From Actinomycetes bacterium (GTDB lineage Bacteria > Actinomycetota > Thermoleophilia > RBG-16-64-13), in the NCBI GenBank assembly GCA_024637035.1, contig JAGXFW010000022.1, positions 1-64,000 of the forward strand: a stretch of 64,000 nucleotides of DNA. The letters are read 5' to 3'. Below are positions 1-64,000 of the stretch, one piece after another. How positions within the stretch are numbered: the stretch's first letter is position 1; each line of letters starts with the position of its first letter. The notes under the pieces are model-generated. The model saw only the letters and a program-made list of their open reading frames with translations, did no database searches and was not told the DNA's origin. Both the position numbers and the translations under genes were made by a program.

Positions 1-141
1 AGCGATGGCGCTGATCAACGCGCCGGCGCCGAACCCCATGATCAAACCTAGTGTCCGGTTGGAGAGTCCGCGTTCGGCAAGCAGATACCCGAGCAGCAAC
101 GAGCTTGCCGCAAAACCTCCCCAGAGAAACGCAGAGATCAT
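1..141 (-). CDS. ZIP-family metal transporter, N-terminal fragment
   Basis: The first 47 codons of a minus-strand gene are visible; the rest lies beyond the left edge. The translation starts MISAFLWGGFAAS and holds one hydrophobic helix, then a short charged loop (LAERGLSN) and the start of a second glycine-rich helix (LGLIMGFGAGALISAIA). That layout and the GFGAG(A/V)LISA stretch are typical of bacterial ZIP (ZupT-like) divalent metal transporters, which move Zn/Fe/Mn across the inner membrane. A GGGAAGG stretch precedes the ATG by about 12 bases. It is transcribed away from pckA. Another small membrane protein cannot be excluded from so short a piece. Confidence 0.55.
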   Translation of the reverse strand, partial: MISAFLWGGFAASSLLLGYLLAERGLSNRTLGLIMGFGAGALISAIA

Positions 142-656
142 GGAGAGTCGCCTTCCCTGCCGGCCCCATACGCTACGGAGTCGCCGCCGTCGCTCCTCGG
201 GGGAGATGGAGCTTCCTCGTGTCACATCAGTGCTCACACTATCGCATCGCCAGCCACCGAGTGCCTTCATGATCTGGGCGCCCCGACGTGTTCGAGAACC
301 TTCCAGGACGTGCTTTCTGCGGGCCGGACTTGGGAGTGGACCATCTGGCCGTAGCGTCTTCCGACAGCTGCGCGGATCTCGGGGTGCCCACACCCAGCGG
401 TTGGAACTCGGCCGACACGTCCTCGGTGCCCTCGGCCGTGCAGACGAGAGGGCAGCACGAACCCGAATTCGTAGCCGTGCGCCCCACTCTCGAATCCGGA
501 TACGTGGCGTGCTTGAGAACTCTCGTCGCATTCCCCGCGGGAGTTCGTGCCACTTCGCCCTTCGCGCCGCTGCTTGAAGGTTTCCCGCCGCGAGGTATCA
601 TGGTTTCACCACATGCGGGTTCCGGGACTGGGGCGGACGAACGCGAGGTGGGCTTG
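142..656. other. Intergenic region between ZIP gene and pckA
   Basis: A 515-base gap between divergent genes. Open frames cross it on both strands, but their translations (rich in R, G, S and P with no family motif) look like high-GC noise. An in-frame ATG at 600 with GAGGT upstream could extend PckA by 19 residues. I see no clear promoter, hairpin or RNA gene. The region presumably holds both promoters and a long pckA leader. Confidence 0.4.
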
Positions 657-2270
<1,614 letters not shown>

Positions 2271-2303
2271 AAAGCCCCGTCACTAGGCGGGGCTTTTCTT
2301 TTC
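2271..2303 (+). terminator. Intrinsic terminator of pckA
   Basis: Directly after the pckA stop, AAAGCCCCG pairs with CGGGGCTTT around an 8-base loop, followed by TTCTTTTC. This is a textbook rho-independent terminator. Confidence 0.9.
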
Positions 2304-2445
2304 GCCTCACGCACCACAACCGCATCATGGTCTTCGACGGGGAGCGAACGCGGATACACCTCCGCCGTTTCTGGCCGTGAACGCGCACAAGAGAACGCAA
2401 GCCTTCCCCGTTGGGGTGGAACCGTACCCCCGGCCATCCGTTACG

Positions 2446-2808
2446 TCAGGCCTTCTTTACCTCTTTGAATCTGATCCACCCTTTCTTTGCGACGTATCTC
2501 ATGAAGGCGACGATTCTTCTCACTGCCTCGTCGATATCGTCTCCCGTCGCTTCGCTCTGGATACGGGCGATATCCAAGATGCTTCGCGTCCCGTCCATAC
2601 TGAGCCACGTTGATGAGGAAAGCTCGTCCAGCTCGATATCCGAAACGGGCTCCCTGTTGACGAGCTTGCCCATCAGCCTCTTCACGGGATTGATCTCAAA
2701 GTCCAGAATGACTCTCGCTTCATCGGTTATTCTGAATCTCTGGTGGCGTATTTCCGGGACGTACAAGACGAAGTTGTACTTGTCCTTGCCGTGGTCTTGT
2801 TCGGTCAT
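2446..2808 (-). CDS. PqqD-like (RRE-fold) small protein
   Basis: 120 aa. The middle and C-terminal parts match the PqqD family pattern: a short strand region (RFRITDEARVILDF), then LSSSTWLSMDGTRSILDIARI, where a large hydrophobic/W position followed by D-G-x-x-(S/T)-I-x-x-I-A is the family signature, then a helix and the end segment FMRYVAKKGWIRF. PqqD-like domains bind leader peptides in RiPP pathways (RiPP recognition element), but many stand-alone members have unknown roles. It is the last gene of a pepD-OPT operon: its ATG overlaps the OPT stop by 4 bases (ATGA), which implies translational coupling. No RiPP precursor or maturase is adjacent. A role with the transporter is inference. Confidence 0.7.
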   Translation of the reverse strand: MTEQDHGKDKYNFVLYVPEIRHQRFRITDEARVILDFEINPVKRLMGKLVNREPVSDIELDELSSSTWLSMDGTRSILDIARIQSEATGDDIDEAVRRIVAFMRYVAKKGWIRFKEVKKA

Positions 2809-4742
2809 TTGGACTGAGCCTTGCGTGTGGAGTATACGTACAGGAACACTGCCAGCAACACGAACATGAAGAATGCCAACAGATTGCTTCCTGCAATCGT
2901 CGGGAACCAGTTGAGCCCAAAGGCGATATCCGCTTCAAGAGCAGCGAATATCCCCACGACGATGCCCATGAGCGCCCCTCCGGCTACGAGCCCCGAGGCA
3001 AGCAGTATGCCTTTGTCGACAGCCTCTTCATTACTTGTGCCCTTCGCTCGTCTCTCAACAAAATATCTGACGATGCCGCCGGCGAGCACTCCAGCGGTCA
3101 GGTTCATGGGAAGGTAGATTCCGAGTGCGACTGCGAGGATCGGGATGTCGACAAGGAGGCAGAAAAAAGCCAGCGCTACGCCCACAAGCACAAGCGTCCA
3201 CGGAAGCTGAGCCTCCATGATTCCTTGCACGATCATCTTCATGAGGGTTGCCTGAGGAGCGGGAACGGCTACGTCTCCGATCCCGTACGCCGAATTGAGC
3301 AGCATCAATGTCCCTGCCGCGGCGACGGATGCCACCGATAGGGCGACGAACATGCCGATCTGAACATTTCTGGGATTGCCACCTATGATGAAGGTCGTCT
3401 TGAGGCTTTGCGCCGTACCGCCCGCTACGGCAATGGCCACACAGATGACTCCGCCGACCATGAGCGCGGTTGTCATGCCGTCATCGCCGGTCTTCCCCAT
3501 GAGTTTGAGAACGGTGGTGACGATGAGGAGCGACGCGATGGTCATACCTGACACCGGGTTGTTGGATGCGCCGATCAAGCCGACCATCCTGCCAGACACA
3601 ACCGCGAAGAAGAAGCTGAATACCACGGCCATGAGACCGCCGACGGGGCCGCCACCGATGACGGGAACGAACCACGTCAAGAGGAAGCCCAGTACCGCCG
3701 CCCCGATAACCCATGTGAGAGGCGCTTCATGGTTCATCCTCGTCACCGTGCCGGTTTCGCCTGTGCCCATCCCCCCAGCGGCCTGCCTGAAGCTGCTGAC
3801 GATGGTGCGAAAAGACCTCACGATCGAAATGAAACCCCCGGCCGCGACGGCACCGGCCCCGACGTATCGGATGTAGTTTGACCAGACGTCGAATGCATCC
3901 ATCTCCGAGATCGGAACGGTAGAAGGGAAGACAGGATCTGCCATTCCCGCCCCAAAGAACTTCAGCAACGGGATCAGTCCGAGCCACGCGACGACAGAGC
4001 CGCCGAACATCAGTAGGGAGGTCTTGGTGCCCACGATGAACCCGACGCCCATGAGAGAGGCGACGGCATCCACGCCGATGATGGTTCCCTGATAGGGCTT
4101 TATCGTGTAGGAAGCATTCTCGCTCCAGAAGGCAAATCCACCGGAGAGCATCTTGAAAGCGCCCCCTACGCCCATGCCGATGAGCACCGTCCTGAACCCC
4201 CCTCCCCCTTCGGTCCCCGTGACAAGAACCTCCGCGGCGGCCATCGACTCGGGAAAGATGAGACTGCCGTGCTCCTCGACGATGAGGTATCTCCTCACCG
4301 GGGTTATGAAGAACACGCCCATCAGGCCGCCGATGATCGTGACGATGACGACCGTCGTGATACTCAGGCCAAAACCGAGGAGTAGTAGCGCGGGGAGAAC
4401 GAAGATGATGCCGCCGGCGAGAGACTCGCCCATCGCGGCCAGCGATGCCACCACGTTCGCTTCGAGGATGTTGTTCCTTCTGAACACTCCTCTTAGAAGA
4501 CCGATGGCGAGGATCGCACCGGGAATCCCCGCGGAGACCGTCATGCCTACCTTGAGGCCGAGGTACGTGTTCGCCGCGGCGAATACGAAGGCGAAGGCGA
4601 CGCCCATGATGATGGAATACCCGGTGATCTCGGGCATCGCCTCGGTGGTCGGGACATAGGGCACGTAGTCGCTTCCCGCACAACCGCCATACGCGTTCTC
4701 AGATAGCCCGGATTCCTTCTGGACTGGAGCTTTCTTGCTCAC
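2805..4742 (-). CDS. OPT-family oligopeptide transporter
   Basis: 645-aa integral membrane protein with about 14-16 hydrophobic segments. The N-terminus (PYVPTTEAMPEITGYSIIMG) followed by NTYLGLKVGMTVSAGIPGA is the hallmark of the OPT/YSL superfamily, which carries small peptides or metal chelates into the cell. The segment NNILEANVVASLAAMGESLAGG and the later NNPVSGMT are also family motifs. The GTG start has GGGGAGG at 6 bases and lies 15 bases after the pepD stop, so peptide uptake is paired with dipeptide cleavage. The downstream PqqD-like gene overlaps it by 4 bases. The exact substrate cannot be read from sequence. Confidence 0.9.
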   Translation of the reverse strand: MSKKAPVQKESGLSENAYGGCAGSDYVPYVPTTEAMPEITGYSIIMGVAFAFVFAAANTYLGLKVGMTVSAGIPGAILAIGLLRGVFRRNNILEANVVASLAAMGESLAGGIIFVLPALLLLGFGLSITTVVIVTIIGGLMGVFFITPVRRYLIVEEHGSLIFPESMAAAEVLVTGTEGGGGFRTVLIGMGVGGAFKMLSGGFAFWSENASYTIKPYQGTIIGVDAVASLMGVGFIVGTKTSLLMFGGSVVAWLGLIPLLKFFGAGMADPVFPSTVPISEMDAFDVWSNYIRYVGAGAVAAGGFISIVRSFRTIVSSFRQAAGGMGTGETGTVTRMNHEAPLTWVIGAAVLGFLLTWFVPVIGGGPVGGLMAVVFSFFFAVVSGRMVGLIGASNNPVSGMTIASLLIVTTVLKLMGKTGDDGMTTALMVGGVICVAIAVAGGTAQSLKTTFIIGGNPRNVQIGMFVALSVASVAAAGTLMLLNSAYGIGDVAVPAPQATLMKMIVQGIMEAQLPWTLVLVGVALAFFCLLVDIPILAVALGIYLPMNLTAGVLAGGIVRYFVERRAKGTSNEEAVDKGILLASGLVAGGALMGIVVGIFAALEADIAFGLNWFPTIAGSNLLAFFMFVLLAVFLYVYSTRKAQSK

Positions 4743-4757
4743 CTTCGCCTCCCCGCC

Positions 4758-6197
4758 CTACTTCGACTTCGCGAGCACCGCTGTGAGGAACGCCCACGTG
4801 TTGGCCACCGAACTGATGCTGAGATGCTCATCGGGGGTGTGCACGTCGTAGACGTTCGGTCCAAAGCTGATCATGTCCGTTTGCGGTAGCTTTTCCCTGA
4901 GCAGTCCGCACTCCAGCCCAGCGTGAATAGCCCGGACGTGAGCGTCGTGGCCGGTCACCTCCTTGTAGACGCTCACGCATAGGTCACGGATCTTCGAATC
5001 TGCCTCGTACTGCCACGCGGGATACTCGCCGGTCCTGGCGCTCGTGGCGCCGACCAGCCCCGCCAAAGCCTCCAATGCGCGGGCGATGCCTTCTCTGATC
5101 GAGTCGACGGAACTCCTCACCGAGACCGTCAGCTTGATGGATTCACCCGACTGCTCGAGGACGCCGAGGTTGAGGCTGCTTTCCACCAGGTCTTCCAGGT
5201 CCATGCTCATCGACTGGACGCCATTGGGGGCGATCAGCAGGAAATCTATGATCTTGTCCGTTGAGGCGCGGTCAAGCTGTCGGGCGACCTTATCGGCGGA
5301 CGTAGCGGCCACGGCAACATCCGGATCAACGGCGGCGAATTCCGCCTTCAGGTCCTTGGAGAGATTACCGACTAGGGACCTGATCTTCTTGAGCACGGGC
5401 GCGGTGGCGGTGACGGTCGCCCTCGCCTCTCGCGCGATGGCATTGGACTTCGAGCCTCCCGATATCGCGGCAATACCGAACGCCCCCGCTTCTCGGGCCG
5501 CATCCAGCACCCTCCCTAGAAGCTTGATCGCATTCGCCCTCTGTTGAACGATCTCCAAGCCGGAATGACCGCCCTTCAGGCCCGAGACCTCTATGAGGAG
5601 CGCGCCGCCCGTGGCCTTCTTCCACGTGGTGTCGAACTCGCACGCGAGGTTCAGCCCGCCCGCGCAACTCACAAAGAGAACGCCTTCTTCCTCCGCGTCG
5701 ATATTCAGCAGTGTCTTTCCCGTGAGATGGTCTGCGTCGAGCGCGAAAGCTCCATTCATGCCGGTCTCTTCGCTCGTCGTCACGAGAAGCTCAATGGGTG
5801 GGTGTGGGATGTCCGTGGAGTCCAATATGGCCAGACCGTAGGCCACGGCGATGCCGTTGTCCGCACCGAGCGTGGTGTCGTCCGCCCGTAGGACATCTCC
5901 GTCGATCACAAGAGACAGTGGGTCCACGGAGAAGTCGTGGCTGCTCGCCTTGGATGCCTCGCAGACCATGTCCATGTGGCCCTGGATGATCACAGCGGGC
6001 GATTTCTCGTATCCTGCGGTGCCGGGTTTCCTGATGATGACGTTCAGTGCTTTGTCCTGAACGACTTCGAACTTCTTCTCCTTGGCAAAACCGACCAAGT
6101 AGTCGCTCACCTGCTTCTCGTTTCCCGAGCATCGTGGGATCTTGGTCAGTTCTTCGAAGAAGCGGAATACCGGTTTCGGGTCCAGGTCTTCCAACAT
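4758..6197 (-). CDS. pepD: Aminoacyl-histidine dipeptidase (M20 peptidase)
   Basis: 479 aa, the usual length for PepD, a cytosolic zinc metallopeptidase that splits beta-Ala-His and many other dipeptides. M20 metal-site motifs are present: GHMDMV (His/Asp ligands, about residue 76), DDTTLGADNG (bridging Asp), the catalytic pair in TSEETGMNGA, and the C-terminal ligand area VRAIHAGLECG. The N-terminal RCSGNEKQVSDYL segment is also PepD-like. First gene of an operon with the OPT transporter. Its ATG is preceded by GAGAGGGGACGG. A 343-base upstream stretch with a terminator and an RBS-proximal hairpin suggests regulation in the leader. Confidence 0.93.
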   Translation of the reverse strand: MLEDLDPKPVFRFFEELTKIPRCSGNEKQVSDYLVGFAKEKKFEVVQDKALNVIIRKPGTAGYEKSPAVIIQGHMDMVCEASKASSHDFSVDPLSLVIDGDVLRADDTTLGADNGIAVAYGLAILDSTDIPHPPIELLVTTSEETGMNGAFALDADHLTGKTLLNIDAEEEGVLFVSCAGGLNLACEFDTTWKKATGGALLIEVSGLKGGHSGLEIVQQRANAIKLLGRVLDAAREAGAFGIAAISGGSKSNAIAREARATVTATAPVLKKIRSLVGNLSKDLKAEFAAVDPDVAVAATSADKVARQLDRASTDKIIDFLLIAPNGVQSMSMDLEDLVESSLNLGVLEQSGESIKLTVSVRSSVDSIREGIARALEALAGLVGATSARTGEYPAWQYEADSKIRDLCVSVYKEVTGHDAHVRAIHAGLECGLLREKLPQTDMISFGPNVYDVHTPDEHLSISSVANTWAFLTAVLAKSK

Positions 6198-6540
6198 TCG
6201 AACCGTCCCCTCTCAGGCAGGTGGAACCTGCCGGCGCGCCCGTGATTCACCCTCGGTCCTCGAAAACGAAAGACCCGCCTCCCTGCGTTTCTGCAGGCTG
6301 CGGGTCTTGTGTTCTATGGCAGGCGATTGCCGATTCAGTTGCAGGCTACGCGCACCACCGAATCGTAGTTCGGCTGAGCATTCGGGGCGGGTTCCCATTT
6401 GCAGCCAAACCTCGTTTCGCAAGAAGGCTCGACTCGTTCTGCCTGTGGTGTTGCTGCCTAACAACTCATCCTACCACTCAGAGGCGGTCACCTGCTCGCG
6501 ATAGAGGCCGCCGCGCTTGACTCGAATGGAGGTGCAACCC
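6198..6540 (-). promoter_or_regulatory. Long structured leader of the pepD operon
   Basis: Nearly 350 bases without a convincing gene lie upstream of pepD. Read on the minus strand they hold several possible stems, a full intrinsic terminator (6261-6308) and, close to the Shine-Dalgarno, a perfect 7-bp hairpin (GGCAGGT TCC ACCTGCC, 6216-6232). A terminator inside the presumed leader points to attenuation or a riboswitch-like element. It does not match the conserved cores of T-box, glycine, TPP, SAM or cobalamin elements that I checked by eye. An 83-codon minus-strand open frame (6213-6464) has no Shine-Dalgarno and no family resemblance. Confidence 0.5.
6261..6308 (-). terminator. Terminator hairpin inside the pepD leader (putative attenuator)
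   Basis: On the minus strand AAGACCCGC pairs with GCGGGTCTT (9 bp) enclosing a second stem CCTGC/GCAGG, followed by TTCGTTTTC. It sits about 63 bases upstream of the pepD ATG, so it would end transcripts before pepD unless prevented. Confidence 0.75.
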
Positions 6541-6648
6541 ATGGACCGAGCTGGGATCTGGCTGCTTCTGACCTCGATCGGCCTTTCCATCGTCGGGGCG
6601 GTTCACAACCTTGGCCGATGGTGGAGGTCGACATCCGACCCGGAGTAG
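6541..6648 (+). CDS. Putative 35-aa single-pass membrane peptide
   Basis: Short frame with a strong ribosome-binding site (GGAGGTG, 7 bases before ATG). It encodes one hydrophobic helix (IWLLLTSIGLSIVGAV) after MDRAG and ends in a basic tail RWWRSTSDPE. No homologue recognised. It begins just outside the divergent pepD leader and precedes the zinc-ribbon protein gene by 138 bases. Support comes only from the ribosome-binding site and helix-like composition. Confidence 0.45.
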   Translation: MDRAGIWLLLTSIGLSIVGAVHNLGRWWRSTSDPE

Positions 6649-6786
6649 CGTCACCTCCCCTTGCTCAAACCCAGTAAGACCCGCCTGCCACCGGCACAGG
6701 GTATGGACTAGTGCGGGTATCTATTCTAGGCTTGCAGGTGGCTACTTGGTGAGGGCACCGCGGAGAAGCGGCACGAGGAGGGGATC

Positions 6787-8346
6787 ATGCTTTGCACGAA
6801 GTGCGGTCAGCCTGTGACCGAGGACGCGGCATTCTGTGGGAACTGTGGCACTTTGGTTCCGGAGCCCACTTCTCAGGGCTTCGCACAGGCGCCCCCGCCG
6901 CCTCCGCCTCAGCCCGCTCCTCAGGGCTTCACGCAGGCGCCCCCGCCCCCGCCGCCGCCCCCCATGATGACGGGGGGACCCGGCACGGGTTGGCAGCCTC
7001 CACAGTCGCCTCCTCCACCCCCGCCGGCGCCGCCGCAGCCCCAGCCGCCGGCCAAGCGGGGCCGCGGCCTCATGATCGCCGGGTTGGTGATAGGCGTGGT
7101 CATCCTTCTGGCGCTAGTGGGGGTTGGACTCTATTTCGGCCTGCGTGGCGGCGACACCGACAAGCCAGGCGGCGACACGGCTTCCTCATCCACGGTCAGC
7201 CCCACCTCGACCGCCTCCGCCACCACTGAACCCGCCGCCGTGCAGCAAGAGGGCGAGATCCTCCTGGAGGCGGCCGGCGAGGCCGGCCCGGAATCGTTCA
7301 CCGGCGAGACCTTCGTGCCGGAGGGTCCTCCGGTGTCGATGAACCTGCCTACCACCACACTCGCACCGACGACCACGGTGTCTGGCGGAGTCACCACCAC
7401 CGCCCCGGGGACGGTGCAGGTGGCCGCGGTCTCTGGAGGCAAGCCGGCTCTCTACGGCGGGTCGAAGGACAAAGCACTGGCCGACAAGGAGGGCCAGCTC
7501 CAGTTCTTCGAGCAGAATCCCGACAAAGCAGCGGCCTTCTGTGCCGCGCTGAACAGCGATCCCACCTTCAAGTGGAGCGGAGGCACACAGATACAGCCCT
7601 CTCAGCTCCGCGACTACTTCGCCGAACTCACCCCCCTCATGCTTACCCGCGATACCAGGGTCACCAACAACGGGTACCGCGACGGCAGGCCTACCCCGCG
7701 CCAATCGGTGCTGCAGAAGGGGCAGATGGTACTGGTGGACCAATACGGAGTGCCCCGGGTGCGCTGTGAGTGCGGCAACCCGTTGACGCCGCCTCAACCC
7801 GTCAAGAAGTCTCCCAAGTACACCGGCCGCCAATGGCCCGACTTCGATCCGACCACGATCGTCGTGATCCAGCCGACCACGGTGATCATCAACATCTTCG
7901 TCGTGGTTGACGTCTACACGGGCGACTCCTTCGACCGCCCGGCCGGCACCACCGGAGCCCAGGACGTCGCGCAGGAGCCGCAAGAGCTCTTCGATAACGG
8001 CAACATCATGGCGGTGTTCCCCGGCGCCACCGCCCCCACGTTCATACTGGACGTCACGACAAAGATCACATCGCTTCAGAACTACCACTACATCATCGGG
8101 GGATTGCCGGGAGCGGGTACCATCGGCCTGCAGGGGGACGACGGCACGATGTACGGACCGTTTCAGGCCACCGGCAGTGATGGTCAGGGCGGCGTTGCCA
8201 ACGCGTACTGGACCGTCGAGCCCGATGATCTGGTTCTCCCCGCGGGGAGCTACACCGTCATCGACTCCGACCCGGGCACCTTCTCGCAGAACGCGGACAG
8301 CGGCGGGGTGGGCATGGCGTCTGTGTGGGGGATACCTCTAGAGTAG
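6787..8346 (+). CDS. Zinc-ribbon, proline-rich, single-TM protein with DUF6777-like domain
   Basis: 519 aa. Residues 1-24 form a zinc ribbon (CTKCGQ...FCGNCG, two CxxC pairs). Residues about 30-95 are very rich in Pro/Gln/Ala with runs of prolines. A single transmembrane helix follows (LMIAGLVIGVVILLALVGVG, about 97-117), then a Ser/Thr-rich linker. The remainder is a large domain with the segments LYGGSKDKALADKEGQLQFF, DTRVTNNGYRDGRPTPRQSV and VRCECGNPL that I recognise as DUF6777-like from actinobacterial zinc-ribbon proteins. Topology: cytoplasmic ribbon, outer C-domain. The ATG follows GAGGAGGGGATC. Function unknown. Confidence 0.8.
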   Translation: MLCTKCGQPVTEDAAFCGNCGTLVPEPTSQGFAQAPPPPPPQPAPQGFTQAPPPPPPPPMMTGGPGTGWQPPQSPPPPPPAPPQPQPPAKRGRGLMIAGLVIGVVILLALVGVGLYFGLRGGDTDKPGGDTASSSTVSPTSTASATTEPAAVQQEGEILLEAAGEAGPESFTGETFVPEGPPVSMNLPTTTLAPTTTVSGGVTTTAPGTVQVAAVSGGKPALYGGSKDKALADKEGQLQFFEQNPDKAAAFCAALNSDPTFKWSGGTQIQPSQLRDYFAELTPLMLTRDTRVTNNGYRDGRPTPRQSVLQKGQMVLVDQYGVPRVRCECGNPLTPPQPVKKSPKYTGRQWPDFDPTTIVVIQPTTVIINIFVVVDVYTGDSFDRPAGTTGAQDVAQEPQELFDNGNIMAVFPGATAPTFILDVTTKITSLQNYHYIIGGLPGAGTIGLQGDDGTMYGPFQATGSDGQGGVANAYWTVEPDDLVLPAGSYTVIDSDPGTFSQNADSGGVGMASVWGIPLE

Positions 8347-8393
8347 CGCGTGCATAGAGCGGCGAAGCATGGCCTACGACTCGGCTCCTGCCG

Positions 8394-9017
8394 GTGGCCA
8401 TGAATTCGATTGCCGAGTGGGCCAAGTCCTTCGTCGAAAACTACGGTCTGTTGGCCGTCTTCGTCACCATGGTGCTGGAGGGTGCTCTTGTTCCCATCCC
8501 CAGTGAGGTTGTCGTCCCACTGGGGGGTGTGCTTGCCGCCCAACACCACGTTGCACTGTGGGAGGTTGTCGCCGTGGCGTCCTTCGCCAACCTGGTGGGT
8601 TCCGTGATCATCTACCTGGTCGGGCGCTACGGGGGTCGCGAGCTCATCCTACGCTACGGGCGCCACGTTCGGCTTTCTGTGCACCATCTGGAATCCACCG
8701 AGCGTTGGTTCCGGCGCCGGGGTCAGTGGACCGTCTTCTTCACACGCATGCTGCCGGGTGTACGCTCGTTCGTTTCGCTTCCCGCCGGCATCGCACGCAT
8801 GCCGCTGCTCCGTTTCGCCCTTCTTACGACCCTCGGTTCGATTCCCTGGAATCTGGCCTTGGCCTACCTCGGCTACCTCTTCGGCTCGAACTGGGAGCAA
8901 CTCCAGGGCTACTTCCGTCAGTACGACCTGCTCCTCCTGGTGCTGGGTGCCTGTGCTGTGGTGGCCGCGATCGCGTGGGGGCGGTGGCATCGGCGCCGCA
9001 CGAACCCAGCCGAGTAG
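8394..9017 (+). CDS. DedA-family membrane protein
   Basis: 207 aa with about five hydrophobic segments. It carries the DedA/SNARE-associated (VTT) pattern: GLLAVFVTMVLEGALVPIPSEVVVPLGG near the N-terminus (first conserved E...P), the central loop with RHVRLS...WFRRRGQWTVFFTRMLPGVRSFVSLPAG, and a basic tail WHRRR. The family includes undecaprenyl-phosphate and phosphatidylethanolamine flippases. The start is GTG at 8394 or ATG at 8400; neither has a good Shine-Dalgarno. The nearest upstream gene ends 47 bases before. Confidence 0.92.
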   Translation: MAMNSIAEWAKSFVENYGLLAVFVTMVLEGALVPIPSEVVVPLGGVLAAQHHVALWEVVAVASFANLVGSVIIYLVGRYGGRELILRYGRHVRLSVHHLESTERWFRRRGQWTVFFTRMLPGVRSFVSLPAGIARMPLLRFALLTTLGSIPWNLALAYLGYLFGSNWEQLQGYFRQYDLLLLVLGACAVVAAIAWGRWHRRRTNPAE

Positions 9018-9057
9018 TGAAGCTCGTGGGCAGCCGGACGTCTCTAGAGCCTATTTG

Positions 9058-9114
9058 TCGGGCATAGTTGCCCGAAGGTAGGGAGACGACGCCGGTCTGT
9101 ACTTGAACCGGCGT
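9058..9114. terminator. Two hairpins in a convergent gap
   Basis: Between the ends of the DedA gene and the minus-strand gene at 9125, TCGGGCA/TGCCCGA (9058-9075, 4-base loop) and ACGCCGGT/ACCGGCGT (9089-9114) form perfect stems. There is no T-run, but the position between converging genes fits a termination role. Confidence 0.4.
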
Positions 9115-9124
9115 GGGACCGTCC

Positions 9125-10396
9125 TCACGAGCCGCCGTGCAGGCGCCCGGCGCAGATCACGCCGATCCCCGCACGGACCAGAGCCTCGGCCGTAAGGTTC
9201 ACGGAGTCGTGTTTGTCCAGGTAGTTGCGCTCCAGTGCGGGCATCATGCCCCGCTCCAGGATGGTCGCTTTGGGCAGGAAGTACTCGAGGATGTCGCTCG
9301 GGTGGGCGCAGGTTGACTCCACGTCTGGATCTCCGCCTTCGTGCTTGGCCGAGATATTGGGGACTTCGCGGGCGATCTCCACCAGCTCATCCCGTCGCAG
9401 GTAGGGCTGGACGACGATGTTCCGGCAGGATTCGGTCACGTGATGCTCGAAACGCACGGCCTGCTCCAGACCGAGGGCGCGGCGTAGATAGGCTGCCTGG
9501 CGGATGGTCTCGTTGTCTACCGAGTTCGCGAGGTTGAAGCCCACGAGGGACGTGGAGCCGTCATCCCGTGAGAAGAGCCGTGCCGTGAGGAGCGTCCACA
9601 GCACCGACCAGGGGTTGTCGTTGCCCATGAACACCGAGATCTTGAACTCGACGTCCACCCCGAGCTTGTGGAGCAGGTACGCGGCCAGGACGGTGCCGGG
9701 GTTCACATTCAGTACCTGGCGGACCCCATACGTGGTGAAGTAGTGCAGGAACTCATCCACCCACGCGATCGCGTGCTCGTTCGGTTGGCCGATGCCGCCG
9801 AAGTATCCGGCAATGGTGTCCGGGCCCCCTAGGTGGACGTTCGAGCCGTCGGTGCCTTTGGTGTCCAGGGTCTCGACGTAGGAAGCGCCCACGATCTGCA
9901 TGGCGGCGGCTGTAGCGAGGATGTCGCCCTGGTCGGCGACTTGCTCGGTCATGGTGCGCACGCGGATGAAACGGCCCGGCATTAGTTCCTGCCGCTCGAT
10001 GGCCTGGCGGGCCTCGGTGATCAACCAGGGGAAGTACTGCAGCGCGCTGATCTCCAGGGTCACCGCGTTCGTGTTGTCGACGTTGTCGAGGCCTGCTTGA
10101 TTCCCCAGGACCCGGGCCCGGTAGTCGGGAAGAGAGACGAAATCCCCGTGGTCCCTCCGCTCGGTCAACCACTCCAAGTCGGCTCGGTAGGGTGAATGCT
10201 CGGCTTCCAACCGGGCGAGGAGATTCTCTAGACGGCCGGCCTCGGTAGCCGTGCGGTTGATCTCTTCGGGGCCACCGTGTCTTTCGACGACTTCGAGGAG
10301 TGCGTTGATCGTGGGGTTCGAGGGGTCGGTGAGAAGGGCGTTGACCTCATCCAGTCGGCCCGGTGCGATCCTCAGTGCTTCGCGGTCGATTTGCAT
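9125..10396 (-). CDS. Conserved-looking protein of unknown function, panB neighbour
   Basis: 423 aa from the ATG that follows GGAGAAACGATC. The frame continues upstream to 10450, but that stretch is low quality. I do not recognise the family. The protein looks soluble and enzyme-like, with a helical N-terminus (about 1-110) and then alternating beta/alpha stretches with short motifs such as RTMTEQVADQGD, ETLDTKGTDGSNVHLGGPDT, QVLNVNPGTVLAA, KISVFMGNDNPW and NISAKHEGGDPDVESTCAHP. It lies 93 bases downstream of panB on the same strand, so an operon is likely and a role in pantothenate or a related branch is possible. This is only context. Confidence 0.75.
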   Translation of the reverse strand: MQIDREALRIAPGRLDEVNALLTDPSNPTINALLEVVERHGGPEEINRTATEAGRLENLLARLEAEHSPYRADLEWLTERRDHGDFVSLPDYRARVLGNQAGLDNVDNTNAVTLEISALQYFPWLITEARQAIERQELMPGRFIRVRTMTEQVADQGDILATAAAMQIVGASYVETLDTKGTDGSNVHLGGPDTIAGYFGGIGQPNEHAIAWVDEFLHYFTTYGVRQVLNVNPGTVLAAYLLHKLGVDVEFKISVFMGNDNPWSVLWTLLTARLFSRDDGSTSLVGFNLANSVDNETIRQAAYLRRALGLEQAVRFEHHVTESCRNIVVQPYLRRDELVEIAREVPNISAKHEGGDPDVESTCAHPSDILEYFLPKATILERGMMPALERNYLDKHDSVNLTAEALVRAGIGVICAGRLHGGS

Positions 10397-10489
10397 GATC
10401 GTTTCTCCAAATCGCGGTTGTCGTCTCCCCGGGTGGCCGTCGCGCCCCACGGGTGGGCGTCGTGCCCCCCCGGGTTGCGGAGTGGGCTC

Positions 10490-11332
10490 CTACTTGAACT
10501 CGGCGTCGAACCTTTCCTTCTCACCGTCGAGCATGCGGTAGCAGTTCTCCGCCGCGGGGAAGCGGCTCGCCCTGACGTCGGATACGTACTCCTTCATGGC
10601 ATCGGTGACTATGCCCGCCACGTCGCAGTACTTCTTCACGAACTTGGGGGTGAAGGCTTGGAACTGCCCGATCATGTCCGACACGATGAGCAACTGACCG
10701 TCGCAGTCGACACCGGCCCCGATGGAAAGCGCGGGTATGGTCAACGTACGGGCGATGTATTCTCCCAACTCGGGCGGCACCGCCTCGAGCAGGATCATCT
10801 GGGCCCCGGCCTCCTGCACCGCGAGTGCATCGGCCACCACCCCGCGTGCCGATTCGAGCGTTCTCCCTTGCGCCTTGTGGCCTCCGAGCTGCCCGGAACT
10901 CTGAGGAGTGAGCCCGATATGGCCCATGACCACGATACCCGCGTCGACGATGGCCCTGATCTGGGGTGCCACGCGCACGCCGCCTTCCAGCTTCACCGCG
11001 TCGACGCCGGCTTCCTTGAGGAAGCGGCCCGCGTTCTCGACCGCCTTCTCGAGTGAGCTCTGGTAGCTCATGAACGGCATGTCGCCGATCACGAACGTGT
11101 TCGGCGCCCCTCGGCGGACGGCCTCGGAATGGACGATACACTGGTCCATCGTGACCGGGATCGTTCCCGAGTAGCCATACACGCACATGCCCAGGCTGTC
11201 GCCGACCAGGAGCATGTCGAGGCCGGCAGCCTCGGCGAATTGGGCAGTGGGGTAGTCGTATGAAGTGAGGAAGGTGATCTTCTCGCCCGTCGTCTTCATG
11301 GCGACGAATTCGTGGACGGTCTTCTTGGGCAT
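10490..11332 (-). CDS. panB: 3-methyl-2-oxobutanoate hydroxymethyltransferase (ketopantoate hydroxymethyltransferase)
   Basis: 280 aa, a TIM-barrel enzyme that transfers a hydroxymethyl group from methylenetetrahydrofolate to 2-oxoisovalerate, the first committed step of pantothenate/CoA synthesis. Signature segments: LTSYDYPTAQFAEAAGLDMLLVGDSLGM (metal ligands Asp/Ser), GAPNTFVIGDMPFMSYQ, VKLEGG, GHIGLTPQS and the catalytic Glu area ILLEAVPPEL. The C-terminal FVKKY motif is present. The ATG follows AAGGAGA by 7 bases. The Lrp gene lies 88 bases upstream on the same strand. Confidence 0.95.
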   Translation of the reverse strand: MPKKTVHEFVAMKTTGEKITFLTSYDYPTAQFAEAAGLDMLLVGDSLGMCVYGYSGTIPVTMDQCIVHSEAVRRGAPNTFVIGDMPFMSYQSSLEKAVENAGRFLKEAGVDAVKLEGGVRVAPQIRAIVDAGIVVMGHIGLTPQSSGQLGGHKAQGRTLESARGVVADALAVQEAGAQMILLEAVPPELGEYIARTLTIPALSIGAGVDCDGQLLIVSDMIGQFQAFTPKFVKKYCDVAGIVTDAMKEYVSDVRASRFPAAENCYRMLDGEKERFDAEFK

Positions 11333-11420
11333 CAGATGTCTCCTTCGTAGGTGTGGCGTGATCAGGCGTTGTCGTTCGGGAAGGTGCGTATCAGGCCCCG
11401 CGGCCGTGGCACATCCCCGT

Positions 11421-11879
11421 TCAGGAGGACACAGGCAGCGCCGTGGTCGACTTCACCACGCTAAGGGCCATGCTGGTGTGGATCCGCGCGACACCCGGTA
11501 TGGGCGTGAGTCGATTCACGATCAGCCTTTGCAGGTCTTGGCGTCCGAGGACGACCACTCGGAGGAGGTAGTCGAACTCCCCGGTCACGTGGTAGCAGTC
11601 GAGCACTTCCGGTATAGATAGTATGGTCGAGCGGAACTCCTCCAACTGCGAATGCTGGTGCACTTGCAGGCTGACACTGATGAAGCAAGTCATGTCGAAG
11701 CCGAGCTTCTCTTGGTCGACCAGGGCGACGTAGCGCATGATGAATCCGTCTTCCTCGAGGCGCTTGACACGGGAGTGGGTGGCCGCGGGGGAGAGGTTCA
11801 CTCGTCGGGCCAGCTCGAGATTCGTCATGCGGCCGTCCTGTTGCAGAAGCGTCAGGATGGAAGCGTCGATCGGGTCCAT
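11421..11879 (-). CDS. Lrp/AsnC-family transcriptional regulator
   Basis: 152 aa from MDPIDASILTLLQQDGRMTN, the usual Lrp start; GGGAG lies 5 bases before this ATG. Helix-turn-helix at about residues 18-45 (LELARRVNLSPAATHSRVKRLEEDGFI), then the RAM ligand-binding fold with the GEFDYLLRVVV and IPGVARIHTSMALSVVK stretches. Such proteins sense amino acids or related metabolites. The gene is divergent from an ATP-grasp gene. The shared 262-base gap contains a 17-bp dyad that could be its operator. It is also just upstream of panB on the same strand, so it may control that unit. Confidence 0.93.
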   Translation of the reverse strand: MDPIDASILTLLQQDGRMTNLELARRVNLSPAATHSRVKRLEEDGFIMRYVALVDQEKLGFDMTCFISVSLQVHQHSQLEEFRSTILSIPEVLDCYHVTGEFDYLLRVVVLGRQDLQRLIVNRLTPIPGVARIHTSMALSVVKSTTALPVSS

Positions 11880-11987
11880 GGTCACTCCCGCGTGCGTGGC
11901 GTCGTTCGGAACTCCTTGTCGTGTGTAGGATTTCATAGAATGAATCCAAAGACAAGAATAGTTTACCAATTGTCCAGATATGCGACG

Positions 11988-12004
11988 ATTGATTCGTAAT
12001 CAAT
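11988..12004. promoter_or_regulatory. 17-bp dyad in the Lrp/ATP-grasp intergenic region
   Basis: ATTGATT CGT AATCAAT is a perfect inverted repeat in the only AT-rich stretch of the gap, about 110 bases from the lrp start and 138 from the ATP-grasp start. Its position fits an autoregulatory operator for the Lrp-type regulator. Confidence 0.55.
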
Positions 12005-12141
12005 ACGCAAATGACGATGGATGTTCGGACGGGGAGCTTCCGCAAAGAGACAACCCGAACGAATGACGGTCCACGAGGATCGTCGCTCTGCCTCATGCTG
12101 CGTGCGATGGTAGCCTTGGGGCCCCATCCCGAGGAGCTCTT

Positions 12142-13302
12142 GTGGTCATCTTGGACCGACCCTACGTCTCGACCATGCTCGAGGAAACGCTCGTCCGTCT
12201 ACAAACCCCGGTGCTGCTGAATCGATCCGATCTCTCGCTGCGTAGTCCTGGAGACCTCTGCCTCATGGAAGCTGAGGAGTTCTGGGCCCGGTTCACCTCC
12301 GCGGACCGACCTCGTCTCTACACGAACTCAGAGGACACGCTCGGTGCCGTGCTCACGGCCCTCGATCTCACAGCCCTCGGCCGGCAGATCCGGGTAGCCA
12401 AGGACAAGGCGCTCATGCGCGAGCGTCTGCAACCGCTGTTCCCAGACCTGTTCTTCGCCCGCGTGAGCATCGACGACTTGGCAGACATGCCCGCCGCCGG
12501 ACTTCCCTTCCCGCTCATTATCAAGCCTGCGGTGGGCTTCTTCTCTCTGGCCGTGGTGCCCGCCCGTGGCCCGGAGGAATGGGATGCCGCCCGCGCCCGC
12601 CTCAAGGCTGAGATCGAAGCTGCCCGAGGGATCTTTCCCACCTCTGTCCTGGACCCGCACCAGATGCTCATCGAGCAGCGGGTCGAAGGGCGCGAGTTCG
12701 CCATCGACGTATATTTCGATGCAGAGGGAGCGCCGGTGCTGCTCAACGTCATGGAGCACATCTTCCGAGACGCGGAGGACACGGACGACCGCGTCTACCT
12801 CACCTCGGCCGCCCTCATCCGCGAGTATGGTGCACGGTTTCTGGACACTCTGGCGTCGATGGCTCGCCTCTTGGATTTCTCCGATCTGGCCGCCCACGTG
12901 GAGTTCCGGGTGGAGGCATCGGGACGAGCCGTGCCCATCGAGATCAACCCGCTACGCCTAGCGGGGTTCTGTTCCACCGAACTCGCCTGGCATGCCTACG
13001 GACTGAACACGCACGAAGCTTGCCTGCTCCACCAGAAGCCCGACTGGGACCGGCTGCTCGTCGGGCGCGACAGCGTGTACAGCCTGGTGCTCTGCAAGCC
13101 GCCCATGGACATGGACCGCACCCGTATCCGTGGCGTGGATCTGGAAGCGCTCGCAGCTGTCTTCTCCCGGCCCCTGGAGGTGCGCCCGATGGACTACCGG
13201 ACGTACCCGCTCATGGCGCTGGCGTTCATCGAGAGCCCGAACCTGGATGAGCCTCGCCGCCTTCTGTCTGCCGACTTCGCTCCGTTCCTCCTTCTGGACT
13301 GA
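12142..13302 (+). CDS. ATP-grasp domain enzyme
   Basis: 386 aa. The GTG start has GGAG 6 bases before it. ATP-grasp features: lysine-containing strand FPLIIKPAVGFFSLAVV, then LIEQRVEGREFAIDVYF, and the metal-binding strand HVEFRVEASGRAVPIEINPLRLAG (E...E-x-N). These enzymes join a carboxylate to an amine, thiol or another nucleophile through an acyl-phosphate. The N-terminal roughly 90 residues are the less conserved substrate domain. The substrate is unknown. Divergent transcription from an Lrp regulator suggests amino-acid or peptide-like chemistry under Lrp control, which is inference. Confidence 0.85.
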   Translation: MVILDRPYVSTMLEETLVRLQTPVLLNRSDLSLRSPGDLCLMEAEEFWARFTSADRPRLYTNSEDTLGAVLTALDLTALGRQIRVAKDKALMRERLQPLFPDLFFARVSIDDLADMPAAGLPFPLIIKPAVGFFSLAVVPARGPEEWDAARARLKAEIEAARGIFPTSVLDPHQMLIEQRVEGREFAIDVYFDAEGAPVLLNVMEHIFRDAEDTDDRVYLTSAALIREYGARFLDTLASMARLLDFSDLAAHVEFRVEASGRAVPIEINPLRLAGFCSTELAWHAYGLNTHEACLLHQKPDWDRLLVGRDSVYSLVLCKPPMDMDRTRIRGVDLEALAAVFSRPLEVRPMDYRTYPLMALAFIESPNLDEPRRLLSADFAPFLLLD

Positions 13303-13383
13303 CCTCAGACGGAACGCCGGTATCGCGAGGCTCCCTGCGTCGGCCGGAGCTCGGGCTCGATCGTCTACGTCAACGGAGCGCCC

Positions 13384-13412
13384 TTGTCATGGTATACCCC
13401 ACGGGGTATACT
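13384..13412 (+). promoter_or_regulatory. Promoter with CsoR/CstR-type operator before the sulfur operon
   Basis: TTGTCA (13384-13389), exactly 17 bases, then TATACT (13407-13412): a near-consensus sigma-70-type promoter. The 20-bp perfect palindrome GTATACCCC AC GGGGTATAC (13392-13411) fills the spacer and the -10. The ATACCCC-GGGGTAT form is the known operator type of CsoR-family repressors, including the persulfide sensor CstR. No such repressor gene lies in the window. Confidence 0.8.
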
Positions 13413-13496
13413 CCCGTCGAGGGTAAGCCCTCCGTCTCAGCCAGGGGTCCTTTGCCGGCGCTGGTGGTTCTTTTTGGGGCGCGTTACGTGCACATG

Positions 13497-13512
13497 TGTG
13501 ATTCTCATCACA
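13497..13512. promoter_or_regulatory. CRP/FNR-type site in the sulfur operon leader
   Basis: TGTGA TTCTCA TCACA is a perfect dyad equal to the classic CRP-family consensus TGTGA-N6-TCACA. It lies 44 bases before the SQR-like ATG and downstream of the upstream promoter, so it could repress that promoter or serve a second one. Confidence 0.55.
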
Positions 13513-13555
13513 AGGTGGCCGAAGAGGTCGCCGCTCTACGGAGGAGTCCAGGTAC

Positions 13556-14788
13556 ATGAAGCAGTTGCTGGTTCTTGGGGCCGGTACGGCAGGCACGATG
13601 GTGGTCAATCGCATGCGACGCCTGCTCGACGCCGAGGAGTGGATGATCACGATCGTCGATCCGCATGAGATCCACTACTACCAACCGGGTTTCTTGTTCA
13701 TCCCGTTCGGCATGTACAGCAGGAATGACGTGGTCAAGCCCAAAAGGGATTTCATCCCGATCGGCGTCGAGATGATCAAGGCCGAGGCCGATGTCATCGA
13801 GCCCGAGCAGAACCGGGTGAAACTCACTAACGGTCGTACCCTGAGCTACGACTTCCTGGTGATCGCCACGGGCACGCAGACGCGCCCGGAAGAGACCCCG
13901 GGCCTCATGGAGTCCGAGTGGCAGCGCAGCATCTTCGACTTCTACACGGTCGATGGTGCGGTCGCTTTGGCCAAGCATCTGCGCACGTGGCAGGGTGGGC
14001 GCCTGGTATTGAATGTTGTCGAGAACCCGATCAAGTGTCCGGTCGCACCTCTTGAGTTCATCATGCTGGCCGACTGGTTCTTCCACGAGCGGGGCATCCG
14101 CGACGAGGTGGAGTTGATCTACGCCACGCCCCTGCCTGGCGCCTTCACCAAGCCTGTCGCCTCGAGGTACCTGGGCGAGATCCTCGAGCGCAAGAACATC
14201 AAGGTGATCCCGGAGTTCCTGATCGAGCGCGCGGAGCCGGACGACAAGAAGATCGTGCACTACGATGAGAGCGAGGTCGAGTACGACCTGCTGGTCACCG
14301 TGCCGCTCAACATGGGCGACGATCTGATCGCACGCTCTGGTCTCGGCGACGAGCTCAACTACGTTCCCGCCGACAAGCACACGCTTCTGTCGAAAGCGCA
14401 CGACAACATCTTCGTACTGGGCGACGCCGCTGCGATCCCCACCTCGAAAGCCGGTTCCGTGGCCCACTACGCGGTGGACTGCTGGTCGGAGAACTTCTTG
14501 CGCTACATCGACGGCTTGGAGCTGCTGCCCACGTTCGACGGTCACGCCAACTGCTTCATCGAGTCGGGCTTCGACAAGGGTCTGTTGATCGACTTCAACT
14601 ACGACGTCGAGCCATTGCCCGGCCACTTCCCTCTACCCGGAGTGGGCCCGTTCTCGTTGCTGCAGGAATCCGAGATGAACCACTGGGGCAAGATGATGTT
14701 CCGGTGGATCTACTGGAACACCCTGCTCAAAGGCAAAGAACTCCCGCTGCCCGCTCGCATGAGCATGTCGGGCAAGCGTAGCGGTTAG
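13556..14788 (+). CDS. sqr: Sulfide:quinone oxidoreductase-like flavoprotein
   Basis: 410 aa, two-Rossmann-fold FAD protein. FAD-binding LVLGAGTAGTMVVNRM at residues 5-20, the second dinucleotide motif YDFLVIATGTQTRPEE at about 98-113, and C-terminal FAD contact NIFVLGDAAAIPTSKAGSVAHYA. Cysteines at about 161 (IKCPVAPLEF, the position of the catalytic Cys in archaeal-type SQR), 309 and 333. It oxidises sulfide to sulfane sulfur and passes electrons to quinone at the inner face of the membrane. The ATG follows GGAGGAGTCCAGGTAC. First gene of an operon with DUF1641, TusE-like and DsrE2 genes. A related flavocytochrome-type role cannot be excluded. Confidence 0.82.
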   Translation: MKQLLVLGAGTAGTMVVNRMRRLLDAEEWMITIVDPHEIHYYQPGFLFIPFGMYSRNDVVKPKRDFIPIGVEMIKAEADVIEPEQNRVKLTNGRTLSYDFLVIATGTQTRPEETPGLMESEWQRSIFDFYTVDGAVALAKHLRTWQGGRLVLNVVENPIKCPVAPLEFIMLADWFFHERGIRDEVELIYATPLPGAFTKPVASRYLGEILERKNIKVIPEFLIERAEPDDKKIVHYDESEVEYDLLVTVPLNMGDDLIARSGLGDELNYVPADKHTLLSKAHDNIFVLGDAAAIPTSKAGSVAHYAVDCWSENFLRYIDGLELLPTFDGHANCFIESGFDKGLLIDFNYDVEPLPGHFPLPGVGPFSLLQESEMNHWGKMMFRWIYWNTLLKGKELPLPARMSMSGKRSG

Positions 14789-14798
14789 GGGGGCGAGG

Positions 14799-15476
14799 AT
14801 GGAACAGACGGTACTCACCCTGGAAGAGAAGATCGACCGGCTTGCCGAGCAGGTGCAGTACCTGACCGACCAGACGGAGTGCGCCGCCCGCCGGCAGGCG
14901 GCCCGAACCGAACTGTTCGACGACGCCATGCCCATCATGAACGAGGCCTTCCGTCTCTCCGTCGAGCAGCTCGAGGAGGTGCAGGAGTACGCCGACCTGT
15001 CCGACATTCTCCGCTTGATGAAGCGCCTCATGCGCAACACTCGCAACCTCGATTCGATGCTCGACCAGCTCGAAAGCGTGGCCGAACTCGGGCGGACGGT
15101 GGTCCCTCTGGTGGGTGGAGCCTTCGAGAAGACGACGGACGTGCTCGAGCGGGCTGAGCAGAACGGCTACTTCACGTTCGCGCGCGGCGGAGCCAAGGTC
15201 GTGAACAACGTAGTGACCTCGTTCGGCGAAGAGGACGTAGCGCAACTAGGCGACAACATCGTGCTGATTCTCAGCGTGATCAAGGACATGACCCGACCCG
15301 AGATCTTGAGCCTTGTCCGTGCGGTCATCTCGGAGGCCGAAGCGGGGGTCACGCAGCCGGTGAACACGTCGCTCCCGGCGCTGTTCAAGCAGTTGCGCGA
15401 CCCGGACGTCCGCCGCGGGTTCGGCCTCACGATGCATGTGCTGGGCATCGTCGGGGCGCAGGCGGCCAAGAGGTAG
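14799..15476 (+). CDS. DUF1641 protein
   Basis: 225 aa, start 10 bases after the sqr stop with GGGGGGCGAGG upstream. A coiled-coil-like N-terminus (LEEKIDRLAEQVQYLTDQTE, about 8-27) is followed by a helical middle (LSDILRLMKRLMRNTRNLDSML, LESVAELGRTVVPLVGGAFEKTTDVLE) and the DUF1641 core LGDNIVLILSVIKDMTRPEILSLVRAVI. DUF1641 proteins are repeatedly encoded next to SQR or formate/sulfur redox enzymes. No catalytic residues are evident, so a structural or membrane-docking partner of the SQR is the likely role (inference). Confidence 0.85.
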   Translation: MEQTVLTLEEKIDRLAEQVQYLTDQTECAARRQAARTELFDDAMPIMNEAFRLSVEQLEEVQEYADLSDILRLMKRLMRNTRNLDSMLDQLESVAELGRTVVPLVGGAFEKTTDVLERAEQNGYFTFARGGAKVVNNVVTSFGEEDVAQLGDNIVLILSVIKDMTRPEILSLVRAVISEAEAGVTQPVNTSLPALFKQLRDPDVRRGFGLTMHVLGIVGAQAAKR

Positions 15477-15482
15477 ACACAC

Positions 15483-15500
15483 CGCGCCGCCTTCGGCGCG
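15483..15500 (+). other. Intercistronic hairpin
   Basis: CGCGCCG CCTT CGGCGCG, a perfect 7-bp stem with a stable tetraloop-like loop just after the DUF1641 stop and about 100 bases before the TusE-like gene. Without a T-run it more likely marks an mRNA processing or stabilising point than a terminator. Confidence 0.4.
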
Positions 15501-15601
15501 ACACGGTACTCATCTGAGCTCGGCCAGCACGAAGGCCACGCCCGGAAGCTGGAACGACCGATACCAACAACGAAGACACGAGAGATACGAGGAGGACACA
15601 A

Positions 15602-15922
15602 GTGGCAACGCGCACGATCGCAGGCAAGGAAGTGCAGGTAAACGACGAAGGGTTCATGACCGATCCGGCAGAGTGGAACAAGGAGATCGCAGTAGAGATC
15701 GCCGCGGAGGAAGGCCTAGCCGAACTCACCGAATCACAGTGGAAGGTCATCGACTTCTGCCGCGCGGCCTCCGCCGACCTGAACGGCAAATCCCCGACGC
15801 TGCGTCAGATCACGACGGGCACGGGGGTCACGACCAAGGAACTGTTCTCCCTGTTCCCGAAGGGCCCGGCCAAGAAGGTGGCCCGCATCGCCGGCCTCGG
15901 CAAGCCCGAGGGATGCGTGTAG
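15602..15922 (+). CDS. TusE/DsrC-family sulfur carrier with a single C-terminal cysteine
   Basis: 106 aa, the family size. Recognisable parts: GFMTDPAEWNKEIA near the N-terminus, LTESQWKVIDFCR, and the flexible C-terminal arm LFPKGPAKKVARIAGLGKPEGCV. The penultimate Cys105 (CysA), which carries persulfide, is present. The second arm cysteine of true DsrC (CysB) is replaced by Ala94 (KKVARIAG in place of KxxCKxAG). This makes it a TusE/DsrC-like one-cysteine carrier, not a DsrC that forms the intramolecular trisulfide. GTG start after GAGGAGGACACAA. It probably accepts sulfane sulfur from the SQR or DsrE2 neighbours. Confidence 0.9.
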   Translation: MATRTIAGKEVQVNDEGFMTDPAEWNKEIAVEIAAEEGLAELTESQWKVIDFCRAASADLNGKSPTLRQITTGTGVTTKELFSLFPKGPAKKVARIAGLGKPEGCV

Positions 15923-15980
15923 TAGAAATCAGAGAAGCGGAATCAGAAGCGGAACCCCGCATCCGAAGGAGGAATCCAAT

Positions 15981-16481
15981 ATGGCCGAAGAGAACCGCCA
16001 CATCGTGTTCGTTTGTTCCAAAGGGACCCTGGACATGGCCTACCCCGCACTGATCATGGGTTGGGCCGCTCTGGGCAACGGCATCGATGTGACCATCTTC
16101 TTCACGTTCTGGGGCATGGACCTCATCACCGAGAAGCGCATCGATCACCTCGAGATCGCCCCAGTCGCCAACACCAGCATGAAGATGGGCATGATGGGCG
16201 TGCCCGGCAACCTGGGTATCCCCAACCTCATGGGCGCCCTGCCCGGCATGACCGCGTTCGCCACCGGCATGATGAAGAAGAAGATCGCCGAGGTCGAGGC
16301 TCCGCCTGTGCGCGAATATCTGCAGATGCTCGTGGACGGCGGCGCGAACCTCTATGCCTGCAAGATGTCAGTGGACATGATGGGGCTGAAGAAGGAAGAC
16401 TTCGTCGAGGGCGTACAGGACGTCATCACGGCCGCCGACTTCATGGACAAGACCGAGGGCGCGCAGATCATCTTCATCTAG
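15981..16481 (+). CDS. DsrE/DsrF/DrsH-like (DsrE2) sulfurtransferase
   Basis: 166 aa. N-terminus IVFVCSKGTLDMAYPALIMG with Cys12, then a strand VTIFFTFWGMDLI, a Met/Gly-rich loop (MKMGMMGVPGN), a helix MTAFATGMMKKKI and the conserved NLYACKMSVDMMGL with the sulfur-carrying Cys127. This is the DsrE2 (DrsE_2) pattern, a family that moves persulfide sulfur between carriers such as TusA/TusE. The hydrophobic segments suggest membrane association. The ATG is preceded by AAGGAGGAATCCAAT. Last gene of the sulfur operon, closed by a strong terminator. Confidence 0.92.
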   Translation: MAEENRHIVFVCSKGTLDMAYPALIMGWAALGNGIDVTIFFTFWGMDLITEKRIDHLEIAPVANTSMKMGMMGVPGNLGIPNLMGALPGMTAFATGMMKKKIAEVEAPPVREYLQMLVDGGANLYACKMSVDMMGLKKEDFVEGVQDVITAADFMDKTEGAQIIFI

Positions 16482-16526
16482 GACGCACCATCGCGCCGCC
16501 CAGTGCGCTCTGGTGAAGCAGCGAGT

Positions 16527-16556
16527 GAAGAGGGCGCCCCATCGGGCGCCCTCTTC
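16527..16556 (+). terminator. Terminator of the sulfur operon
   Basis: GAAGAGGGCGCCC pairs perfectly with GGGCGCCCTCTTC (13 bp) around CATC. The stem begins 46 bases after the DsrE2 stop and lies before a converging gene, so it may work in both directions. Confidence 0.85.
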
Positions 16557-16593
16557 CTGTACTCGAGGGTGGGGCGACAGCCTGGTGATGGGT

Positions 16594-16905
16594 CTACGAC
16601 ATCGATCGTGCGTAACTCGCCGACTCCTCGCAGAACCGAACCCACAGGTCTTGCCGTGAAGCCGGGATGAGCACTCGATCGGCCATGAACTTGCCTGTCC
16701 CTGGGTCGAACGGCGATCCCTCGTCCGCGTCGATGACTACTGCCACACGCTTGGGCGGGAGCTTCACGAGCAGGTCGCCCTTGTAGAACATCGCGAACAT
16801 CTTGCCGTTCAGCTTCATCCCCTGAGCGCTTCGACCCGAGTTCACCGTTACGTCGGCCACGACCTCGAAATGCTCCTTGACCGCGCCATAGATGTCACTC
16901 ATCAT
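16594..16905 (-). CDS. TfoX-N-like small protein
   Basis: 103 aa. The core segment GMKLNGKMFAMFYKGDLLVKLPPKRVAVVIDADEG, followed by PFDPGTGKFMADRVLIP, resembles the N-terminal TfoX/Sxy domain (a GKMFAM(V/F) strand with a basic L-V-K-L strand), found in many small stand-alone proteins of unknown role. Start at the first of two ATGs, preceded by GGAGGGAG. No DNA-binding motif is seen. A DUF1801-like relative is an alternative reading. Convergent with the sulfur operon. Confidence 0.6.
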   Translation of the reverse strand: MMSDIYGAVKEHFEVVADVTVNSGRSAQGMKLNGKMFAMFYKGDLLVKLPPKRVAVVIDADEGSPFDPGTGKFMADRVLIPASRQDLWVRFCEESASYARSMS

Positions 16906-17046
16906 TCGCTACTCCCTCCGACTCTGAATCACATCGACTCATACGATCCCTTCTCCCCGGGGCGAACGGTCTACGGACTCGGGGGCGGGGGGGTCCGTAT
17001 CACGGCTGACACACGCGACCCCTCTTGGCCTGTCATACTGCCCCCT

Positions 17047-17772
17047 ATGACCCAGGCGGCTCCCCAACCCACGACCGGACTCCTCAGCACGCTCGCGCTT
17101 CAGCCGGCGCGTGAGTCGGTCGCGGTGCTCGAGACCTACGGGCTGACCCGCGAGTACGGGCCGGTGGTGGCGCTGGCCCCTCTCGATCTGCGGGTGGACG
17201 CGGGCGAGTGCCTCGCCCTCATGGGCCCGAACGGGAGCGGCAAGACGACGGCCGCCGCGTTGATCTGTGGACTGCTCGAACCCAGCGACGGGGTGGCCGA
17301 GGTCTGCGGCTTCTCCATCCACCAGGAACCCGCCGCGGTGAGCGCCCGCTCGCATCTGGCGTACGTGCCCGACGCCCCAGCACTCTACGACGACATGACG
17401 GTGAGCGACCACCTGCACCTGGTGGCGGCGGCGCACGGCGTGGCGGGGGACGACCTCGAAGAGCGCTGCGACCAGCTTCTCGTGGCCCTCGGACTTGAGG
17501 AGCGCGCATTGTTCCTGCCCACCCAGCTCTCTCGGGGCATGCGGCAGAAGACGGCCATCGCCTGTGCGCTCATCCGGCCCTTCTCCCTGCTGGTGCTAGA
17601 CGAGCCTGTGGTCGGCCTGGACCGGCGTTCCGTGGACGTGCTGAAGGGCATCGTTCGCGAGGCTCTCGGGACCGGAAGGGCCGTCCTGCTCATGACACAT
17701 TCCGACGCGTTCGCCGACGAGGTGGCCACTCGGACCCTCCACATCGAAGAAGGGCACGTGGTTGAGCGTTGA
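17047..17772 (+). CDS. ABC transporter ATP-binding protein
   Basis: 241 aa from the ATG at 17047; the open frame extends upstream, but those residues are not family-like. Walker A GPNGSGKTT, Q-loop-region YVPDAPALYDDMTV, signature LSRGMRQKTAIACALI, Walker B LLVLDEPVVGLD and H-loop THS. The glutamine of the Q-loop is replaced (YVPDAPALYD), which is common in ABC-2 type exporters. The next gene, a large membrane protein, overlaps its end by 11 bases, so the two form one exporter. The substrate is unknown. Confidence 0.93.
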   Translation: MTQAAPQPTTGLLSTLALQPARESVAVLETYGLTREYGPVVALAPLDLRVDAGECLALMGPNGSGKTTAAALICGLLEPSDGVAEVCGFSIHQEPAAVSARSHLAYVPDAPALYDDMTVSDHLHLVAAAHGVAGDDLEERCDQLLVALGLEERALFLPTQLSRGMRQKTAIACALIRPFSLLVLDEPVVGLDRRSVDVLKGIVREALGTGRAVLLMTHSDAFADEVATRTLHIEEGHVVER

Positions 17773-19318
17773 AGCCCGCGACGTGCTGGCCGCCCGCCGG
17801 GAGCTGGCGCCGGGGAAGTCTGTTCTCGAGCACGCGGAGGCCATCTACATAGCTGTCTTGACCGTGGGTATCCTGGGGAGCATCCTCCTCGGAGTATGGC
17901 ACGGACTGGGCCCCTTCCTTCTCGATCTCATCCGGCCGTACCGTGTGATCGTCGGGGTGCCCGCTGTCTTCCTGATCGGCCTCGCAGTCCTGCGGTTCAG
18001 CACGTGGCAAGGGTTCGTATCGTTCTCTGAGGCGGACTGCGCCCACCTCCTCACCGCGCCCGTGCCCCGCGCCGGCCTGGTGTGGCCGCGCCTGCGGAAT
18101 GCGGCCCTGCTCTTGGGCTTCGTAGGTGCCGCCACGGGTGCGGTGGCCAGCCTGGCCGCGGGCATCCACATGGCCCACCTTGGGGGCGTCGTGCAGGGGG
18201 CGGCCGCCGGACTGGCTCTAGGCCTACTGCTGGTCGCGGCGGGCTGGCAGGTGCAGCGTCTGCCTCGGGTCGCCGTGTGGGTGCTGCGACTCACGATGCC
18301 CGCACTGGTGTTGGCGGGCGTTCTGGTGCTCGGGTCGCGGACGGAAGGAGTGGGGCGTCAGGCCGTGCTGTGGTCGGGCCCGTGGGGGTGGGCCCTGCTC
18401 CCCTTCAATGCTGGGAACCGGGTCTCCGGGCTGGCCGGTCTCGGTCTCCTGGGCACCCTTGCCGTCGGCGGGTGGGTGAGCCTGAGCCGGACGGCCGGAT
18501 CATGTTCGCTCGAGACGTTCCGGGCTCGGGCACGCACGCGAGCCCGCATGGTGGCGGGTCTCTACTCGCTTGACTCTCGTGCGGTGGTGAAGGCCCGCCG
18601 GGAGTCCCGCTCGGCTCGGTGGCAGGTGCGCCTGCGCCTGCGGGTGCCGCGGCACACCGGCCTGGTCGTACCGTGGCGGGGAGCGCTCAACCTGCTTCGC
18701 TCGCCCGTGCGACTGATCTGGAGCGCGGCCCTCGGAGGCGGGGCGATCCTCATCCTCGCCGCGGCGCCTGGGCGTCCGGGGTCGCTGCTTGGAGGGTCCG
18801 TCGCCCTCTACCTGGCAGCCGGCTCACTTCTGGAACCGCTGCGCCTCGAGGCCGACGCCCCCGCTGTTTCACGCGTCCTGCTTCCCTGGAGCTACGGGAA
18901 GGTGCTCTGGCTTCATTGTCTCCTGCCGGCGGTGATCCTCATCGTCGTGGGCTCAGCCGCGCTCGCCGGGGGCTGGGCTGCGGGCCTCGTGGAGGGATCC
19001 GTCGTTGCCGGCGCGTTCGTGCTGCTGATCCCTGTGGTGGCCGTCATGGTGTTGGCGGCCGGGTTGTCGGCGCGGCGCGGCGGGGGGATACCGACCAGCA
19101 TCCTGACGCTCAGTGGTGGCGATCCGGTCGGAGGAGGTGTCGTGATCATCCTGCTGTGGGCCGTGGGGTGGGCACTGCTGGCGATCGCCGCGGTGGCCGT
19201 GGGGGTGTACGCCCTTGGCTCGTCTGCGACCGCGTCGAGTGGGGCGGTCAGCGCGGCTGTGGGACTCTCCACGCTGGCCCTCGTGCTGCGCAGAGTGCTG
19301 GTGGCGTCGAGCCGGTAG
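17762..19318 (+). CDS. ABC-2-type exporter membrane subunit
   Basis: 518 aa starting at TTG inside the end of the ATPase gene, which implies translational coupling. Hydropathy by eye gives about 12 transmembrane stretches, with two cytoplasmic basic regions (RARARTRARMVAGLYSLDSR, about 260; RESRSARWQVRLRLRVPR, about 285). The motif SEADCAHLLTAPVPR in the first third is typical of actinobacterial ABC-2 permeases of this size. No specific family name can be given. Strong Leu/Val/Gly/Ala bias reflects high GC. Confidence 0.85.
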   Translation: MSVEARDVLAARRELAPGKSVLEHAEAIYIAVLTVGILGSILLGVWHGLGPFLLDLIRPYRVIVGVPAVFLIGLAVLRFSTWQGFVSFSEADCAHLLTAPVPRAGLVWPRLRNAALLLGFVGAATGAVASLAAGIHMAHLGGVVQGAAAGLALGLLLVAAGWQVQRLPRVAVWVLRLTMPALVLAGVLVLGSRTEGVGRQAVLWSGPWGWALLPFNAGNRVSGLAGLGLLGTLAVGGWVSLSRTAGSCSLETFRARARTRARMVAGLYSLDSRAVVKARRESRSARWQVRLRLRVPRHTGLVVPWRGALNLLRSPVRLIWSAALGGGAILILAAAPGRPGSLLGGSVALYLAAGSLLEPLRLEADAPAVSRVLLPWSYGKVLWLHCLLPAVILIVVGSAALAGGWAAGLVEGSVVAGAFVLLIPVVAVMVLAAGLSARRGGGIPTSILTLSGGDPVGGGVVIILLWAVGWALLAIAAVAVGVYALGSSATASSGAVSAAVGLSTLALVLRRVLVASSR

Positions 19319-19324
19319 CCTGAC

Positions 19325-19585
19325 TCAGCCTGCTCGATCGATCTCCCGCTGGATCTCTTCTTCGGTTATCGGCCGCTCGCCTCGGTAGGCCTGCCACCCG
19401 TGCATCACCACACCGAAGCCCCAGCCTGCCATCACCCATCCCGGCCAGAAGTAGCCGCGCCCGGTCAAAGCCCAGATCACCACCAGGAATAGGTTGACGA
19501 GTACATAGACCACCACATGGTTCTTGAAGTCGCGCTTGTCTTTGATGCGCTTGATCGCGGCTTCTCGGCGCTCTTGGTCATCCAT
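19325..19585 (-). CDS. 2TM-domain protein
   Basis: 86 aa: a charged N-terminal helix (DDQERREAAIKRIKDKRDFKNH), first membrane helix VVVYVLVNLFLVVIWALT, a short turn GRGYFWPGW, second helix VMAGWGFGVVMHGWQAY, and an acidic amphipathic tail EEEIQREIDRAG. This is the 2TM domain seen in small bacterial proteins and at the N-terminus of some sensor proteins. The ATG follows GGAGGTG by 5 bases. Convergent with the ABC permease, 6 bases between stops. Confidence 0.85.
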   Translation of the reverse strand: MDDQERREAAIKRIKDKRDFKNHVVVYVLVNLFLVVIWALTGRGYFWPGWVMAGWGFGVVMHGWQAYRGERPITEEEIQREIDRAG

Positions 19586-19797
19586 CGAACACCTCCGTGG
19601 CTTCGATATCTGGACAAGGACGTGGTCTCACTGTCTCACCACACCCCCAAGCTGCACAATATGAACCTTGGCGACAGCGCCCTTCGTTCCGTCCGCCGCA
19701 CGGTGCACGAACGGCCGAGCGGCGCTTCCGCTGTTGCGCGCCGCGGTCCTGCCTCGCTCGCCAGATGGAGACTCGGGGCTGTCGGACAGACGCAGCT

Positions 19798-19930
19798 CAG
19801 GTCGGCGCTTTTGTCGTCAGTCCGAGTTCGCGTATCGTGAGTGAATCGATGCCCTCCTCATCCGCACGGGCGACAGTGGCGCCGAGAACTCGCTCCCTAT
19901 CGAGCAGGGCTCGGGGCTCAGGGTTCGGTC
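19798..19930 (-). pseudogene. Remnant of a TetR-family regulator with an internal deletion
   Basis: The minus strand encodes NPEPRALLDRERVLGATVAR and ADEEGIDSLTIRELGL, nearly identical to the N-terminus of the intact TetR gene at 23946-24626. Instead of the rest of the helix-turn-helix, the sequence jumps to a stretch matching intact DNA from near the gene's 3' end (GAGAGCGCCGACCTG in the intact copy, AAAAGCGCCGACCTG here), with one extra base that breaks the frame. So about 480 bases are missing. The joint falls in a GAACTC-GACT sequence common to both ends. It is a degraded copy with no function as a regulator. Confidence 0.8.
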
Positions 19931-19961
19931 TCATTCCCGATGAGTCAAAGGGCTGTGGTAA

Positions 19962-19989
19962 TCTATCGCGATAGATGGCGATATATCGA
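19962..19989. promoter_or_regulatory. Palindromic operators before the PadR gene
   Basis: A perfect 16-bp palindrome (ATCTATCGCGATAGAT, 19962-19977) is followed by a 10-bp palindrome (CGATATATCG, 19980-19989), 27 bases before the padR ATG, in a sharply AT-rich patch. PadR-type repressors bind such TATCGCGATA-like dyads, so autoregulation is likely. Confidence 0.7.
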
Positions 19990-20016
19990 TTTAACACTGG
20001 AAGGAAGTGAAGTGTC

Positions 20017-20583
20017 ATGCACGGACATCATCATGGCCGGTCGTGCGATAGCGGCGCCCGTACCCGCCACGGCGGATTCGGCTCTCACGGCTTCAAGCAC
20101 TCGTTCGATATCGCCGGGCACCTACGCGGTCTCGCAGGCGGCGGCCGCGCGCGCCGCGGCGACGTGCGCGCGGCCATCCTCCGGCTGCTCGCCGAAGAGC
20201 CCATGCACGGGTACCAGATCATCCAGGAGCTCTCGTCGCGCAGCGGCGGCGCGTGGAGCCCGAGCGCGGGTTCGATCTATCCTGCCCTTCAGTTGCTCGC
20301 GGATGAGGGCCTGGTCAGCGCAGAGGAGACCGCCGGCAAGCGGGTCTTCACCCTTACCGAAGATGGCAAAGCCGTGATCGCCGAGACCGCGGACCAAGCG
20401 GCGCCGTGGGAAGAGGCGGCGCAAAGCGACTCGGGCGTGGGTGGTCTGCGCGAGGCGGTCGGTCGACTCATGCCTGCGATCTTCCAGATCGGCAAGGCCG
20501 GCTCGGCGGACCAGGTGACCGCCGCGATCGACATACTGAACGACGCCCGCAAGAAGCTCTACGCCATGTTGGTCGAGGACTGA
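20017..20583 (+). CDS. PadR-family transcriptional regulator
   Basis: 188 aa. A His/Gly/Arg-rich N-terminus (MHGHHHGRS..., about 45 residues) is followed by the PadR winged helix: RGDVRAAILRLLAEEPMHGYQIIQELSSRSGGAWSPSAGSIYPALQLLADEGLV, where MHGYQI and (S/T)PS(A/P)GSIYPAL are hallmark motifs. The C-terminal helix (about 130-185) is the dimerisation part. GGAAGTGAAG lies before the ATG. The UbiB-like gene follows after 50 bases and is probably co-transcribed and controlled by this protein. Confidence 0.92.
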   Translation: MHGHHHGRSCDSGARTRHGGFGSHGFKHSFDIAGHLRGLAGGGRARRGDVRAAILRLLAEEPMHGYQIIQELSSRSGGAWSPSAGSIYPALQLLADEGLVSAEETAGKRVFTLTEDGKAVIAETADQAAPWEEAAQSDSGVGGLREAVGRLMPAIFQIGKAGSADQVTAAIDILNDARKKLYAMLVED

Positions 20584-20633
20584 GCCCTCTACCGTCGCCC
20601 AGGCAGCCGTCGAACAAGGTCCCCGGAGGACGT

Positions 20634-22328
<1,695 letters not shown>

Positions 22329-22408
22329 TCGAGTACGCGGCAAGGTAGTCGCGGGTGGGGCAGAAGCACGGGGGAGCTGCGCAACATCGTCCCCAAGTAG
22401 GACTTCCT

Positions 22409-22438
22409 GAAGGGGGGTCCCACTCGGGACCCCCCTTC
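22409..22438. terminator. Terminator-like hairpin after the UbiB gene
   Basis: GAAGGGGGGTCCC pairs perfectly with GGGACCCCCCTTC around ACTC (13 bp), about 80 bases after the UbiB-like stop. There is no long T-run, but the stem is very stable. Confidence 0.75.
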
Positions 22439-22519
22439 CGCCACCGCGAAGATGCGGCTCGAATCAAGCCGCTGCGTGTCGCCCGACGCGCAGCGGCGCA
22501 TCGTGAAGGGAGCGAGTCG

Positions 22520-22939
22520 GTGGCAGCCACTAACGACCTGAGCTCGCAGCGGCTCTACCACGGTACACGGGCCGACCTGAAACCTGGAGACCTGATCGAG
22601 GCCGGCCATCCCGCCAACTTCGGCGATCGGGAGAGGATAACGACCTACGTCTACCTGACCGCCACCCTGGATGCCGCCATCTGGGGGGCCGAGTTGGCCC
22701 AGGGCGAAGTTCCCGGCAGGATCTACGTAGTGGAGCCGACCGGCCCGATCGAGGACGACCCCAATCTGACGGACAAGAAGTTCCCGGGCAATCCGACGAA
22801 GTCATACCGCTCCCGGGAGCCGCTGCGGGTCGCGGGCGAGGTCACCGAGTGGCAGGGGCACCCCCCCGAAGTGCTCAGGGCGATGAAGGACAACCTCGAG
22901 CGACTCGAGCGGCTCGGTGTTGAGCCGATCGACGAGTAG
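22520..22939 (+). CDS. arr: Rifampin ADP-ribosyltransferase
   Basis: 139 aa, the typical Arr length. It uses NAD+ to ADP-ribosylate rifamycins. Family motifs: LYHGTRADLKPGDLI (NAD-binding H...), YVYLTATLDAAIWGAELA, RIYVVEPTGPIEDDPNLTDKKFPGNPTKSYRS and EPLRVAGEVTEWQGH. The GTG start follows GGGAGCGAGTCG. It follows a terminator and lies alone, so it is its own unit. Such genes are common on actinobacterial chromosomes, so resistance need not be acquired. Confidence 0.92.
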   Translation: MAATNDLSSQRLYHGTRADLKPGDLIEAGHPANFGDRERITTYVYLTATLDAAIWGAELAQGEVPGRIYVVEPTGPIEDDPNLTDKKFPGNPTKSYRSREPLRVAGEVTEWQGHPPEVLRAMKDNLERLERLGVEPIDE

Positions 22940-23101
22940 GGGCCGGAGCGTTCTGCCCCGCGCGGGGGCGACAGGGCTACCCAAGCCCACGGAATCCGGT
23001 GAGCCGCGGGCTGTATCATGTCGACGTCAGAGGACCCGAAAGCAGTGGAACAGCCTGAGAGTACGAGAGGGAAGTCGGGGAAGACGGCCTAGGGGGAACC
23101 C

Positions 23102-23866
23102 ATGGGGATCATGGACGGGAAAGTGTGCGTAGTCACCGGCGGCGGGGGCAGCATCGGCCTGGCGGCCGCGCGGGCACTACTGGACGAGGGGGCGCGCGTG
23201 CTGCTCGTCGGGCGGACGCCGGAGAAGCTGGCCCGGGCGGTCGCGTCGATCGGCGCCGATGCGGACGCGCTCGACAGCATCACAGCCGATGTCGCCGACG
23301 CAGCGGATACCCGGATGTATCTCGACCGCGCCGTCGCGAACTGGGGGAACCTCGACGTCATCTTCAGCCACGCCGGCATCTCGGGAGTCATCGCGCCGAT
23401 CACCGAGTACCCCGAAGACGTGTTCGACGCCGTGATGGCCACGAACGTGCGAGGCTCGTTCCTCGCCTGCAAATACGGTCTGCCCCTGATGAACGACGGG
23501 GGCAGCATCATCATCACATCGAGCATCATGGGCACCCGGGCCGACCCCGGAGTCTGCGCGTACGCCACCTCCAAGCACGCGCTGATCGGCCTGGCTCGCG
23601 TCGTCGCCAAGGAAGCGGCGCCGCGCAACATCAGAGTGAACGTGTTCGCTCCCGGCCCTATCGAGAACGAGTTCCAGACAAAGATCGAAGAGCGGCTCAC
23701 CGAGATCGTCGGCCAGGACGGGACGGAGTTCCTCAACGGCGTCATCCCGCTGAGTCGACACGGCGGCGCCGACGAGGTGGCTCAGATGGTGCTGTTCCTC
23801 GCCTCCGACCGGAGCAGCTTCTCCACGGGGAGCGTCTTCATGGCTGACGGTGGCATGAACATCTGA
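23102..23866 (+). CDS. SDR-family NAD(P)-dependent oxidoreductase
   Basis: 254 aa classical short-chain dehydrogenase. Cofactor motif TGGGGSIG (residues 12-19), the NAG-like segment SHAGI at about 93, catalytic Ser in ITSSIMG, catalytic YATSK at about 159-163, and the APGPIENEF segment. R43 in LLVGRTPEKL after the second strand suggests NADP preference (inference). The C-terminus ends SFSTGSVFMADGGMNI as in 3-oxoacyl-ACP reductase-like SDRs. The substrate is not predictable. Preceded by AGGGGGAACCC. Confidence 0.9.
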   Translation: MGIMDGKVCVVTGGGGSIGLAAARALLDEGARVLLVGRTPEKLARAVASIGADADALDSITADVADAADTRMYLDRAVANWGNLDVIFSHAGISGVIAPITEYPEDVFDAVMATNVRGSFLACKYGLPLMNDGGSIIITSSIMGTRADPGVCAYATSKHALIGLARVVAKEAAPRNIRVNVFAPGPIENEFQTKIEERLTEIVGQDGTEFLNGVIPLSRHGGADEVAQMVLFLASDRSSFSTGSVFMADGGMNI

Positions 23867-23945
23867 TCGCGACCGCGGTCATGCGACAGGCCGCCGATGC
23901 ACCGCCCGGGGCGGCGTCTCTGCAGCAACAGTCTCGGCGACGAAT

Positions 23946-24626
23946 CTAGCTGGCAGCTCGATCCAGCATCCTCTGGAGTCCAGCAAGAATGAGGTTGAGC
24001 CCGAATTCCAGGTCGGCGCTCTCGTCGTAGTCGGAGTTCATCGCATAGTCGACGACCATCTCCCTCAGGTAGGGGTACTCATCGGCGGGTATCGCACGCA
24101 GGAATAGCTCCGCCATCTCCTCGGGCCTCACGTCGCCTCCGGCCGACATATTGAGCCGCTGTCGTCCGAAGCCGTAGATGTAGCTGTCGAGTACCGAAAG
24201 TGCACGAGCGGCCATTTCGAGTGTGAACCCGGCCCGACGAAGTGTTCCTATCATCCAGTCGAAGTAGCGTAGCCTCGTCGGTCCGCTGCTCTCTCGCGAA
24301 TCGATCAGGCCGCTCGCCCACGGGTGACGAGAGAAGATAGCCTGGGCCGAGATCGCCCTGCGACGCATGGCATCTTGCCAATCGACCGTGTCAGAAGGAA
24401 GATCGATCTCGCCGACCACAAGATCGACCATGCCGTCGAGGATGTCGTCCTTGTTGGCCACGTGGTTGTACAGAGACATCGCTTCGACCCCGAGTCTCAG
24501 CCCGAGCTCGCGCATCGTGAGTGAATCGATGCCCTCTTCATCCGCCAAGGCAACAGCGGCGCCGAGCACTCGCTCCCTATTGAGCGGGGTTCGGGGCTCA
24601 GGGTTCGGTTTGGGTCGTCTTGCCAT
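23946..24626 (-). CDS. TetR-family transcriptional regulator
   Basis: 226 aa from MARRPKPNPE (GGAGG 6 bases before; a further ATG two codons upstream has no spacing). N-terminal helix-turn-helix: RERVLGAAVALADEEGIDSLTMRELGLRLGVEAMSLYNHVANKDDILDGM. The C-terminal domain (DWQDAMRRRAISAQAIFSRHPWASGLID...) belongs to the TetR_C class found near the ABC/membrane-protein operons it controls. Divergent from the membrane-protein gene at 24788, with two identical 13-bp dyads between them. A deleted copy of its DNA sits at 19798-19930. Confidence 0.92.
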   Translation of the reverse strand: MARRPKPNPEPRTPLNRERVLGAAVALADEEGIDSLTMRELGLRLGVEAMSLYNHVANKDDILDGMVDLVVGEIDLPSDTVDWQDAMRRRAISAQAIFSRHPWASGLIDSRESSGPTRLRYFDWMIGTLRRAGFTLEMAARALSVLDSYIYGFGRQRLNMSAGGDVRPEEMAELFLRAIPADEYPYLREMVVDYAMNSDYDESADLEFGLNLILAGLQRMLDRAAS

Positions 24627-24687
24627 CGGCATCCTCCACCTTTGAATCCTCGGTAACTAGGGAGTCTTTGGCAATCGCCTCGACCCC

Positions 24688-24747
24688 TTGACAAACTTAC
24701 GCTGTAAGGAGGAACCTTACGAGGTAAGTTTACAACGTATGTGTCAA
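24688..24747. promoter_or_regulatory. Divergent promoter/operator region with two spaced dyads
   Basis: CTTAC GCT GTAAG (24696-24708) and CTTAC GAG GTAAG (24716-24728) are 13-bp dyads whose starts are exactly 20 bp apart, two helical turns. TTGACA lies outside them on the plus strand (24688-24693) and on the minus strand (24747-24742), giving a nearly symmetric divergent promoter. No clear -10 was found for either. Confidence 0.7.
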
Positions 24748-24787
24748 GGGTGCAAGCGCGCATGCCTTGACGAGAGAGGAGAACAGA

Positions 24788-25483
24788 GTGAATTCGTCCG
24801 TTGGCAAGAGAACGTGGCAGCAGAGGGTGGGGGGCCTGGCGGCACTCTACCTGGCTGTGACCTACGTGGCGGCCATGCCCTACTTCCTCCTGTTCGTGAA
24901 GTACCCGGATGTCGTGGATCCCGTTGAGAAGGTGGCCCTTCTCGCCAGCCACCAGGGCAGCATGCAGGTCATGTATCTGATCACCTACGTAGTCTTCGGC
25001 ATCGTCCTGTCCGTCTTGGCGCTGGCGCTCCACTCCCGCCTGAAAGATGCAGCTCCGACCTTGATCCAGACGGCGACAACGGTGGGGCTCATATGGGCCT
25101 TCGTGCTCGTCGCCAGCGGGATGATCTTCAACGCCGGCATGGCGGCGGTCGTGGGACTCAACGGTGCGAACCCGGTTCAGGCCGTGTCGACCTGGCAGGT
25201 GATCGAGCCGGTGGCTCAAGGCCTCGGTGGGTCCGGCGGCGAACTGCTCGGCGGTCTGTGGGTCCTGCTGGTGAGCGTGGCCGCGCTCCGCACCGGGAGG
25301 CTTCCCAAGGCGCTGAACTGGCTCGGGCTGGTGATCGGCACTGCGGGTGTCCTCTCGGTGGTGCCGGCCCTAAGGGACCTCGGGTACGGCTTCGGGCTGT
25401 TGCAGATCGTCTGGTTCGTGTGGCTCGGCATCGTCATGCTGCGCACACCTTCCAGGCCGGCTGCTCCGGCGACAGAGAACTGA
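24788..25483 (+). CDS. Multi-pass membrane protein (DUF4386-like)
   Basis: 231 aa from GTG preceded by GGAG at 7 bases; the frame is open to a TTG at 24767 without ribosome site. Six hydrophobic stretches alternate with short loops: LAALYLAVTYVAAMPYFLLF, VMYLITYVVFGIVLSVLALA, VGLIWAFVLVASGMIFNAGM, a loop, ELLGGLWVLLVSVAAL, LNWLGLVIGTAGVLSVVPAL and GLLQIVWFVWLGIVML. The layout and the RTGRLPKALNWLGL segment resemble DUF4386 proteins of unknown role. Under control of the divergent TetR by position, and followed after 31 bases by an NAD(P)-binding reductase gene. Confidence 0.75.
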   Translation: MNSSVGKRTWQQRVGGLAALYLAVTYVAAMPYFLLFVKYPDVVDPVEKVALLASHQGSMQVMYLITYVVFGIVLSVLALALHSRLKDAAPTLIQTATTVGLIWAFVLVASGMIFNAGMAAVVGLNGANPVQAVSTWQVIEPVAQGLGGSGGELLGGLWVLLVSVAALRTGRLPKALNWLGLVIGTAGVLSVVPALRDLGYGFGLLQIVWFVWLGIVMLRTPSRPAAPATEN

Positions 25484-25514
25484 CGCCCACACGCGGCGAA
25501 GAAGGGAGCGCAAG

Positions 25515-26258
25515 ATGTCCAAAGAGCACACGGCCCTGCTGCTCGGCGCCACTGGGTGCACCGGTGAGCGCGTCTTGGAGCAACTGCTGAGCCGGGGCGT
25601 CAACGTCCGGGCCGTCGTCCGAGCGGCGGGCAGACTGCCGGCGGGCGTGGCGGCGAACCCAGCGCTGACGGTGATCGAGGCCGAACTACTGTCGCTGAGT
25701 GACGACGAGCTCCGACGACACGTCGCCGGGTGCGACGCGGTGATCTCCTGCCTCGGTCATGTCATCAACCTCAAGGGCGTATTCGGGCCGCCGCGCGACC
25801 TGGTGACTCGGGCCGTGTCGAGAATCTGCGGTGCAGTCGAGGCGCTGCGGCCTGCCGAGCCGGTCGGGCTCGTCCTGATGAGCAGCGTCTCGGTCAACCA
25901 ACCTGGGCGTCTCGCCACGCGCCGCGGTGGTCTGGAAAGGGCGGCACTGTGGGCGCTCCGTGGAGCCGTGCCTCCCGCCCGCGACAACCAGAGCGCCGCC
26001 GACTTCCTCCACGGCGTCATCGGGACGGACGACCCGTTTGTTCGGTGGGTGACGGTCCGCCCGGACACGCTGCTGAAGGGCGACGTGTCGGAATACGTGC
26101 TTCACGAGGGACTCGTGAGCAGTCTCGTTCGTCCGGACAGCACGAACATGGCGAACGTGGCGCACTTCATGTGTGAGTTGGTCGAGGACCCGGCGTTGTT
26201 CGACAACTGGGCGGGCAAGATGCCCGTGATCGTCAACGCAGTAGTCGCCGTTCAGTAA
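25515..26258 (+). CDS. NAD(P)-binding Rossmann-fold protein (NmrA/SDR_a5-like)
   Basis: 247 aa. N-terminal nucleotide motif LLLGATGCTGERVLEQLL (residues 8-25), strand-end VRAVVRAAGRLP, then ISCLGHV and the atypical-SDR segment LVLMSSVSVNQPG. It lacks the YxxxK of classical SDRs (RDNQSAADFL stands near that place), as in atypical SDRs that bind but may not reduce. GGGAG at suitable distance before ATG. Probably in the TetR-controlled unit with the upstream membrane protein. Confidence 0.82.
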   Translation: MSKEHTALLLGATGCTGERVLEQLLSRGVNVRAVVRAAGRLPAGVAANPALTVIEAELLSLSDDELRRHVAGCDAVISCLGHVINLKGVFGPPRDLVTRAVSRICGAVEALRPAEPVGLVLMSSVSVNQPGRLATRRGGLERAALWALRGAVPPARDNQSAADFLHGVIGTDDPFVRWVTVRPDTLLKGDVSEYVLHEGLVSSLVRPDSTNMANVAHFMCELVEDPALFDNWAGKMPVIVNAVVAVQ

Positions 26259-26393
26259 GGCGCCGCAGCGACGCTGACGGGCGAACGGTCGAGCCGGGCC
26301 TTCGTTCCATCCGCCCCGCAGTGTACGATCGACTGGGAGGCGCCGCCATCGTCGCTCGGCGCACGTTCTGCTTGGCTCGACCGATGGAGGCCC

Positions 26394-27722
26394 ATGACCG
26401 CCGCCGAATCCGACGGACCGCACGCCCGCCTCGCCGGCGCGATCGACATACCCGAGAGCTACGACGAGGCGGAGAGGCTGATCATTGCCGGATCCCCCGT
26501 GGTCTTCGTCAGCGGGAGCGCCGGCACCGGTAAGACCACCTTGATCCGACATCTCGTCAACGTGCTGCCCCACCGCACTGTCGTAGTCGCACCTACTGGC
26601 GTGGCGGCGTTGAACGCGGGGGGCGTCACCGTCCACTCGTTCTTCCAGTTCCCGCCGAGGATCCAGGATCCAAGCGAGATCCGCCGGCTCGGCGACCGGA
26701 AACTGATCCGGAAGTTGGAACTGCTGGTGGTCGATGAGGTTTCCATGCTCCGGTGCGACGTCCTCGACTGCATCGACGCTTTCCTGCGCAAGAACCGGGA
26801 CATACAGGAGCCCTTCGGCGGGGTCCAGATGCTGTTCGTGGGCGACCTCTTCCAGCTTCCGCCTGTCGTACCGAGGCACGAGTGGGAGGTGCTCCGATCG
26901 AGAGACTACGCGAGTCCCTACTTCTTCAGCGCCCATAGCCTGCAAGGGGTGCCCATGGCGCATGTGGATCTCGACCGCGTGTATCGCCAACGGGACCCGG
27001 CCTTCGTATCCTTGCTCAACACGATCCGGGCGGGTGAAGAGATCGGCGAGGCGGTGGGGGAGATCAACGACAGTTGCTGCGCCGCGGGCAGCGCCGACCA
27101 CGACATCACCCTCACCTGCACCAACAAGCGGGCAGATGAGATAAACAGTAACTCGATGGCCGCCATCGATTCGGACGAGCACGTGTTCGAAGGTGAGATC
27201 GAGGGTGACTTCCGCCTGGATCGGCTCAAACTCCCTTCGCCGATCGATCTACGCCTCAAGGTCGGCGCGCGGGTGATGTTCACGAGGAACGACGAAGAGC
27301 GGCGCTGGGTCAACGGGACCACGGGGATCGTGCGCGACGTGGACGCGAGAAGTATCAGGGTCGAGGTCGGCGGCGGACGGTCCAACAAGGCCTACGACGT
27401 GGTGCTCGTCTCGTGGGAGTCGTACGAGTACGTGTTCGATGAAGACGAGCAGCAGATCGTGGCGCGGAAGATCGGTGAGTACCGGCAATACCCTCTGATG
27501 CTCGCGTGGGCGGTCACGATCCACAAGAGCCAGGGCAAGACGTTGGACAGCGTCTTGGTGGACTTCGGCTCCGGTGCCTTCGCCAGCGGTCAGGCGTATG
27601 TCGCCCTCAGCCGGGTACGATCGCTCGATGGCATACGACTGGCGCGTCCGCTGCGTGTCGCCGACGTGAAGTGCGACCCGATGATCCGGCGCTTCTACCA
27701 GACGCTATATGAGACGGCCTAG
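26394..27722 (+). CDS. PIF1-like superfamily 1 DNA helicase
   Basis: 442 aa. Walker A VSGSAGTGKTTLIRHL (about 40-55), motif Ia VVVAPTGVAALNAGGVTVHSFF, motif II LLVVDEVSML, motif III LFVGDLFQLPPV, and C-terminal motifs V/VI (MLAWAVTIHKSQGKTLDSVLVDFG, QAYVALSRVRSLDGIRL). This order is that of PIF1/RRM3 helicases, which unwind 5'-3' at forked or G-quadruplex DNA. No extra nuclease or zinc domain is visible, and 442 aa is minimal for the family. Transcribed on its own with a flavoprotein gene 31 bases later. Confidence 0.92.
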   Translation: MTAAESDGPHARLAGAIDIPESYDEAERLIIAGSPVVFVSGSAGTGKTTLIRHLVNVLPHRTVVVAPTGVAALNAGGVTVHSFFQFPPRIQDPSEIRRLGDRKLIRKLELLVVDEVSMLRCDVLDCIDAFLRKNRDIQEPFGGVQMLFVGDLFQLPPVVPRHEWEVLRSRDYASPYFFSAHSLQGVPMAHVDLDRVYRQRDPAFVSLLNTIRAGEEIGEAVGEINDSCCAAGSADHDITLTCTNKRADEINSNSMAAIDSDEHVFEGEIEGDFRLDRLKLPSPIDLRLKVGARVMFTRNDEERRWVNGTTGIVRDVDARSIRVEVGGGRSNKAYDVVLVSWESYEYVFDEDEQQIVARKIGEYRQYPLMLAWAVTIHKSQGKTLDSVLVDFGSGAFASGQAYVALSRVRSLDGIRLARPLRVADVKCDPMIRRFYQTLYETA

Positions 27723-27753
27723 TGACGGGCAGGATAGCCCGAGGAAGGACACC

Positions 27754-28404
27754 ATGAAGGCGATAGCCGTCAACGGTAGCCCTCGCAAGGAGTGGAACAC
27801 CGCCACCCTGCTGCAGAACACGCTGAGCGGCTGCAGCGCCGTCGGCGCGGACACCGAGATCGTGCACCTCTACGACCTCGACTACAGGGGATGCATCAGC
27901 TGCTTCGCCTGCAAGCGGGTCGGCGGGAAGAGCTACGGCCGGTGTGAGGTGCGCGACGACCTCACCCCTCTCTTGGAGCGGGCGTCGGCGGCCGACGTCT
28001 TGATCCTCGGCTCCCCCTTCTACTTCCACACGGAGACCGGAGAGATGCGCTCGTTCATGGAGCGGCTCCTCTTCCCGTATCTGGCCTACACGCCTGAGCG
28101 CACCTCGCTCTTCCCTCGGAAGATCCAGACGGCTCTCATCTACACGATGAACGCGCCCGAGGAGGAGATGCCGGTGGTGCACCAGGACTCGAGCGTGGCC
28201 GCTTCGCGCGGCATCATGGCGCACATCTTCGGGAGTTGCGAGGCGCTGCTCTCCACCGAGACCTACCAGTTCGACGACTACTCCAAGTACGTGACCACTC
28301 GTTGGGACCCAGAGGTGAAGGTGAAGCGGCGGGCGGAGGTCTTTCCGGAGGACTGCCGACGCGCCTACGAGTTGGGAATCCGCCTCACCGAAGCGGCCGG
28401 ATAG
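27754..28404 (+). CDS. Flavodoxin-fold NAD(P)H-dependent reductase with Cys cluster
   Basis: 216 aa from the ATG after GAGGAAGGACACC. The N-terminus MKAIAVNGSPRKEWNTATLLQ is the FMN-phosphate loop of NADPH-dependent FMN reductases. The segment GCISCFACKRVGGKSYGRCEVRDD has C-x2-C-x2-C-x8-C, close to the cluster site of iron-sulfur flavoproteins (Isf, C-x2-C-x2-C-x4-7-C). Many multimeric flavodoxin-fold reductases share a similar cysteine loop without a cluster, so 4Fe-4S binding is likely but not certain. The substrate is unknown. Confidence 0.85.
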   Translation: MKAIAVNGSPRKEWNTATLLQNTLSGCSAVGADTEIVHLYDLDYRGCISCFACKRVGGKSYGRCEVRDDLTPLLERASAADVLILGSPFYFHTETGEMRSFMERLLFPYLAYTPERTSLFPRKIQTALIYTMNAPEEEMPVVHQDSSVAASRGIMAHIFGSCEALLSTETYQFDDYSKYVTTRWDPEVKVKRRAEVFPEDCRRAYELGIRLTEAAG

Positions 28405-28412
28405 GCTGCAGG

Positions 28413-29315
28413 GTGGCTGAGGCCGCTCAGCGGAGCCGCCGTCTCGCCGCGCTGGCGCTCGTAGCGCTTGCCCCCATCTGGGGCTACAACTGGGTGGTCA
28501 TGAAGGTGGGCCTGGAGTACTCCCAGCCGTTCACCTTCGCAGCCCTGCGCACGGTGCTGGGGGCCGCCGGCCTCTTCGTGGTCCTGGCGATCCTTCGCCG
28601 TCCTCTCCGTCCACGGGCGCCGGCTCTCACGGCGCTGCTCGGCCTGCTGCAGACCACGGGCTTCGTGGGGTTGACCATGTGGGCGCTCGAGAGCGGGGGC
28701 GCGGGCAAGACCTCGGTGCTCACGTACACCATGCCCTTCTGGCTCTTGCTGATGGCTTGGCTCGTTCTGGGGGAGCGGCTCGGACGGAGCCAATGGGCTG
28801 CCGTCGCTATGGCCTTCTCCGGGCTGATGCTGGTGCTCGGCCCCTGGCGCCTGGACGGCGGGTTCAGCGATTTCCTGGCGGTGGGGGCGGCTCTGTCCTG
28901 GGCCGCGAGCGCCGTGGTGGCCAAAGTGTTGCGGAAGCGCCATAGGGTCGACCTGCTGTCGCTGACTGCGTGGCAGATGCTCCTCGGCTCCGTCCCGCTG
29001 GTTCTGGTGGCGCTGCTTACCTGGTCGGGCCCTCCGGTCTGGTCGGGGGCCTTCGTCGGCGCGCTCGCGTACAATGTCGTGCTGGCCAACGCGTTGGCGT
29101 GGCTGCTGTGGTTGTTCGTGCTACACACCTTCCGTGCCGGCACAGCCGGGTTGGCGAGTCTGGCCATCCCGGTGATAGGCGTGACGAGCGCGTGGATCCA
29201 ATTGGGCGAACGCCCGGATGCCGTCGAGGCGTTCGGCATGGCCGCGATCGTGGGGGCGCTCATCCTCATGACGTGGGTGGAGATCCGGCGCGGGGACCGG
29301 GGATCGCTGCGGTAG
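28413..29315 (+). CDS. EamA/DMT-family transporter
   Basis: 300 aa from GTG, 8 bases after the flavoprotein stop; the frame is open upstream but overlaps the flavoprotein. Ten hydrophobic helices in two EamA repeats: (LAALALVALAPIWGYNWVVMK ... FTFAALRTVLGAAGLF) and (DFLAVGAALSWAASAVVAKVL ... LASLAIPVIGVTSAWIQLGE). APIWGYNWV and PFWLLLMAWLVLGERL are DMT motifs. Family members export amino acids, metabolites or drugs. The substrate is unknown. Probably co-transcribed with the flavoprotein. Confidence 0.9.
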   Translation: MAEAAQRSRRLAALALVALAPIWGYNWVVMKVGLEYSQPFTFAALRTVLGAAGLFVVLAILRRPLRPRAPALTALLGLLQTTGFVGLTMWALESGGAGKTSVLTYTMPFWLLLMAWLVLGERLGRSQWAAVAMAFSGLMLVLGPWRLDGGFSDFLAVGAALSWAASAVVAKVLRKRHRVDLLSLTAWQMLLGSVPLVLVALLTWSGPPVWSGAFVGALAYNVVLANALAWLLWLFVLHTFRAGTAGLASLAIPVIGVTSAWIQLGERPDAVEAFGMAAIVGALILMTWVEIRRGDRGSLR

Positions 29316-29356
29316 TGATGGCCGCGAGGGCGGGTTCCGCGAGGGGTTGACCACCG

Positions 29357-29397
29357 TTGCGGTTCGTGTTCTCCCCGTGTACACTCAGTGTATACGG
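29357..29397 (+). promoter_or_regulatory. Toxin-antitoxin promoter with 23-bp operator
   Basis: TTGCGG (29357-29362), 17 bases, TACACT (29380-29385). Overlapping the -10 is a dyad of CCGTGTACACT and AGTGTATACGG around one C (29375-29397), with one mismatch in 11 pairs. The antitoxin ATG is 14 bases further. Autoregulation by the AbrB-type antitoxin is expected. Confidence 0.75.
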
Positions 29398-29410
29398 AGA
29401 AGGAGGATCC

Positions 29411-29665
29411 ATGCAGGTCAAGGTTCGCAGGGTCGGCAACAGCGTCAGTGTCACGATCCCCAAAGCGGTGGCCGCAGAACTCGCGCTGGATGAGAACACG
29501 CAGATGAACGTCATCGTCCGCGATGGGGCGGTGGTCATGGAGCCGGCGGTCTCGCGCTGGGATCGACTGGTGGATAACGTGCGCATGCGCGCCGTCGAGC
29601 GGGGCCTCACCGAGCGAGATGTGACTGAAGCCGTCTCCGAGATTCGTGGCCGGCGCAGCCAGTAG
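29411..29665 (+). CDS. AbrB/MazE-type antitoxin
   Basis: 84 aa from ATG preceded by GGAGAAGGAGGATCC. The N-terminus MQVKVRRVGNSVSVTIPKAV is the swapped-hairpin AbrB DNA-binding fold (K-V-R-x-V-G-N-S-x-x-V-x-I-P-K). The rest is a helical toxin-binding tail (RWDRLVDNVRMRAVERGLTERD). It overlaps the PIN toxin gene by 20 bases, as in type II toxin-antitoxin operons. A frame open to 29357 lies inside the promoter and is not used. Confidence 0.9.
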   Translation: MQVKVRRVGNSVSVTIPKAVAAELALDENTQMNVIVRDGAVVMEPAVSRWDRLVDNVRMRAVERGLTERDVTEAVSEIRGRRSQ

Positions 29666-30101
29666 GGTAGTGCTCGACACGAACGTCCTGGTCTCCGCCG
29701 TCCTGTTCGGGGGAGAACCGGGGCGCGTTGTCGACGCGGTGCGCGAGGGCGTGTTCGTGGGGGTGACGTCTCTCTACATCCTGGATGAGTTCCGCAGCGT
29801 GCTGGTGCGACCCAAGTTCGGCGTCCCTCCAGATCTCGCAGAGGCGTTGGCTCTCGAGATCGCCGGGTTCACGGAGGTCGTCGCCGTGGAGCGAGCTACG
29901 ACGAGCTGGGTGGACGACCCTGGCGACGACCCGGTGGTCGAGACGGCGATGCGTTCGGGGGCGACACACATCGTGACGGGCGACCAGGTGCTCCTTCGGA
30001 CGAGCATCCCGGGTGTCCGCGTGCCGGCGGTCGAGACGTTGCTCCGGATCCTGGACGAGCCAGGCATGGCAGCCGACCTTGGCGGGGACGAGAAGCGCTG
30101 A
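29646..30101 (+). CDS. PIN-domain toxin (ribonuclease)
   Basis: 151 aa, GTG start within the antitoxin end. Acidic PIN signature: RVVLDTNVLVSAVLFGG with first Asp at residue 10, YILDEF with the conserved Glu, DDPGDDPVVETAM, and THIVTGDQVLLR with the fourth acidic residue. This is the VapC-like COG1569 'putative toxin' group paired with AbrB antitoxins. It would cleave RNA with Mg2+ when freed from its partner. Followed after about 14 bases by a long hairpin. Confidence 0.9.
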   Translation: MAGAASRVVLDTNVLVSAVLFGGEPGRVVDAVREGVFVGVTSLYILDEFRSVLVRPKFGVPPDLAEALALEIAGFTEVVAVERATTSWVDDPGDDPVVETAMRSGATHIVTGDQVLLRTSIPGVRVPAVETLLRILDEPGMAADLGGDEKR

Positions 30102-30115
30102 GTGGGTCGACGGGG

Positions 30116-30156
30116 ACGAGGACGAGGACGGCAGTTCCCGTCGTCCTCGTCCTCGT
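30116..30156. terminator. 15-bp repeat-built hairpin between converging genes
   Basis: ACGAGGACGAGGACG pairs perfectly with CGTCCTCGTCCTCGT around an 11-base loop. Each arm is a tandem of GAGGAC units. No T-run; the position suggests a bidirectional terminator. Confidence 0.6.
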
Positions 30157-30211
30157 ATCCGGCGACGGCCAAGCGAAGTCAGATCCTGCGTGGTCCGTCC
30201 TGCCGGTCGCC

Positions 30212-31138
30212 TCACCACTTTCGTTCGGACGGTGGCGGTGGCTCGTAGGCGAAGCTCTCAAGGTCCCAGTTCGCGGCGCTGCCCGCGAACGCGTAGACAT
30301 GGTCGAGGAAGTCTGTGAGGAGTGCGGCGGGATCATCAGCGGCGCGCTCCGTCTCGTACGGTAGGACCCACAGCCCCCTATCGGGAGACCAGGCGACTCC
30401 GGCGGGCATCTCAGCCGACTCACACCCGGGCGGTTCCGGCGAGATGTAGGCCGAGAACATCGGATTGGGGAATCCCGCGTTGCCGGGCCAGAAGCCCGCC
30501 CCGATGTACTCGCCGTTCTGGTCCCAGCGCTTGATGTATCCGGCATCGAGTCTCGGGGCGACTCGCTTCCCGTTGAAGCGGGTTGCGGCGAGGTCGAACC
30601 CGCCCCACCAGAGTCGGATGTCCGTGCGGCCGTAGAATCCCGAAGACCACTCCTCGAGCACGTTGCGTGCCGCGGTCGTGACGGCGAACCACGTGCGGAT
30701 CGCATCGGGCTCGTACTCGCAGTTGATGTCGTCGGTGTCGAGCGGGGTGACGTCCGCGACCTCCTGGGGCTTGGCCCACAGGTCGAGTTCGATCCCGAAG
30801 TCATCGAAAGCCGCGTGCACCTGTTTCCACACGCTCGCCACACATTGCGCGGGAACGAGCGGGATACGGTGTACTCGCCCGGCGCTCGTCGACATGACCA
30901 TCTCGTGGGCCACGAGATCGAGATCGATCTGCACGGCCTGAGTCCCTCGCGGGATGGGGCCGGTGGTGATGCCGCGGGCGGCCAGCTGCAGACCCGCGTG
31001 CTGCCACTCCGGCCGTGGGGGCGAGAGCTGCAGCCGGACCTTCCCGGTGATCTGGGCGTAGCGTTGCAGCGTCTGCATCGTCCCAGAGATGTGCGCGACG
31101 TCGAGAGGGGGCCACTCTGTGGCGGCGTGCTGATCCAT
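30212..31138 (-). CDS. DUF5996 protein
   Basis: 308 aa, from the second of two ATGs (AGGAGG 6 bases before). Family segments: EWPPLDVAHISGTMQTLQRYAQITGKVRLQLSPP at the N-terminus, LQLAARGITTGPIPRGTQAVQIDLDL, the WGGFDLAATRFNG motif, and AGFWPGNAGFPNPMFSAYISPEPPG near the C-terminus. DUF5996 is a widespread actinobacterial/proteobacterial family of unknown function. No signal peptide or membrane helix. Monocistronic and convergent with the toxin-antitoxin operon. Confidence 0.9.
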   Translation of the reverse strand: MDQHAATEWPPLDVAHISGTMQTLQRYAQITGKVRLQLSPPRPEWQHAGLQLAARGITTGPIPRGTQAVQIDLDLVAHEMVMSTSAGRVHRIPLVPAQCVASVWKQVHAAFDDFGIELDLWAKPQEVADVTPLDTDDINCEYEPDAIRTWFAVTTAARNVLEEWSSGFYGRTDIRLWWGGFDLAATRFNGKRVAPRLDAGYIKRWDQNGEYIGAGFWPGNAGFPNPMFSAYISPEPPGCESAEMPAGVAWSPDRGLWVLPYETERAADDPAALLTDFLDHVYAFAGSAANWDLESFAYEPPPPSERKW

Positions 31139-31175
31139 CATCGGCCTCCTAGAAGAAGATACTCGTGATGTTCTT

Positions 31176-31618
31176 CTAGCCCACGTCGCGTCGTCGGAAA
31201 CCAGCGAGCCCGGCCACCATCAGCCCAGCGGCGATGGCGGTGAGCGCGACCAGCGGCACGAGTGAGAACTCGCCGCCGGGGAGCCTGGGTGTGTGGGCGA
31301 ACGGGGAGATGTCCATCACGGTCTGGTTCAGGCTGAAGAGCGCGCCGAACTCGCCGAGCAGCACGAAGCCCACCAGCGCGATCCAGCCGATCACGATCTG
31401 TTTCGGGGCCAGGCCGAATGCTGCCACGGCGATGCCCGTGACCACCCACACCGCGGGGAGCTGCACGAGCGCGCCGACCACGACGCGACCGAGTTGCCCT
31501 CTGTCGCCTATCTGTGCAGCGCTGGTGGCTCCGGCGCTCAGTCCCATCAGGAGGGACAACACGGCCAACGGGGTGCCGAGACTGTTGGATGCACACGGCG
31601 GGGGCGAAGACGAGGAGT
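31176..31618 (-). pseudogene. Deleted copy of the ABC permease at 32977-34572
   Basis: Minus-strand codons ([20 protein letters not shown]... to GFRRRDVG) reproduce the last roughly 130 residues of the intact permease almost identically. Upstream of that, at about 31567-31600, the DNA jumps to a segment equal to the intact gene near 33711-33738 and then again to one near 33816-33842. So two stretches of roughly 340 and 75 bases are missing and the 5' half is gone. It has no usable start and no ATPase partner. It is a remnant. Confidence 0.8.
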
Positions 31619-31757
31619 GATCGTTCGCCGCTCATGCTGCCGGACCGGTGTGCCGATGGGACGGCAGGGACTTCAGGCTAGCTTGGTTCCGTCCCGCAAG
31701 GCGCCGCCCGACCGGATCGGCGCTGTGTCGCACCCAAGGCGTGAGGGGGTTTCGACC

Positions 31758-32954
31758 GTGAGTTGGTATATGCCAGGGGATTGCGCGTTCTCTTCCCCGG
31801 ACTTGGACTTCGGGCCAGAGCGAATCATGGTGGTGGACGACGAAGCCGGCATTCTCCGCCTCGTGACGCGGAGTTTGCAGGCGCAGGACTACTCAGTGAG
31901 CGCGCACGCCGATGCAGAGGAAGCACTGGCCGATGCCATGGGTGGCAACTTCGCGGTTGCTCTCGTCGATGTCCATATGCCGGGGCGTGATGGAAGGTGG
32001 CTCCTCGAGCGTCTCACGGCGGAAGTCAAGGACATCGTCGTAATCATGTTGACGGGTGAGACCGATCTCGAGATAGCCCTCGAATGCCTGCACGGCGGTG
32101 CCGCCCAGTATCTCACCAAACCCGTGGTGCCGGGCGATCTCACCCACTCGGTGAGGCAGGCCTTGGAGAACCGTAGGATCCGCGTGGAGAACCAAGCACA
32201 CAGGGAGAGACTGGAGGAACTCGTCCGTGAGCGGACGGCCGGTTTCATGGAAGCCACCCGGGCACTTGAGGAATCGCAGCAGGAGGCTATCTACCGACTC
32301 TCGGCTGCCGCTGAGTACCGTGACGTGGAGACCGGCCTCCACATCGTGCGCATGGCGCGGTATGCGGCGGTCATCGCGGAAGAGATGAAGCTCGCCCAGA
32401 AGTTCATCCGGCTGCTGCTCCTGGCGGCTCCCATGCACGATGTCGGCAAGATCGGCATCTCCGATGCCATCCTGCTGAAGCCCGGGAAGCTGACCCCGGA
32501 AGAGTTCGAGGCGATGAAGGCGCACAGCTTGATCGGGGGACGGATCCTAGCTGGCTCGTCATCCCCGGCAATGCGGATGGCTGAGACCATCGCCCTCACG
32601 CACCACGAGAGGTTCGACGGGACGGGCTACCCACACGGCTTGCAGGGCACGGAGATCCCGATCGAGGGTCGCATCGCCGCCGTGGCCGACGTGTTCGATG
32701 CCCTCACCAGTAGGCGCGTGTACAGGCCGGCGCTTGCGATAGACGCCGCGCTGGCTATCATCGACTGCGAGGAGGAGGGACACTTCGATCCGGACGTGGT
32801 CAAGGCCCTCTTCAACCGCCTGGATGAGATCCTGCGGATCATGTCTCACTACGGCTCGGACGACTCGGCGGAAGAACGTGATGCGCGCGGGACGCTCGAA
32901 AGGCCCGGGACGCTCTTCTCGCAGTTCTCGCGGGTGACGTCTCCCGCTCGCTGA
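31758..32954 (+). CDS. Response regulator with HD-GYP domain (c-di-GMP phosphodiesterase)
   Basis: 398 aa. GTG start after GAGGGGG; ATG at 31770 is an alternative. Receiver domain about 22-140: IMVVDDEAG, phosphoacceptor D71 in ALVDVHMPGRDG, switch Thr in VIMLTGETDL, Lys in YLTKPV. A coiled linker (VENQAHRERLEELVRERT) leads to HD-GYP with MHDVGKIGISDAIL (HD), HHERFDGTGYPHG (HH...GYP), and DVFDALTSRRVYRPA. All key metal and GYP residues are present, so c-di-GMP hydrolysis is likely. No cognate histidine kinase lies nearby. The upstream 140 bases hold the deleted permease copy. Confidence 0.93.
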   Translation: MSWYMPGDCAFSSPDLDFGPERIMVVDDEAGILRLVTRSLQAQDYSVSAHADAEEALADAMGGNFAVALVDVHMPGRDGRWLLERLTAEVKDIVVIMLTGETDLEIALECLHGGAAQYLTKPVVPGDLTHSVRQALENRRIRVENQAHRERLEELVRERTAGFMEATRALEESQQEAIYRLSAAAEYRDVETGLHIVRMARYAAVIAEEMKLAQKFIRLLLLAAPMHDVGKIGISDAILLKPGKLTPEEFEAMKAHSLIGGRILAGSSSPAMRMAETIALTHHERFDGTGYPHGLQGTEIPIEGRIAAVADVFDALTSRRVYRPALAIDAALAIIDCEEEGHFDPDVVKALFNRLDEILRIMSHYGSDDSAEERDARGTLERPGTLFSQFSRVTSPAR

Positions 32955-32976
32955 GGCCTCCCGGCGCGTATCCTCC

Positions 32977-34572
32977 CTACCCCACGTCCCTCCGCCGGAA
33001 CCCACCCAGCCCGGCCGCCATCAGCCCGGCGGCGATGGCGGTGAGCGCGACCAGCGGCACGAGTGAGAACTCGCCGCCGGGGAGCCTGGGTGTGTGGGCG
33101 AAGGGCGAGATGTCCATCACCGTCTGGTTCAGGCTGAAGAGAGCGCCGAACTCGCCCAGCAGCACGAAACCCACCAGCGCGATCCAGCCGATCACGATCT
33201 GTTTCGGGGCCAGGCCGAAGGCCGCGACGGCGATACCCGTGACCACCCACACCGCGGGGAGCTGCACGAGCGCGCCGACCACGACGCGACCGAGTTGCCC
33301 ACTGTCGCCTATCTGTGCAGCGCTGGTCGCTCCGGCGCTCAGTCCCATCAGGAGGGCCAACACGGCTGTTCCCACCACGGCGATAGTCACGTGGCTCAAG
33401 GCCCAGGTGATCCGGCTCACCGCGGTCGCGAGCATGGGCTCCGCGCGCATGGCCGACTCCTCCGAGCGCAGACGCAACACCGCCTGCATGCCGAATATCG
33501 AGAGGAACACGCCCATGAACCCGAGTTCCACGGCGAGGAAGGCGTCGCTGATGCTCTGCACACCGCCGAGCTTCTCGATGAACTCAAGCGCCTGCGGACT
33601 GGTCAGGAAGTCGTCGACACTCGACGTGAGGCCACCCACGACCAAACCGGCCAGGACGAATATCACGGCCCATGCGGCGAAGGTCCCGCGTTGTAGGCGC
33701 CAGGCCAGAGCCAATGGAGTCCCGAGACTCTTGGATGCGAAGGCGGGGCCTCGCCGCTCCGGCAGGAGGCCGGCCGCGAAGTCGCGTCGTGCGGCGAGCA
33801 TGTAGGCCACCACGCACACGGCGAGGGCGAAGACGAGGAGCAGCGCGAGCATCCACCACCTGTCGCTGGCGAACGGCCTGGTCTTCTGCCACCACCCAAC
33901 GGGCGAGAGCCACGACACCCAGGCGAGACCGTTCCCGGCCGAAGCGTCCCCGATCGCCCGGAGGAGGTAGGAGAATCCGAGAACCCCTCCCGCCATACCC
34001 GATGCGGTACGGGCGCTCTTCGTCAGCTGCGCGGTCAAGGCGGCCACGGCGGCGAAGGCGATGCCCAAGCAGGCGAATCCCAGGCCGATGACGACCGAGC
34101 CGCCCGCCGGCAGCCCCACCGCGATCATCGATATCCCAGTGACGAGGCCGGTCACGATGCTGGTGCCGCCCGCGACCAACAGCGCGGCGGTCAATGGGGC
34201 TTGGCGCCCGACGACGGTGGCGCCGAGCATCTCCAGGCGACCGGTCTCCTCCTCGGCGCGCGTGTGCCTCACTACCAGGATGAGGGAGAGCACCGCCAGG
34301 GCGATCGCGCCCATGATGCCGATCTTGAAGGTGGCGAGTGCCCCGAGTGACGTCTCGTCGTGGATGGGGCCGAACATGGCGAGGGTTGACGTGGCGGTGT
34401 TGATGACCGCGACAGCAGTCGCCCGAGATTCGGCCGTCGGGTAGAGCTCAGCCGTGGCGTAAGCGGAGGCCGCCACCATGGCAGCCACGATGACGATGAA
34501 GACGGGCAGGAGGATGCGGTCCCGGCGCAGGGCGAGACGCACCAAGGCCCCGGTGCCGACCAGGGAGCTCAC
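32977..34572 (-). CDS. ABC-2-type exporter permease (polyketide/antibiotic type)
   Basis: 531 aa, about 12 membrane helices arranged as two similar halves, as in Tcr-type and polyketide-antibiotic ABC exporters. Each half starts with a short cytoplasmic segment ([27 protein letters not shown]) and contains [16 protein letters not shown]-like [15 protein letters not shown] and [13 protein letters not shown], the amphipathic motifs expected of this group. The GTG start overlaps the ATPase stop by 4 bases (GTGA). A truncated duplicate lies at 31176-31618. Confidence 0.9.
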
Positions 34573-35489
34573 CGTGTCACCGCCTCTTCGACCCGGGTAG
34601 TCGCCCCATCCTCGCCATAGTGACGCATGAACAACTCCTCGAGGGAGGGAGGTTGGCTCTTCAGGCTGGTGACGCCGACCGACGACAACGTCATGAGTAC
34701 CTTGTCAAGGCTGTCGGGATCGGCGATGAACTCAACGTGGGTGCCGTCCACCTTGAGGTTGTGCACTCCCGGCATGGTGGTCAGTCCATCAGGGGCCCCG
34801 ACGAGGTCCGCCGATATCGAGACGCGGGCCAGGTGGCGCATGTCGGCGAGGCTGCCCACATCTACAGTGCGGCCGTCGCGGATGATGCTCACGCGGTCCG
34901 CCAGAGCCTCAACCTCGGAGAGGATGTGGCTCGCGAGCAGCGTCGTGCGGCCTTGGTCGCGCAGTTCGGTGATCACCTCTCGGAACACGGCGTCCATCAG
35001 GGGGTCGAGGCCCGCGGTCGGCTCGTCGAGGAGCAATAGCTCGACGTCGGATGAGAGCGCGGCGATCAAGGCCACCTTCTGGCGGTTGCCCTTGGAGTAG
35101 GCGCGGGCCTTCTTGGTCGGATCCAGATCGAAGCGCTTCAGCAGGTCGGCGCGGCGCTTCTCGTTGAGGCCGCCGCGGAGTCGTCCGAGCAGGTCGATCA
35201 CCTCGCCCCCGGTGAGAGTCGGCCACAAGGTCACGTCCCCGGGCACGTAGGCCAGCCGGCGATGCAGCTGCTCCACGTCGCGCCACGGATCGCCGCCCAG
35301 GAGGCGTGCCGTTCCCGCGTCGGCCCGCAACAGGCCGAGTAGCACACGAAGGCACGTGGATTTGCCGGCCCCGTTCGGACCCAGCAGGCCGTGTATCTCG
35401 CCGACGCGCACCTCGAGGTCGAGCTCGTCCAGCGCTTTCGTGCTCCCGAACGATTTGCTCAGCTTCTCGATCGTGATAGCTGCTTCCAC
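34569..35489 (-). CDS. ABC exporter ATP-binding protein
   Basis: 306 aa. Walker [11 protein letters not shown]-loop-region [16 protein letters not shown], signature [15 protein letters not shown] (SKGNR in place of LSGGQ, usual in this exporter class), Walker [18 protein letters not shown]-loop ASHIL. The C-terminal roughly 80 residues are the extra domain of drug-type ABC-2 ATPases. GTG start. Together with the downstream permease it forms one exporter. Divergent from the GbsR/MarR gene that probably represses it. Confidence 0.93.
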
Positions 35490-35524
35490 GGTCCACCGTC
35501 CCGGGTCAGTGAGGGTGAGTCCAC

Positions 35525-35572
35525 CGTACGATCTACACGTACAATCTATATTAAATTCAGAGATTTGTGAAT
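35525..35572. promoter_or_regulatory. Divergent promoter region of the ABC exporter and GbsR genes
   Basis: On the minus strand TTCACA (35571-35566), 17 bases, TAGATT (35548-35543) makes a promoter for the exporter. The dyad ATTCA-N8-TGAAT (35555-35572) covers its -35. Direct repeats CGTACGATCTA and CGTACAATCTA (35525, 35538) follow. These are the likely operator elements of the regulator at 35625. Confidence 0.55.
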
Positions 35573-35624
35573 ATCGTGAAGGTCCAGTACACTAACTTCT
35601 CGGGGATTCGGACGAGGGGTGCTC

Positions 35625-36146
35625 ATGGCCGAGACGCAGGCACCGCAGCGCGATCACGTACCGCAGCGCGATCCCGCGCAGCGTGATCCAGCGGCCGTGC
35701 AACAAGTGACCCAACGCCTCGCCGCGGTGCTGGCCGAGTCCGGCTGGCCGCGGATGCCTGCGTTGGTGTTCGCGGCGCTCCTGTCGTCCGATACCGGCCT
35801 TACGTCGCTCGACCTCACCGAAGCGCTGGGCATCAGCCCGGCGGCCGTGTCGGGCGCCGTGCGCTTCTTGGTCGATCTGGGCCTCGTAAGCCGGGAACGG
35901 CGGGCCGGGACCCGACGCGAGTGCTACCGCGTGCAGGGGGGGATGTGGCACGACGTCATGGAACGCGGTCTTCGAAGCGTGTCGCGTACCGAGGATGCGC
36001 TGCGCGGCTCCCTGCGCGTGCTCGGCGAGGGCACCCCAGCGGGCCGACGCGTGGCCGACGCGCTCGCGTTCTACGAGTTCTACGGGGAACAGATGTCCGG
36101 CGTACTCGAGAAATGGGACGAGCACAACCGCTCTCTCGAGGCGTAG
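35625..36146 (+). CDS. GbsR/MarR-type transcriptional regulator
   Basis: 173 aa from ATG (GAGGGG upstream; a GTG two codons earlier is possible). The N-terminus has a repeated acidic/basic tract (QRDHVPQRDPAQRDPAA). Winged-helix: GWPRMPALVFAALLSSDTGLTSLDLTEALGISPAAVSGAVRFLVDLGLVSRERRAGTRRECYRV, then a C-terminal helix with FYEFYGEQMSGVLEKW. This is the GbsR-like subset of MarR proteins (GWPRM... is characteristic). Divergent from an ABC exporter, with a dyad in the intergenic region, so it likely senses a drug or metabolite exported by it. Confidence 0.88.
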   Translation: MAETQAPQRDHVPQRDPAQRDPAAVQQVTQRLAAVLAESGWPRMPALVFAALLSSDTGLTSLDLTEALGISPAAVSGAVRFLVDLGLVSRERRAGTRRECYRVQGGMWHDVMERGLRSVSRTEDALRGSLRVLGEGTPAGRRVADALAFYEFYGEQMSGVLEKWDEHNRSLEA

Positions 36147-36231
36147 CGGGGGTGACTCCGACCCGCTCCCACGGGGGGGCGGCTCGAACCTCCTCACACC
36201 ACGCTCACGGCCTAGACTCCTCCCACGGCTC

Positions 36232-37377
36232 TCAGGACCCAGACTCCTCCCACTCCGCGAAGATCTTGTTCGCACCGCTCTCGCGGACGTGTAGGGCGTC
36301 GAAGAAGTCCTCCGCCGCTACCCCGGCGCGTTCCGGGTCGTACGACCCGAGCACTTGGATGTTCCGGGCGGCGGCCATGGATCGTAGGTAGTCCTCCACT
36401 TCTCCGCCAATGCGAAGATCCCGCTCGCGCAGGAAGTAGGAATACGTAGTCGGGTGGTAGGGGCCGAGGTAGATGACCACCGTGGTCTCCGAAGCCCTCA
36501 ATTGATCCACGAGATCCTCGAACTCAGCCTGCCGGTCGGGCTCTAATCGACCGACTTCATCGATCTTGTCGCGCCATTTCACCCCGTACTCGAGCGCCAT
36601 GCGATCCGTCTCTTCGGGCGACCGCAGGCGCATGGCCTGGTCGTACACAAGACTGCCGTCGGCGAGCTTCACCGGCACGTCCGATTCGGTCTCGTCGGTG
36701 GCGTAGTAGACGGAACGGGCCGGGGCAATGCCGGTCAGAGAACGGATCAATCGTCGCGACGACTCCTGGAAGTACGAAGGGGAAAGTGCCTGCGCGTATC
36801 GGCGCCACCTCTCCCAGCGATCCGTTCCACTACTGCTCGTATCTCGACCCGCGCGGGCCAGCATGAGGTCGCGTTCCGCCGAGAGCGTCTTCCACGCGGT
36901 GAGCGCGTCTGTCCTCTTCAGGTCCCACAAGTCCACACCCAAGACCACTACCTCGGGCGGCGGATCTGATTCCAGATACAGTTCGGCGATCGCTTCCAGA
37001 TCTTCCAGCGCGGCCTCGCTCACGCTGGCGTTGAAGAAGCGCCTGTCGCCGGCCACGTCGCTCCGGATCTGCATCGCCCGACTTGACCCCAACACGAGCA
37101 CCTGTGGGCTTTGTTCGAGTTCGGCGGTCAGGTAGCGTTGCACCAGCCGGTCATCGTGGTTCCCGATTGCGGCGACGTTCGCGCCCTCTGCTAGGAGCGT
37201 GGCGATGCCGCGCTCGTAAGTGGGCCCTCGGAACAGATTGGCGGGGTCCACTCCCACGGTGACGATGGAGACGGCCAACACGACGGGTAGCGCCCGCACG
37301 AGCACCCATCCGAGGAAACCGAATGGCCCGTCGACTCCTTCGCTCGTATCCCGCTTCGGCTTTCGGTACAGAGGCAT
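36232..37377 (-). CDS. SGNH/AlgJ-DltD-like membrane-anchored acyltransferase/esterase
   Basis: 381 aa. One N-terminal membrane helix (FLGWVLVRALPVVLAVSIVTVG), then an extracytoplasmic SGNH fold: VLVLGSSRAMQI (nucleophile Ser in block I GSS), VVLGVDLWDLK, VIYLGPYHP and the catalytic DALHVRESGANK (D-x-x-H) near the end. Such proteins act with MBOAT partners to O-acylate exported glycans (AlgJ/AlgI, DltD/DltB). Its start lies 10 bases downstream of the MBOAT stop on the same strand, which fits that pairing. Confidence 0.85.
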   Translation of the reverse strand: MPLYRKPKRDTSEGVDGPFGFLGWVLVRALPVVLAVSIVTVGVDPANLFRGPTYERGIATLLAEGANVAAIGNHDDRLVQRYLTAELEQSPQVLVLGSSRAMQIRSDVAGDRRFFNASVSEAALEDLEAIAELYLESDPPPEVVVLGVDLWDLKRTDALTAWKTLSAERDLMLARAGRDTSSSGTDRWERWRRYAQALSPSYFQESSRRLIRSLTGIAPARSVYYATDETESDVPVKLADGSLVYDQAMRLRSPEETDRMALEYGVKWRDKIDEVGRLEPDRQAEFEDLVDQLRASETTVVIYLGPYHPTTYSYFLRERDLRIGGEVEDYLRSMAAARNIQVLGSYDPERAGVAAEDFFDALHVRESGANKIFAEWEESGS

Positions 37378-37387
37378 ATGCCAACCC

Positions 37388-38914
37388 TCAGAACTGGAAG
37401 TAGAGGAAGGAGTTCTGTCCGAACGCTCCGACGAGAAGAATGGAGCCGACGAGTGCGTACATCGCGGCGGCCCGCTGCCAACCCGGGCGCGCGGACCAGA
37501 AGGACCCCCACTGTCCGCGCTCCTGCATGATCTCGGCGATCAGCACCCCGGTGAGCGACACCCCCAGCACCAGTCCGCTCTTCGCGGTCAGGCCCATGGT
37601 GGACAGCGTCCCGGCAAGCGCATCCAGACTGCTCAACTGGCCGGCGATCCCTGTCGCAACATGACCGAGGAGAAAGAACGCGTCGTCCAAGGTCGGAGCG
37701 CGGAAGAACACCCACGCCACCGAGGTAAGGGTGAACACCAGAACGGACCAGACGGGTCGCGGCAGTGATGGCAGAGTTCGCCGTCGCGCCCTCACACGAT
37801 CCGTGGCTCGAGACAGGTACATCTCCCCGATCAGGAAGCCGCCGTGCATGGCTCCCCAGAACGCGAAGGTCCAGGCGGCCCCGTGCCAGAGGCCCGAGAT
37901 CACGAACGTCGCGAGCACGTTGATAGCGTGGCGGGAGGGCCCGACCCGGTTGCCGCCCAGCGGGAAGTAGAGGTAGTCGCGGAACCAGGTGGACAGTGAG
38001 ATATGCCACCTGTGCCAGAATTCCCGGAAGCTTCGGGCGAAGTAGGGGCGGCGGAAGTTCTCCATGCCATCGAAGCCGAAGAGGCGGGCTGTCCCGTTCG
38101 CGATATCGGAGTATCCGGCGAAATCGAAGTAGATCTGGAGTGAGAAGCCGAACAGCGCCAGAAGAAGGGGGAGCCCCGTATGGGCGTTCAGGTCCCCGTA
38201 CACCTGGTTCACGAGGGGGGCGAGTCGGTCGGCGATCACCAGCTTCTTGAACAGGCCCACCGCCAGTTGATTCAGGCCTTCAGAGGCGCGGACTCGGTCG
38301 AACTGCCGCCCTTGTTCGATTTGCGCGAGAAGCGCATGGGGGCGTTCGATCGGTCCGGCGAAGATCTGGGGGAAGAAGGAGATGCTGAGTGCGTATCGAC
38401 CGAGATGCCGCTCCACTCGGGCAGGGTCGCGGGCGACCTCGATGAGGTAGCTCAGAGCTTTGAACGTGTAGAAGGATATCCCGAGCGGCAGCAGGAGCGT
38501 GTGCGACCGTTCGCCCAACGAAGCGAGCCCAGCCGCCGCGCTGGGCGCCACGCCCAACCAGTGCGCGGCGGAAGCCAGCGATCCGGTGACGAACCCTGTG
38601 TACTTGAAGAGCGCCAATGGCGCGAGTCCGACCGTGAGGGCGAGGGCGAGCGGCCATCGCATGGCCGCCGGGGCCTCGGGTAGCCCAGACGCGTCGGCGG
38701 TTCGCGCCCTCCCATGAGCCGCCAGAATCCTCCCCGAAGCGTAGGTCGTCAGCGTAACGAATACGAGCACCGGGAAGTAGGCGGGGCCGGTGGAGAGGTA
38801 GAGGAGGTATCCGGCCCCCAACAGCACCGGCCAGCGCCATCGCATGGGCAGCGCCCAGTAGAGCGCGAAGCTCGCAAAGAGAAAGAGGAGGAACGATGGA
38901 GACGTGAAGGTCAC
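37388..38914 (-). CDS. MBOAT-family O-acyltransferase
   Basis: 508 aa from GTG (VTFTSPSFLLFLFASFALYW), the usual family start; a longer open frame upstream is not family-like. AlgI/DltB motifs: FREFWHRWHISLSTWFRDYLYFPLGGNRVG and the catalytic His segment SGLWHGAAWTFAFWGAMHG. About ten membrane helices. It moves acyl groups from a cytoplasmic donor across the membrane for the SGNH partner to transfer to a polysaccharide, teichoic acid or glycolipid. The start lacks a clear Shine-Dalgarno. Confidence 0.9.
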   Translation of the reverse strand: MTFTSPSFLLFLFASFALYWALPMRWRWPVLLGAGYLLYLSTGPAYFPVLVFVTLTTYASGRILAAHGRARTADASGLPEAPAAMRWPLALALTVGLAPLALFKYTGFVTGSLASAAHWLGVAPSAAAGLASLGERSHTLLLPLGISFYTFKALSYLIEVARDPARVERHLGRYALSISFFPQIFAGPIERPHALLAQIEQGRQFDRVRASEGLNQLAVGLFKKLVIADRLAPLVNQVYGDLNAHTGLPLLLALFGFSLQIYFDFAGYSDIANGTARLFGFDGMENFRRPYFARSFREFWHRWHISLSTWFRDYLYFPLGGNRVGPSRHAINVLATFVISGLWHGAAWTFAFWGAMHGGFLIGEMYLSRATDRVRARRRTLPSLPRPVWSVLVFTLTSVAWVFFRAPTLDDAFFLLGHVATGIAGQLSSLDALAGTLSTMGLTAKSGLVLGVSLTGVLIAEIMQERGQWGSFWSARPGWQRAAAMYALVGSILLVGAFGQNSFLYFQF

Positions 38915-39169
38915 GATACGAACGGTGACGGAACACGAAGCGGGGGCAGGCACAGCCGTGGCGCGCGCGGCACCCGTCGGGCACAGATGGAGAGAACCCA
39001 GATCACCACAAGATCCCTCCACGCATGGGCGGCGACCGATGAGCGTCGCGGCGATGGTAGTACGGGAAGACCATGAATGGAAGTGGGCGTGGCTCGAGAG
39101 GAGCGCTGAGCGAGCGCGTCGCTACCGCCGCGACGCACCAATGCGTCGGAAGGAACTCTCCGGCATCTT

Positions 39170-39715
39170 CTAGTCCAGGAAGACGAAGCTCACCCGCACG
39201 AAACCGCCGTTGGCGCTCTTGCGCGCGACGCCGAGCCTATCAAGGGTCTCGAGGGTGTCGATGCCCGCCATCGCCGATTCGGGACGCAGGTCGGGCTTGT
39301 GTCTGCATTCCTCGTGGGGGTATCCGCACGCCTCGCACGTGTAGCATGGTGTGACGGCGACCGCGAGCGCGTAGTAGTGGCCGCGCGCGAACGCGGCGCG
39401 CTCGAATGCCAACGCCGCCGGGAAGAGCTCGCGGCCGTCCACTCCCGAGAGCACCGCGACCCGCTTGTACATGCCGAGCAGGGGGATGAGTTCCTCCGGA
39501 CCCCAGGCCTCGTCTCTGCAGGTCCAGCGACGGCCCCAGGCCGGGCATGAGTAGCGGCACTTGAGGATCGTACGAGGGTCGAAGACGATGGCCTCGATGG
39601 GGGTAAGTCGCCCCTCCACGCCGGTATCGGCCAGTCGGCCCTCCGCGTGGGTCAGAAGGTCGTCGAGGAACGGTTCCATGGCACTGGGCTCCGCGGTGAC
39701 GTCCTGGCCCGTCAT
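39170..39715 (-). CDS. DUF2284 metal-binding protein
   Basis: 181 aa. Cysteine-rich: KCRYSCPAWGRRWTC at about 53-67, VTPCYTCEACGYPHEECRHK at about 122-141, with RPESAM and the C-terminal GFVRVSFVFLD. This is the DUF2284 (COG5423 'predicted metal-binding') pattern, with cysteines suited to an Fe-S cluster or zinc. Its ATG lies 65 bases after the stop of the radical SAM fusion gene on the same strand, so a shared operon is likely. Function unknown. Confidence 0.88.
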   Translation of the reverse strand: MTGQDVTAEPSAMEPFLDDLLTHAEGRLADTGVEGRLTPIEAIVFDPRTILKCRYSCPAWGRRWTCRDEAWGPEELIPLLGMYKRVAVLSGVDGRELFPAALAFERAAFARGHYYALAVAVTPCYTCEACGYPHEECRHKPDLRPESAMAGIDTLETLDRLGVARKSANGGFVRVSFVFLD

Positions 39716-39780
39716 CGGGTGATCATCAGCATGCGGCCTCCCTTTCCTGTGCCCGGGTCACGCCCGGGCACCTAGAATCC

Positions 39781-41658
39781 TCATATGCAGTCGAACGGGA
39801 TCAGATCGACAGTCATCGCCGCGGGGTCGGGAGTCCATGGGGGTGACGCTGCCCCGAGGCGCTCCAGCACGGGGCGCACCAGTTCGCAGTAGGGGAACGG
39901 TGCGAGGTAGCCGGCGCGCTGGTCGGCCGCGGAAGCGGCGTAGTGCGCCTGCACCCAACACTCGCCGCCGCACGCGTCCACCACGGGGCAGCTTCGGCAC
40001 GTCTCTCGATCGCGGGCGTGGCCCGCTCGGAGCAGGTTCAGTGAGGGCGAGGTGCGCCAGATGTCTTCGAGGCTCTGTTCGCGCAGGTCGCCTGCGACGA
40101 AGCCCGCGTCGCCGCACGTGATCGGACACGCGTGCACCAAGCCCTCGGGATCGACTGCCAGCAGCGAGCAGCCGGCGTTGCACAGGTCTCGTGGCGCACC
40201 CAGTCTGCCTTTCCAAGCCGAGAGGTTGTCCACGGTGAGCCCGACCCGCTCCGCCGTCTCTTCCAGAGCCACGAACGCGGCGAGGAGCTCGTTGCCCGAG
40301 GGCACCATGTCGCCTCCCCGGGCGAGGCCCCCGCGCTGGTGGGGGAGGATCAGGTGGAGCGTCCTCACCCCGTCGTCTGCGATCGTCTGCGCCAGCTCGT
40401 TGAGACCGTCCAAGACCGGCCTCAGCAGCACCGTGTTCACGATCGGCCGAAGGCCCGCCCCGAGGAGGGCGCGGATCGAGGCACGGGCGTCGGCGAAGTT
40501 GCCGCGGCCGCGAAGGCCGTCGTTCGTCTCTTCGTTCCCGTCGATGCTGAGAAGCGGCACGAGCGACCCATTGCCTGCCGACGCCAGACGCGACGCCAGA
40601 TCGTCATCGATAGGCCTGTTGAAGAACAGGCGGGCCTTGGCGCCGTGTGTGCCCGTGATGTGCTCGATGAGCGTGAGCAGATCGGAGCGCAAGAAGGGGT
40701 CACCTCCGATGATGACGAACCCGGTGGCTCCGAGCGCCGCCGCTTGGTCGATCACGTCGATCCAGCCCGCGGTATCGAGCTCGCCTGCCCCCGCGACCGG
40801 ACCCGACGAACGGACGTCGCGCAGGTAGCACTGGGGGCAACCGGTATCGCACTCGTGGGTCACGTGCAGGTAGACTTCTTTCAGCCGGTCGAGGGCCCCA
40901 CCGCGCGCAGCGGGTGCCGCGGTCGCGGCGTCCTCGGTCTCGCTTGGCGGCCCGCCATGCCCTTGGGGAACGGTGCCGGCGGCAAACCCGGCTAGCAGGC
41001 GCAGATCCTCCTCGGTGTCCACGTCGAACCAGAGGGGGAGTTCGTGAAGCCGGAGTCCGAGTCTCGCCAGCTCGTCGCGCGTGTAGCGGGCGGCGCCGGG
41101 CGTCCCCAGGGGCGAGTCCTCAAGAAGAGCGGTGAGATCGGCGCGAGCCTGTCGCCAGGTGTCCGCGTTCGTGGCGATGAGGTAATACCCGCCGTCGAGG
41201 GTCGGGCCCAGTGCCACGTCCGGCCGGGACGCCGAGATGTCCGGAGAGCCGAGCAGGTCGAGCGCCTTCCGTAGGTAGGTCGCTGGAAGCTGCGGACTGT
41301 CCGATCCCACCAGTGCCACGACCCCGTGCCCCGCGGCGAAGAGGTCGGAGAACACGGCGGAGAGCCGGGTCCCCAGGCCTTCCCCGCGCTGCGCGATGAT
41401 GCGCCACCTATCGCCGAGGGGCGGCAGGTCCGCGGGGGTGAGGTCGTCTTGTTCCGACTCGAGGGCGAGGTAGAGGGCCACCTCGTCTCCCACGGATCCC
41501 GCCTGCAGGATCGTATCGCGCAGGAGAGCCGAGTAGGTCTCGGTGGCCGCGTGGGCACCGAGACTCTCGGCTAGGCGGCTCTTCACGCGACCCACCGTGG
41601 GTACACGTGCCATGACGGCCAGAGCCAGGTGCTCGCTGGTGTGGGGGCGGTGTTCCAC
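39781..41658 (-). CDS. Fusion: TIGR04282-type transferase + radical SAM/SPASM enzyme
   Basis: 625 aa. Residues about 10-225 form a GT-A-like transferase (LAVMARVPTVGRVKSRLAESLG, VVALVGSDSPQLPATYL, DVALGPTLDGGYYLIA, LPLWFDVDTEEDLRLL), the DUF2064/TIGR04282 'rSAM/selenodomain-associated' type. After a short linker, residues about 258-600 are radical SAM: HVTHECDTGCPQCYLR (C-x3-C-x2-C), FVIIGGDPFLR, LFFNRP, then a SPASM-type C-terminus with cysteines in DLCNAGCSLLAVDPEGLVHACPITCG and RETCRSCPVVDACGGECWVQ. GTG start. Divergent from a family-2 glycosyltransferase, and followed by DUF2284. One chain doing transfer and radical chemistry on the same product is implied. Confidence 0.88.
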   Translation of the reverse strand: MEHRPHTSEHLALAVMARVPTVGRVKSRLAESLGAHAATETYSALLRDTILQAGSVGDEVALYLALESEQDDLTPADLPPLGDRWRIIAQRGEGLGTRLSAVFSDLFAAGHGVVALVGSDSPQLPATYLRKALDLLGSPDISASRPDVALGPTLDGGYYLIATNADTWRQARADLTALLEDSPLGTPGAARYTRDELARLGLRLHELPLWFDVDTEEDLRLLAGFAAGTVPQGHGGPPSETEDAATAAPAARGGALDRLKEVYLHVTHECDTGCPQCYLRDVRSSGPVAGAGELDTAGWIDVIDQAAALGATGFVIIGGDPFLRSDLLTLIEHITGTHGAKARLFFNRPIDDDLASRLASAGNGSLVPLLSIDGNEETNDGLRGRGNFADARASIRALLGAGLRPIVNTVLLRPVLDGLNELAQTIADDGVRTLHLILPHQRGGLARGGDMVPSGNELLAAFVALEETAERVGLTVDNLSAWKGRLGAPRDLCNAGCSLLAVDPEGLVHACPITCGDAGFVAGDLREQSLEDIWRTSPSLNLLRAGHARDRETCRSCPVVDACGGECWVQAHYAASAADQRAGYLAPFPYCELVRPVLERLGAASPPWTPDPAAMTVDLIPFDCI

Positions 41659-41731
41659 GACTCGACAAGATTACAGGGCATGCGTTGATGGGCACAGGGT
41701 GTGTAGGCGCCGCGGCCGGGAGATCGAGCAG

Positions 41732-43333
41732 GTGATCGGGGAACGGGGCGGCTGGATATCGAGAGATCAAGACGGTTGGCGGGTGCTCGTGAGGCAGTTC
41801 GCGATATTCCTATACGTTCTAAGCGCCACGGGCCTTGCGGTCTACGGACTGAACGGCCTGTATCTGGCGATGCGCCTGCTGCGCCCGCGCGCGCGGCGGC
41901 CCGCCGGCACCTCCACGTGCGACCAGATCGTCGAACGAGCACACACGGACGCCCCCCGTTTCACCGGGCACGACGCCGATCTCCCCACGATCACGGTACA
42001 GCTCCCCCTTTACAACGAGATGAACGTGGTGGAGCGCCTGCTCGGGAGCGTGCTCGCCCTCGACTACCCCGGTTCGCGACTCGTGGTGCAGGTGCTCGAT
42101 GATTCCAGCGACGCCACCACGGGCCTGGTCGAGCAGGTCCTGGGTCTCGTGGGGCCTCCACGCACGGAGAATCGTGCCGGGGCCCTCGTGAAGGAGTGGC
42201 ATCGGGACGACGGGCTCGTGGCGCAGCACGTGCGCCGCACCGACCGTCGCGGCTACAAGGCGGGGGCCCTCGCGTTCGGAATGGACATGAGCCGCAGCGA
42301 GGTCTACGCGATATTCGACGCCGACTTCGTGCCGGCGCCCGGTTTCCTGCGCGACATGGTGAGGCACCTTGACGATCCGACCGTCGGCTTCGTGCAGGCG
42401 CGCTGGGGGCACTTGAACCGGGAAGACTCCCTGCTCACCCGAGTGCAGGCCCTGGCGATGGACGCCCACTTCGCCGTCGAGCAGCAGGCTCGGTTCGCCT
42501 CGGGGTTCTTCTTCAACTTCAACGGGACCGCGGGCATCTGGCGTCGCTCGGCTATCGAGGGCGCGGGTGGGTGGCAGGCTCGCACGCTCACCGAAGACCT
42601 CGATCTCAGCTACCGGGCACAACTGGCCGGATGGCGAGGCGTGTACGACAGAGATGTCGTTGTGCCGGGCGAGGTCCCCCGCGACCTGAACGCCCTGAAG
42701 AACCAGCAGTTCCGGTGGGCGAAGGGCTCGCTGCAGACCGCCCGCCTGCTGCTGGGCCAGGTGGTTCGAGCGCCACTCCCGTTCCTCGTACGCCTTCAGT
42801 CTGTGATCCACCTGCTCGCCTATCTGGTCCACCCCATGCTGCTCGGGCTCCTGGTGGCGACGGCCATTCTCATCAGCGACTTCCCCATGTTGTTGGTGGT
42901 GTTCGGCGTGACGGCCCTGGTCGGGCTGAGCCCACCGTTCGTCGTGGCGCTGGGCCAGTGGTCGCTGCATCGCGATTGGCGTCGCCGTGTCGTGTTGATC
43001 CCCTTCCTCGTGGCGCTCGGTATGGGGGTGGCGGTCGTGAGTTCGCGGGCGGCGGTGGAGGCCTTCCTCGGTGTCGATTCGGGATTCGTGCGCACGCCGA
43101 AGGAGGGGAGTGGCCGCCGTCTTGCCGACTACCGTGCTCTGGTGGGAGTGGCGCCGGTGTTCGAGGTCGTCGCGTTGGTGACCGCGGTCTGGACCCTGAA
43201 CGCAGCCGCAGCCGCGGGCCGGTACACGGCCATGCCGTTCCTGGTGCTCTACGTGGCGGCCTTCGGCTACGTGGCCTTGGCGTCGGTGGCGATGGCCTTG
43301 AGGTCGGCGCTCGGAGCGACGAGCACCGAGTAG
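41732..43333 (+). CDS. Cellulose-synthase-like family-2 glycosyltransferase
   Basis: 533 aa from a GTG with GGGAG about 10 bases upstream; the start is uncertain (GTG at 41783 is an alternative). One N-terminal helix (QFAIFLYVLSATGLAVYGLNGLYL), a GT-A catalytic domain with TVQLPLYNEMNVVERLL, VYAIFDADFVPAPGF (DxD), LTEDLDLSYRAQLAGW (ED) and the processive motif QQFRWAKGSLQ (Q-x-x-R-W), then about five C-terminal membrane helices. It is like bacterial beta-mannan or glucan synthases. Its 3' end overlaps the converging mannosyltransferase gene by 67 bases. Confidence 0.88.
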   Translation: MIGERGGWISRDQDGWRVLVRQFAIFLYVLSATGLAVYGLNGLYLAMRLLRPRARRPAGTSTCDQIVERAHTDAPRFTGHDADLPTITVQLPLYNEMNVVERLLGSVLALDYPGSRLVVQVLDDSSDATTGLVEQVLGLVGPPRTENRAGALVKEWHRDDGLVAQHVRRTDRRGYKAGALAFGMDMSRSEVYAIFDADFVPAPGFLRDMVRHLDDPTVGFVQARWGHLNREDSLLTRVQALAMDAHFAVEQQARFASGFFFNFNGTAGIWRRSAIEGAGGWQARTLTEDLDLSYRAQLAGWRGVYDRDVVVPGEVPRDLNALKNQQFRWAKGSLQTARLLLGQVVRAPLPFLVRLQSVIHLLAYLVHPMLLGLLVATAILISDFPMLLVVFGVTALVGLSPPFVVALGQWSLHRDWRRRVVLIPFLVALGMGVAVVSSRAAVEAFLGVDSGFVRTPKEGSGRRLADYRALVGVAPVFEVVALVTAVWTLNAAAAAGRYTAMPFLVLYVAAFGYVALASVAMALRSALGATSTE

Positions 43334-44517
43334 GAGAGCAGGCGGGCCCATAGGCGTTGGCGGAGCGGCCCCCCGGCATACGTGGCGTAGGAGGCCGGTG
43401 CCGCCAACCCGAGGAAGATGGGTAGGCGCACTCCCGCGAGCGACCCCAGGGCCACCGCCGTGACCCAATACCAGGGGTGTACGACGGGGAGGAGCAACAC
43501 GAACAGCGTGGCCGTGACGGCGAAGGCGTGCATCGTACCGGCCCGGCCGCTTCGCCGCCGCGCCAGGATCACGGCGAGGATCACGAACGCCGCGACCACC
43601 ACGATCCGTGCGGTCGAATAGGGGAGGACGAAGCGAAGCAGGTAGAACACCGACGAGTGGAACTCGGGGGTGGTGCCGGTCTCGGTGATCGATCCGAGCG
43701 CCGCGCCGGTCAACAGATAGGGCACGTAGGGCAGGCCGAAGCCGACCGCGAACCCGCCGAGGAGGGGGAGAGGCCGCGCTCGATTCCCAACCAAGGCCGG
43801 TATCAGCAGGAAGCCCGGGTAGAACTTGAAGGCCGCCCCCAGCCCGAGGGCCAGTCCGGCCCGCAGGTCGGAACCCCGCACGATCAGCAGTGCGGCCGCC
43901 ACCACCAGCAGGGTCGGCGCCGCGTCGAGGTGGGCCGAACTCCAGGTCTCCTGAGCCACCATGGGGTGAAGCAGGTAGAGGGCGAGCGCTTCCTTTCTCC
44001 GTCGACCGGCTGCCGTCCAGATGAGCAGGGCTACGCCGAGGTCGAAGAGTCCGAACACCACCTTCAGACCCGCGGCCGAAGCCACGCCCGCTCGCGCCAT
44101 CCCGTAGAACAGGAGTTCGGAGAGCGGCGGATAGATGGTGCGGTACTCGGGATGGTTGATGAGCCCGCGCTCCGGGTAGTCGACCGCATCGAGTGCCGCC
44201 GACGAAGGCGCGTGCAGATAGGGATTGATACCCTCTGTCTGAACGGCGCCGTCCCAGATGTAGCGGTGGTAGTCGTCGGAGAGGCTCGGTTCCCCGGGGA
44301 AGAGCAGGAGGCGGAGCAGCAGCCCCGCGGCGACGATGGCAGTCGTGGGGAGAGCGGTCAGGCCGCTCAGAGCCAGCAGGTACCCCGCGGCGGCGCCGGC
44401 GTAGAGGAGAAGGTACGCGTACGTGTGCGCCCGCAGGTCGCCGGTGAAGAGCATGCCGGCGCAGGTCGCCACGAGGAGGACGATACCGAGGTAGGCGCGT
44501 GAGCGAGCAGAGAGCAC
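43267..44517 (-). CDS. GT87-like polyprenol-phosphate mannosyltransferase
   Basis: 416 aa, ten or more membrane helices. The first extracytoplasmic loop carries EPSLSDDYHRYIWDGAVQTEGINPYLHAP, with the acidic pair of GT-C enzymes, followed by INHPEYRTIYPPLSELLF. KVVFGLFDLGVALLI and LAAALLIVRGSDLRAGLALGLGAAFKFYPGFLLIPAL match the DUF2029/GT87 group that uses polyprenyl-phosphate-mannose (MptA/B relatives). GTG start. Overlaps convergently with the family-2 glycosyltransferase. Divergent by 30 bases from the other glycosyltransferase. Confidence 0.85.
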   Translation of the reverse strand: MLSARSRAYLGIVLLVATCAGMLFTGDLRAHTYAYLLLYAGAAAGYLLALSGLTALPTTAIVAAGLLLRLLLFPGEPSLSDDYHRYIWDGAVQTEGINPYLHAPSSAALDAVDYPERGLINHPEYRTIYPPLSELLFYGMARAGVASAAGLKVVFGLFDLGVALLIWTAAGRRRKEALALYLLHPMVAQETWSSAHLDAAPTLLVVAAALLIVRGSDLRAGLALGLGAAFKFYPGFLLIPALVGNRARPLPLLGGFAVGFGLPYVPYLLTGAALGSITETGTTPEFHSSVFYLLRFVLPYSTARIVVVAAFVILAVILARRRSGRAGTMHAFAVTATLFVLLLPVVHPWYWVTAVALGSLAGVRLPIFLGLAAPASYATYAGGPLRQRLWARLLSYSVLVAPSADLKAIATDAKAT

Positions 44518-44546
44518 GGTCTGACGATAGCAGGACCGACCCGCGC

Positions 44547-45437
44547 ATGGCAGCCCCGGGAGCGGCGGGTTCGGGCGCGGCCGACACCCGCATGGAGGCC
44601 GACGCCATGGCCGATCCGCACGCGGCCGCCGGACGCGCGGGCACCGATCGGAGATCCCGCGGCGCCCGGCGCACCGGCGGAGACTGGCGCATCGTGCTTC
44701 CAGTACTGAACGAGGCGGCGGCGCTGCCCGCCCTGCTGCGCGAGCTGGCTGCGACCCCCGATCTGCTTCGGCGGGCCGTGTTCGTGGACAACGGTTCTTC
44801 CGACGGCAGCGCCGCTCTGATCACCGCCGCGGGCGGCACCGTGGTCTTCGAGGCCAAGCGTGGCTATGGTCTTGCCTGCCTCGCTGGTGTGGCCGCCGCC
44901 GCGGCACAGATGGAAGCGGAGGCGGATCGCGGAGGCGAGACCGAGGAGGGCCTTGGCGGCGTGCGCGCGATCGTGTTCATGGAGGCCGACGGCAGTGACG
45001 ATCCCTGGGATCTGCCCCGTTTGGTCGGCCCCGTGCTTTCCGGGGACGTCGACCTGCTCGTGGGCTCTCGGCGGCGTGCGGTTGCGGGAGCCGCTCGCAT
45101 GGCGGCGCATCAGCGCCTAGGCAATGTAGCGGCTGTCGCCGGCATGCGCCTGCTGTTCGGGATCGATCTTCCGGACAACGGTCCCTTTCGGGCGGTGCGC
45201 GCCGACCTGCTTGAAGAGTTGCAGATGGAGCCGCGCGGCTACGCGTGGACTACCGAGATGGTGGTGAAGGCGAGCCTGCGAGGCGCCCGCATCTCCTGGA
45301 TCGACACGTCGTTCCGCCCCCGGGCGGGCGACTCGAAGATCTCGGGCACCGTCCGCGGCACCGTCGGCGCGTTCAATGGCATCTTCGGCACCCTTCTGCG
45401 GCTGAGGCTCCGCCCGCCGCCGAACTCCGCGAACTGA
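44547..45437 (+). CDS. Family-2 glycosyltransferase (dolichyl-phosphate-mannose synthase-like)
   Basis: 296 aa from this ATG; alternatives at 44593 and 44605 are possible because the first 50 residues are low-complexity. Catalytic domain: WRIVLPVLNEAAALPALLRELA, VFVDNGSSDGSAAL, AIVFMEADGSDDPWDLPRL (metal-binding acidic cluster), VDLLVGSRR, and the end RPRAGDSKISGTVRGTVGAFNGIFGTLLRL. No C-terminal membrane helix. It would make a polyprenyl-phosphate sugar for the GT87 neighbour or add a sugar directly; the same context favours mannose (inference). Confidence 0.82.
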   Translation: MAAPGAAGSGAADTRMEADAMADPHAAAGRAGTDRRSRGARRTGGDWRIVLPVLNEAAALPALLRELAATPDLLRRAVFVDNGSSDGSAALITAAGGTVVFEAKRGYGLACLAGVAAAAAQMEAEADRGGETEEGLGGVRAIVFMEADGSDDPWDLPRLVGPVLSGDVDLLVGSRRRAVAGAARMAAHQRLGNVAAVAGMRLLFGIDLPDNGPFRAVRADLLEELQMEPRGYAWTTEMVVKASLRGARISWIDTSFRPRAGDSKISGTVRGTVGAFNGIFGTLLRLRLRPPPNSAN

Positions 45438-45539
45438 GGCGGGTCAGCTCCCCGGGTGTGATGCGCCTCGGCTCCCCGGGTCTGAGGCGGTCTTGCTGGC
45501 TCGGGGAGCGCCGTGGGTCTGGGCGGACCCGCGCCGAGC

Positions 45540-46022
45540 TCAGTACAGAGGCAGCTTCGGATGCGGCGAGCGCCGGGCCAGGATCGCGTCGGCCCCGAGG
45601 GTGCGCCCTGCCCGCGTGACGCCCACGGCGGCGAGAACGGCCATCATGATCAGGTACGTGCCGGGCCATTCGCCCGTGCCGTAGGAGGCGAGCAGGAGGT
45701 TCACCGTGAAGCCTCCCGCCACCAGGGCGGAGACCGGGGTGAGGAACCCCACGATCAGGAACACTCCCATGATCAGAAATTCTGTCACCACCTGGAAGTA
45801 GCGGAAGAGGTCGGCGTTGGGGATGACGACCGACTTCAGGAAGTCGCCATAGAAGGTGATCGAGGTGCCATCGGCCCACTCCTGGATGAAGGGTACGAAG
45901 CCGTCCGAGTAGAGTCCCTTGGATAGGTTGCTCACCCACGTGGTCAAGAAGATGAGGCCCATGAAGGCGCGCAGGAACGCCATGGCCGTATCGGATCCGC
46001 GTTCTGTCGGCGTTCCGTTCAT
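45540..46022 (-). CDS. DoxX-family membrane protein
   Basis: 160 aa from ATG (GGGGAG 6 bases before). Four helices: TAMAFLRAFMGLIFLTTWV, a loop, VVTEFLIMGVFLIVGFLTPV, SALVAGGFTVNLLLASYGTG and TYLIMMAVLAAVGVTRAGRTLG. The R-x-x-x-G-x-x-F-x-x-x-x-x-x-K first helix and GFLTPVSALVAG are DoxX features (quinone-related or unknown roles, often thiosulfate or membrane redox). Convergent with the glycosyltransferase by about 100 bases. Confidence 0.8.
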   Translation of the reverse strand: MNGTPTERGSDTAMAFLRAFMGLIFLTTWVSNLSKGLYSDGFVPFIQEWADGTSITFYGDFLKSVVIPNADLFRYFQVVTEFLIMGVFLIVGFLTPVSALVAGGFTVNLLLASYGTGEWPGTYLIMMAVLAAVGVTRAGRTLGADAILARRSPHPKLPLY

Positions 46023-46181
46023 CGTCAGCTCCCCTTGTCGGATGCTCTCACCGCAGTGGCATCGGTCGGTGGATGTCTCGTGAAAGGGGGATACCCGCGC
46101 CGGATCGACTCGACACTCACTCACGGGTCCGGGGCGAAATCACCCCAGACGCTGGTAGCGGGTGCCCTGCCCTCGTATGAT

Positions 46182-46222
46182 GTGCGTGTTCAAGGCGTCA
46201 ACGGTGCGCGTTCAAGGCGTCA
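46182..46222 (+). repeat. Two 19-bp direct repeats before the Gld-like operon
   Basis: GTGCGTGTTCAAGGCGTCA (46182-46200) and GTGCGCGTTCAAGGCGTCA (46204-46222) differ by one base and start 22 bp apart. A TATGAT lies just before them. They could be activator or response-regulator half-sites. Confidence 0.5.
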
Positions 46223-46246
46223 GGGCCGAGTGCGGCCGGGGAGCGT

Positions 46247-48316
46247 GTGGCGGTGAGAGAGATGCGCCCAGCAGGGCCGGCGCCAGTCGGGTGGCGGGGT
46301 CTGCAAGCCTGGTCGGTGGCACTGATCGTTCTCGTGGTGGTTGCTTCCCTCCTCCTTTCGATGACGGGCCCGGGTTCGATGCCTCCGGCTCGGGCCGCTT
46401 CCGGCACGGCGCTCCAGGCGGTGCTGGTGCAGGTGCGCGTCTCGCCTGACGGTTCTCGGCTTTCGGGCGCGCTCGAGGTGAAGAACCCCGGTGACGCTTT
46501 TTCGGGCTGGATCGAGGTCGACGGCCTTCAGCGCACGGTGCTCGTTCCGGTAGAGGTAGTCGCGGGCTCGTCGCGCATCTCATTCACGACCTATCCCACC
46601 GACTCCCGTCCGACGCTTCGCGTGCGGCTGCTGGACTCGGCTGAGAGGCCGGTGTCCTCGTTCAGTCAGCGCACGTTCGACAGCGTATTCACGCTCGTCG
46701 TTGGTGAAGACGGGCCCGCGTTCCGCGATTCGATCGTGCAGGCTGAGCACTCCGGGGTGGAGCAGAACCTTGCGTTCCCCGATGATCTCTCAGAGCTCGA
46801 CCTCTACTCGCGCGTGGTGGTGGCCGCGCCGAGCGAGCGCGAGATGGAGCGAGCGCGGGAGGCGCTCCTCGACTGGGTGAGGCGAGGCGGCACCCTGGTG
46901 ATCGCAGGCCCATCGCCGATGCCGGTGTCTCAACGGGGCGACGGGTTGCGGGGCTCGTTCAGTCCTCTGGAGGCGGTCGCACCCGGTCAAGGAGCCCTCA
47001 CGGTGCAAGACGGGCGGAACGCTCCCTACGACGTAGGGGTCGTGTTGCCCGACGGGAGTGTTGTCGCCCCGGTGGACCTCCCGGGTGCCGACATGGTGGT
47101 CAGCGACCAGGAAGGTTCCGTGGTGGTCGCGCAGCGCCGGTGGGGCGAGGGCACCGTCGTGCTCGCCGGGATCTCTCCTGCAAGGATCGGCGGCGGGAGC
47201 GTTCCTGTCAAAGACGCAAACCTCGAAGTGATGTGGTGGTTTTGGAGCTTCGTGGGGTCTTCCGCGTACCCCGGCGGGTTCTTCAGCCCCGAATGGACCG
47301 CCCCGGCCCATCTGTTCTTGACCAGCCGCGTGCCGGGTGTGCTCCTGACTGTGGCATTCGCTGTGGTGTACGTCGCGGTCCTCGGCGTGGGAGTGTTCGC
47401 GCTGCTGCGCCGCGCCCGCCGGCTCGACACAGCTTGGTGGGTGATCCCTATCTTGGTGCTGGTGACCACCGCGGCCATCTTGGGCTCCGTACTCGTATCG
47501 CGCGGCACCGAGCAGCAGGTGTTGGCCCGCAGGGCCGTATCCACCGACTACGAGACCGGCGCGACCCGCGAGGAGATGAGCGTGGGTCTCTACTCACCTT
47601 TCGGGACTAAGTTCTCGCTCGAGGTGGACCAGTGGGGAGTGCCTGGGCAGCCTCGCACCGACGGAATAGTGCTCGCGCGCCCCTACGTGCTGAGGATGCC
47701 GCATTCCTCCGGCGACGGGTTGCGCTTTGAAGATGTCGCTGTCTCGCCCGGCTCGGGGCGCTCAGTGTCCGTGAGGTGGCCCGAGGTAGATCCCAGCGCC
47801 ACCGCGCCGGCGCCCCCGTCGCAGCCGCTTGAGGCCACCAGGACCGAGCAGGGGGACACGATCCATTGGACGGTCAGCAACCGCGGGTCCGAGACGCTCC
47901 GCCATGTCCTGGTGGTGGGTGAAGGGGTATATACGTTGCCCGATCTTCCTCCCGGGGGCTCGGTGTCGTTCGTGGTGGGCGACGGTCGCGTCACCGCCGA
48001 AGGAGTAGAGGTCGTGAACGAGCAACCTGAGCGATCGCGATCGCGAGACCAGCTCGAGTGGGAGGCCGAGAATCGGCTGCGAACTGAGTGGGATTTCGGG
48101 GGCACCTGGTCGGCGGTCGACGAGCGGGGAGCCGCTACTGAGTTGGCAGTTCCCGCGGGCCCGGGATCTGAATCGGGGGCTTCGATGCAGGGGGTCCCCG
48201 TGCAAGCGCGTCTCCTGGCTTGGGCCCAGGACCTCGACGTACGTGGTCGGGTCGCCGGTCTGCCCGAGGGTATCGCTGTTTCTGGGGTGGTCGCCTACGA
48301 GTTGATGCTGCGATGA
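46247..48316 (+). CDS. Large membrane-anchored protein of a Gld-like ABC system
   Basis: 689 aa. N-terminal membrane helix (WSVALIVLVVVASLLLSMTG) then an outer domain with ELDLYSRVVVAAPSEREMERAREALLDWVRRGGTLVIAGP, reminiscent of DUF4350/GldG-type amidotransferase-like folds. Two further helices (LLTVAFAVVYVAVLGVGVFALL, WWVIPILVLVTTAAILGSVLV) are followed by a beta-rich C-terminal part. Starts at GTG 46247 (GGGGAG close by); GTG 46253 or ATG 46262 are possible. Its stop overlaps the ATPase ATG (ATGA). Function unknown; ABC-coupled export or surface assembly is inference. Confidence 0.75.
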   Translation: MAVREMRPAGPAPVGWRGLQAWSVALIVLVVVASLLLSMTGPGSMPPARAASGTALQAVLVQVRVSPDGSRLSGALEVKNPGDAFSGWIEVDGLQRTVLVPVEVVAGSSRISFTTYPTDSRPTLRVRLLDSAERPVSSFSQRTFDSVFTLVVGEDGPAFRDSIVQAEHSGVEQNLAFPDDLSELDLYSRVVVAAPSEREMERAREALLDWVRRGGTLVIAGPSPMPVSQRGDGLRGSFSPLEAVAPGQGALTVQDGRNAPYDVGVVLPDGSVVAPVDLPGADMVVSDQEGSVVVAQRRWGEGTVVLAGISPARIGGGSVPVKDANLEVMWWFWSFVGSSAYPGGFFSPEWTAPAHLFLTSRVPGVLLTVAFAVVYVAVLGVGVFALLRRARRLDTAWWVIPILVLVTTAAILGSVLVSRGTEQQVLARRAVSTDYETGATREEMSVGLYSPFGTKFSLEVDQWGVPGQPRTDGIVLARPYVLRMPHSSGDGLRFEDVAVSPGSGRSVSVRWPEVDPSATAPAPPSQPLEATRTEQGDTIHWTVSNRGSETLRHVLVVGEGVYTLPDLPPGGSVSFVVGDGRVTAEGVEVVNEQPERSRSRDQLEWEAENRLRTEWDFGGTWSAVDERGAATELAVPAGPGSESGASMQGVPVQARLLAWAQDLDVRGRVAGLPEGIAVSGVVAYELMLR

Positions 48317-49368
48317 GCGAGATTCCGGACCGCACCCCGATGCCTTCCGCCGACCTGGCTGGTCCGGGGCCCCCGACGTCTCCCGCCGACCCGGCCGGCA
48401 CGGTCGCCCCCAACGTTCCACCGTCCTCAGCCGCCTCCGCACCGGTGCTCCAGGTGAGGGGGCTCGTGAAGCGCTACGGACGCGTCACGGCCCTTCAGGG
48501 CGCCGATCTCGACGTGGAGGCGGGCGCCATCCACGGCCTCGTCGGTACGAACGGCGCGGGGAAGACCACCCTGTTGCGCATCGTCGGCACGGTGCTCCGG
48601 GCGGACGCCGGCGCGGTCTCGGTGATGGGCGTAGACGCCTTGGCCAAGCCGAGCGCGGCGCGTCTGCTCCTCGGGTTCATGCCCGACTTCTTCGGTGTCT
48701 ACGAGGACCTCACCGTCTACGAGTACCTCGACTTCTTCGGCGCGGCCTATGGCCTCGAAGGGCCGGCGCGGGCCACCCGCATACCGGAACTCCTCGCCCA
48801 TACGCACCTGGAGGGCAAGGCGGCATCGGATGTCCAACGGCTCTCTCGGGGCATGCAGCAGCGGTTGTGCCTGGCGCGGGCCCTGATCCACCGCCCGCGG
48901 CTGCTGCTGCTCGACGAGCCGGCCAGCGGGCTCGACCCCAGGGGCCGGGCCGAACTCCGCGATATCCTCAAGGCGCTGGCCGCCGACGGGGTGGCCATAC
49001 TCATCTCTTCGCACATCCTTTCCGAGTTGGCCGACATGTGCACCGCCGTGACTATCATCGAGCAAGGGAGCGTGGTGGCCTCAGGGCCGGTCGACACGAT
49101 CGCGCCCGCGGCCCGCGTGCGCAGCCTCAGCGCCCGCCTCGCGGGGGACCCGACGCCCTGGCTCGAGTTCGTGGCCACGCGACCTGGAGTCGACGGTGTG
49201 GCCGTCTCGGCGACGGGCACTGTGGAGATCAGGTTCGCGGGCGACCTTGCGGCCCAAGCGCGCTTTGTGGCCGAGTTGGTGGAAGCCGGGGTTCCGCTGG
49301 CCGCGCTGGAGGCGCCCCGAGCCTTGGAAGAGGCCTACTTCGAATCGACGCAAGGACTGGTGACCTGA
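48313..49368 (+). CDS. ABC transporter ATP-binding protein
   Basis: 351 aa from ATG overlapping the upstream stop. The first roughly 45 residues are Pro/Ala/Ser-rich and not family-like. Then LVKRYGRVTALQGADLDVEAGAIHGLVGTNGAGKTT (Walker A with T in place of P), FMPDFFGVYEDLTVYEYL, signature LSRGMQQRLCLARALI, Walker B LLLLDEPASGLD, H-loop SSHIL. C-terminal extension of ABC-2 exporter type. The stop overlaps the next ATG (TGATG), so the three genes are translationally linked. Confidence 0.92.
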   Translation: MSEIPDRTPMPSADLAGPGPPTSPADPAGTVAPNVPPSSAASAPVLQVRGLVKRYGRVTALQGADLDVEAGAIHGLVGTNGAGKTTLLRIVGTVLRADAGAVSVMGVDALAKPSAARLLLGFMPDFFGVYEDLTVYEYLDFFGAAYGLEGPARATRIPELLAHTHLEGKAASDVQRLSRGMQQRLCLARALIHRPRLLLLDEPASGLDPRGRAELRDILKALAADGVAILISSHILSELADMCTAVTIIEQGSVVASGPVDTIAPAARVRSLSARLAGDPTPWLEFVATRPGVDGVAVSATGTVEIRFAGDLAAQARFVAELVEAGVPLAALEAPRALEEAYFESTQGLVT

Positions 49369-50264
49369 TGAGCGATCCGGTGGGGCGGCGGGAAGTGGGT
49401 CGAGAGATGTCGAACCCCTTCCGCGGGTTCGCACCGCTCTTTCTCAGAGAACTGAAGGGTCAGATGCGGGGGCGTCGCGCCCCGGTGACCTTCACCGTCT
49501 ACCTGGCGCTCATGGTAGTCGTGCTGGCCGGCGTGCTGCTGGTGGCCGATTCCTCCGGGGCGAAAGGTGACCCGACGGTGGGTCAGGTGCTGTTCATCGC
49601 GATGGCGTTCACCCAGACCGCCCTGATCCTGCTTCTCGGCCCCGTGTTCGCCGCCGGTGCCATCGCAGGCGAACGCGAGCGGCAGACGTTCGAGACATTG
49701 GTGTCCACGCGCATGACCTCGGGGGGGATCGTCTTTGGGAAGGTCGCCGGTGCGGTCGGGTTCCTGGTTGTGCTGACCGCTTCGTCTCTTCCGCTGATGG
49801 CCTTGGCGTACGTGTTCGGAGGGGTGGGTCCGAGCACCATATTCGCCGTCTACGGCTGGGATCTTCTGCTCATGATCTGGGTGGTGTCGCTGGCCGTGGC
49901 CGCGTCGTCTCTCGTGGGACGCACCTTGTGGGCGGCGGTGATCACCTACGTGCTCGTGTTCCTGGCCGTGTTCATGACGGGGTTCCTCGAGGTTGTGCAG
50001 ATGTCACTGCGCAGTGCTGCGTTGGACGGTGCAGCCCAGAACAGCGCGCCCTCGGTCTTCTTCCTCTACGCGAACCCCTTCTCCGGCTTGTGGGAACTCG
50101 CCCTTCCGGGGGCGCGCGAAGAGCTCGGTCTCGAGACTGCGCTCAGGTCGTTCACGGCATACGGAGGGGCGTGGCACGCCGCGGTCAGCGCCGGGGCGTT
50201 GGGGCTCGCCGTGTGGGCGGTCTCACCGCTCCGGCGGCGTTGGGCCCGGCCGAGGCTCGCCTGA
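49368..50264 (+). CDS. ABC-2-type permease
   Basis: 298 aa, six membrane helices. N-terminal amphipathic FAPLFLRELKGQMRGRRAPVTFTVYLALMVVVLAGVLLV, a stretch GAIAGERERQTFETLVSTRMTSGGIVFGK that is the ABC-2 permease hallmark (E-R-E-x-x-T-x-E-x-L), then SSLPLMALAYVFGG and four more helices. The last helix ends with the basic PLRRRWARPR. It completes the three-gene Gld-like unit. Confidence 0.9.
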   Translation: MSDPVGRREVGREMSNPFRGFAPLFLRELKGQMRGRRAPVTFTVYLALMVVVLAGVLLVADSSGAKGDPTVGQVLFIAMAFTQTALILLLGPVFAAGAIAGERERQTFETLVSTRMTSGGIVFGKVAGAVGFLVVLTASSLPLMALAYVFGGVGPSTIFAVYGWDLLLMIWVVSLAVAASSLVGRTLWAAVITYVLVFLAVFMTGFLEVVQMSLRSAALDGAAQNSAPSVFFLYANPFSGLWELALPGAREELGLETALRSFTAYGGAWHAAVSAGALGLAVWAVSPLRRRWARPRLA

Positions 50265-50296
50265 AGCTTGGCCGAGGCGCGCCTGAACGCCGCGGG

Positions 50297-50755
50297 TCAG
50301 CGCCCCAGGTCGAGTAGCTCGTAGCCGGCGTCCTCCCAGGCGACGAAGCCTCCCTCGAGGTTGTAGATGTTGGTGTAGCCGGCCTTCACCCATTCCGCCG
50401 CCGCTATGTTGCTCATGCGGTCGCTTTGGCAGTAGACGACGATCTTCGCGTTCTTGTCGGCGGGTAGCTCGGTCACGAGTTCCGCGGCCTTCTCGAAGTC
50501 GATGAACAGGTCGGTCTGCTCAATCTCGCCTTCGTAGGGAACGTGCGTGTTCACGAACACGAAGTCCTTGTTCTCAAGCATCTCGGCGAGCTGATCGGGT
50601 GTGATGTCGGTGTAGCCCCTGGCGGAGTCAGCGGAGGGGGCGGCGGTCGTGGTGGTGGCCTCTGACGAGCAGCCAGCAAGGGCGATCGTGGCCAGAAGCG
50701 CGATGGCGATGGCGAGGGCGGCGCTCGCGCGGAGTGCCTTAGAGTGGCGTGGCAT
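50297..50755 (-). CDS. Rhodanese-domain lipoprotein
   Basis: 152 aa. Signal peptide with lipobox: LRASAALAIAIALLATIALAGC, Cys28 lipidated, followed by a Thr-rich linker (SSEATTTTAAPS). Rhodanese domain: YTDITPDQLAEMLENKDFVFVNTHVPYEGEI, active-site loop KIVVYCQSDRMSNIAA (Cys at about 111), then AGYTNIYNLEGGFVAWEDAGYEL. The reduced CQSDRMS loop is six residues as in sulfurtransferases. It would work outside the membrane; its sulfur acceptor is not known. Convergent with the ABC permease by 32 bases. Confidence 0.9.
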   Translation of the reverse strand: MPRHSKALRASAALAIAIALLATIALAGCSSEATTTTAAPSADSARGYTDITPDQLAEMLENKDFVFVNTHVPYEGEIEQTDLFIDFEKAAELVTELPADKNAKIVVYCQSDRMSNIAAAEWVKAGYTNIYNLEGGFVAWEDAGYELLDLGR

Positions 50756-50981
50756 CGGGTTCCTCCATCCAATGTGGTTCCCAGAATCATGCCCAGAGGA
50801 GATGGGCGGTAATCACCGCCCCGGTCGAACTCTGGGATTGAAGCCCGACTCCTAGCTGGGAATGAGGCGCATGGCCCAGCAAAGACGGGAAGGTCTTGGC
50901 CGATACATATCAGGAAGCCTTCGATGGGTTGATGGGTCGGGCGCCCAGCCTGGTCGGTCAGCGGAATCGGACACGATGCCC

Positions 50982-51021
50982 GGTCGGCGGTAGCCTGTGG
51001 TGGTCGGCGGTGGCCTGTGGT
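50982..51021 (+). repeat. 20-bp tandem repeat, two copies
   Basis: GGTCGGCGGTAGCCTGTGGT followed at once by the same unit with G in place of A. Lies just upstream of the small ORF at 51042. Likely a local duplication without known role. Confidence 0.6.
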
Positions 51022-51041
51022 GGCCAAGCAGAGGAGCCTCG

Positions 51042-51263
51042 ATGAAGTACTGGGACAAGAACCTGAAAGAGATCGACGCGGTCAAGGCGGACTCCGAGCG
51101 CACGTACTTCGGGCTTGACGCTACTCCGGGTGGATTCAGCACCTACATCCGGTACGCGGGCGAGTTGGTGTTCCTGGACACCACGCGAGACTACGGAGCG
51201 GCCGTCGATCGCATCATGACATACCACAACTTCCTGGCCGAGGAGGAGTGCCGCCCGGGGTAG
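51042..51263 (+). CDS. Small hypothetical protein (73 aa)
   Basis: ATG preceded by GAGGAG at 7 bases. MKYWDKNLKEIDAVKADSERTYFGLDATPGG, then YIRYAGELVFLDTTRDYGAAVDRIMTYHNFLAEEECRPG. No family recognised. Composition is balanced with aromatic and charged residues as in a real soluble protein, unlike the shadow frames nearby. Flanked by a tandem repeat upstream and a hairpin downstream. Confidence 0.6.
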   Translation: MKYWDKNLKEIDAVKADSERTYFGLDATPGGFSTYIRYAGELVFLDTTRDYGAAVDRIMTYHNFLAEEECRPG

Positions 51264-51326
51264 GGCAGCATCTCCGCGCAGGTCGCGCGGACCGAACGTG
51301 ATGCCGCGCCTGTGTCTCCCATTCGA

Positions 51327-51365
51327 CGGAGCCCACGACTCTCCCGACCAGGGTCGTGGGCTCCG
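51327..51365 (+). terminator. 13-bp hairpin after the small ORF
   Basis: CGGAGCCCACGAC pairs perfectly with GTCGTGGGCTCCG around a 13-base loop. It lies 64 bases after the 73-aa gene and 100 bases before the next gene. No T-run follows. Confidence 0.55.
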
Positions 51366-51467
51366 ACCCTTCTCGGTGCGGGTTGTAACCTCGAAGTACG
51401 CACGCTACGCTCCGTCGCAGTGGCCGCTTAGGAAGGTAGCCGCGTAGGCGAGATGGGAGGGTGTGGC

Positions 51468-51893
51468 ATGTCAGGTGGGAGCGGTCAAGCACCGCGCGTG
51501 GACCCCGATTCGTACGAATCGGTGATCCGGTTGCGCATGAGCAGTCACGATGCGCACTACGGAGGTGAGTTGGTCGACGGTGCCCGCATGCTCGGCCTGT
51601 TCGGCGACGTAGCCACCGAGTTGCTGGTGGCGTTCGACGGCGACGAAGGCCTCTTCGTCGCCTACGATTCCGTCGAGTTCACCGCGCCTGTCTACGCCGG
51701 CGACTACATCGAGGCGAGAGGGCGCATCACGCGCGTCGGCACCACTTCACGGGCGATGGAGTTCGAGGCGCGCAAGGTGATCGTGCCCCGCCCCGAGCTT
51801 GCCCCCTCCGCAGCCGACCTCCTCGCCGAGCCGATCGTGGTTTGCAGGGCGCGCGGGACCTGCGTGGTGCCGGCGGCCCTGCAGAGATTCTGA
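51468..51893 (+). CDS. kal: 3-aminobutyryl-CoA ammonia-lyase-like hotdog protein
   Basis: 141 aa from ATG (GGGAGG 8 bases before; an upstream ATG at 51453 is less likely). The sequence [46 protein letters not shown], then [40 protein letters not shown], follows Kal of lysine-fermenting bacteria very closely. Kal removes ammonia from 3-aminobutyryl-CoA to give crotonyl-CoA. The enzyme is cytosolic. The other lysine-fermentation genes (kam, kdd, kce) are not in the window, so the local role is inference; a related hotdog thioesterase is the alternative. Confidence 0.75.
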
Positions 51894-51969
51894 AGGGAGC
51901 GGCGGCGGCCTACGACCCCCGGCGCCGGTTGCCCGGTGCAATGCGCGGCTTCCGCGGCGCCGGCCGTTC

Positions 51970-52791
51970 TCAGCGATTGCGGCGAAGCACCAGCGTCACG
52001 ACGAAGATCAGGACCACGACCATGACCATGGTCGGTCCGCTCGCCGTGTCGAGGTAGTAGCTGGCCGCCAGTCCGGCCAACGCCCCCACCGCGCCGAAGA
52101 TGATCGCCAGCCCCATGAGGCGACGAAAGTCCGGCGCGATATTGCGGGCGGCGGCTGCCGGCACGATGATGAGCGCGCTCACCAACACGATGCCCACGAT
52201 CTTCACGCTCACGGCCACCGTGAGCGCCAATAGGATCATGAAGACGTAGTCCCACACCACCACACGTGCGCCTTCGACCGATGCCAGATCACGGTTGAAC
52301 GCGATCTTCAGCAACAGCGTAGACCGCGCGAAGACGACCACGAGCACGACGGCCGCGAGGCCAAGGCTCAGAGCCACGTCGAGAGTGCTGACCGCGAGGA
52401 TGTCCCCGAAGAGATACGAGAGCAGGTCGGTGCGGTAGCCCTTCTGCAACCCGATCAGCAACACGCCGAGAGCCATAGAGCCAGAGAAGAAGACTCCTAT
52501 CACCGTGTCGGAGGTGAGTTCGGTGCGCACGGTGATGAACGTGATGCCGGCCGCCACGGCCACACTGAAGAAGATCGCGGCCAACACAGGATCGAGACCG
52601 AGCAGCACGCCCAATGCGATACCCGCCAACGCCGAGTGCGAGATCGCGTCGGAGAAGAACGACATGGAGCGCATGGTCACGAACACTCCGATCACAGCGC
52701 AGAGGATCCCCGTGGCGAGCCCGGCGACGAGGGCGCGCTGCATGAAGGGATACTGGAGGAACGGAAGGAGATCTGTGACGAAGGTGGTCAT
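51970..52791 (-). CDS. znuB: Zinc/manganese ABC transporter permease
   Basis: 273 aa, about eight membrane helices. ABC-3 family segments: YPFMQRALVAGLATGILCAVIGVFVTMRSMSFFSDAISHSALAGIALG, DTVIGVFFSGSMALGVLLIG, YLFGDILAVS and LLALTVAVSVKIVGIVLVSALIIVPAAAARNIA. Last of the four-gene fur/znu unit, 10 bases downstream of the ATPase stop. Ten basic residues at the end (VLRRNR). It would move Zn2+ (or Mn2+) in from the binding protein. Confidence 0.93.
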   Translation of the reverse strand: MTTFVTDLLPFLQYPFMQRALVAGLATGILCAVIGVFVTMRSMSFFSDAISHSALAGIALGVLLGLDPVLAAIFFSVAVAAGITFITVRTELTSDTVIGVFFSGSMALGVLLIGLQKGYRTDLLSYLFGDILAVSTLDVALSLGLAAVVLVVVFARSTLLLKIAFNRDLASVEGARVVVWDYVFMILLALTVAVSVKIVGIVLVSALIIVPAAAARNIAPDFRRLMGLAIIFGAVGALAGLAASYYLDTASGPTMVMVVVLIFVVTLVLRRNR

Positions 52792-52801
52792 CGCGGGGCC
52801 T

Positions 52802-53611
52802 TCAGCCGTTGGGGCCGTGGTCGTGGTTGGGGCCGTGGCTATGGCCGTGGCCGTGGTCGTGGCGGTAGGAGGTCGCGAGCGGACCGTACGTGCGCTCGAG
52901 CATCTCGGGCGCGAGTACGGAGCTCGGGACGCCTCGGCAGATCAATTCCTTGTTCAAGCACAGCACCTGGTCTGCGTACTTGAAGACCACGTCAAGGTCG
53001 TGAGACACCATCAGCACCGTCAGGTTCCGCAGGTGCTGGAGGTCGTGAATGAGTTCGTAGAACGTCTCTTCCCCCGAGACGTCGACACCCGCGGCGGGTT
53101 CGTCGAGGAACAGCAGCTCGGGGTCCGTGAGGAGTGCGTATGCCAGGAGCACGCGTTGGAGTTCGCCGCCGGAGAGGCGGCCGATGCGACGATCGATGAG
53201 TGACTCAGCCTTCACCAGCTTGAGGGCGTCGTCGATCGTGACGCGGCGGCCTTTCCGTCCGAACCAGAATCCGCTCCGCTTCAGTCGAAGCAGGAGGATC
53301 TCGTGAACGGTGATCGGGAAGGTGCGGTCGAAATCGAGGTGCTGCGGCATATAACCCACCCGGTCGCTCACCTGTCCCAGGTCGTGATAGTCCCGGCCGA
53401 AGATGGTCACGTCTCCGGATCGAGCGGGCACCAATCCGAGGATGGTGCGCATCAGCATCGTCTTGCCCGCCCCGTTCGGTCCGATGATCATCGCGATCTC
53501 GCCCGCGTCCACGGCGAACGAGACCTGCTCGAAGATCGGGACACCGCCAAGAGCCAGGGTCAGGTCTTCCACCACGAGGACCGCATCGGGATGGAGGTCG
53601 GCGCTACCCAC
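52802..53611 (-). CDS. znuC: Zinc/manganese ABC transporter ATP-binding protein with His-rich tail
   Basis: 269 aa from GTG, whose codon overlaps the end of the binding-protein gene by 8 bases. Walker A GPNGAGKTM, Q-loop YMPQHLDFD, signature LSGGELQRVLLAYALL, Walker B LLFLDEPAAGVD, H-loop VSHDL. The last roughly 20 residues are HDHGHGHSHGPNHDHGPNG, a His-Gly-Asp tract fit for metal binding; such tails on the ATPase are uncommon. Part of the Zur-led operon. Confidence 0.93.
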   Translation of the reverse strand: MGSADLHPDAVLVVEDLTLALGGVPIFEQVSFAVDAGEIAMIIGPNGAGKTMLMRTILGLVPARSGDVTIFGRDYHDLGQVSDRVGYMPQHLDFDRTFPITVHEILLLRLKRSGFWFGRKGRRVTIDDALKLVKAESLIDRRIGRLSGGELQRVLLAYALLTDPELLFLDEPAAGVDVSGEETFYELIHDLQHLRNLTVLMVSHDLDVVFKYADQVLCLNKELICRGVPSSVLAPEMLERTYGPLATSYRHDHGHGHSHGPNHDHGPNG

Positions 53612-54689
53612 CGGTCGCGCCCCCGAGCGCTTCCACGAACGTCTGGGTGTTGTCGCGCATGAGTTCCTCGTACATGGCGGGGGAGAGCGAACTCCCCTCG
53701 GGATCCACCTGGAACACTTCGACACCCGCCTCCCGGGCTAGCGCTTCTGCCGCGCGAGGGGAGAATTGCGGCTCGGAGAACACGGCCCGCACACCCAGCT
53801 CGCGCACGGTCTTGACGAGGCTCGCAAGATACTGCGGTGGGGGCTCCTTGCCGGGGGACTCGGCGATCACCGCCGCCTGTTCCAAGCCGTATGCCCGGGC
53901 GTAGTAGAGAAAGGCGCTGTGAAAGCTCACGAATCGCTTGTTCGGAAGGTCGCTGAGGGCGGTTCCGATCTCCCGATCGAGCTCGGCGAGCCGAGAGTCG
54001 TAGGAAGCGGCTCGCGTACGGTAGTCCGCCGCGTTCCCCGGATCGACCTGTGCGAGTTCGTCGGCGATCACGCCGACCATCAGCCGCGCGTTGGACACGT
54101 CGAGCCACACGTGGGGGTCCACGCCTTCGGGGGCGCTCGCGGCGGTGTCTGCCTGAACTTCGTCGCTTCCCGAGGCCGCCGAGGGCAGCCGCATCGCCTC
54201 ATCTGGGGTCAGGAAGTCGACGCCTCGAGTCGTTTCGACCACGTGAGCTTCGGTGTTGCCCGACGCGGCGACCAGGTCGTCCACCCACGGCTCGAGTCCC
54301 GCTCCATTGATCAGGATGAGATCCGCGTCCGCCACCAAACGGGCCTGAGCGGGGGTGAAGCTCACCTGGTGCGGGGAGGAACCCGGCGGGAGGAGGTTCT
54401 CGAGTCGCACTGAATCGCCCGCCACGTTCGCGGCAAGCGAGTAGATGATCGGCACGGAGGTGACCACCAGGGGCCGGGTGTCTGTCGCGTCCGCTCCGCC
54501 CGCCCCGCTCCCACAGCCCACCAAGAGCGGCAAGAGCACCGACACCGATATCGCGACGCCAAGGACGAGCCGTGCCGTTGCGACGCCGCCCCTGGCGACC
54601 TCGGCGGCGGGGCGGAAGGTGCCTTCTGTAGGCCGGGCGACGCCTCTCGCAAGCCGGGCGACTCGTGGGTCACGCGCCTCAGGCCGCAC
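53604..54689 (-). CDS. znuA: Zinc-binding lipoprotein (ZnuA-type solute-binding protein)
   Basis: 361 aa from GTG (GGAGG 6 bases before) that overlaps the Fur/Zur gene end by 11 bases. Signal region LVLGVAISVSVLLPLLVGC with lipobox Cys, unusually late (about 55 residues). Metal-binding protein features: VTSVPIIYSLAANVAGD, LLPPGSSPHQVSFTPAQARLVADADLILINGAGLEPWVD (first His), VDPHVWLDVSNARLMV (second His), FVSFHSAFLYYARAYGL (third His), and FSEPQFSPRAAEALA. No His-rich loop between strands, so Zn or Mn is possible; the operon argues for Zn. Confidence 0.9.
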   Translation of the reverse strand: MRPEARDPRVARLARGVARPTEGTFRPAAEVARGGVATARLVLGVAISVSVLLPLLVGCGSGAGGADATDTRPLVVTSVPIIYSLAANVAGDSVRLENLLPPGSSPHQVSFTPAQARLVADADLILINGAGLEPWVDDLVAASGNTEAHVVETTRGVDFLTPDEAMRLPSAASGSDEVQADTAASAPEGVDPHVWLDVSNARLMVGVIADELAQVDPGNAADYRTRAASYDSRLAELDREIGTALSDLPNKRFVSFHSAFLYYARAYGLEQAAVIAESPGKEPPPQYLASLVKTVRELGVRAVFSEPQFSPRAAEALAREAGVEVFQVDPEGSSLSPAMYEELMRDNTQTFVEALGGATGG

Positions 54690-55146
54690 CTCGGTCCTCC
54701 GATCGGGTGGCGGCGCAGCGGGAACAGATGCCCTTGAGCACGACCACATGGTCTTGCACCACGCACCCGGCCGCCGCCGCGTGGTCGTCGATGCTCTCGG
54801 TCAGGCCGCAACCTTCGATACGTGTCACGCCCGAGCATCGCACGCACACATGGTGATGGTGGTGCCCGCCGAACTCGTCGGCGAGTTCGTAGCGCCGCGC
54901 GCCGTCGGCAAGGTAGAGGTGGGTGAGGACCCCCGCCTCCTCCATTGATGCCAAGGAGCGATAGAGCGGCGAAAGGTCGGGCCCCACGCCGGTGCGGGCA
55001 CCGAGCTCCTCCACGGTCAGCGCGCAGTCACCCCCGGCGAATTGTTCGAGGATCGTCTTCTTGAGAGAGGTGAGCCGCCGACCTTGAGCCCGTAACTTCC
55101 GGATGGCGGAGTCGAAGCGGATGCGCGATGGGTCGACGTGTGGCAT
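54679..55146 (-). CDS. Fur-family metal regulator (Zur-like)
   Basis: 155 aa. Winged helix: RRLTSLKKTILEQFAGGDCALTVEELGARTGVGPDLSPLYRSLASMEEAGVL, then RRYELADEFGGHHHHHVCVRCSGVTRIEGC with five His and a CxxC, and a second C-terminal CxxC (ICSRCAATR). The structural zinc site and HHHHHVCV metal site are present. First gene of the znu operon with its own operator, hence a Zur role rather than Fur (inference from context). The ATG has a weak Shine-Dalgarno. Confidence 0.93.
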   Translation of the reverse strand: MPHVDPSRIRFDSAIRKLRAQGRRLTSLKKTILEQFAGGDCALTVEELGARTGVGPDLSPLYRSLASMEEAGVLTHLYLADGARRYELADEFGGHHHHHVCVRCSGVTRIEGCGLTESIDDHAAAAGCVVQDHVVVLKGICSRCAATRSEDRGAA

Positions 55147-55165
55147 GTGATTCCATTCCCGACGC

Positions 55166-55212
55166 TATGGTCAATCCATGACCATAATACCCCGAGGTAA
55201 GCGCGCCCTCAA
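55166..55212 (-). promoter_or_regulatory. Promoter and dyad operator of the zur-znu operon
   Basis: On the minus strand TTGAGG (55212-55207), 17 bases, TATTAT (55189-55184). The perfect dyad TATGGTCA-ATCCA-TGACCATA (55166-55186) overlaps the -10 and start site, 20 bases before the fur ATG, so the regulator likely represses its own operon. Confidence 0.8.
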
Positions 55213-55307
55213 GGAGGTCCGCCGACAGTCGGAGCGGGACCGGCTCGAGCGGTGGGCGAAGGGGGCTGTGATAACATTTGCGGTTCGCTGACGGATGAGG
55301 AGGCTTC

Positions 55308-56627
55308 ATGCGGGAGAACTTCGCCGGGTTCCTTCTGCAGCGCCCTGCGGGGACGATCGCAGGTCCGGTGCACATCGACGATACCACGCTGCGCGACGGG
55401 GAACAGACCGCGGGAGTGGTGTTCGCAAACGAGGAAAAGCTGCGAATCGCCAAGCTGCTCGACGAAGTGGGAGTCCATCAGATCGAGGCGGGCATCCCGA
55501 CCATGGGTGGCGCCGAGAAGGAGGCGGTCACCCAGATCGCCGCAATGGACCTGAATTGCAGCATCCTGGCCTGGAATCGCGCCGTCATCGCCGACATCAA
55601 GGCATCCTTGGACTGCGGCGTGGATGCGGTGGCCATATCGATGTCGGCTTCCGACATCCACATAGAGCACAAGCTCCGGCAGAGCCGGGAATGGGTGCTC
55701 GACAGCGTGAAACGGGCCGTGGTCTTCGCGAAGGACCACAACGTCTACGTCTCGGTGAACGCGGAAGACGCCTCCCGGGCCGACATGGAGTTCCTTCTTG
55801 CGTTCGCCCGCACCGCACGCGAGGCGGGCGCAGACCGGGTGCGCTTCTGCGACACCCTGGGCATCCTCGACCCGTTCAGCACATTCATGAAGATCAAGAC
55901 GCTGATCGACGTGGTGGGCATCGACGTGGAGATGCACACGCACAACGATTTCGGCATGGCCACCGCCAATGCGATCGCCGGTATTAAAGCCGGCGCATCG
56001 TACGTGAACACCACCGTGAACGGGTTGGGGGAGAGGGCGGGCAACGCGGCGCTCGAAGAGCTGGCTATGGCGCTCAAGTACATCGAGGGCATGAAGTTGG
56101 GCCTGCGCACCGGCAAGTTCCGCGAACTCTCGGAGTATGTGGCGGCGGCGAGCAACCGCCCCATCCCCACGTGGAAGCCGATCGTGGGAGCCAACCTGTT
56201 CGTGTACGAGTGCGAGAACCGCGCGAACGCCACTATGGTCGACCCTTCCACCTACGAGGTGTTCTCGCCTGAGTCGGTCGGGCTCACGCGACGCTACGTC
56301 TATGGCAAGTACTCCGGCGCCCACTCGTTGAAAGCCAAGTTCAAGGAGCACGACATAGAGCTCACGGACGACGAGGCGGCGATCCTCACCTGTCGCGTGC
56401 GATCGAAGAGCGTTGCGTTGAAGCGCTCTCTCTTCGACGATGAACTCATCGACACCTACCGCTCTGAGATCGGGAGCGTGCGTGAGGAGCTAGAGGGTGG
56501 CGACCGATCCGGCGACGACGGCGACGTCCCGACCGTGACAGCCATGCGCGACGCGGTGGCCGCGATGGAGGCGGTCACCGCAACGAACGCCGTAGCGGCG
56601 CAAGGCGAGGTGAACGATGAGTCGTGA
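55308..56627 (+). CDS. Homocitrate synthase/isopropylmalate synthase family protein, divergent paralogue
   Basis: 439 aa. DRE-TIM barrel: DDTTLRDGEQTAGVVF (catalytic Arg/Asp), VNAEDASR, RVRFCDTLGILDPFS, metal site MHTHNDFGMATANAIAG, GLGERAGNAALEEL. In the C-terminal region the usual FxHESGIHxDG motif is replaced by FVYECENRANATMVDP, while STYEVFSPESVGL and KYSGAHSLKAKF are kept. So the substrate or activation step may differ from ordinary homocitrate synthase. The last 70 residues are acidic/Ala-rich. Its end overlaps the next paralogue by 11 bases. Confidence 0.85.
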   Translation: MRENFAGFLLQRPAGTIAGPVHIDDTTLRDGEQTAGVVFANEEKLRIAKLLDEVGVHQIEAGIPTMGGAEKEAVTQIAAMDLNCSILAWNRAVIADIKASLDCGVDAVAISMSASDIHIEHKLRQSREWVLDSVKRAVVFAKDHNVYVSVNAEDASRADMEFLLAFARTAREAGADRVRFCDTLGILDPFSTFMKIKTLIDVVGIDVEMHTHNDFGMATANAIAGIKAGASYVNTTVNGLGERAGNAALEELAMALKYIEGMKLGLRTGKFRELSEYVAAASNRPIPTWKPIVGANLFVYECENRANATMVDPSTYEVFSPESVGLTRRYVYGKYSGAHSLKAKFKEHDIELTDDEAAILTCRVRSKSVALKRSLFDDELIDTYRSEIGSVREELEGGDRSGDDGDVPTVTAMRDAVAAMEAVTATNAVAAQGEVNDES

Positions 56628-57849
56628 CAGCGACGCGGTGATCAAGGGCGCGTCCAAGACCAACGTGGGCCAGCAGGTGCGGCTGGTAGACACCACGCTT
56701 CGCGACGGGGAACAGACGGCCGGAGTGGTGTTCGCGAACCAGGAGAAGGTACGTATCGCGCGTCTGCTCGACGATATCGGCGTGCACGAGCTCGAAGTGG
56801 GCAGCCCTTGGTTGTGCGAAGAAGAGCGTGACGCCATGCGCGAGATCGTCTCCCTCGAACTCGACGCGCCGACGTTCGCCTTCTGTAGGGCCGACGTGCG
56901 TGACATCGAGTATGCGGCGAGTACGGGCGTCGACGGCGTGGTCATCTCGGCGAGCACGTCGGACAAGCACATCGCGGCGAAGTACGGGAAAGACCGCGCG
57001 TGGGTCTTGGCGCTGGTGCGAGAGACCGTGGACGCAGCCAAGGACGCGGGGCTCACTTTCGTCGTCTCGGCGGAAGACGCCTCGCGCACGGGCATGGACT
57101 TCCTCCTGACCTTCGCCGTTGCCGCGCAGGAGATGGGGGCGGCGCGCTTCAGGTTCTGCGACTCTCTGTCGGTGTTGGATCCTTTCGTCTCGTACCAACG
57201 GATCCAGACGATCGTGGGCACCTTGGACATACCGGTAGAAGTGCACTGCCACAACGACTTCGGCATGGCCACAGCCAACAGCCTGGCCGGCTTGCGGGCC
57301 GGAGCCACCCACGTGACCGTGAGCATCAACGGACTCGGGGAACGCACCGGCAACGCCGCCCTCGAAGAGGTGGTCATGGCGCTCAGACACCTCGACGGGG
57401 TCGAGATAGGGGTTTCCACGGCTCACTTCCGCGAGATCTCGGAGTACGTGGCCCGTGCTTCCAGTCGGGCCATCCCCATCTGGAAGGCGATCGTGGGCAC
57501 GAACGTATTCGCTCACGAGTCGGGCATACACGCCGACGGCATCATCAAGAACCCGCTCACCTACGAGGTGTTCAGCCCCGATGAGGTGGGTCTGGCTCGC
57601 CAACTCGTGGTGGGCAAGCACTCGGGAAGTCGCACGATCCAACACAAGTTCAAAGAATTCGGTATCGATCTGTCCGATCACGAAGCCAACGAGATCCTTG
57701 CGCTGGCCAGGCAGACCTCGATCGAACTGAAGCGCGCGCTCTTTGAGAAGGAGCTGATGTATATCTACCGGGACTTCACGCGGGATAACGAGTTGCGCAT
57801 GGAGCAGGATCGCGTGGGAGTGATGGATGAGACTGAAGACGAAGACTAG
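56617..57849 (+). CDS. Homocitrate synthase-type acyltransferase
   Basis: 410 aa. Complete DRE-TIM set: VDTTLRDGEQTAGVVFAN, VVSAEDASRTG, RFRFCDSLSVLDPF, EVHCHNDFGMATANSLAG, NGLGERTGNAALEEV, and the C-terminal catalytic NVFAHESGIHADGIIKNPLTYEVFSPDEVG with KHSGSRTIQHKF. Condenses acetyl-CoA with 2-oxoglutarate to homocitrate by family knowledge; NifV/AksA-like enzymes accept longer 2-oxo acids. Translation is coupled to the upstream paralogue. With the dehydrogenase downstream it suggests a 2-oxoadipate or longer chain-elongation route, but no homoaconitase lies in the window. Confidence 0.88.
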   Translation: MSRDSDAVIKGASKTNVGQQVRLVDTTLRDGEQTAGVVFANQEKVRIARLLDDIGVHELEVGSPWLCEEERDAMREIVSLELDAPTFAFCRADVRDIEYAASTGVDGVVISASTSDKHIAAKYGKDRAWVLALVRETVDAAKDAGLTFVVSAEDASRTGMDFLLTFAVAAQEMGAARFRFCDSLSVLDPFVSYQRIQTIVGTLDIPVEVHCHNDFGMATANSLAGLRAGATHVTVSINGLGERTGNAALEEVVMALRHLDGVEIGVSTAHFREISEYVARASSRAIPIWKAIVGTNVFAHESGIHADGIIKNPLTYEVFSPDEVGLARQLVVGKHSGSRTIQHKFKEFGIDLSDHEANEILALARQTSIELKRALFEKELMYIYRDFTRDNELRMEQDRVGVMDETEDED

Positions 57850-57888
57850 GCCGCCTGCAAGGTGGGTCGTAAGAGAGGGCGGGATCGC

Positions 57889-58092
57889 ATGAGACCGATG
57901 GTGGTGCATTTCAGTGGTGGAACCGAGGTGACCGTCGAGACCGACGCGGAGCCGTCGGTGGTGTTCGAGGCGCTTTCGGGCGAGGGTGAGTGGCTGGTCG
58001 TGGAAGGTAGCAACGGCGAACGCCATTACCTGGCCATCCGCACCATCGCGTACCTCACCTTCGGGAACAGGAAGGGCGTGGGTTTCGCGTGA
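57889..58092 (+). CDS. Small hypothetical protein (67 aa)
   Basis: ATG 40 bases after the homocitrate synthase stop, with GAGGGCGGGATC upstream. MRPMVVHFSGGTEVTVETDAEPSVVFEALSGEGEWLVVEGSNGERHYLAIRTIAYLTFGNRKGVGFA reads as an all-beta small domain with conserved-looking alternation, without a family match. Likely co-transcribed. Confidence 0.6.
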   Translation: MRPMVVHFSGGTEVTVETDAEPSVVFEALSGEGEWLVVEGSNGERHYLAIRTIAYLTFGNRKGVGFA

Positions 58093-58147
58093 TCTGCCTG
58101 CGGGGCATCGGACTTCTCGTGCGGCTCGGGGCATAGGCTCGACCCGA

Positions 58148-58552
58148 ATGCTGGAATTCGAGCAGAACGAGCAGCTCGACCCCGCCGCTCTCGCGGACTT
58201 CTTTGTGCGACAGGGGTGGAAGGAGCCTGACGGCGCATCCCGCATCGAATGGGTGATCGAAGCGTCTGATGGCTGGGTTGTCTGCTGGCTCGAAGGCGAG
58301 ATGGTCGGCTTCGGACGTACCTTCCGCTTGGATCCGCGGCGCAAGATCATGTTCGACGTACTTGTGGACGAGCGCTTCAGGGCTCTCGGCCTCGTCGAGG
58401 AGATCATGCGGCGGCTGACCCAAGGCGTGTCCGACCTCACCGAGTTCCAGGTGTTTCGGCGCGAACAACAAGCCCCATGGACATTCCTGGGAGCAGCGGG
58501 GCTGCACTACGACGCGCCTGAGGCATCTCCCGACACGTACACAGGCGGCTAG
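58148..58552 (+). CDS. GNAT-like acetyltransferase
   Basis: 134 aa from ATG (no clear Shine-Dalgarno). LDPAALADFFVRQGWKEP at the start, then WVVCWLEGEMVGFGRTFRLDPRRKIMFDVLVDERFRALGLVEEIMRRLTQGV, where VLVDERFRALGLVEEIM stands in the GNAT acetyl-CoA loop position (R-x-x-G-(I/L)-(G/V)), and the end FLGAAGLHYDAPEASPD. The loop has ALGLV instead of GxGxG/A, so activity is uncertain. Substrate unknown. Confidence 0.65.
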   Translation: MLEFEQNEQLDPAALADFFVRQGWKEPDGASRIEWVIEASDGWVVCWLEGEMVGFGRTFRLDPRRKIMFDVLVDERFRALGLVEEIMRRLTQGVSDLTEFQVFRREQQAPWTFLGAAGLHYDAPEASPDTYTGG

Positions 58553-58663
58553 AGCGCTCCCGCCCCTGTGCCGCCCCGGCGCCGGCGCAGCCGCGCCGCC
58601 TGGGGAACGATGATCCACGATCACTGATGAAGTCAAGCTACGCATCGAATGAGGAGGATTTCC

Positions 58664-59677
58664 GTGGGGCACACGGTCACGTGCATACCGGGGGACGGCA
58701 TCGGTCCCGAGATCATGGCAGCCACGAAGGTGGCTGTCGCCGCTACGGGCGTCGACATCACCTGGGTGGATGTCGAGGCGGGCAGCGACGTGATGGAGAA
58801 GTACGGCACGCCCCTTCCGGAGCACGTGCTAGAGTCGCTGCGCGCCACCAAGGTGGGCATCAAAGGCCCCATCACGACTCCTATAGGCTCCGGGTTCCGC
58901 AGCGTCAACGTGGCCCTGCGCAAGGAACTAGACCTCTTCGCCAACCTCCGGCCGGCCGTCACCATCCCCGGTGTGGTCTCCCGTTTCGAGGGCATCGACC
59001 TCGTGGTCGTGCGTGAGAACACCGAAGACCTCTACGCCGGCATCGAGCACATGGTGGGCAAGGACGCCGCCGAGTCGATCAAGATCATCACCCGGGCGGG
59101 GTCTGAGCGCATAGCTCGGTTCGCCTTCGAATACGCCACTCGCGAGGGACGCAAGAAGGTCACGGCTGTCCACAAAGCGAACATCATGAAGCTCAGCGAC
59201 GGCCTCTTCCTGGAGACCGCTACCCAGGTGGCCGCCGACTACCCCGACATCGAGTTCGAAGACCGCATCGTCGACAACATGTGCATGCAACTGGTGCAGA
59301 AGCCGGAACTGTACGACGTGCTCCTGTGCCCCAATCTTTACGGCGATATCGTGAGTGATCTGTGCGCGGGTCTGGTGGGCGGTCTGGGCGTTGCCCCCGG
59401 CGCCAACTTCGGCGTCGAGATCGCGCTCTTCGAGCCCGTGCACGGCTCCGCTCCCAAGTATGCGGGGCAGAACAAGGTGAATCCCACGGCATTGATCCTC
59501 ACCGCGGTCCTGATGCTGCGGCATCTGGGGGAGCGCGTCGCGGCCGACGCCCTGTTCGCCGCGGTCAGGCAAGTCGTTGGCGCGGGCACGGACGTCACCT
59601 ACGACCTGGGCGGCTCAGCCGGCACGTCAGATATGGGCGAAGCCGTGGCCCGGGCGGTGCGCGACATCTTGGCCTAG
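58664..59677 (+). CDS. NAD-type isocitrate/homoisocitrate dehydrogenase
   Basis: 337 aa from GTG with GGAGG 6 bases upstream. Beta-decarboxylating dehydrogenase motifs: [42 protein letters not shown] (the S-x-N-x-x-LR form typical of isocitrate enzymes), [64 protein letters not shown] and [20 protein letters not shown]. The S-x-N argues for isocitrate; position after two homocitrate synthases argues for homoisocitrate. Both are possible. NAD use is inferred from the family type. Confidence 0.88.
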
Positions 59678-59958
59678 GAGGCGTCGCTGCGAGCGTCCCG
59701 CGCGTCCTTCTCCGGTGTCCTTCTTTCGCGCTCGCCCATCGCACCCCGACGGCGCGGCGTCGGATCTCAGCAACCTGGCCGGCTCCGCGGATCGCGGCGG
59801 CGGGCGGAGGGCCGTCTGTGCCGCGTGACAGCACGTGATTCCACTCTTGTGCGATTCTCCACTGCTGTGTGGCCCCGGTCGCGTTTAGGATGGGACCGAA
59901 CCGGAGGTCTCCTCGCTGAGTGCGGGGGTTCCTCCGACGTTCCTACACAGGGGGATCC
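59678..59958. other. Intergenic region before the alanine dehydrogenase-like gene
   Basis: 280 bases, no gene, hairpin or clear promoter recognised. GC-rich, with short shadow frames on both strands. Confidence 0.4.
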
Positions 59959-61080
59959 ATGAGGATCGGTGTGCCGAGAGAAACGGCTCCGGGGGAGACG
60001 CGTGTGTCGCTGCTCCCGGCGGAAGTCTCCGCGCTCGCCGATGCTGGCCACACACTGCTCGTGGAGCACCGCGCCGGGGCGTCTCTCGGTCTGCCCGACG
60101 AAGCCTATTCCAGTGCGGGAGCCTCCATGGTGGGCCGCGACGCCGTCTTTGGCGACGCCGAACTGCTGGTGAAGGTGGAGCCTCCCATGATCGAGGAACT
60201 CCGACTCTTCTCGGGCGGCCAGGTGCTCATGGCCTTCCTCGATCTACCCGCCCGCCCTGGGCTTCGCTCGTCTCTGGCCGAGGCTGGAGTGACCCCCGTG
60301 CCCCTCGAATCGCTCGCCGATGCGGACGGCGGGCTGCCTGTGTTGGCGTCGCAGACCGGTTTGGCCGGTCGGCTTGCTTTTCTCTACGGCATGTACCATC
60401 TGCTCGGTCCTTCGGGCGGCCCTGGGTTCTACGCGGGCGGACTGGCTGGCGTCCGGTCGGCCAAGGTCGCCGTGCTCGGTGGCGGAACGGCGGGTGCGGG
60501 GGCAGCACGGGCGGCCGTGGGTGCCCGCGCTCGTGTGGTGGTGGTGGAAGAGGACGCGGCGGTCGCCGCTCGCCTCGACGAGTCCCTGGGCGGATCAGCC
60601 GAGGTGCTGCTGTCTTCTGAGGCGTCTGTGCGGGCGGCGCTTGCCGGGGCCGATATCGTGCTGGGCTGCGCATGGGTGAAGGGTAGCGTCTCGCCGCGGC
60701 TGGTCGACCGGTCTATGATGGGCATGCTGGCCGACGGTGGTGTGATCGTCGATCTCGCCATACGTACGGGTGGCTGTTTCGAGACAAGCAGACCCACCTC
60801 CTTCGATGACCCCGTGTTCTTGGACGAGGGCGTGAGGCACTTCTGTGTGCCGAACCTCCCGGCGGCGGCGGCCCATCCCGCCACCACCCTCCTTTCGAGG
60901 AGCTTGGTGCCGTGGGTTTTGCGAGCGGCGCAGTCGGGCATCGATCGGATGGGTCCCCCGGGCGGCCCCGACGTGGGTGAGGAGAAGGCAGCGTCGGGCG
61001 GTGTGCGCCACGCTCTTCGAGCATCGAGCGATAGATATTCGAGCGATAGATATTCGACCGGAGGGAGTCTGGATCTGTGA
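59959..61080 (+). CDS. Alanine dehydrogenase/transhydrogenase-like protein lacking the usual active-site His
   Basis: 373 aa from ATG after AGGGGGATCC. N-terminal MRIGVPRETAPGETRVSLLPAEV (pyruvate-binding Arg15), LLVKVEPP with Lys72, and NAD-binding VAVLGGGTAGAGAARAAVG at about 170-190, all as in AlaDH. But at the place of catalytic His96 (FTYLHLA in AlaDH) it has MAFLDLP, Asp95. So it may be a transhydrogenase-alpha-like or altered-specificity enzyme. The last 40 residues are a Ser/Arg tail with a tandem 15-bp repeat. The next gene (potA) overlaps the stop by 4 bases. Confidence 0.8.
   Translation: MRIGVPRETAPGETRVSLLPAEVSALADAGHTLLVEHRAGASLGLPDEAYSSAGASMVGRDAVFGDAELLVKVEPPMIEELRLFSGGQVLMAFLDLPARPGLRSSLAEAGVTPVPLESLADADGGLPVLASQTGLAGRLAFLYGMYHLLGPSGGPGFYAGGLAGVRSAKVAVLGGGTAGAGAARAAVGARARVVVVEEDAAVAARLDESLGGSAEVLLSSEASVRAALAGADIVLGCAWVKGSVSPRLVDRSMMGMLADGGVIVDLAIRTGGCFETSRPTSFDDPVFLDEGVRHFCVPNLPAAAAHPATTLLSRSLVPWVLRAAQSGIDRMGPPGGPDVGEEKAASGGVRHALRASSDRYSSDRYSTGGSLDL
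61026..61055 (+). repeat. 15-bp tandem repeat in the C-terminal tail
   Basis: GAGCGATAGATATTC occurs twice head to tail, giving the peptide SSDRYSSDRYS. A recent small duplication near the 3' end of the alanine dehydrogenase-like gene. Confidence 0.7.
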
Positions 61081-62216
61081 ACGACGGGACGCCTAGCACG
61101 ATCGAGCAGTGTGAGGATTGTGCCATCCGCCTCGAGGGCGTCACCAAGAGGTTCGGTGACTTCACCGCGGTGGAGAAGATGGATCTTGGCATCAGGCGCG
61201 GGGAGTTCTTCTCGCTCCTCGGTCCAAGTGGCTGCGGCAAGACTACCACCCTCCGGATGATCGCCGGCTTCGAGGAGCCTAGTGAAGGCGCGATCCTCCT
61301 GGACGGCGTCGACGTGGCAAGACTTCCCCCCTATCGCCGGAACGTCAACACGGTGTTCCAGAACTACGCGCTCTTCCCGCACCTGAACGTCGAGAAGAAC
61401 GTTGCGTTCGGGCTGAAGAGGAAGAAGCTGCCCAAGGACGAGATCGCCACTCGCGTCGCCGACGCTCTCCGCATGGTGGAGTTGGGGGACCGCGCCACGT
61501 ACAAGCCGGACCAACTCTCGGGAGGCATGCAGCAACGCGTGGCCCTTGCGCGGGCACTGGTGAACCTGCCGTCGGTGCTACTGCTGGACGAGCCACTGGG
61601 CGCTCTGGATCTGAAGCTTCGCCGACAGATGCAGTTAGAACTCAAGCACATCCACAAGAACGTGGGTATCACCTTCATCTACGTCACGCATGACCAAGAG
61701 GAAGCACTCACCATGTCCGATCGTATCGCCGTGATGAACATGGGGACGGTCGAGCAGGTGGGCAGCCCCGAGGAGCTGTACGAATCACCGGGGAGCCGGT
61801 TCGTGGCCAGCTTCATCGGCACGTCGAACTTCATCGACGGCGTGGTGCAGTGGACCGCCACCGAAGGCTCCATAGTGCTCGGGGACGGTGAGAGGGTGAT
61901 CATCGAGCTTCCGGAGGACGGGAGCAGGCCGGTAACGGTGGAGCTGTCGGTGCGCCCCGAGAAGATTCGGCTGAGGGAGAGCGGCGAGGAGGTGCAACCC
62001 GGCCAATGCATGCTTCGAGGGACGGTACGCGATGTGGTCTACCTGGGCATGACCACGCAGTACTCGCTGCACATCCCCTCGCTCGACCGTGTGTTCAGCG
62101 TGCTCGAGCAGAATGTGGAGATCGCGTCGGATCAGACCCTTTGGGTCAGCGGGGAAGAGGCCATTCTTACATGGCATCCTTCCCACAATCGTATGCTTCC
62201 GTCTTCGGGGGCGTGA
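61077..62216 (+). CDS. potA: Spermidine/putrescine ABC transporter ATP-binding protein
   Basis: 379 aa, GTG overlapping the upstream stop. Walker [11 protein letters not shown]-loop [21 protein letters not shown], signature [15 protein letters not shown], Walker [14 protein letters not shown]-loop VTHDQEEAL. The C-terminal TOBE region about 250-350 ([27 protein letters not shown]) is typical of PotA. Translational overlap with the alanine dehydrogenase-like gene makes the operon longer than the usual potABCD. Confidence 0.93.
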
Positions 62217-62241
62217 GAAGCGAGAGGATAGGAGGACTGGG

Positions 62242-63387
62242 ATGAAGAAGTTGGACAAGGAACTACGGGTCATGTTGGTGGACGGCCTCGGCGGGCCGAT
62301 GTCGCGCCGTGGCTTCATCAAGCGCGCCGGAGCGGCGGGGCTTCTGTTGGGCGCCTCGGGGTTCATAGCGGCGTGTGGCGACAAGACCACGACGACCGCC
62401 GCCGGCGGGGGCACGCAGGAAATGTCGAAGGAACTGTTCTTCTACAATTGGTCTGACTACATCGATGAGGATACGCTGCCCAACTTCGAGACTGAGTTCG
62501 GCACCAAGGTCGTCTACGACAACTACTCGAGCAACGACACGCTCTTGGCCAAGTTGCAGAGTGGCGCCACCGGCTACGACATCATCGTGCCCACCGACTA
62601 CATGATCACCACGATGCTGGGTCTGGATCTCATCCAGGAGATCGACCTGGACAACATCCCCAACGTAGCCAACCTGTACCCGCGATTCCGCGAGGCGCCG
62701 TTCGATCCGGGCAACAAGTACTCGATCCCCTGGCAGTGGGGCACCACCGGAATCGGCTACAACTCGGCGAAGGTGCCGGATTTCAAGCCCAGTTGGGAGA
62801 TGCTCTGGGACGAGAACTACTCCGGCAAGATCACGATGATGAACGAGATCCGCGACGTATTCGCCGTGGCTCTCTTCCGGCTGGGCTACAGCCCGAACAC
62901 CCGCGACACCGCTCAGATCGAGGAAGCCAAGCAGATGCTCATCGAGCAGAAGCCGCTCCTCAAGCACTACACGTCGGACACGTATATCGACGAGCTCGCT
63001 TCGGAGGACTCCTGGCTCTCTCACGGCTGGTCGGGAGACGTGTTCCAGGCCCAACTCGAGAACGAAGCTGTCATGTACGCCGTGCCCGAGGAAGGGTCGC
63101 TCACCTGGGTGGACAGCATGTGCATCCCCAAGGACGCCCCGAACAAGTACACTGCCGAGGTGTTCATGAACTACATCTGCGACCCCGAAGTGGCGGCCGC
63201 CATCTCGAACTACGTGTACTACGCGAGCCCGAATGAGAAGGCCGAGGAGTTCATCCTTCCCGAGATCCTGGACGATCCCCAGATCTACCCGCCTCAGGAA
63301 GTCATGGACAAGCTCATGTTCCTCGAGGAGCTCGGTGCGGACACGGAACTGTACAACACGGCCTACCAGGAGCTGAGGGCGAGTTGA
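62242..63387 (+). CDS. potD: Tat-exported spermidine/putrescine-binding lipoprotein
   Basis: 381 aa from ATG (AGGAGGACTGGG upstream). The signal has a twin-arginine motif SRRGFIK at about residue 21, a hydrophobic stretch AGAAGLLLGASGFIAA and lipobox Cys43, so the protein is probably folded inside and lipidated. PotD features: LFFYNWSDYIDEDTLPNFETEFGTKVVYDNYSSNDTLLAKLQ, YDIIVPTDYMI, WQWGTTGIGYN and CIPKDAPNKYTAEVFMNYICDPE. Stop overlaps the start of the next permease. Confidence 0.92.
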   Translation: MKKLDKELRVMLVDGLGGPMSRRGFIKRAGAAGLLLGASGFIAACGDKTTTTAAGGGTQEMSKELFFYNWSDYIDEDTLPNFETEFGTKVVYDNYSSNDTLLAKLQSGATGYDIIVPTDYMITTMLGLDLIQEIDLDNIPNVANLYPRFREAPFDPGNKYSIPWQWGTTGIGYNSAKVPDFKPSWEMLWDENYSGKITMMNEIRDVFAVALFRLGYSPNTRDTAQIEEAKQMLIEQKPLLKHYTSDTYIDELASEDSWLSHGWSGDVFQAQLENEAVMYAVPEEGSLTWVDSMCIPKDAPNKYTAEVFMNYICDPEVAAAISNYVYYASPNEKAEEFILPEILDDPQIYPPQEVMDKLMFLEELGADTELYNTAYQELRAS

Positions 63388-64000
63388 CCAAGCCGGCCGA
63401 TACCGGGATGACCGAGGCCTCGGCCCCGGTCATCCTCGGGCAGAACTCCGGCCCTCTGAGCCGTGCTATCAGCCGGCTCAGAGGTCACTCGTTCGCCGTC
63501 GCGAACCTCCTCATGGCCCCCACCATGCTGTGGTTGCTGCTGTTCCTCGCCCTGCCCCTCGGGGTGATCCTCGTGTACAGCTTCGGGAGTCGCGGTACCT
63601 ACGGCGACGTGATCTACGGCTTCGCCTTCGACAACTACCTGCGGGCCTTCAGCCCGATCTGGCTACCGGTGATCTTGCGTTCCTTCCTCTTCGCGGGCAT
63701 TGCGACCGCCCTCACCCTGGCCATGGGATACCCGTTGGCGTACTTCATCGCCATCTACGGCGGTCGCAGAAAGAGCATCTACCTGATCTTGGTGATGGTG
63801 CCCTTCTGGACCAGCTACCTCATCAGAACGTATTCGTGGATCGTGATCCTGCGCTCCCAAGGGGTGGTCAACACGATCCTGCAGTGGGCGAACATCATCG
63901 ACAATCCGCTTGACCTGCTGAACACGCCCTTCTCGGTGATCCTTGGCCTGACCTACGGATTCCTGCCCTTCATGACGCTACCTCTGTACGCGAGTCTCGA
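63384..64000 (+). CDS. potB: Spermidine/putrescine ABC transporter permease, partial (cut by the right edge)
   Basis: About 205 codons are visible and no stop is reached before the window ends. TTG at 63384 overlaps the potD stop by 4 bases and follows GAGGGCGAG; ATG at 63408 is the alternative. Helices: FAVANLLMAPTMLWLLLFLALPLGVILVYSFG, PVILRSFLFAGIATALTLAMGYPLAYFIA and YLILVMVPFWTSYLIRTYSWIVIL. The LP(L)GVILVYSF and FWTSYLIRTYSW segments match PotB/PotH permeases. The partner PotC is expected just beyond the edge. Confidence 0.9.
   Translation, partial: MTKPADTGMTEASAPVILGQNSGPLSRAISRLRGHSFAVANLLMAPTMLWLLLFLALPLGVILVYSFGSRGTYGDVIYGFAFDNYLRAFSPIWLPVILRSFLFAGIATALTLAMGYPLAYFIAIYGGRRKSIYLILVMVPFWTSYLIRTYSWIVILRSQGVVNTILQWANIIDNPLDLLNTPFSVILGLTYGFLPFMTLPLYASL

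Follow-up and report, generated by a model that had tools for sequence, protein, structure and literature searches.

Of the 119 prokaryotic selenoprotein families in a 2026 inventory, two are radical SAM enzymes, TIGR04167 and TrsS (PMC13188914). TIGR04167, also called ArsS, creates a C-As bond through adenosylation (PMC12159101), and radical SAM enzymes that form C-As bonds are known in arsenosugar and arsinothricin biosynthesis (PMC12159101).

Here we describe a gene in a stretch of 64,000 nucleotides (the window) that encodes a TIGR04282 transferase joined to a radical SAM/SPASM enzyme. The family is absent from the 119-family inventory (PMC13188914), and in a full-text literature search, 0 papers of the collection searched mentioned all three of selenoprotein, radical SAM and SPASM. 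The components are of known kinds, namely a radical SAM/SPASM enzyme, a TIGR04282 transferase and a C-terminal Sec tail. Their combination is apparently a radical SAM selenoprotein architecture that has not been described so far.

The fusion gene and its domains

An initial annotation of the window had placed a TIGR04282 domain and a radical SAM/SPASM domain in one chain. This was borne out, as positions 39784-41658 (minus strand) form a single open frame with no internal stops or frameshifts. The gene and its domains are as follows.

39772 to 41658, minus strand: full predicted coding sequence with the TGA read through, 628 aa, ending ...IPFDCI-U-G-F before a TAG stop; the read-through is kept in 16/16 homologues
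40966 to 41658, minus strand: DUF2064/TIGR04282 (CofC-like nucleotidyltransferase) domain, from profiles, residue alignment and fold match
39883 to 40886, minus strand: radical SAM and SPASM domains, from Pfam/profile matches and invariant cysteines

The domain search proposed in the initial annotation identified DUF2064 (residues 59-169, 2.9e-21), Radical_SAM (266-421, 6.5e-9) and SPASM (493-558, 3.7e-9) with Pfam, and the profiles TIGR04282 and TIGR04085 were both matched. For TIGR04282 the outcome was borderline, with 130.4 bits in the protein scan and 133.7 bits in the genome scan, where the fusion was counted as over the cut-off of 134; the homologue in genome G034 scored 138 bits.

The fusion was recovered at three levels (genome contig scan, family and class) and is present in 16/399 genomes of the class, with homologues sharing 45-83% identity with the window protein. 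The named records are Thermoleophilia MAGs. Both domains share one gap-free frame in 13 fusion genomes; the frame in G054 is interrupted by a run of N, and the fusions in G069 and G074 end at contig ends. The domain joint (residues ~227-257) is a linker without conservation, and neither a hidden frameshift or stop at this joint nor confinement to one genome, both raised as concerns in the initial annotation, was found. The fusions also form a clade with support 100/99 in a tree that includes long branches. Since the fusion recurs in other genomes, in one frame and as a supported clade, it is old and retained, and an assembly artefact is excluded.

The N-terminal domain keeps the catalytic motifs K26/R28, D120-P122, G151-P152, D155-G-G-x-Y and D212/D214. 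K26, R28, D120, P122, D155-G-G, D212 and D214 are invariant in the fusions and also present in three standalone TIGR04282 members. The fold matched 3cgx and, more weakly, the 3-phosphoglycerate guanylyltransferase 7p97, from which we infer a probable nucleotidyltransferase activity.

In the radical SAM half, the CxxxCxxC motif (C270-x3-C274-x2-C277) is invariant among the fusions, and so are eight cysteines of the SPASM region (C493, C497, C511, C554, C557, C563, C567 and C591). In SPASM enzymes, such a cysteine set corresponds to two auxiliary Fe-S clusters. Two auxiliary clusters are therefore expected in addition to one SAM cluster, and the auxiliary clusters that the initial annotation had read from the SPASM cysteines are supported by a set that is complete and invariant.

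The C-terminal tail and its UGA codon

Downstream of C591 comes a linker whose length and sequence vary, and the open frame then closes with an invariant F-D-C-I. Conservation is 0.54 across the linker, but 1.00 for the last four residues. The elements around the end of the open frame are listed below.

39784 to 39795, minus strand: F-D-C-I codons, invariant, directly before the TGA; ATA is the Ile codon in 14/16
39781 to 39783, minus strand: TGA, predicted Sec626, followed by GGA-TTC-TAG (39772-39780)
39749 to 39771, minus strand: predicted bSECIS hairpin GTGCCCGGG-CGTGA-CCCGGGCAC with GU in the apical loop, which lies 18 nt past the UGA; energy -18.7 kcal/mol

ATA accounts for ~8% of Ile codons in the window's genome, yet it precedes the UGA in 14/16 fusion genes. 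The retention of this rare codon suggests a constraint at the nucleotide level, either as a base of the SECIS element or as UGA context. A coding pattern continues past the TGA in all 16 fusions, which read FDCI-TGA-GGN, then a Tyr, Phe or Gln codon (TAC, TTC or CAG) or nothing, and then a stop. The Gly codon after the TGA varies synonymously at its third base. In two related enzymes that lack the TIGR04282 fusion, a cysteine stands at the TGA position (F-H-C-N-C-A-L in G621, F-H-C-A-C-V-L in G400).

Published rules for bSECIS elements specify a loop of 3-9 nt, a stem of 4-16 bp, a G in loop positions 1-2, a spacing of 16-37 nt and an MFE <= -7.5 (PMC13188914). The hairpins of 16/16 fusions agreed with all four rules, with energies of -9.2 to -18.7 kcal/mol and a spacing of 17-19 nt. 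The hairpins have stems of 5-9 bp and loops of 4-5 nt in which G is followed by U (16/16). Among 373 control genes ending in TGA, which were ORFs picked by length from two fusion genomes rather than curated genes, 43 satisfied the loose rules and 5 had a hairpin of <= -10 kcal/mol at 16-20 nt; 0/373 had, in addition, a stop within four codons. Compensatory changes, with both sides altered and pairing kept, were found in 5/7 inner stem pairs. The pairs were counted hairpin by hairpin, since aligning the hairpin by itself with MAFFT gave wrong pairings in some rows. The sequence after the hairpin contains no T-run, and an intrinsic terminator is therefore unlikely.

The window's genome encodes SelA and SelB, which exceed their cut-offs with 549 and 337 bits, and a tRNA-SeC(tca) with anticodon UCA. 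A tRNA-SeC(tca) was also found in the deeply branching fusion genome G016, in the ~30% of that genome examined. A crude motif scan of ~0.46 Mb of the window's genome revealed no selD.

Taken from these sequence features, the fusion is almost certainly a selenoprotein ending in PFDC-I-Sec-G-F, with a coding sequence of 39772-41658. The initial annotation, which had given 39781-41658, thus had the right frame, but the chain almost certainly runs past the first TGA to 39772. It is very improbable that the TGA is an ordinary stop, with FDCI merely a conserved C-terminus and the hairpin a transcription terminator: TGA stops are common and many genes are trailed by hairpins, but this hairpin is without a T-run and its loop position and G-U do not vary, all 16 genes keep a coding pattern past the TGA, there are homologues with Cys, and the genome has Sec machinery. 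In an AlphaFold model (8 sequences, mean pLDDT 70.5) the tail was of low confidence and its position was left undefined.

Two other candidate recoding sites were inspected. An in-frame TGA at locus L005 was rejected, as it apparently arose from reading past the stop of a different radical SAM gene and nothing comparable follows it. On contig C5 of the window's genome (locus L128, 15043-15138, minus strand), Rfam PYLIS_3, the mttB pyrrolysine element, matched within an mttB-family gene; the frame has no in-frame TAG.

Relatives and gene neighbourhood

Searching with a profile for the radical SAM half gave 197-208 bits for three non-fusion relatives from the same phylum, and <=119 bits for everything else. 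In G400, the radical SAM gene overlaps a neighbouring, separate TIGR04282 gene. The operon order there is C-GCAxxG-C-C protein, TIGR04283, radical SAM and TIGR04282, with flippase-like and VTT-like genes further upstream. A plasmid search with the G400 enzyme gave 0 matches. In G621 and G675, the radical SAM/SPASM enzyme is fused to an arsenite methyltransferase (ArsM) domain that retains the CC, GCG, NC and SC cysteines of ArsM.

L074, 8332 to 10461, and L103, 3626 to 5671, both minus strand: ArsM-like/radical SAM/SPASM fusions in two distant genomes

The architecture of the L074 protein is covered by 0 NCBIfam models over cut-off. In G621, TIGR04283 and C-GCAxxG genes adjoin the ArsM-radical SAM gene. 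A standalone TIGR04282 gene of this genome follows a thioredoxin-reductase-like gene (L123, 5328-6962), distant from the ArsM-radical SAM gene. In a tree without long-branch rows, the fusions, the ArsM-fused enzymes and the G400 enzyme form one clade (100/99); when long-branch sequences are included, the node that connects the fusions with the ArsM-fused enzymes loses resolution.

A separate observation concerns the tRNA-Sec of G675 (RF01852, 57 bits; L103, 1584-1672, plus strand), which has the anticodon GCA instead of UCA. It is directly followed by selB (1703-3616, plus strand), and the ArsM-radical SAM gene adjoins. Some bacteria reportedly read UGC/UGU as Sec by means of tRNAs of this kind (PMC8124441). 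The G675 enzyme ends in YNCT-TGA, where TGT and TGA are both suitably spaced from the hairpin, and Sec could be inserted at the TGT instead of the TGA.

The genes around the fusion in the window are listed below; counts refer to the 14 fusion loci with enough flanking sequence.

39173 to 39715, minus strand: DUF2284 Cys-rich metal-binding protein, downstream; conserved just in the window's genus
41750 to 43330, plus strand: cellulose-synthase-like GT2; beside the fusion in the window's genus only
43270 to 44517, minus strand: GT87-like polyprenyl-phosphate-dependent membrane glycosyltransferase; beside 9/14 fusions
44631 to 45434, plus strand: AglJ-like GT2 (polyprenyl-P-hexose synthase-like); with GT87 beside the same 9/14 fusions
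45543 to 46124, minus strand: DoxX/DoxD-like membrane protein; beside 11/14 fusions

The DUF2284 gene, the two GT2 genes and the GT87 gene are arranged as the initial annotation had described. The genome-context survey it called for identified DoxX and either the GT2/GT87 pair or TIGR04283 as conserved. DUF2284 proved not to be a conserved partner, as it adjoins the fusion solely in the window's genus (2 genomes). The DUF2284 gene is followed by genes for an MBOAT acyltransferase (DltB-like) and a companion without Pfam match (36235-39022, minus strand), as is typical of loci for the O-acetylation of polysaccharides.

Nine of the 14 loci carry the GT2/GT87 pair; TIGR04283 adjoins the fusion in 3 and lies elsewhere in the genome for the remaining 2. 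With TIGR04283 counted over cut-off, each of the 14 genomes therefore has one or the other, and the two seem to replace each other (AglJ-like GT2 and GT87 at L007-L011, L014 and L053; TIGR04283 at L051, L052, L054, L049 and L050).

TIGR04282 occurs in 15 fusion genomes, solely as the fusion, and as a separate gene in the genomes of all three other relatives, so that it is present wherever this radical SAM family is encoded at a complete locus. It was found in 0/16 relatives without the radical SAM family. This pattern, together with the separate overlapping genes in G400, supports the earlier suggestion that both activities serve one pathway. TIGR04283 was over cut-off in 5/16 fusion genomes, G400 and G621, and in 0/16 genomes without the fusion, and ArsS (TIGR04167) exceeded its cut-off of 300 in 0/35 genomes. 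ArsM is present in 14/16 fusion genomes versus 10/16 genomes without the fusion. Its co-occurrence is not discriminating, and we dropped it as proof of an arsenic role.

Possible functions and comparison with known systems

We consider it possible, with slightly less than an even chance, that the fusion acts in the biosynthesis of organoarsenicals of arsenosugar-like type, standing in for the missing ArsS. This is backed by the ArsM-radical SAM/SPASM fusions in G621 and G675 with their retained ArsM cysteines, by the clade that, in the tree without long branches, unites the fusion with the ArsM-fused enzymes and G400, by the G400 operon, by the TIGR04282 linkage and by the absence of ArsS. Arsenic genes directly adjoining the fusion itself were not found at the fusion loci. 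The "arsenosugar" names of TIGR04282 and TIGR04283 are presumably based on gene neighbourhood.

The fusion, the SECIS element and the Sec machinery are backed directly by sequence and genome data. The protein is thus almost certainly a selenoenzyme: a CofC-like nucleotidyltransferase precedes a radical SAM/SPASM part, for which two auxiliary Fe-S clusters are expected, and the chain closes with a presumably mobile Cys-x-Sec-Gly tail, its Sec inserted at the UGA by the bSECIS hairpin, SelA, SelB and tRNA-Sec. The Cys/Sec tail might bind trivalent methylated arsenic from ArsM, or reduce the arsenic product. It would pass arsenic on to the site of radical SAM chemistry, and there the 5'-deoxyadenosyl radical may form or modify a C-As adduct, and the nucleotidyltransferase domain would then activate a sugar-like product for the neighbouring glycosyltransferases. 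This complete explanation, a selenoprotein with an organoarsenical role, has in our judgement about an even chance of being right. A more specific proposal is possible but somewhat unlikely: C-As bonds may be made by radical SAM/SPASM selenoenzymes of a second lineage distinct from ArsS, whose C-terminal Cys-x-Sec arm binds (methyl)As(III) and offers it to the radical in cis, and which have become fused either to the upstream ArsM or, in other bacteria, to the downstream TIGR04282.

The conserved sugar-transfer genes beside the fusion mean that the unusual sugar or glycolipid product suggested in the initial annotation could still be correct. The Sec tail and the link to arsenic are both absent from that annotation. 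The same selenoprotein might act on a sugar nucleotide or polyprenyl-linked glycan, with TIGR04282 making an NDP-sugar-like substrate, the radical SAM enzyme altering it, AglJ-like GT2/GT87 or TIGR04283 transferring it, and the Cys-Sec tail serving as a redox relay. The GT2/GT87 pair beside 9/14 fusions, the TIGR04283 genes (adjacent in 3 genomes, elsewhere in the other 2) and the presence of BlsE, an enzyme working on a nucleoside sugar, among the fold matches of the fusion agree with such a role. We nevertheless regard it as rather unlikely, as it explains neither the ArsM fusions nor why some genomes can manage with TIGR04283 alone.

A peptide or peptide-derived redox cofactor, as for the mycofactocin or PQQ maturases, is a quite unlikely substrate of the selenoprotein. 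MftC, StsB and PqqE are the best radical SAM profile matches, and the invariant F-D-C-x-U tail after a variable linker could perhaps be a peptide substrate in cis. However, the scores are far under cut-off (MftC 103 versus 265 bits), the conserved neighbours showed no precursor peptide, MftC is present as another gene in the window's genome and falls in a different clade, and the Cys/Sec exchange in the tail is easier to reconcile with a redox or metalloid-binding role than with a substrate core.

Returning to the organoarsenical role, the alternation of ArsM and TIGR04282 as fusion partners provides a testable hypothesis for the function of the poorly understood "radical SAM/selenodomain-associated" transferases in organisms without ArsS. 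Standard annotation would truncate the gene at its predicted catalytic tail, and part of the active chemistry would therefore be hidden in databases.

Among known systems, the TIGR04282 family (DUF2064, CofC-like) shares with the fusion all conserved motifs of the N-terminal domain and the fold of 3cgx; the differences are the joined radical SAM/SPASM enzyme and a score at or just under the curated cut-off. MftC (TIGR03962, mycofactocin radical SAM maturase) is the best full-length radical SAM/SPASM profile match, from which the fusion is set apart by its low score, its distinct clade and the genome's own MftC gene. NF041536 and NF041537 (arsenite methyltransferase/DUF2284 and ArsM/AhpD selenoproteins) likewise combine arsenic methylation with Sec/Cys redox modules, and DUF2284 lies beside the window fusion, but their domain partners are different and DUF2284 beside the fusion is confined to one genus. 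TrsS (NF045646) is also a radical SAM enzyme with selenocysteine; however, the L014 fusion scored 42 bits, with the cut-off set at 490, and a TIGR04282 domain is not recorded for TrsS in the 119-family inventory. ArsS (TIGR04167) resembles the present enzyme in its radical SAM domain, in the Cys/Sec motif of some of its members and in its association with TIGR04282 and TIGR04283, whereas the enzyme described here has the cysteines for SPASM auxiliary clusters, differs in its C-terminus (CxUG) and is fused to a TIGR04282 domain.
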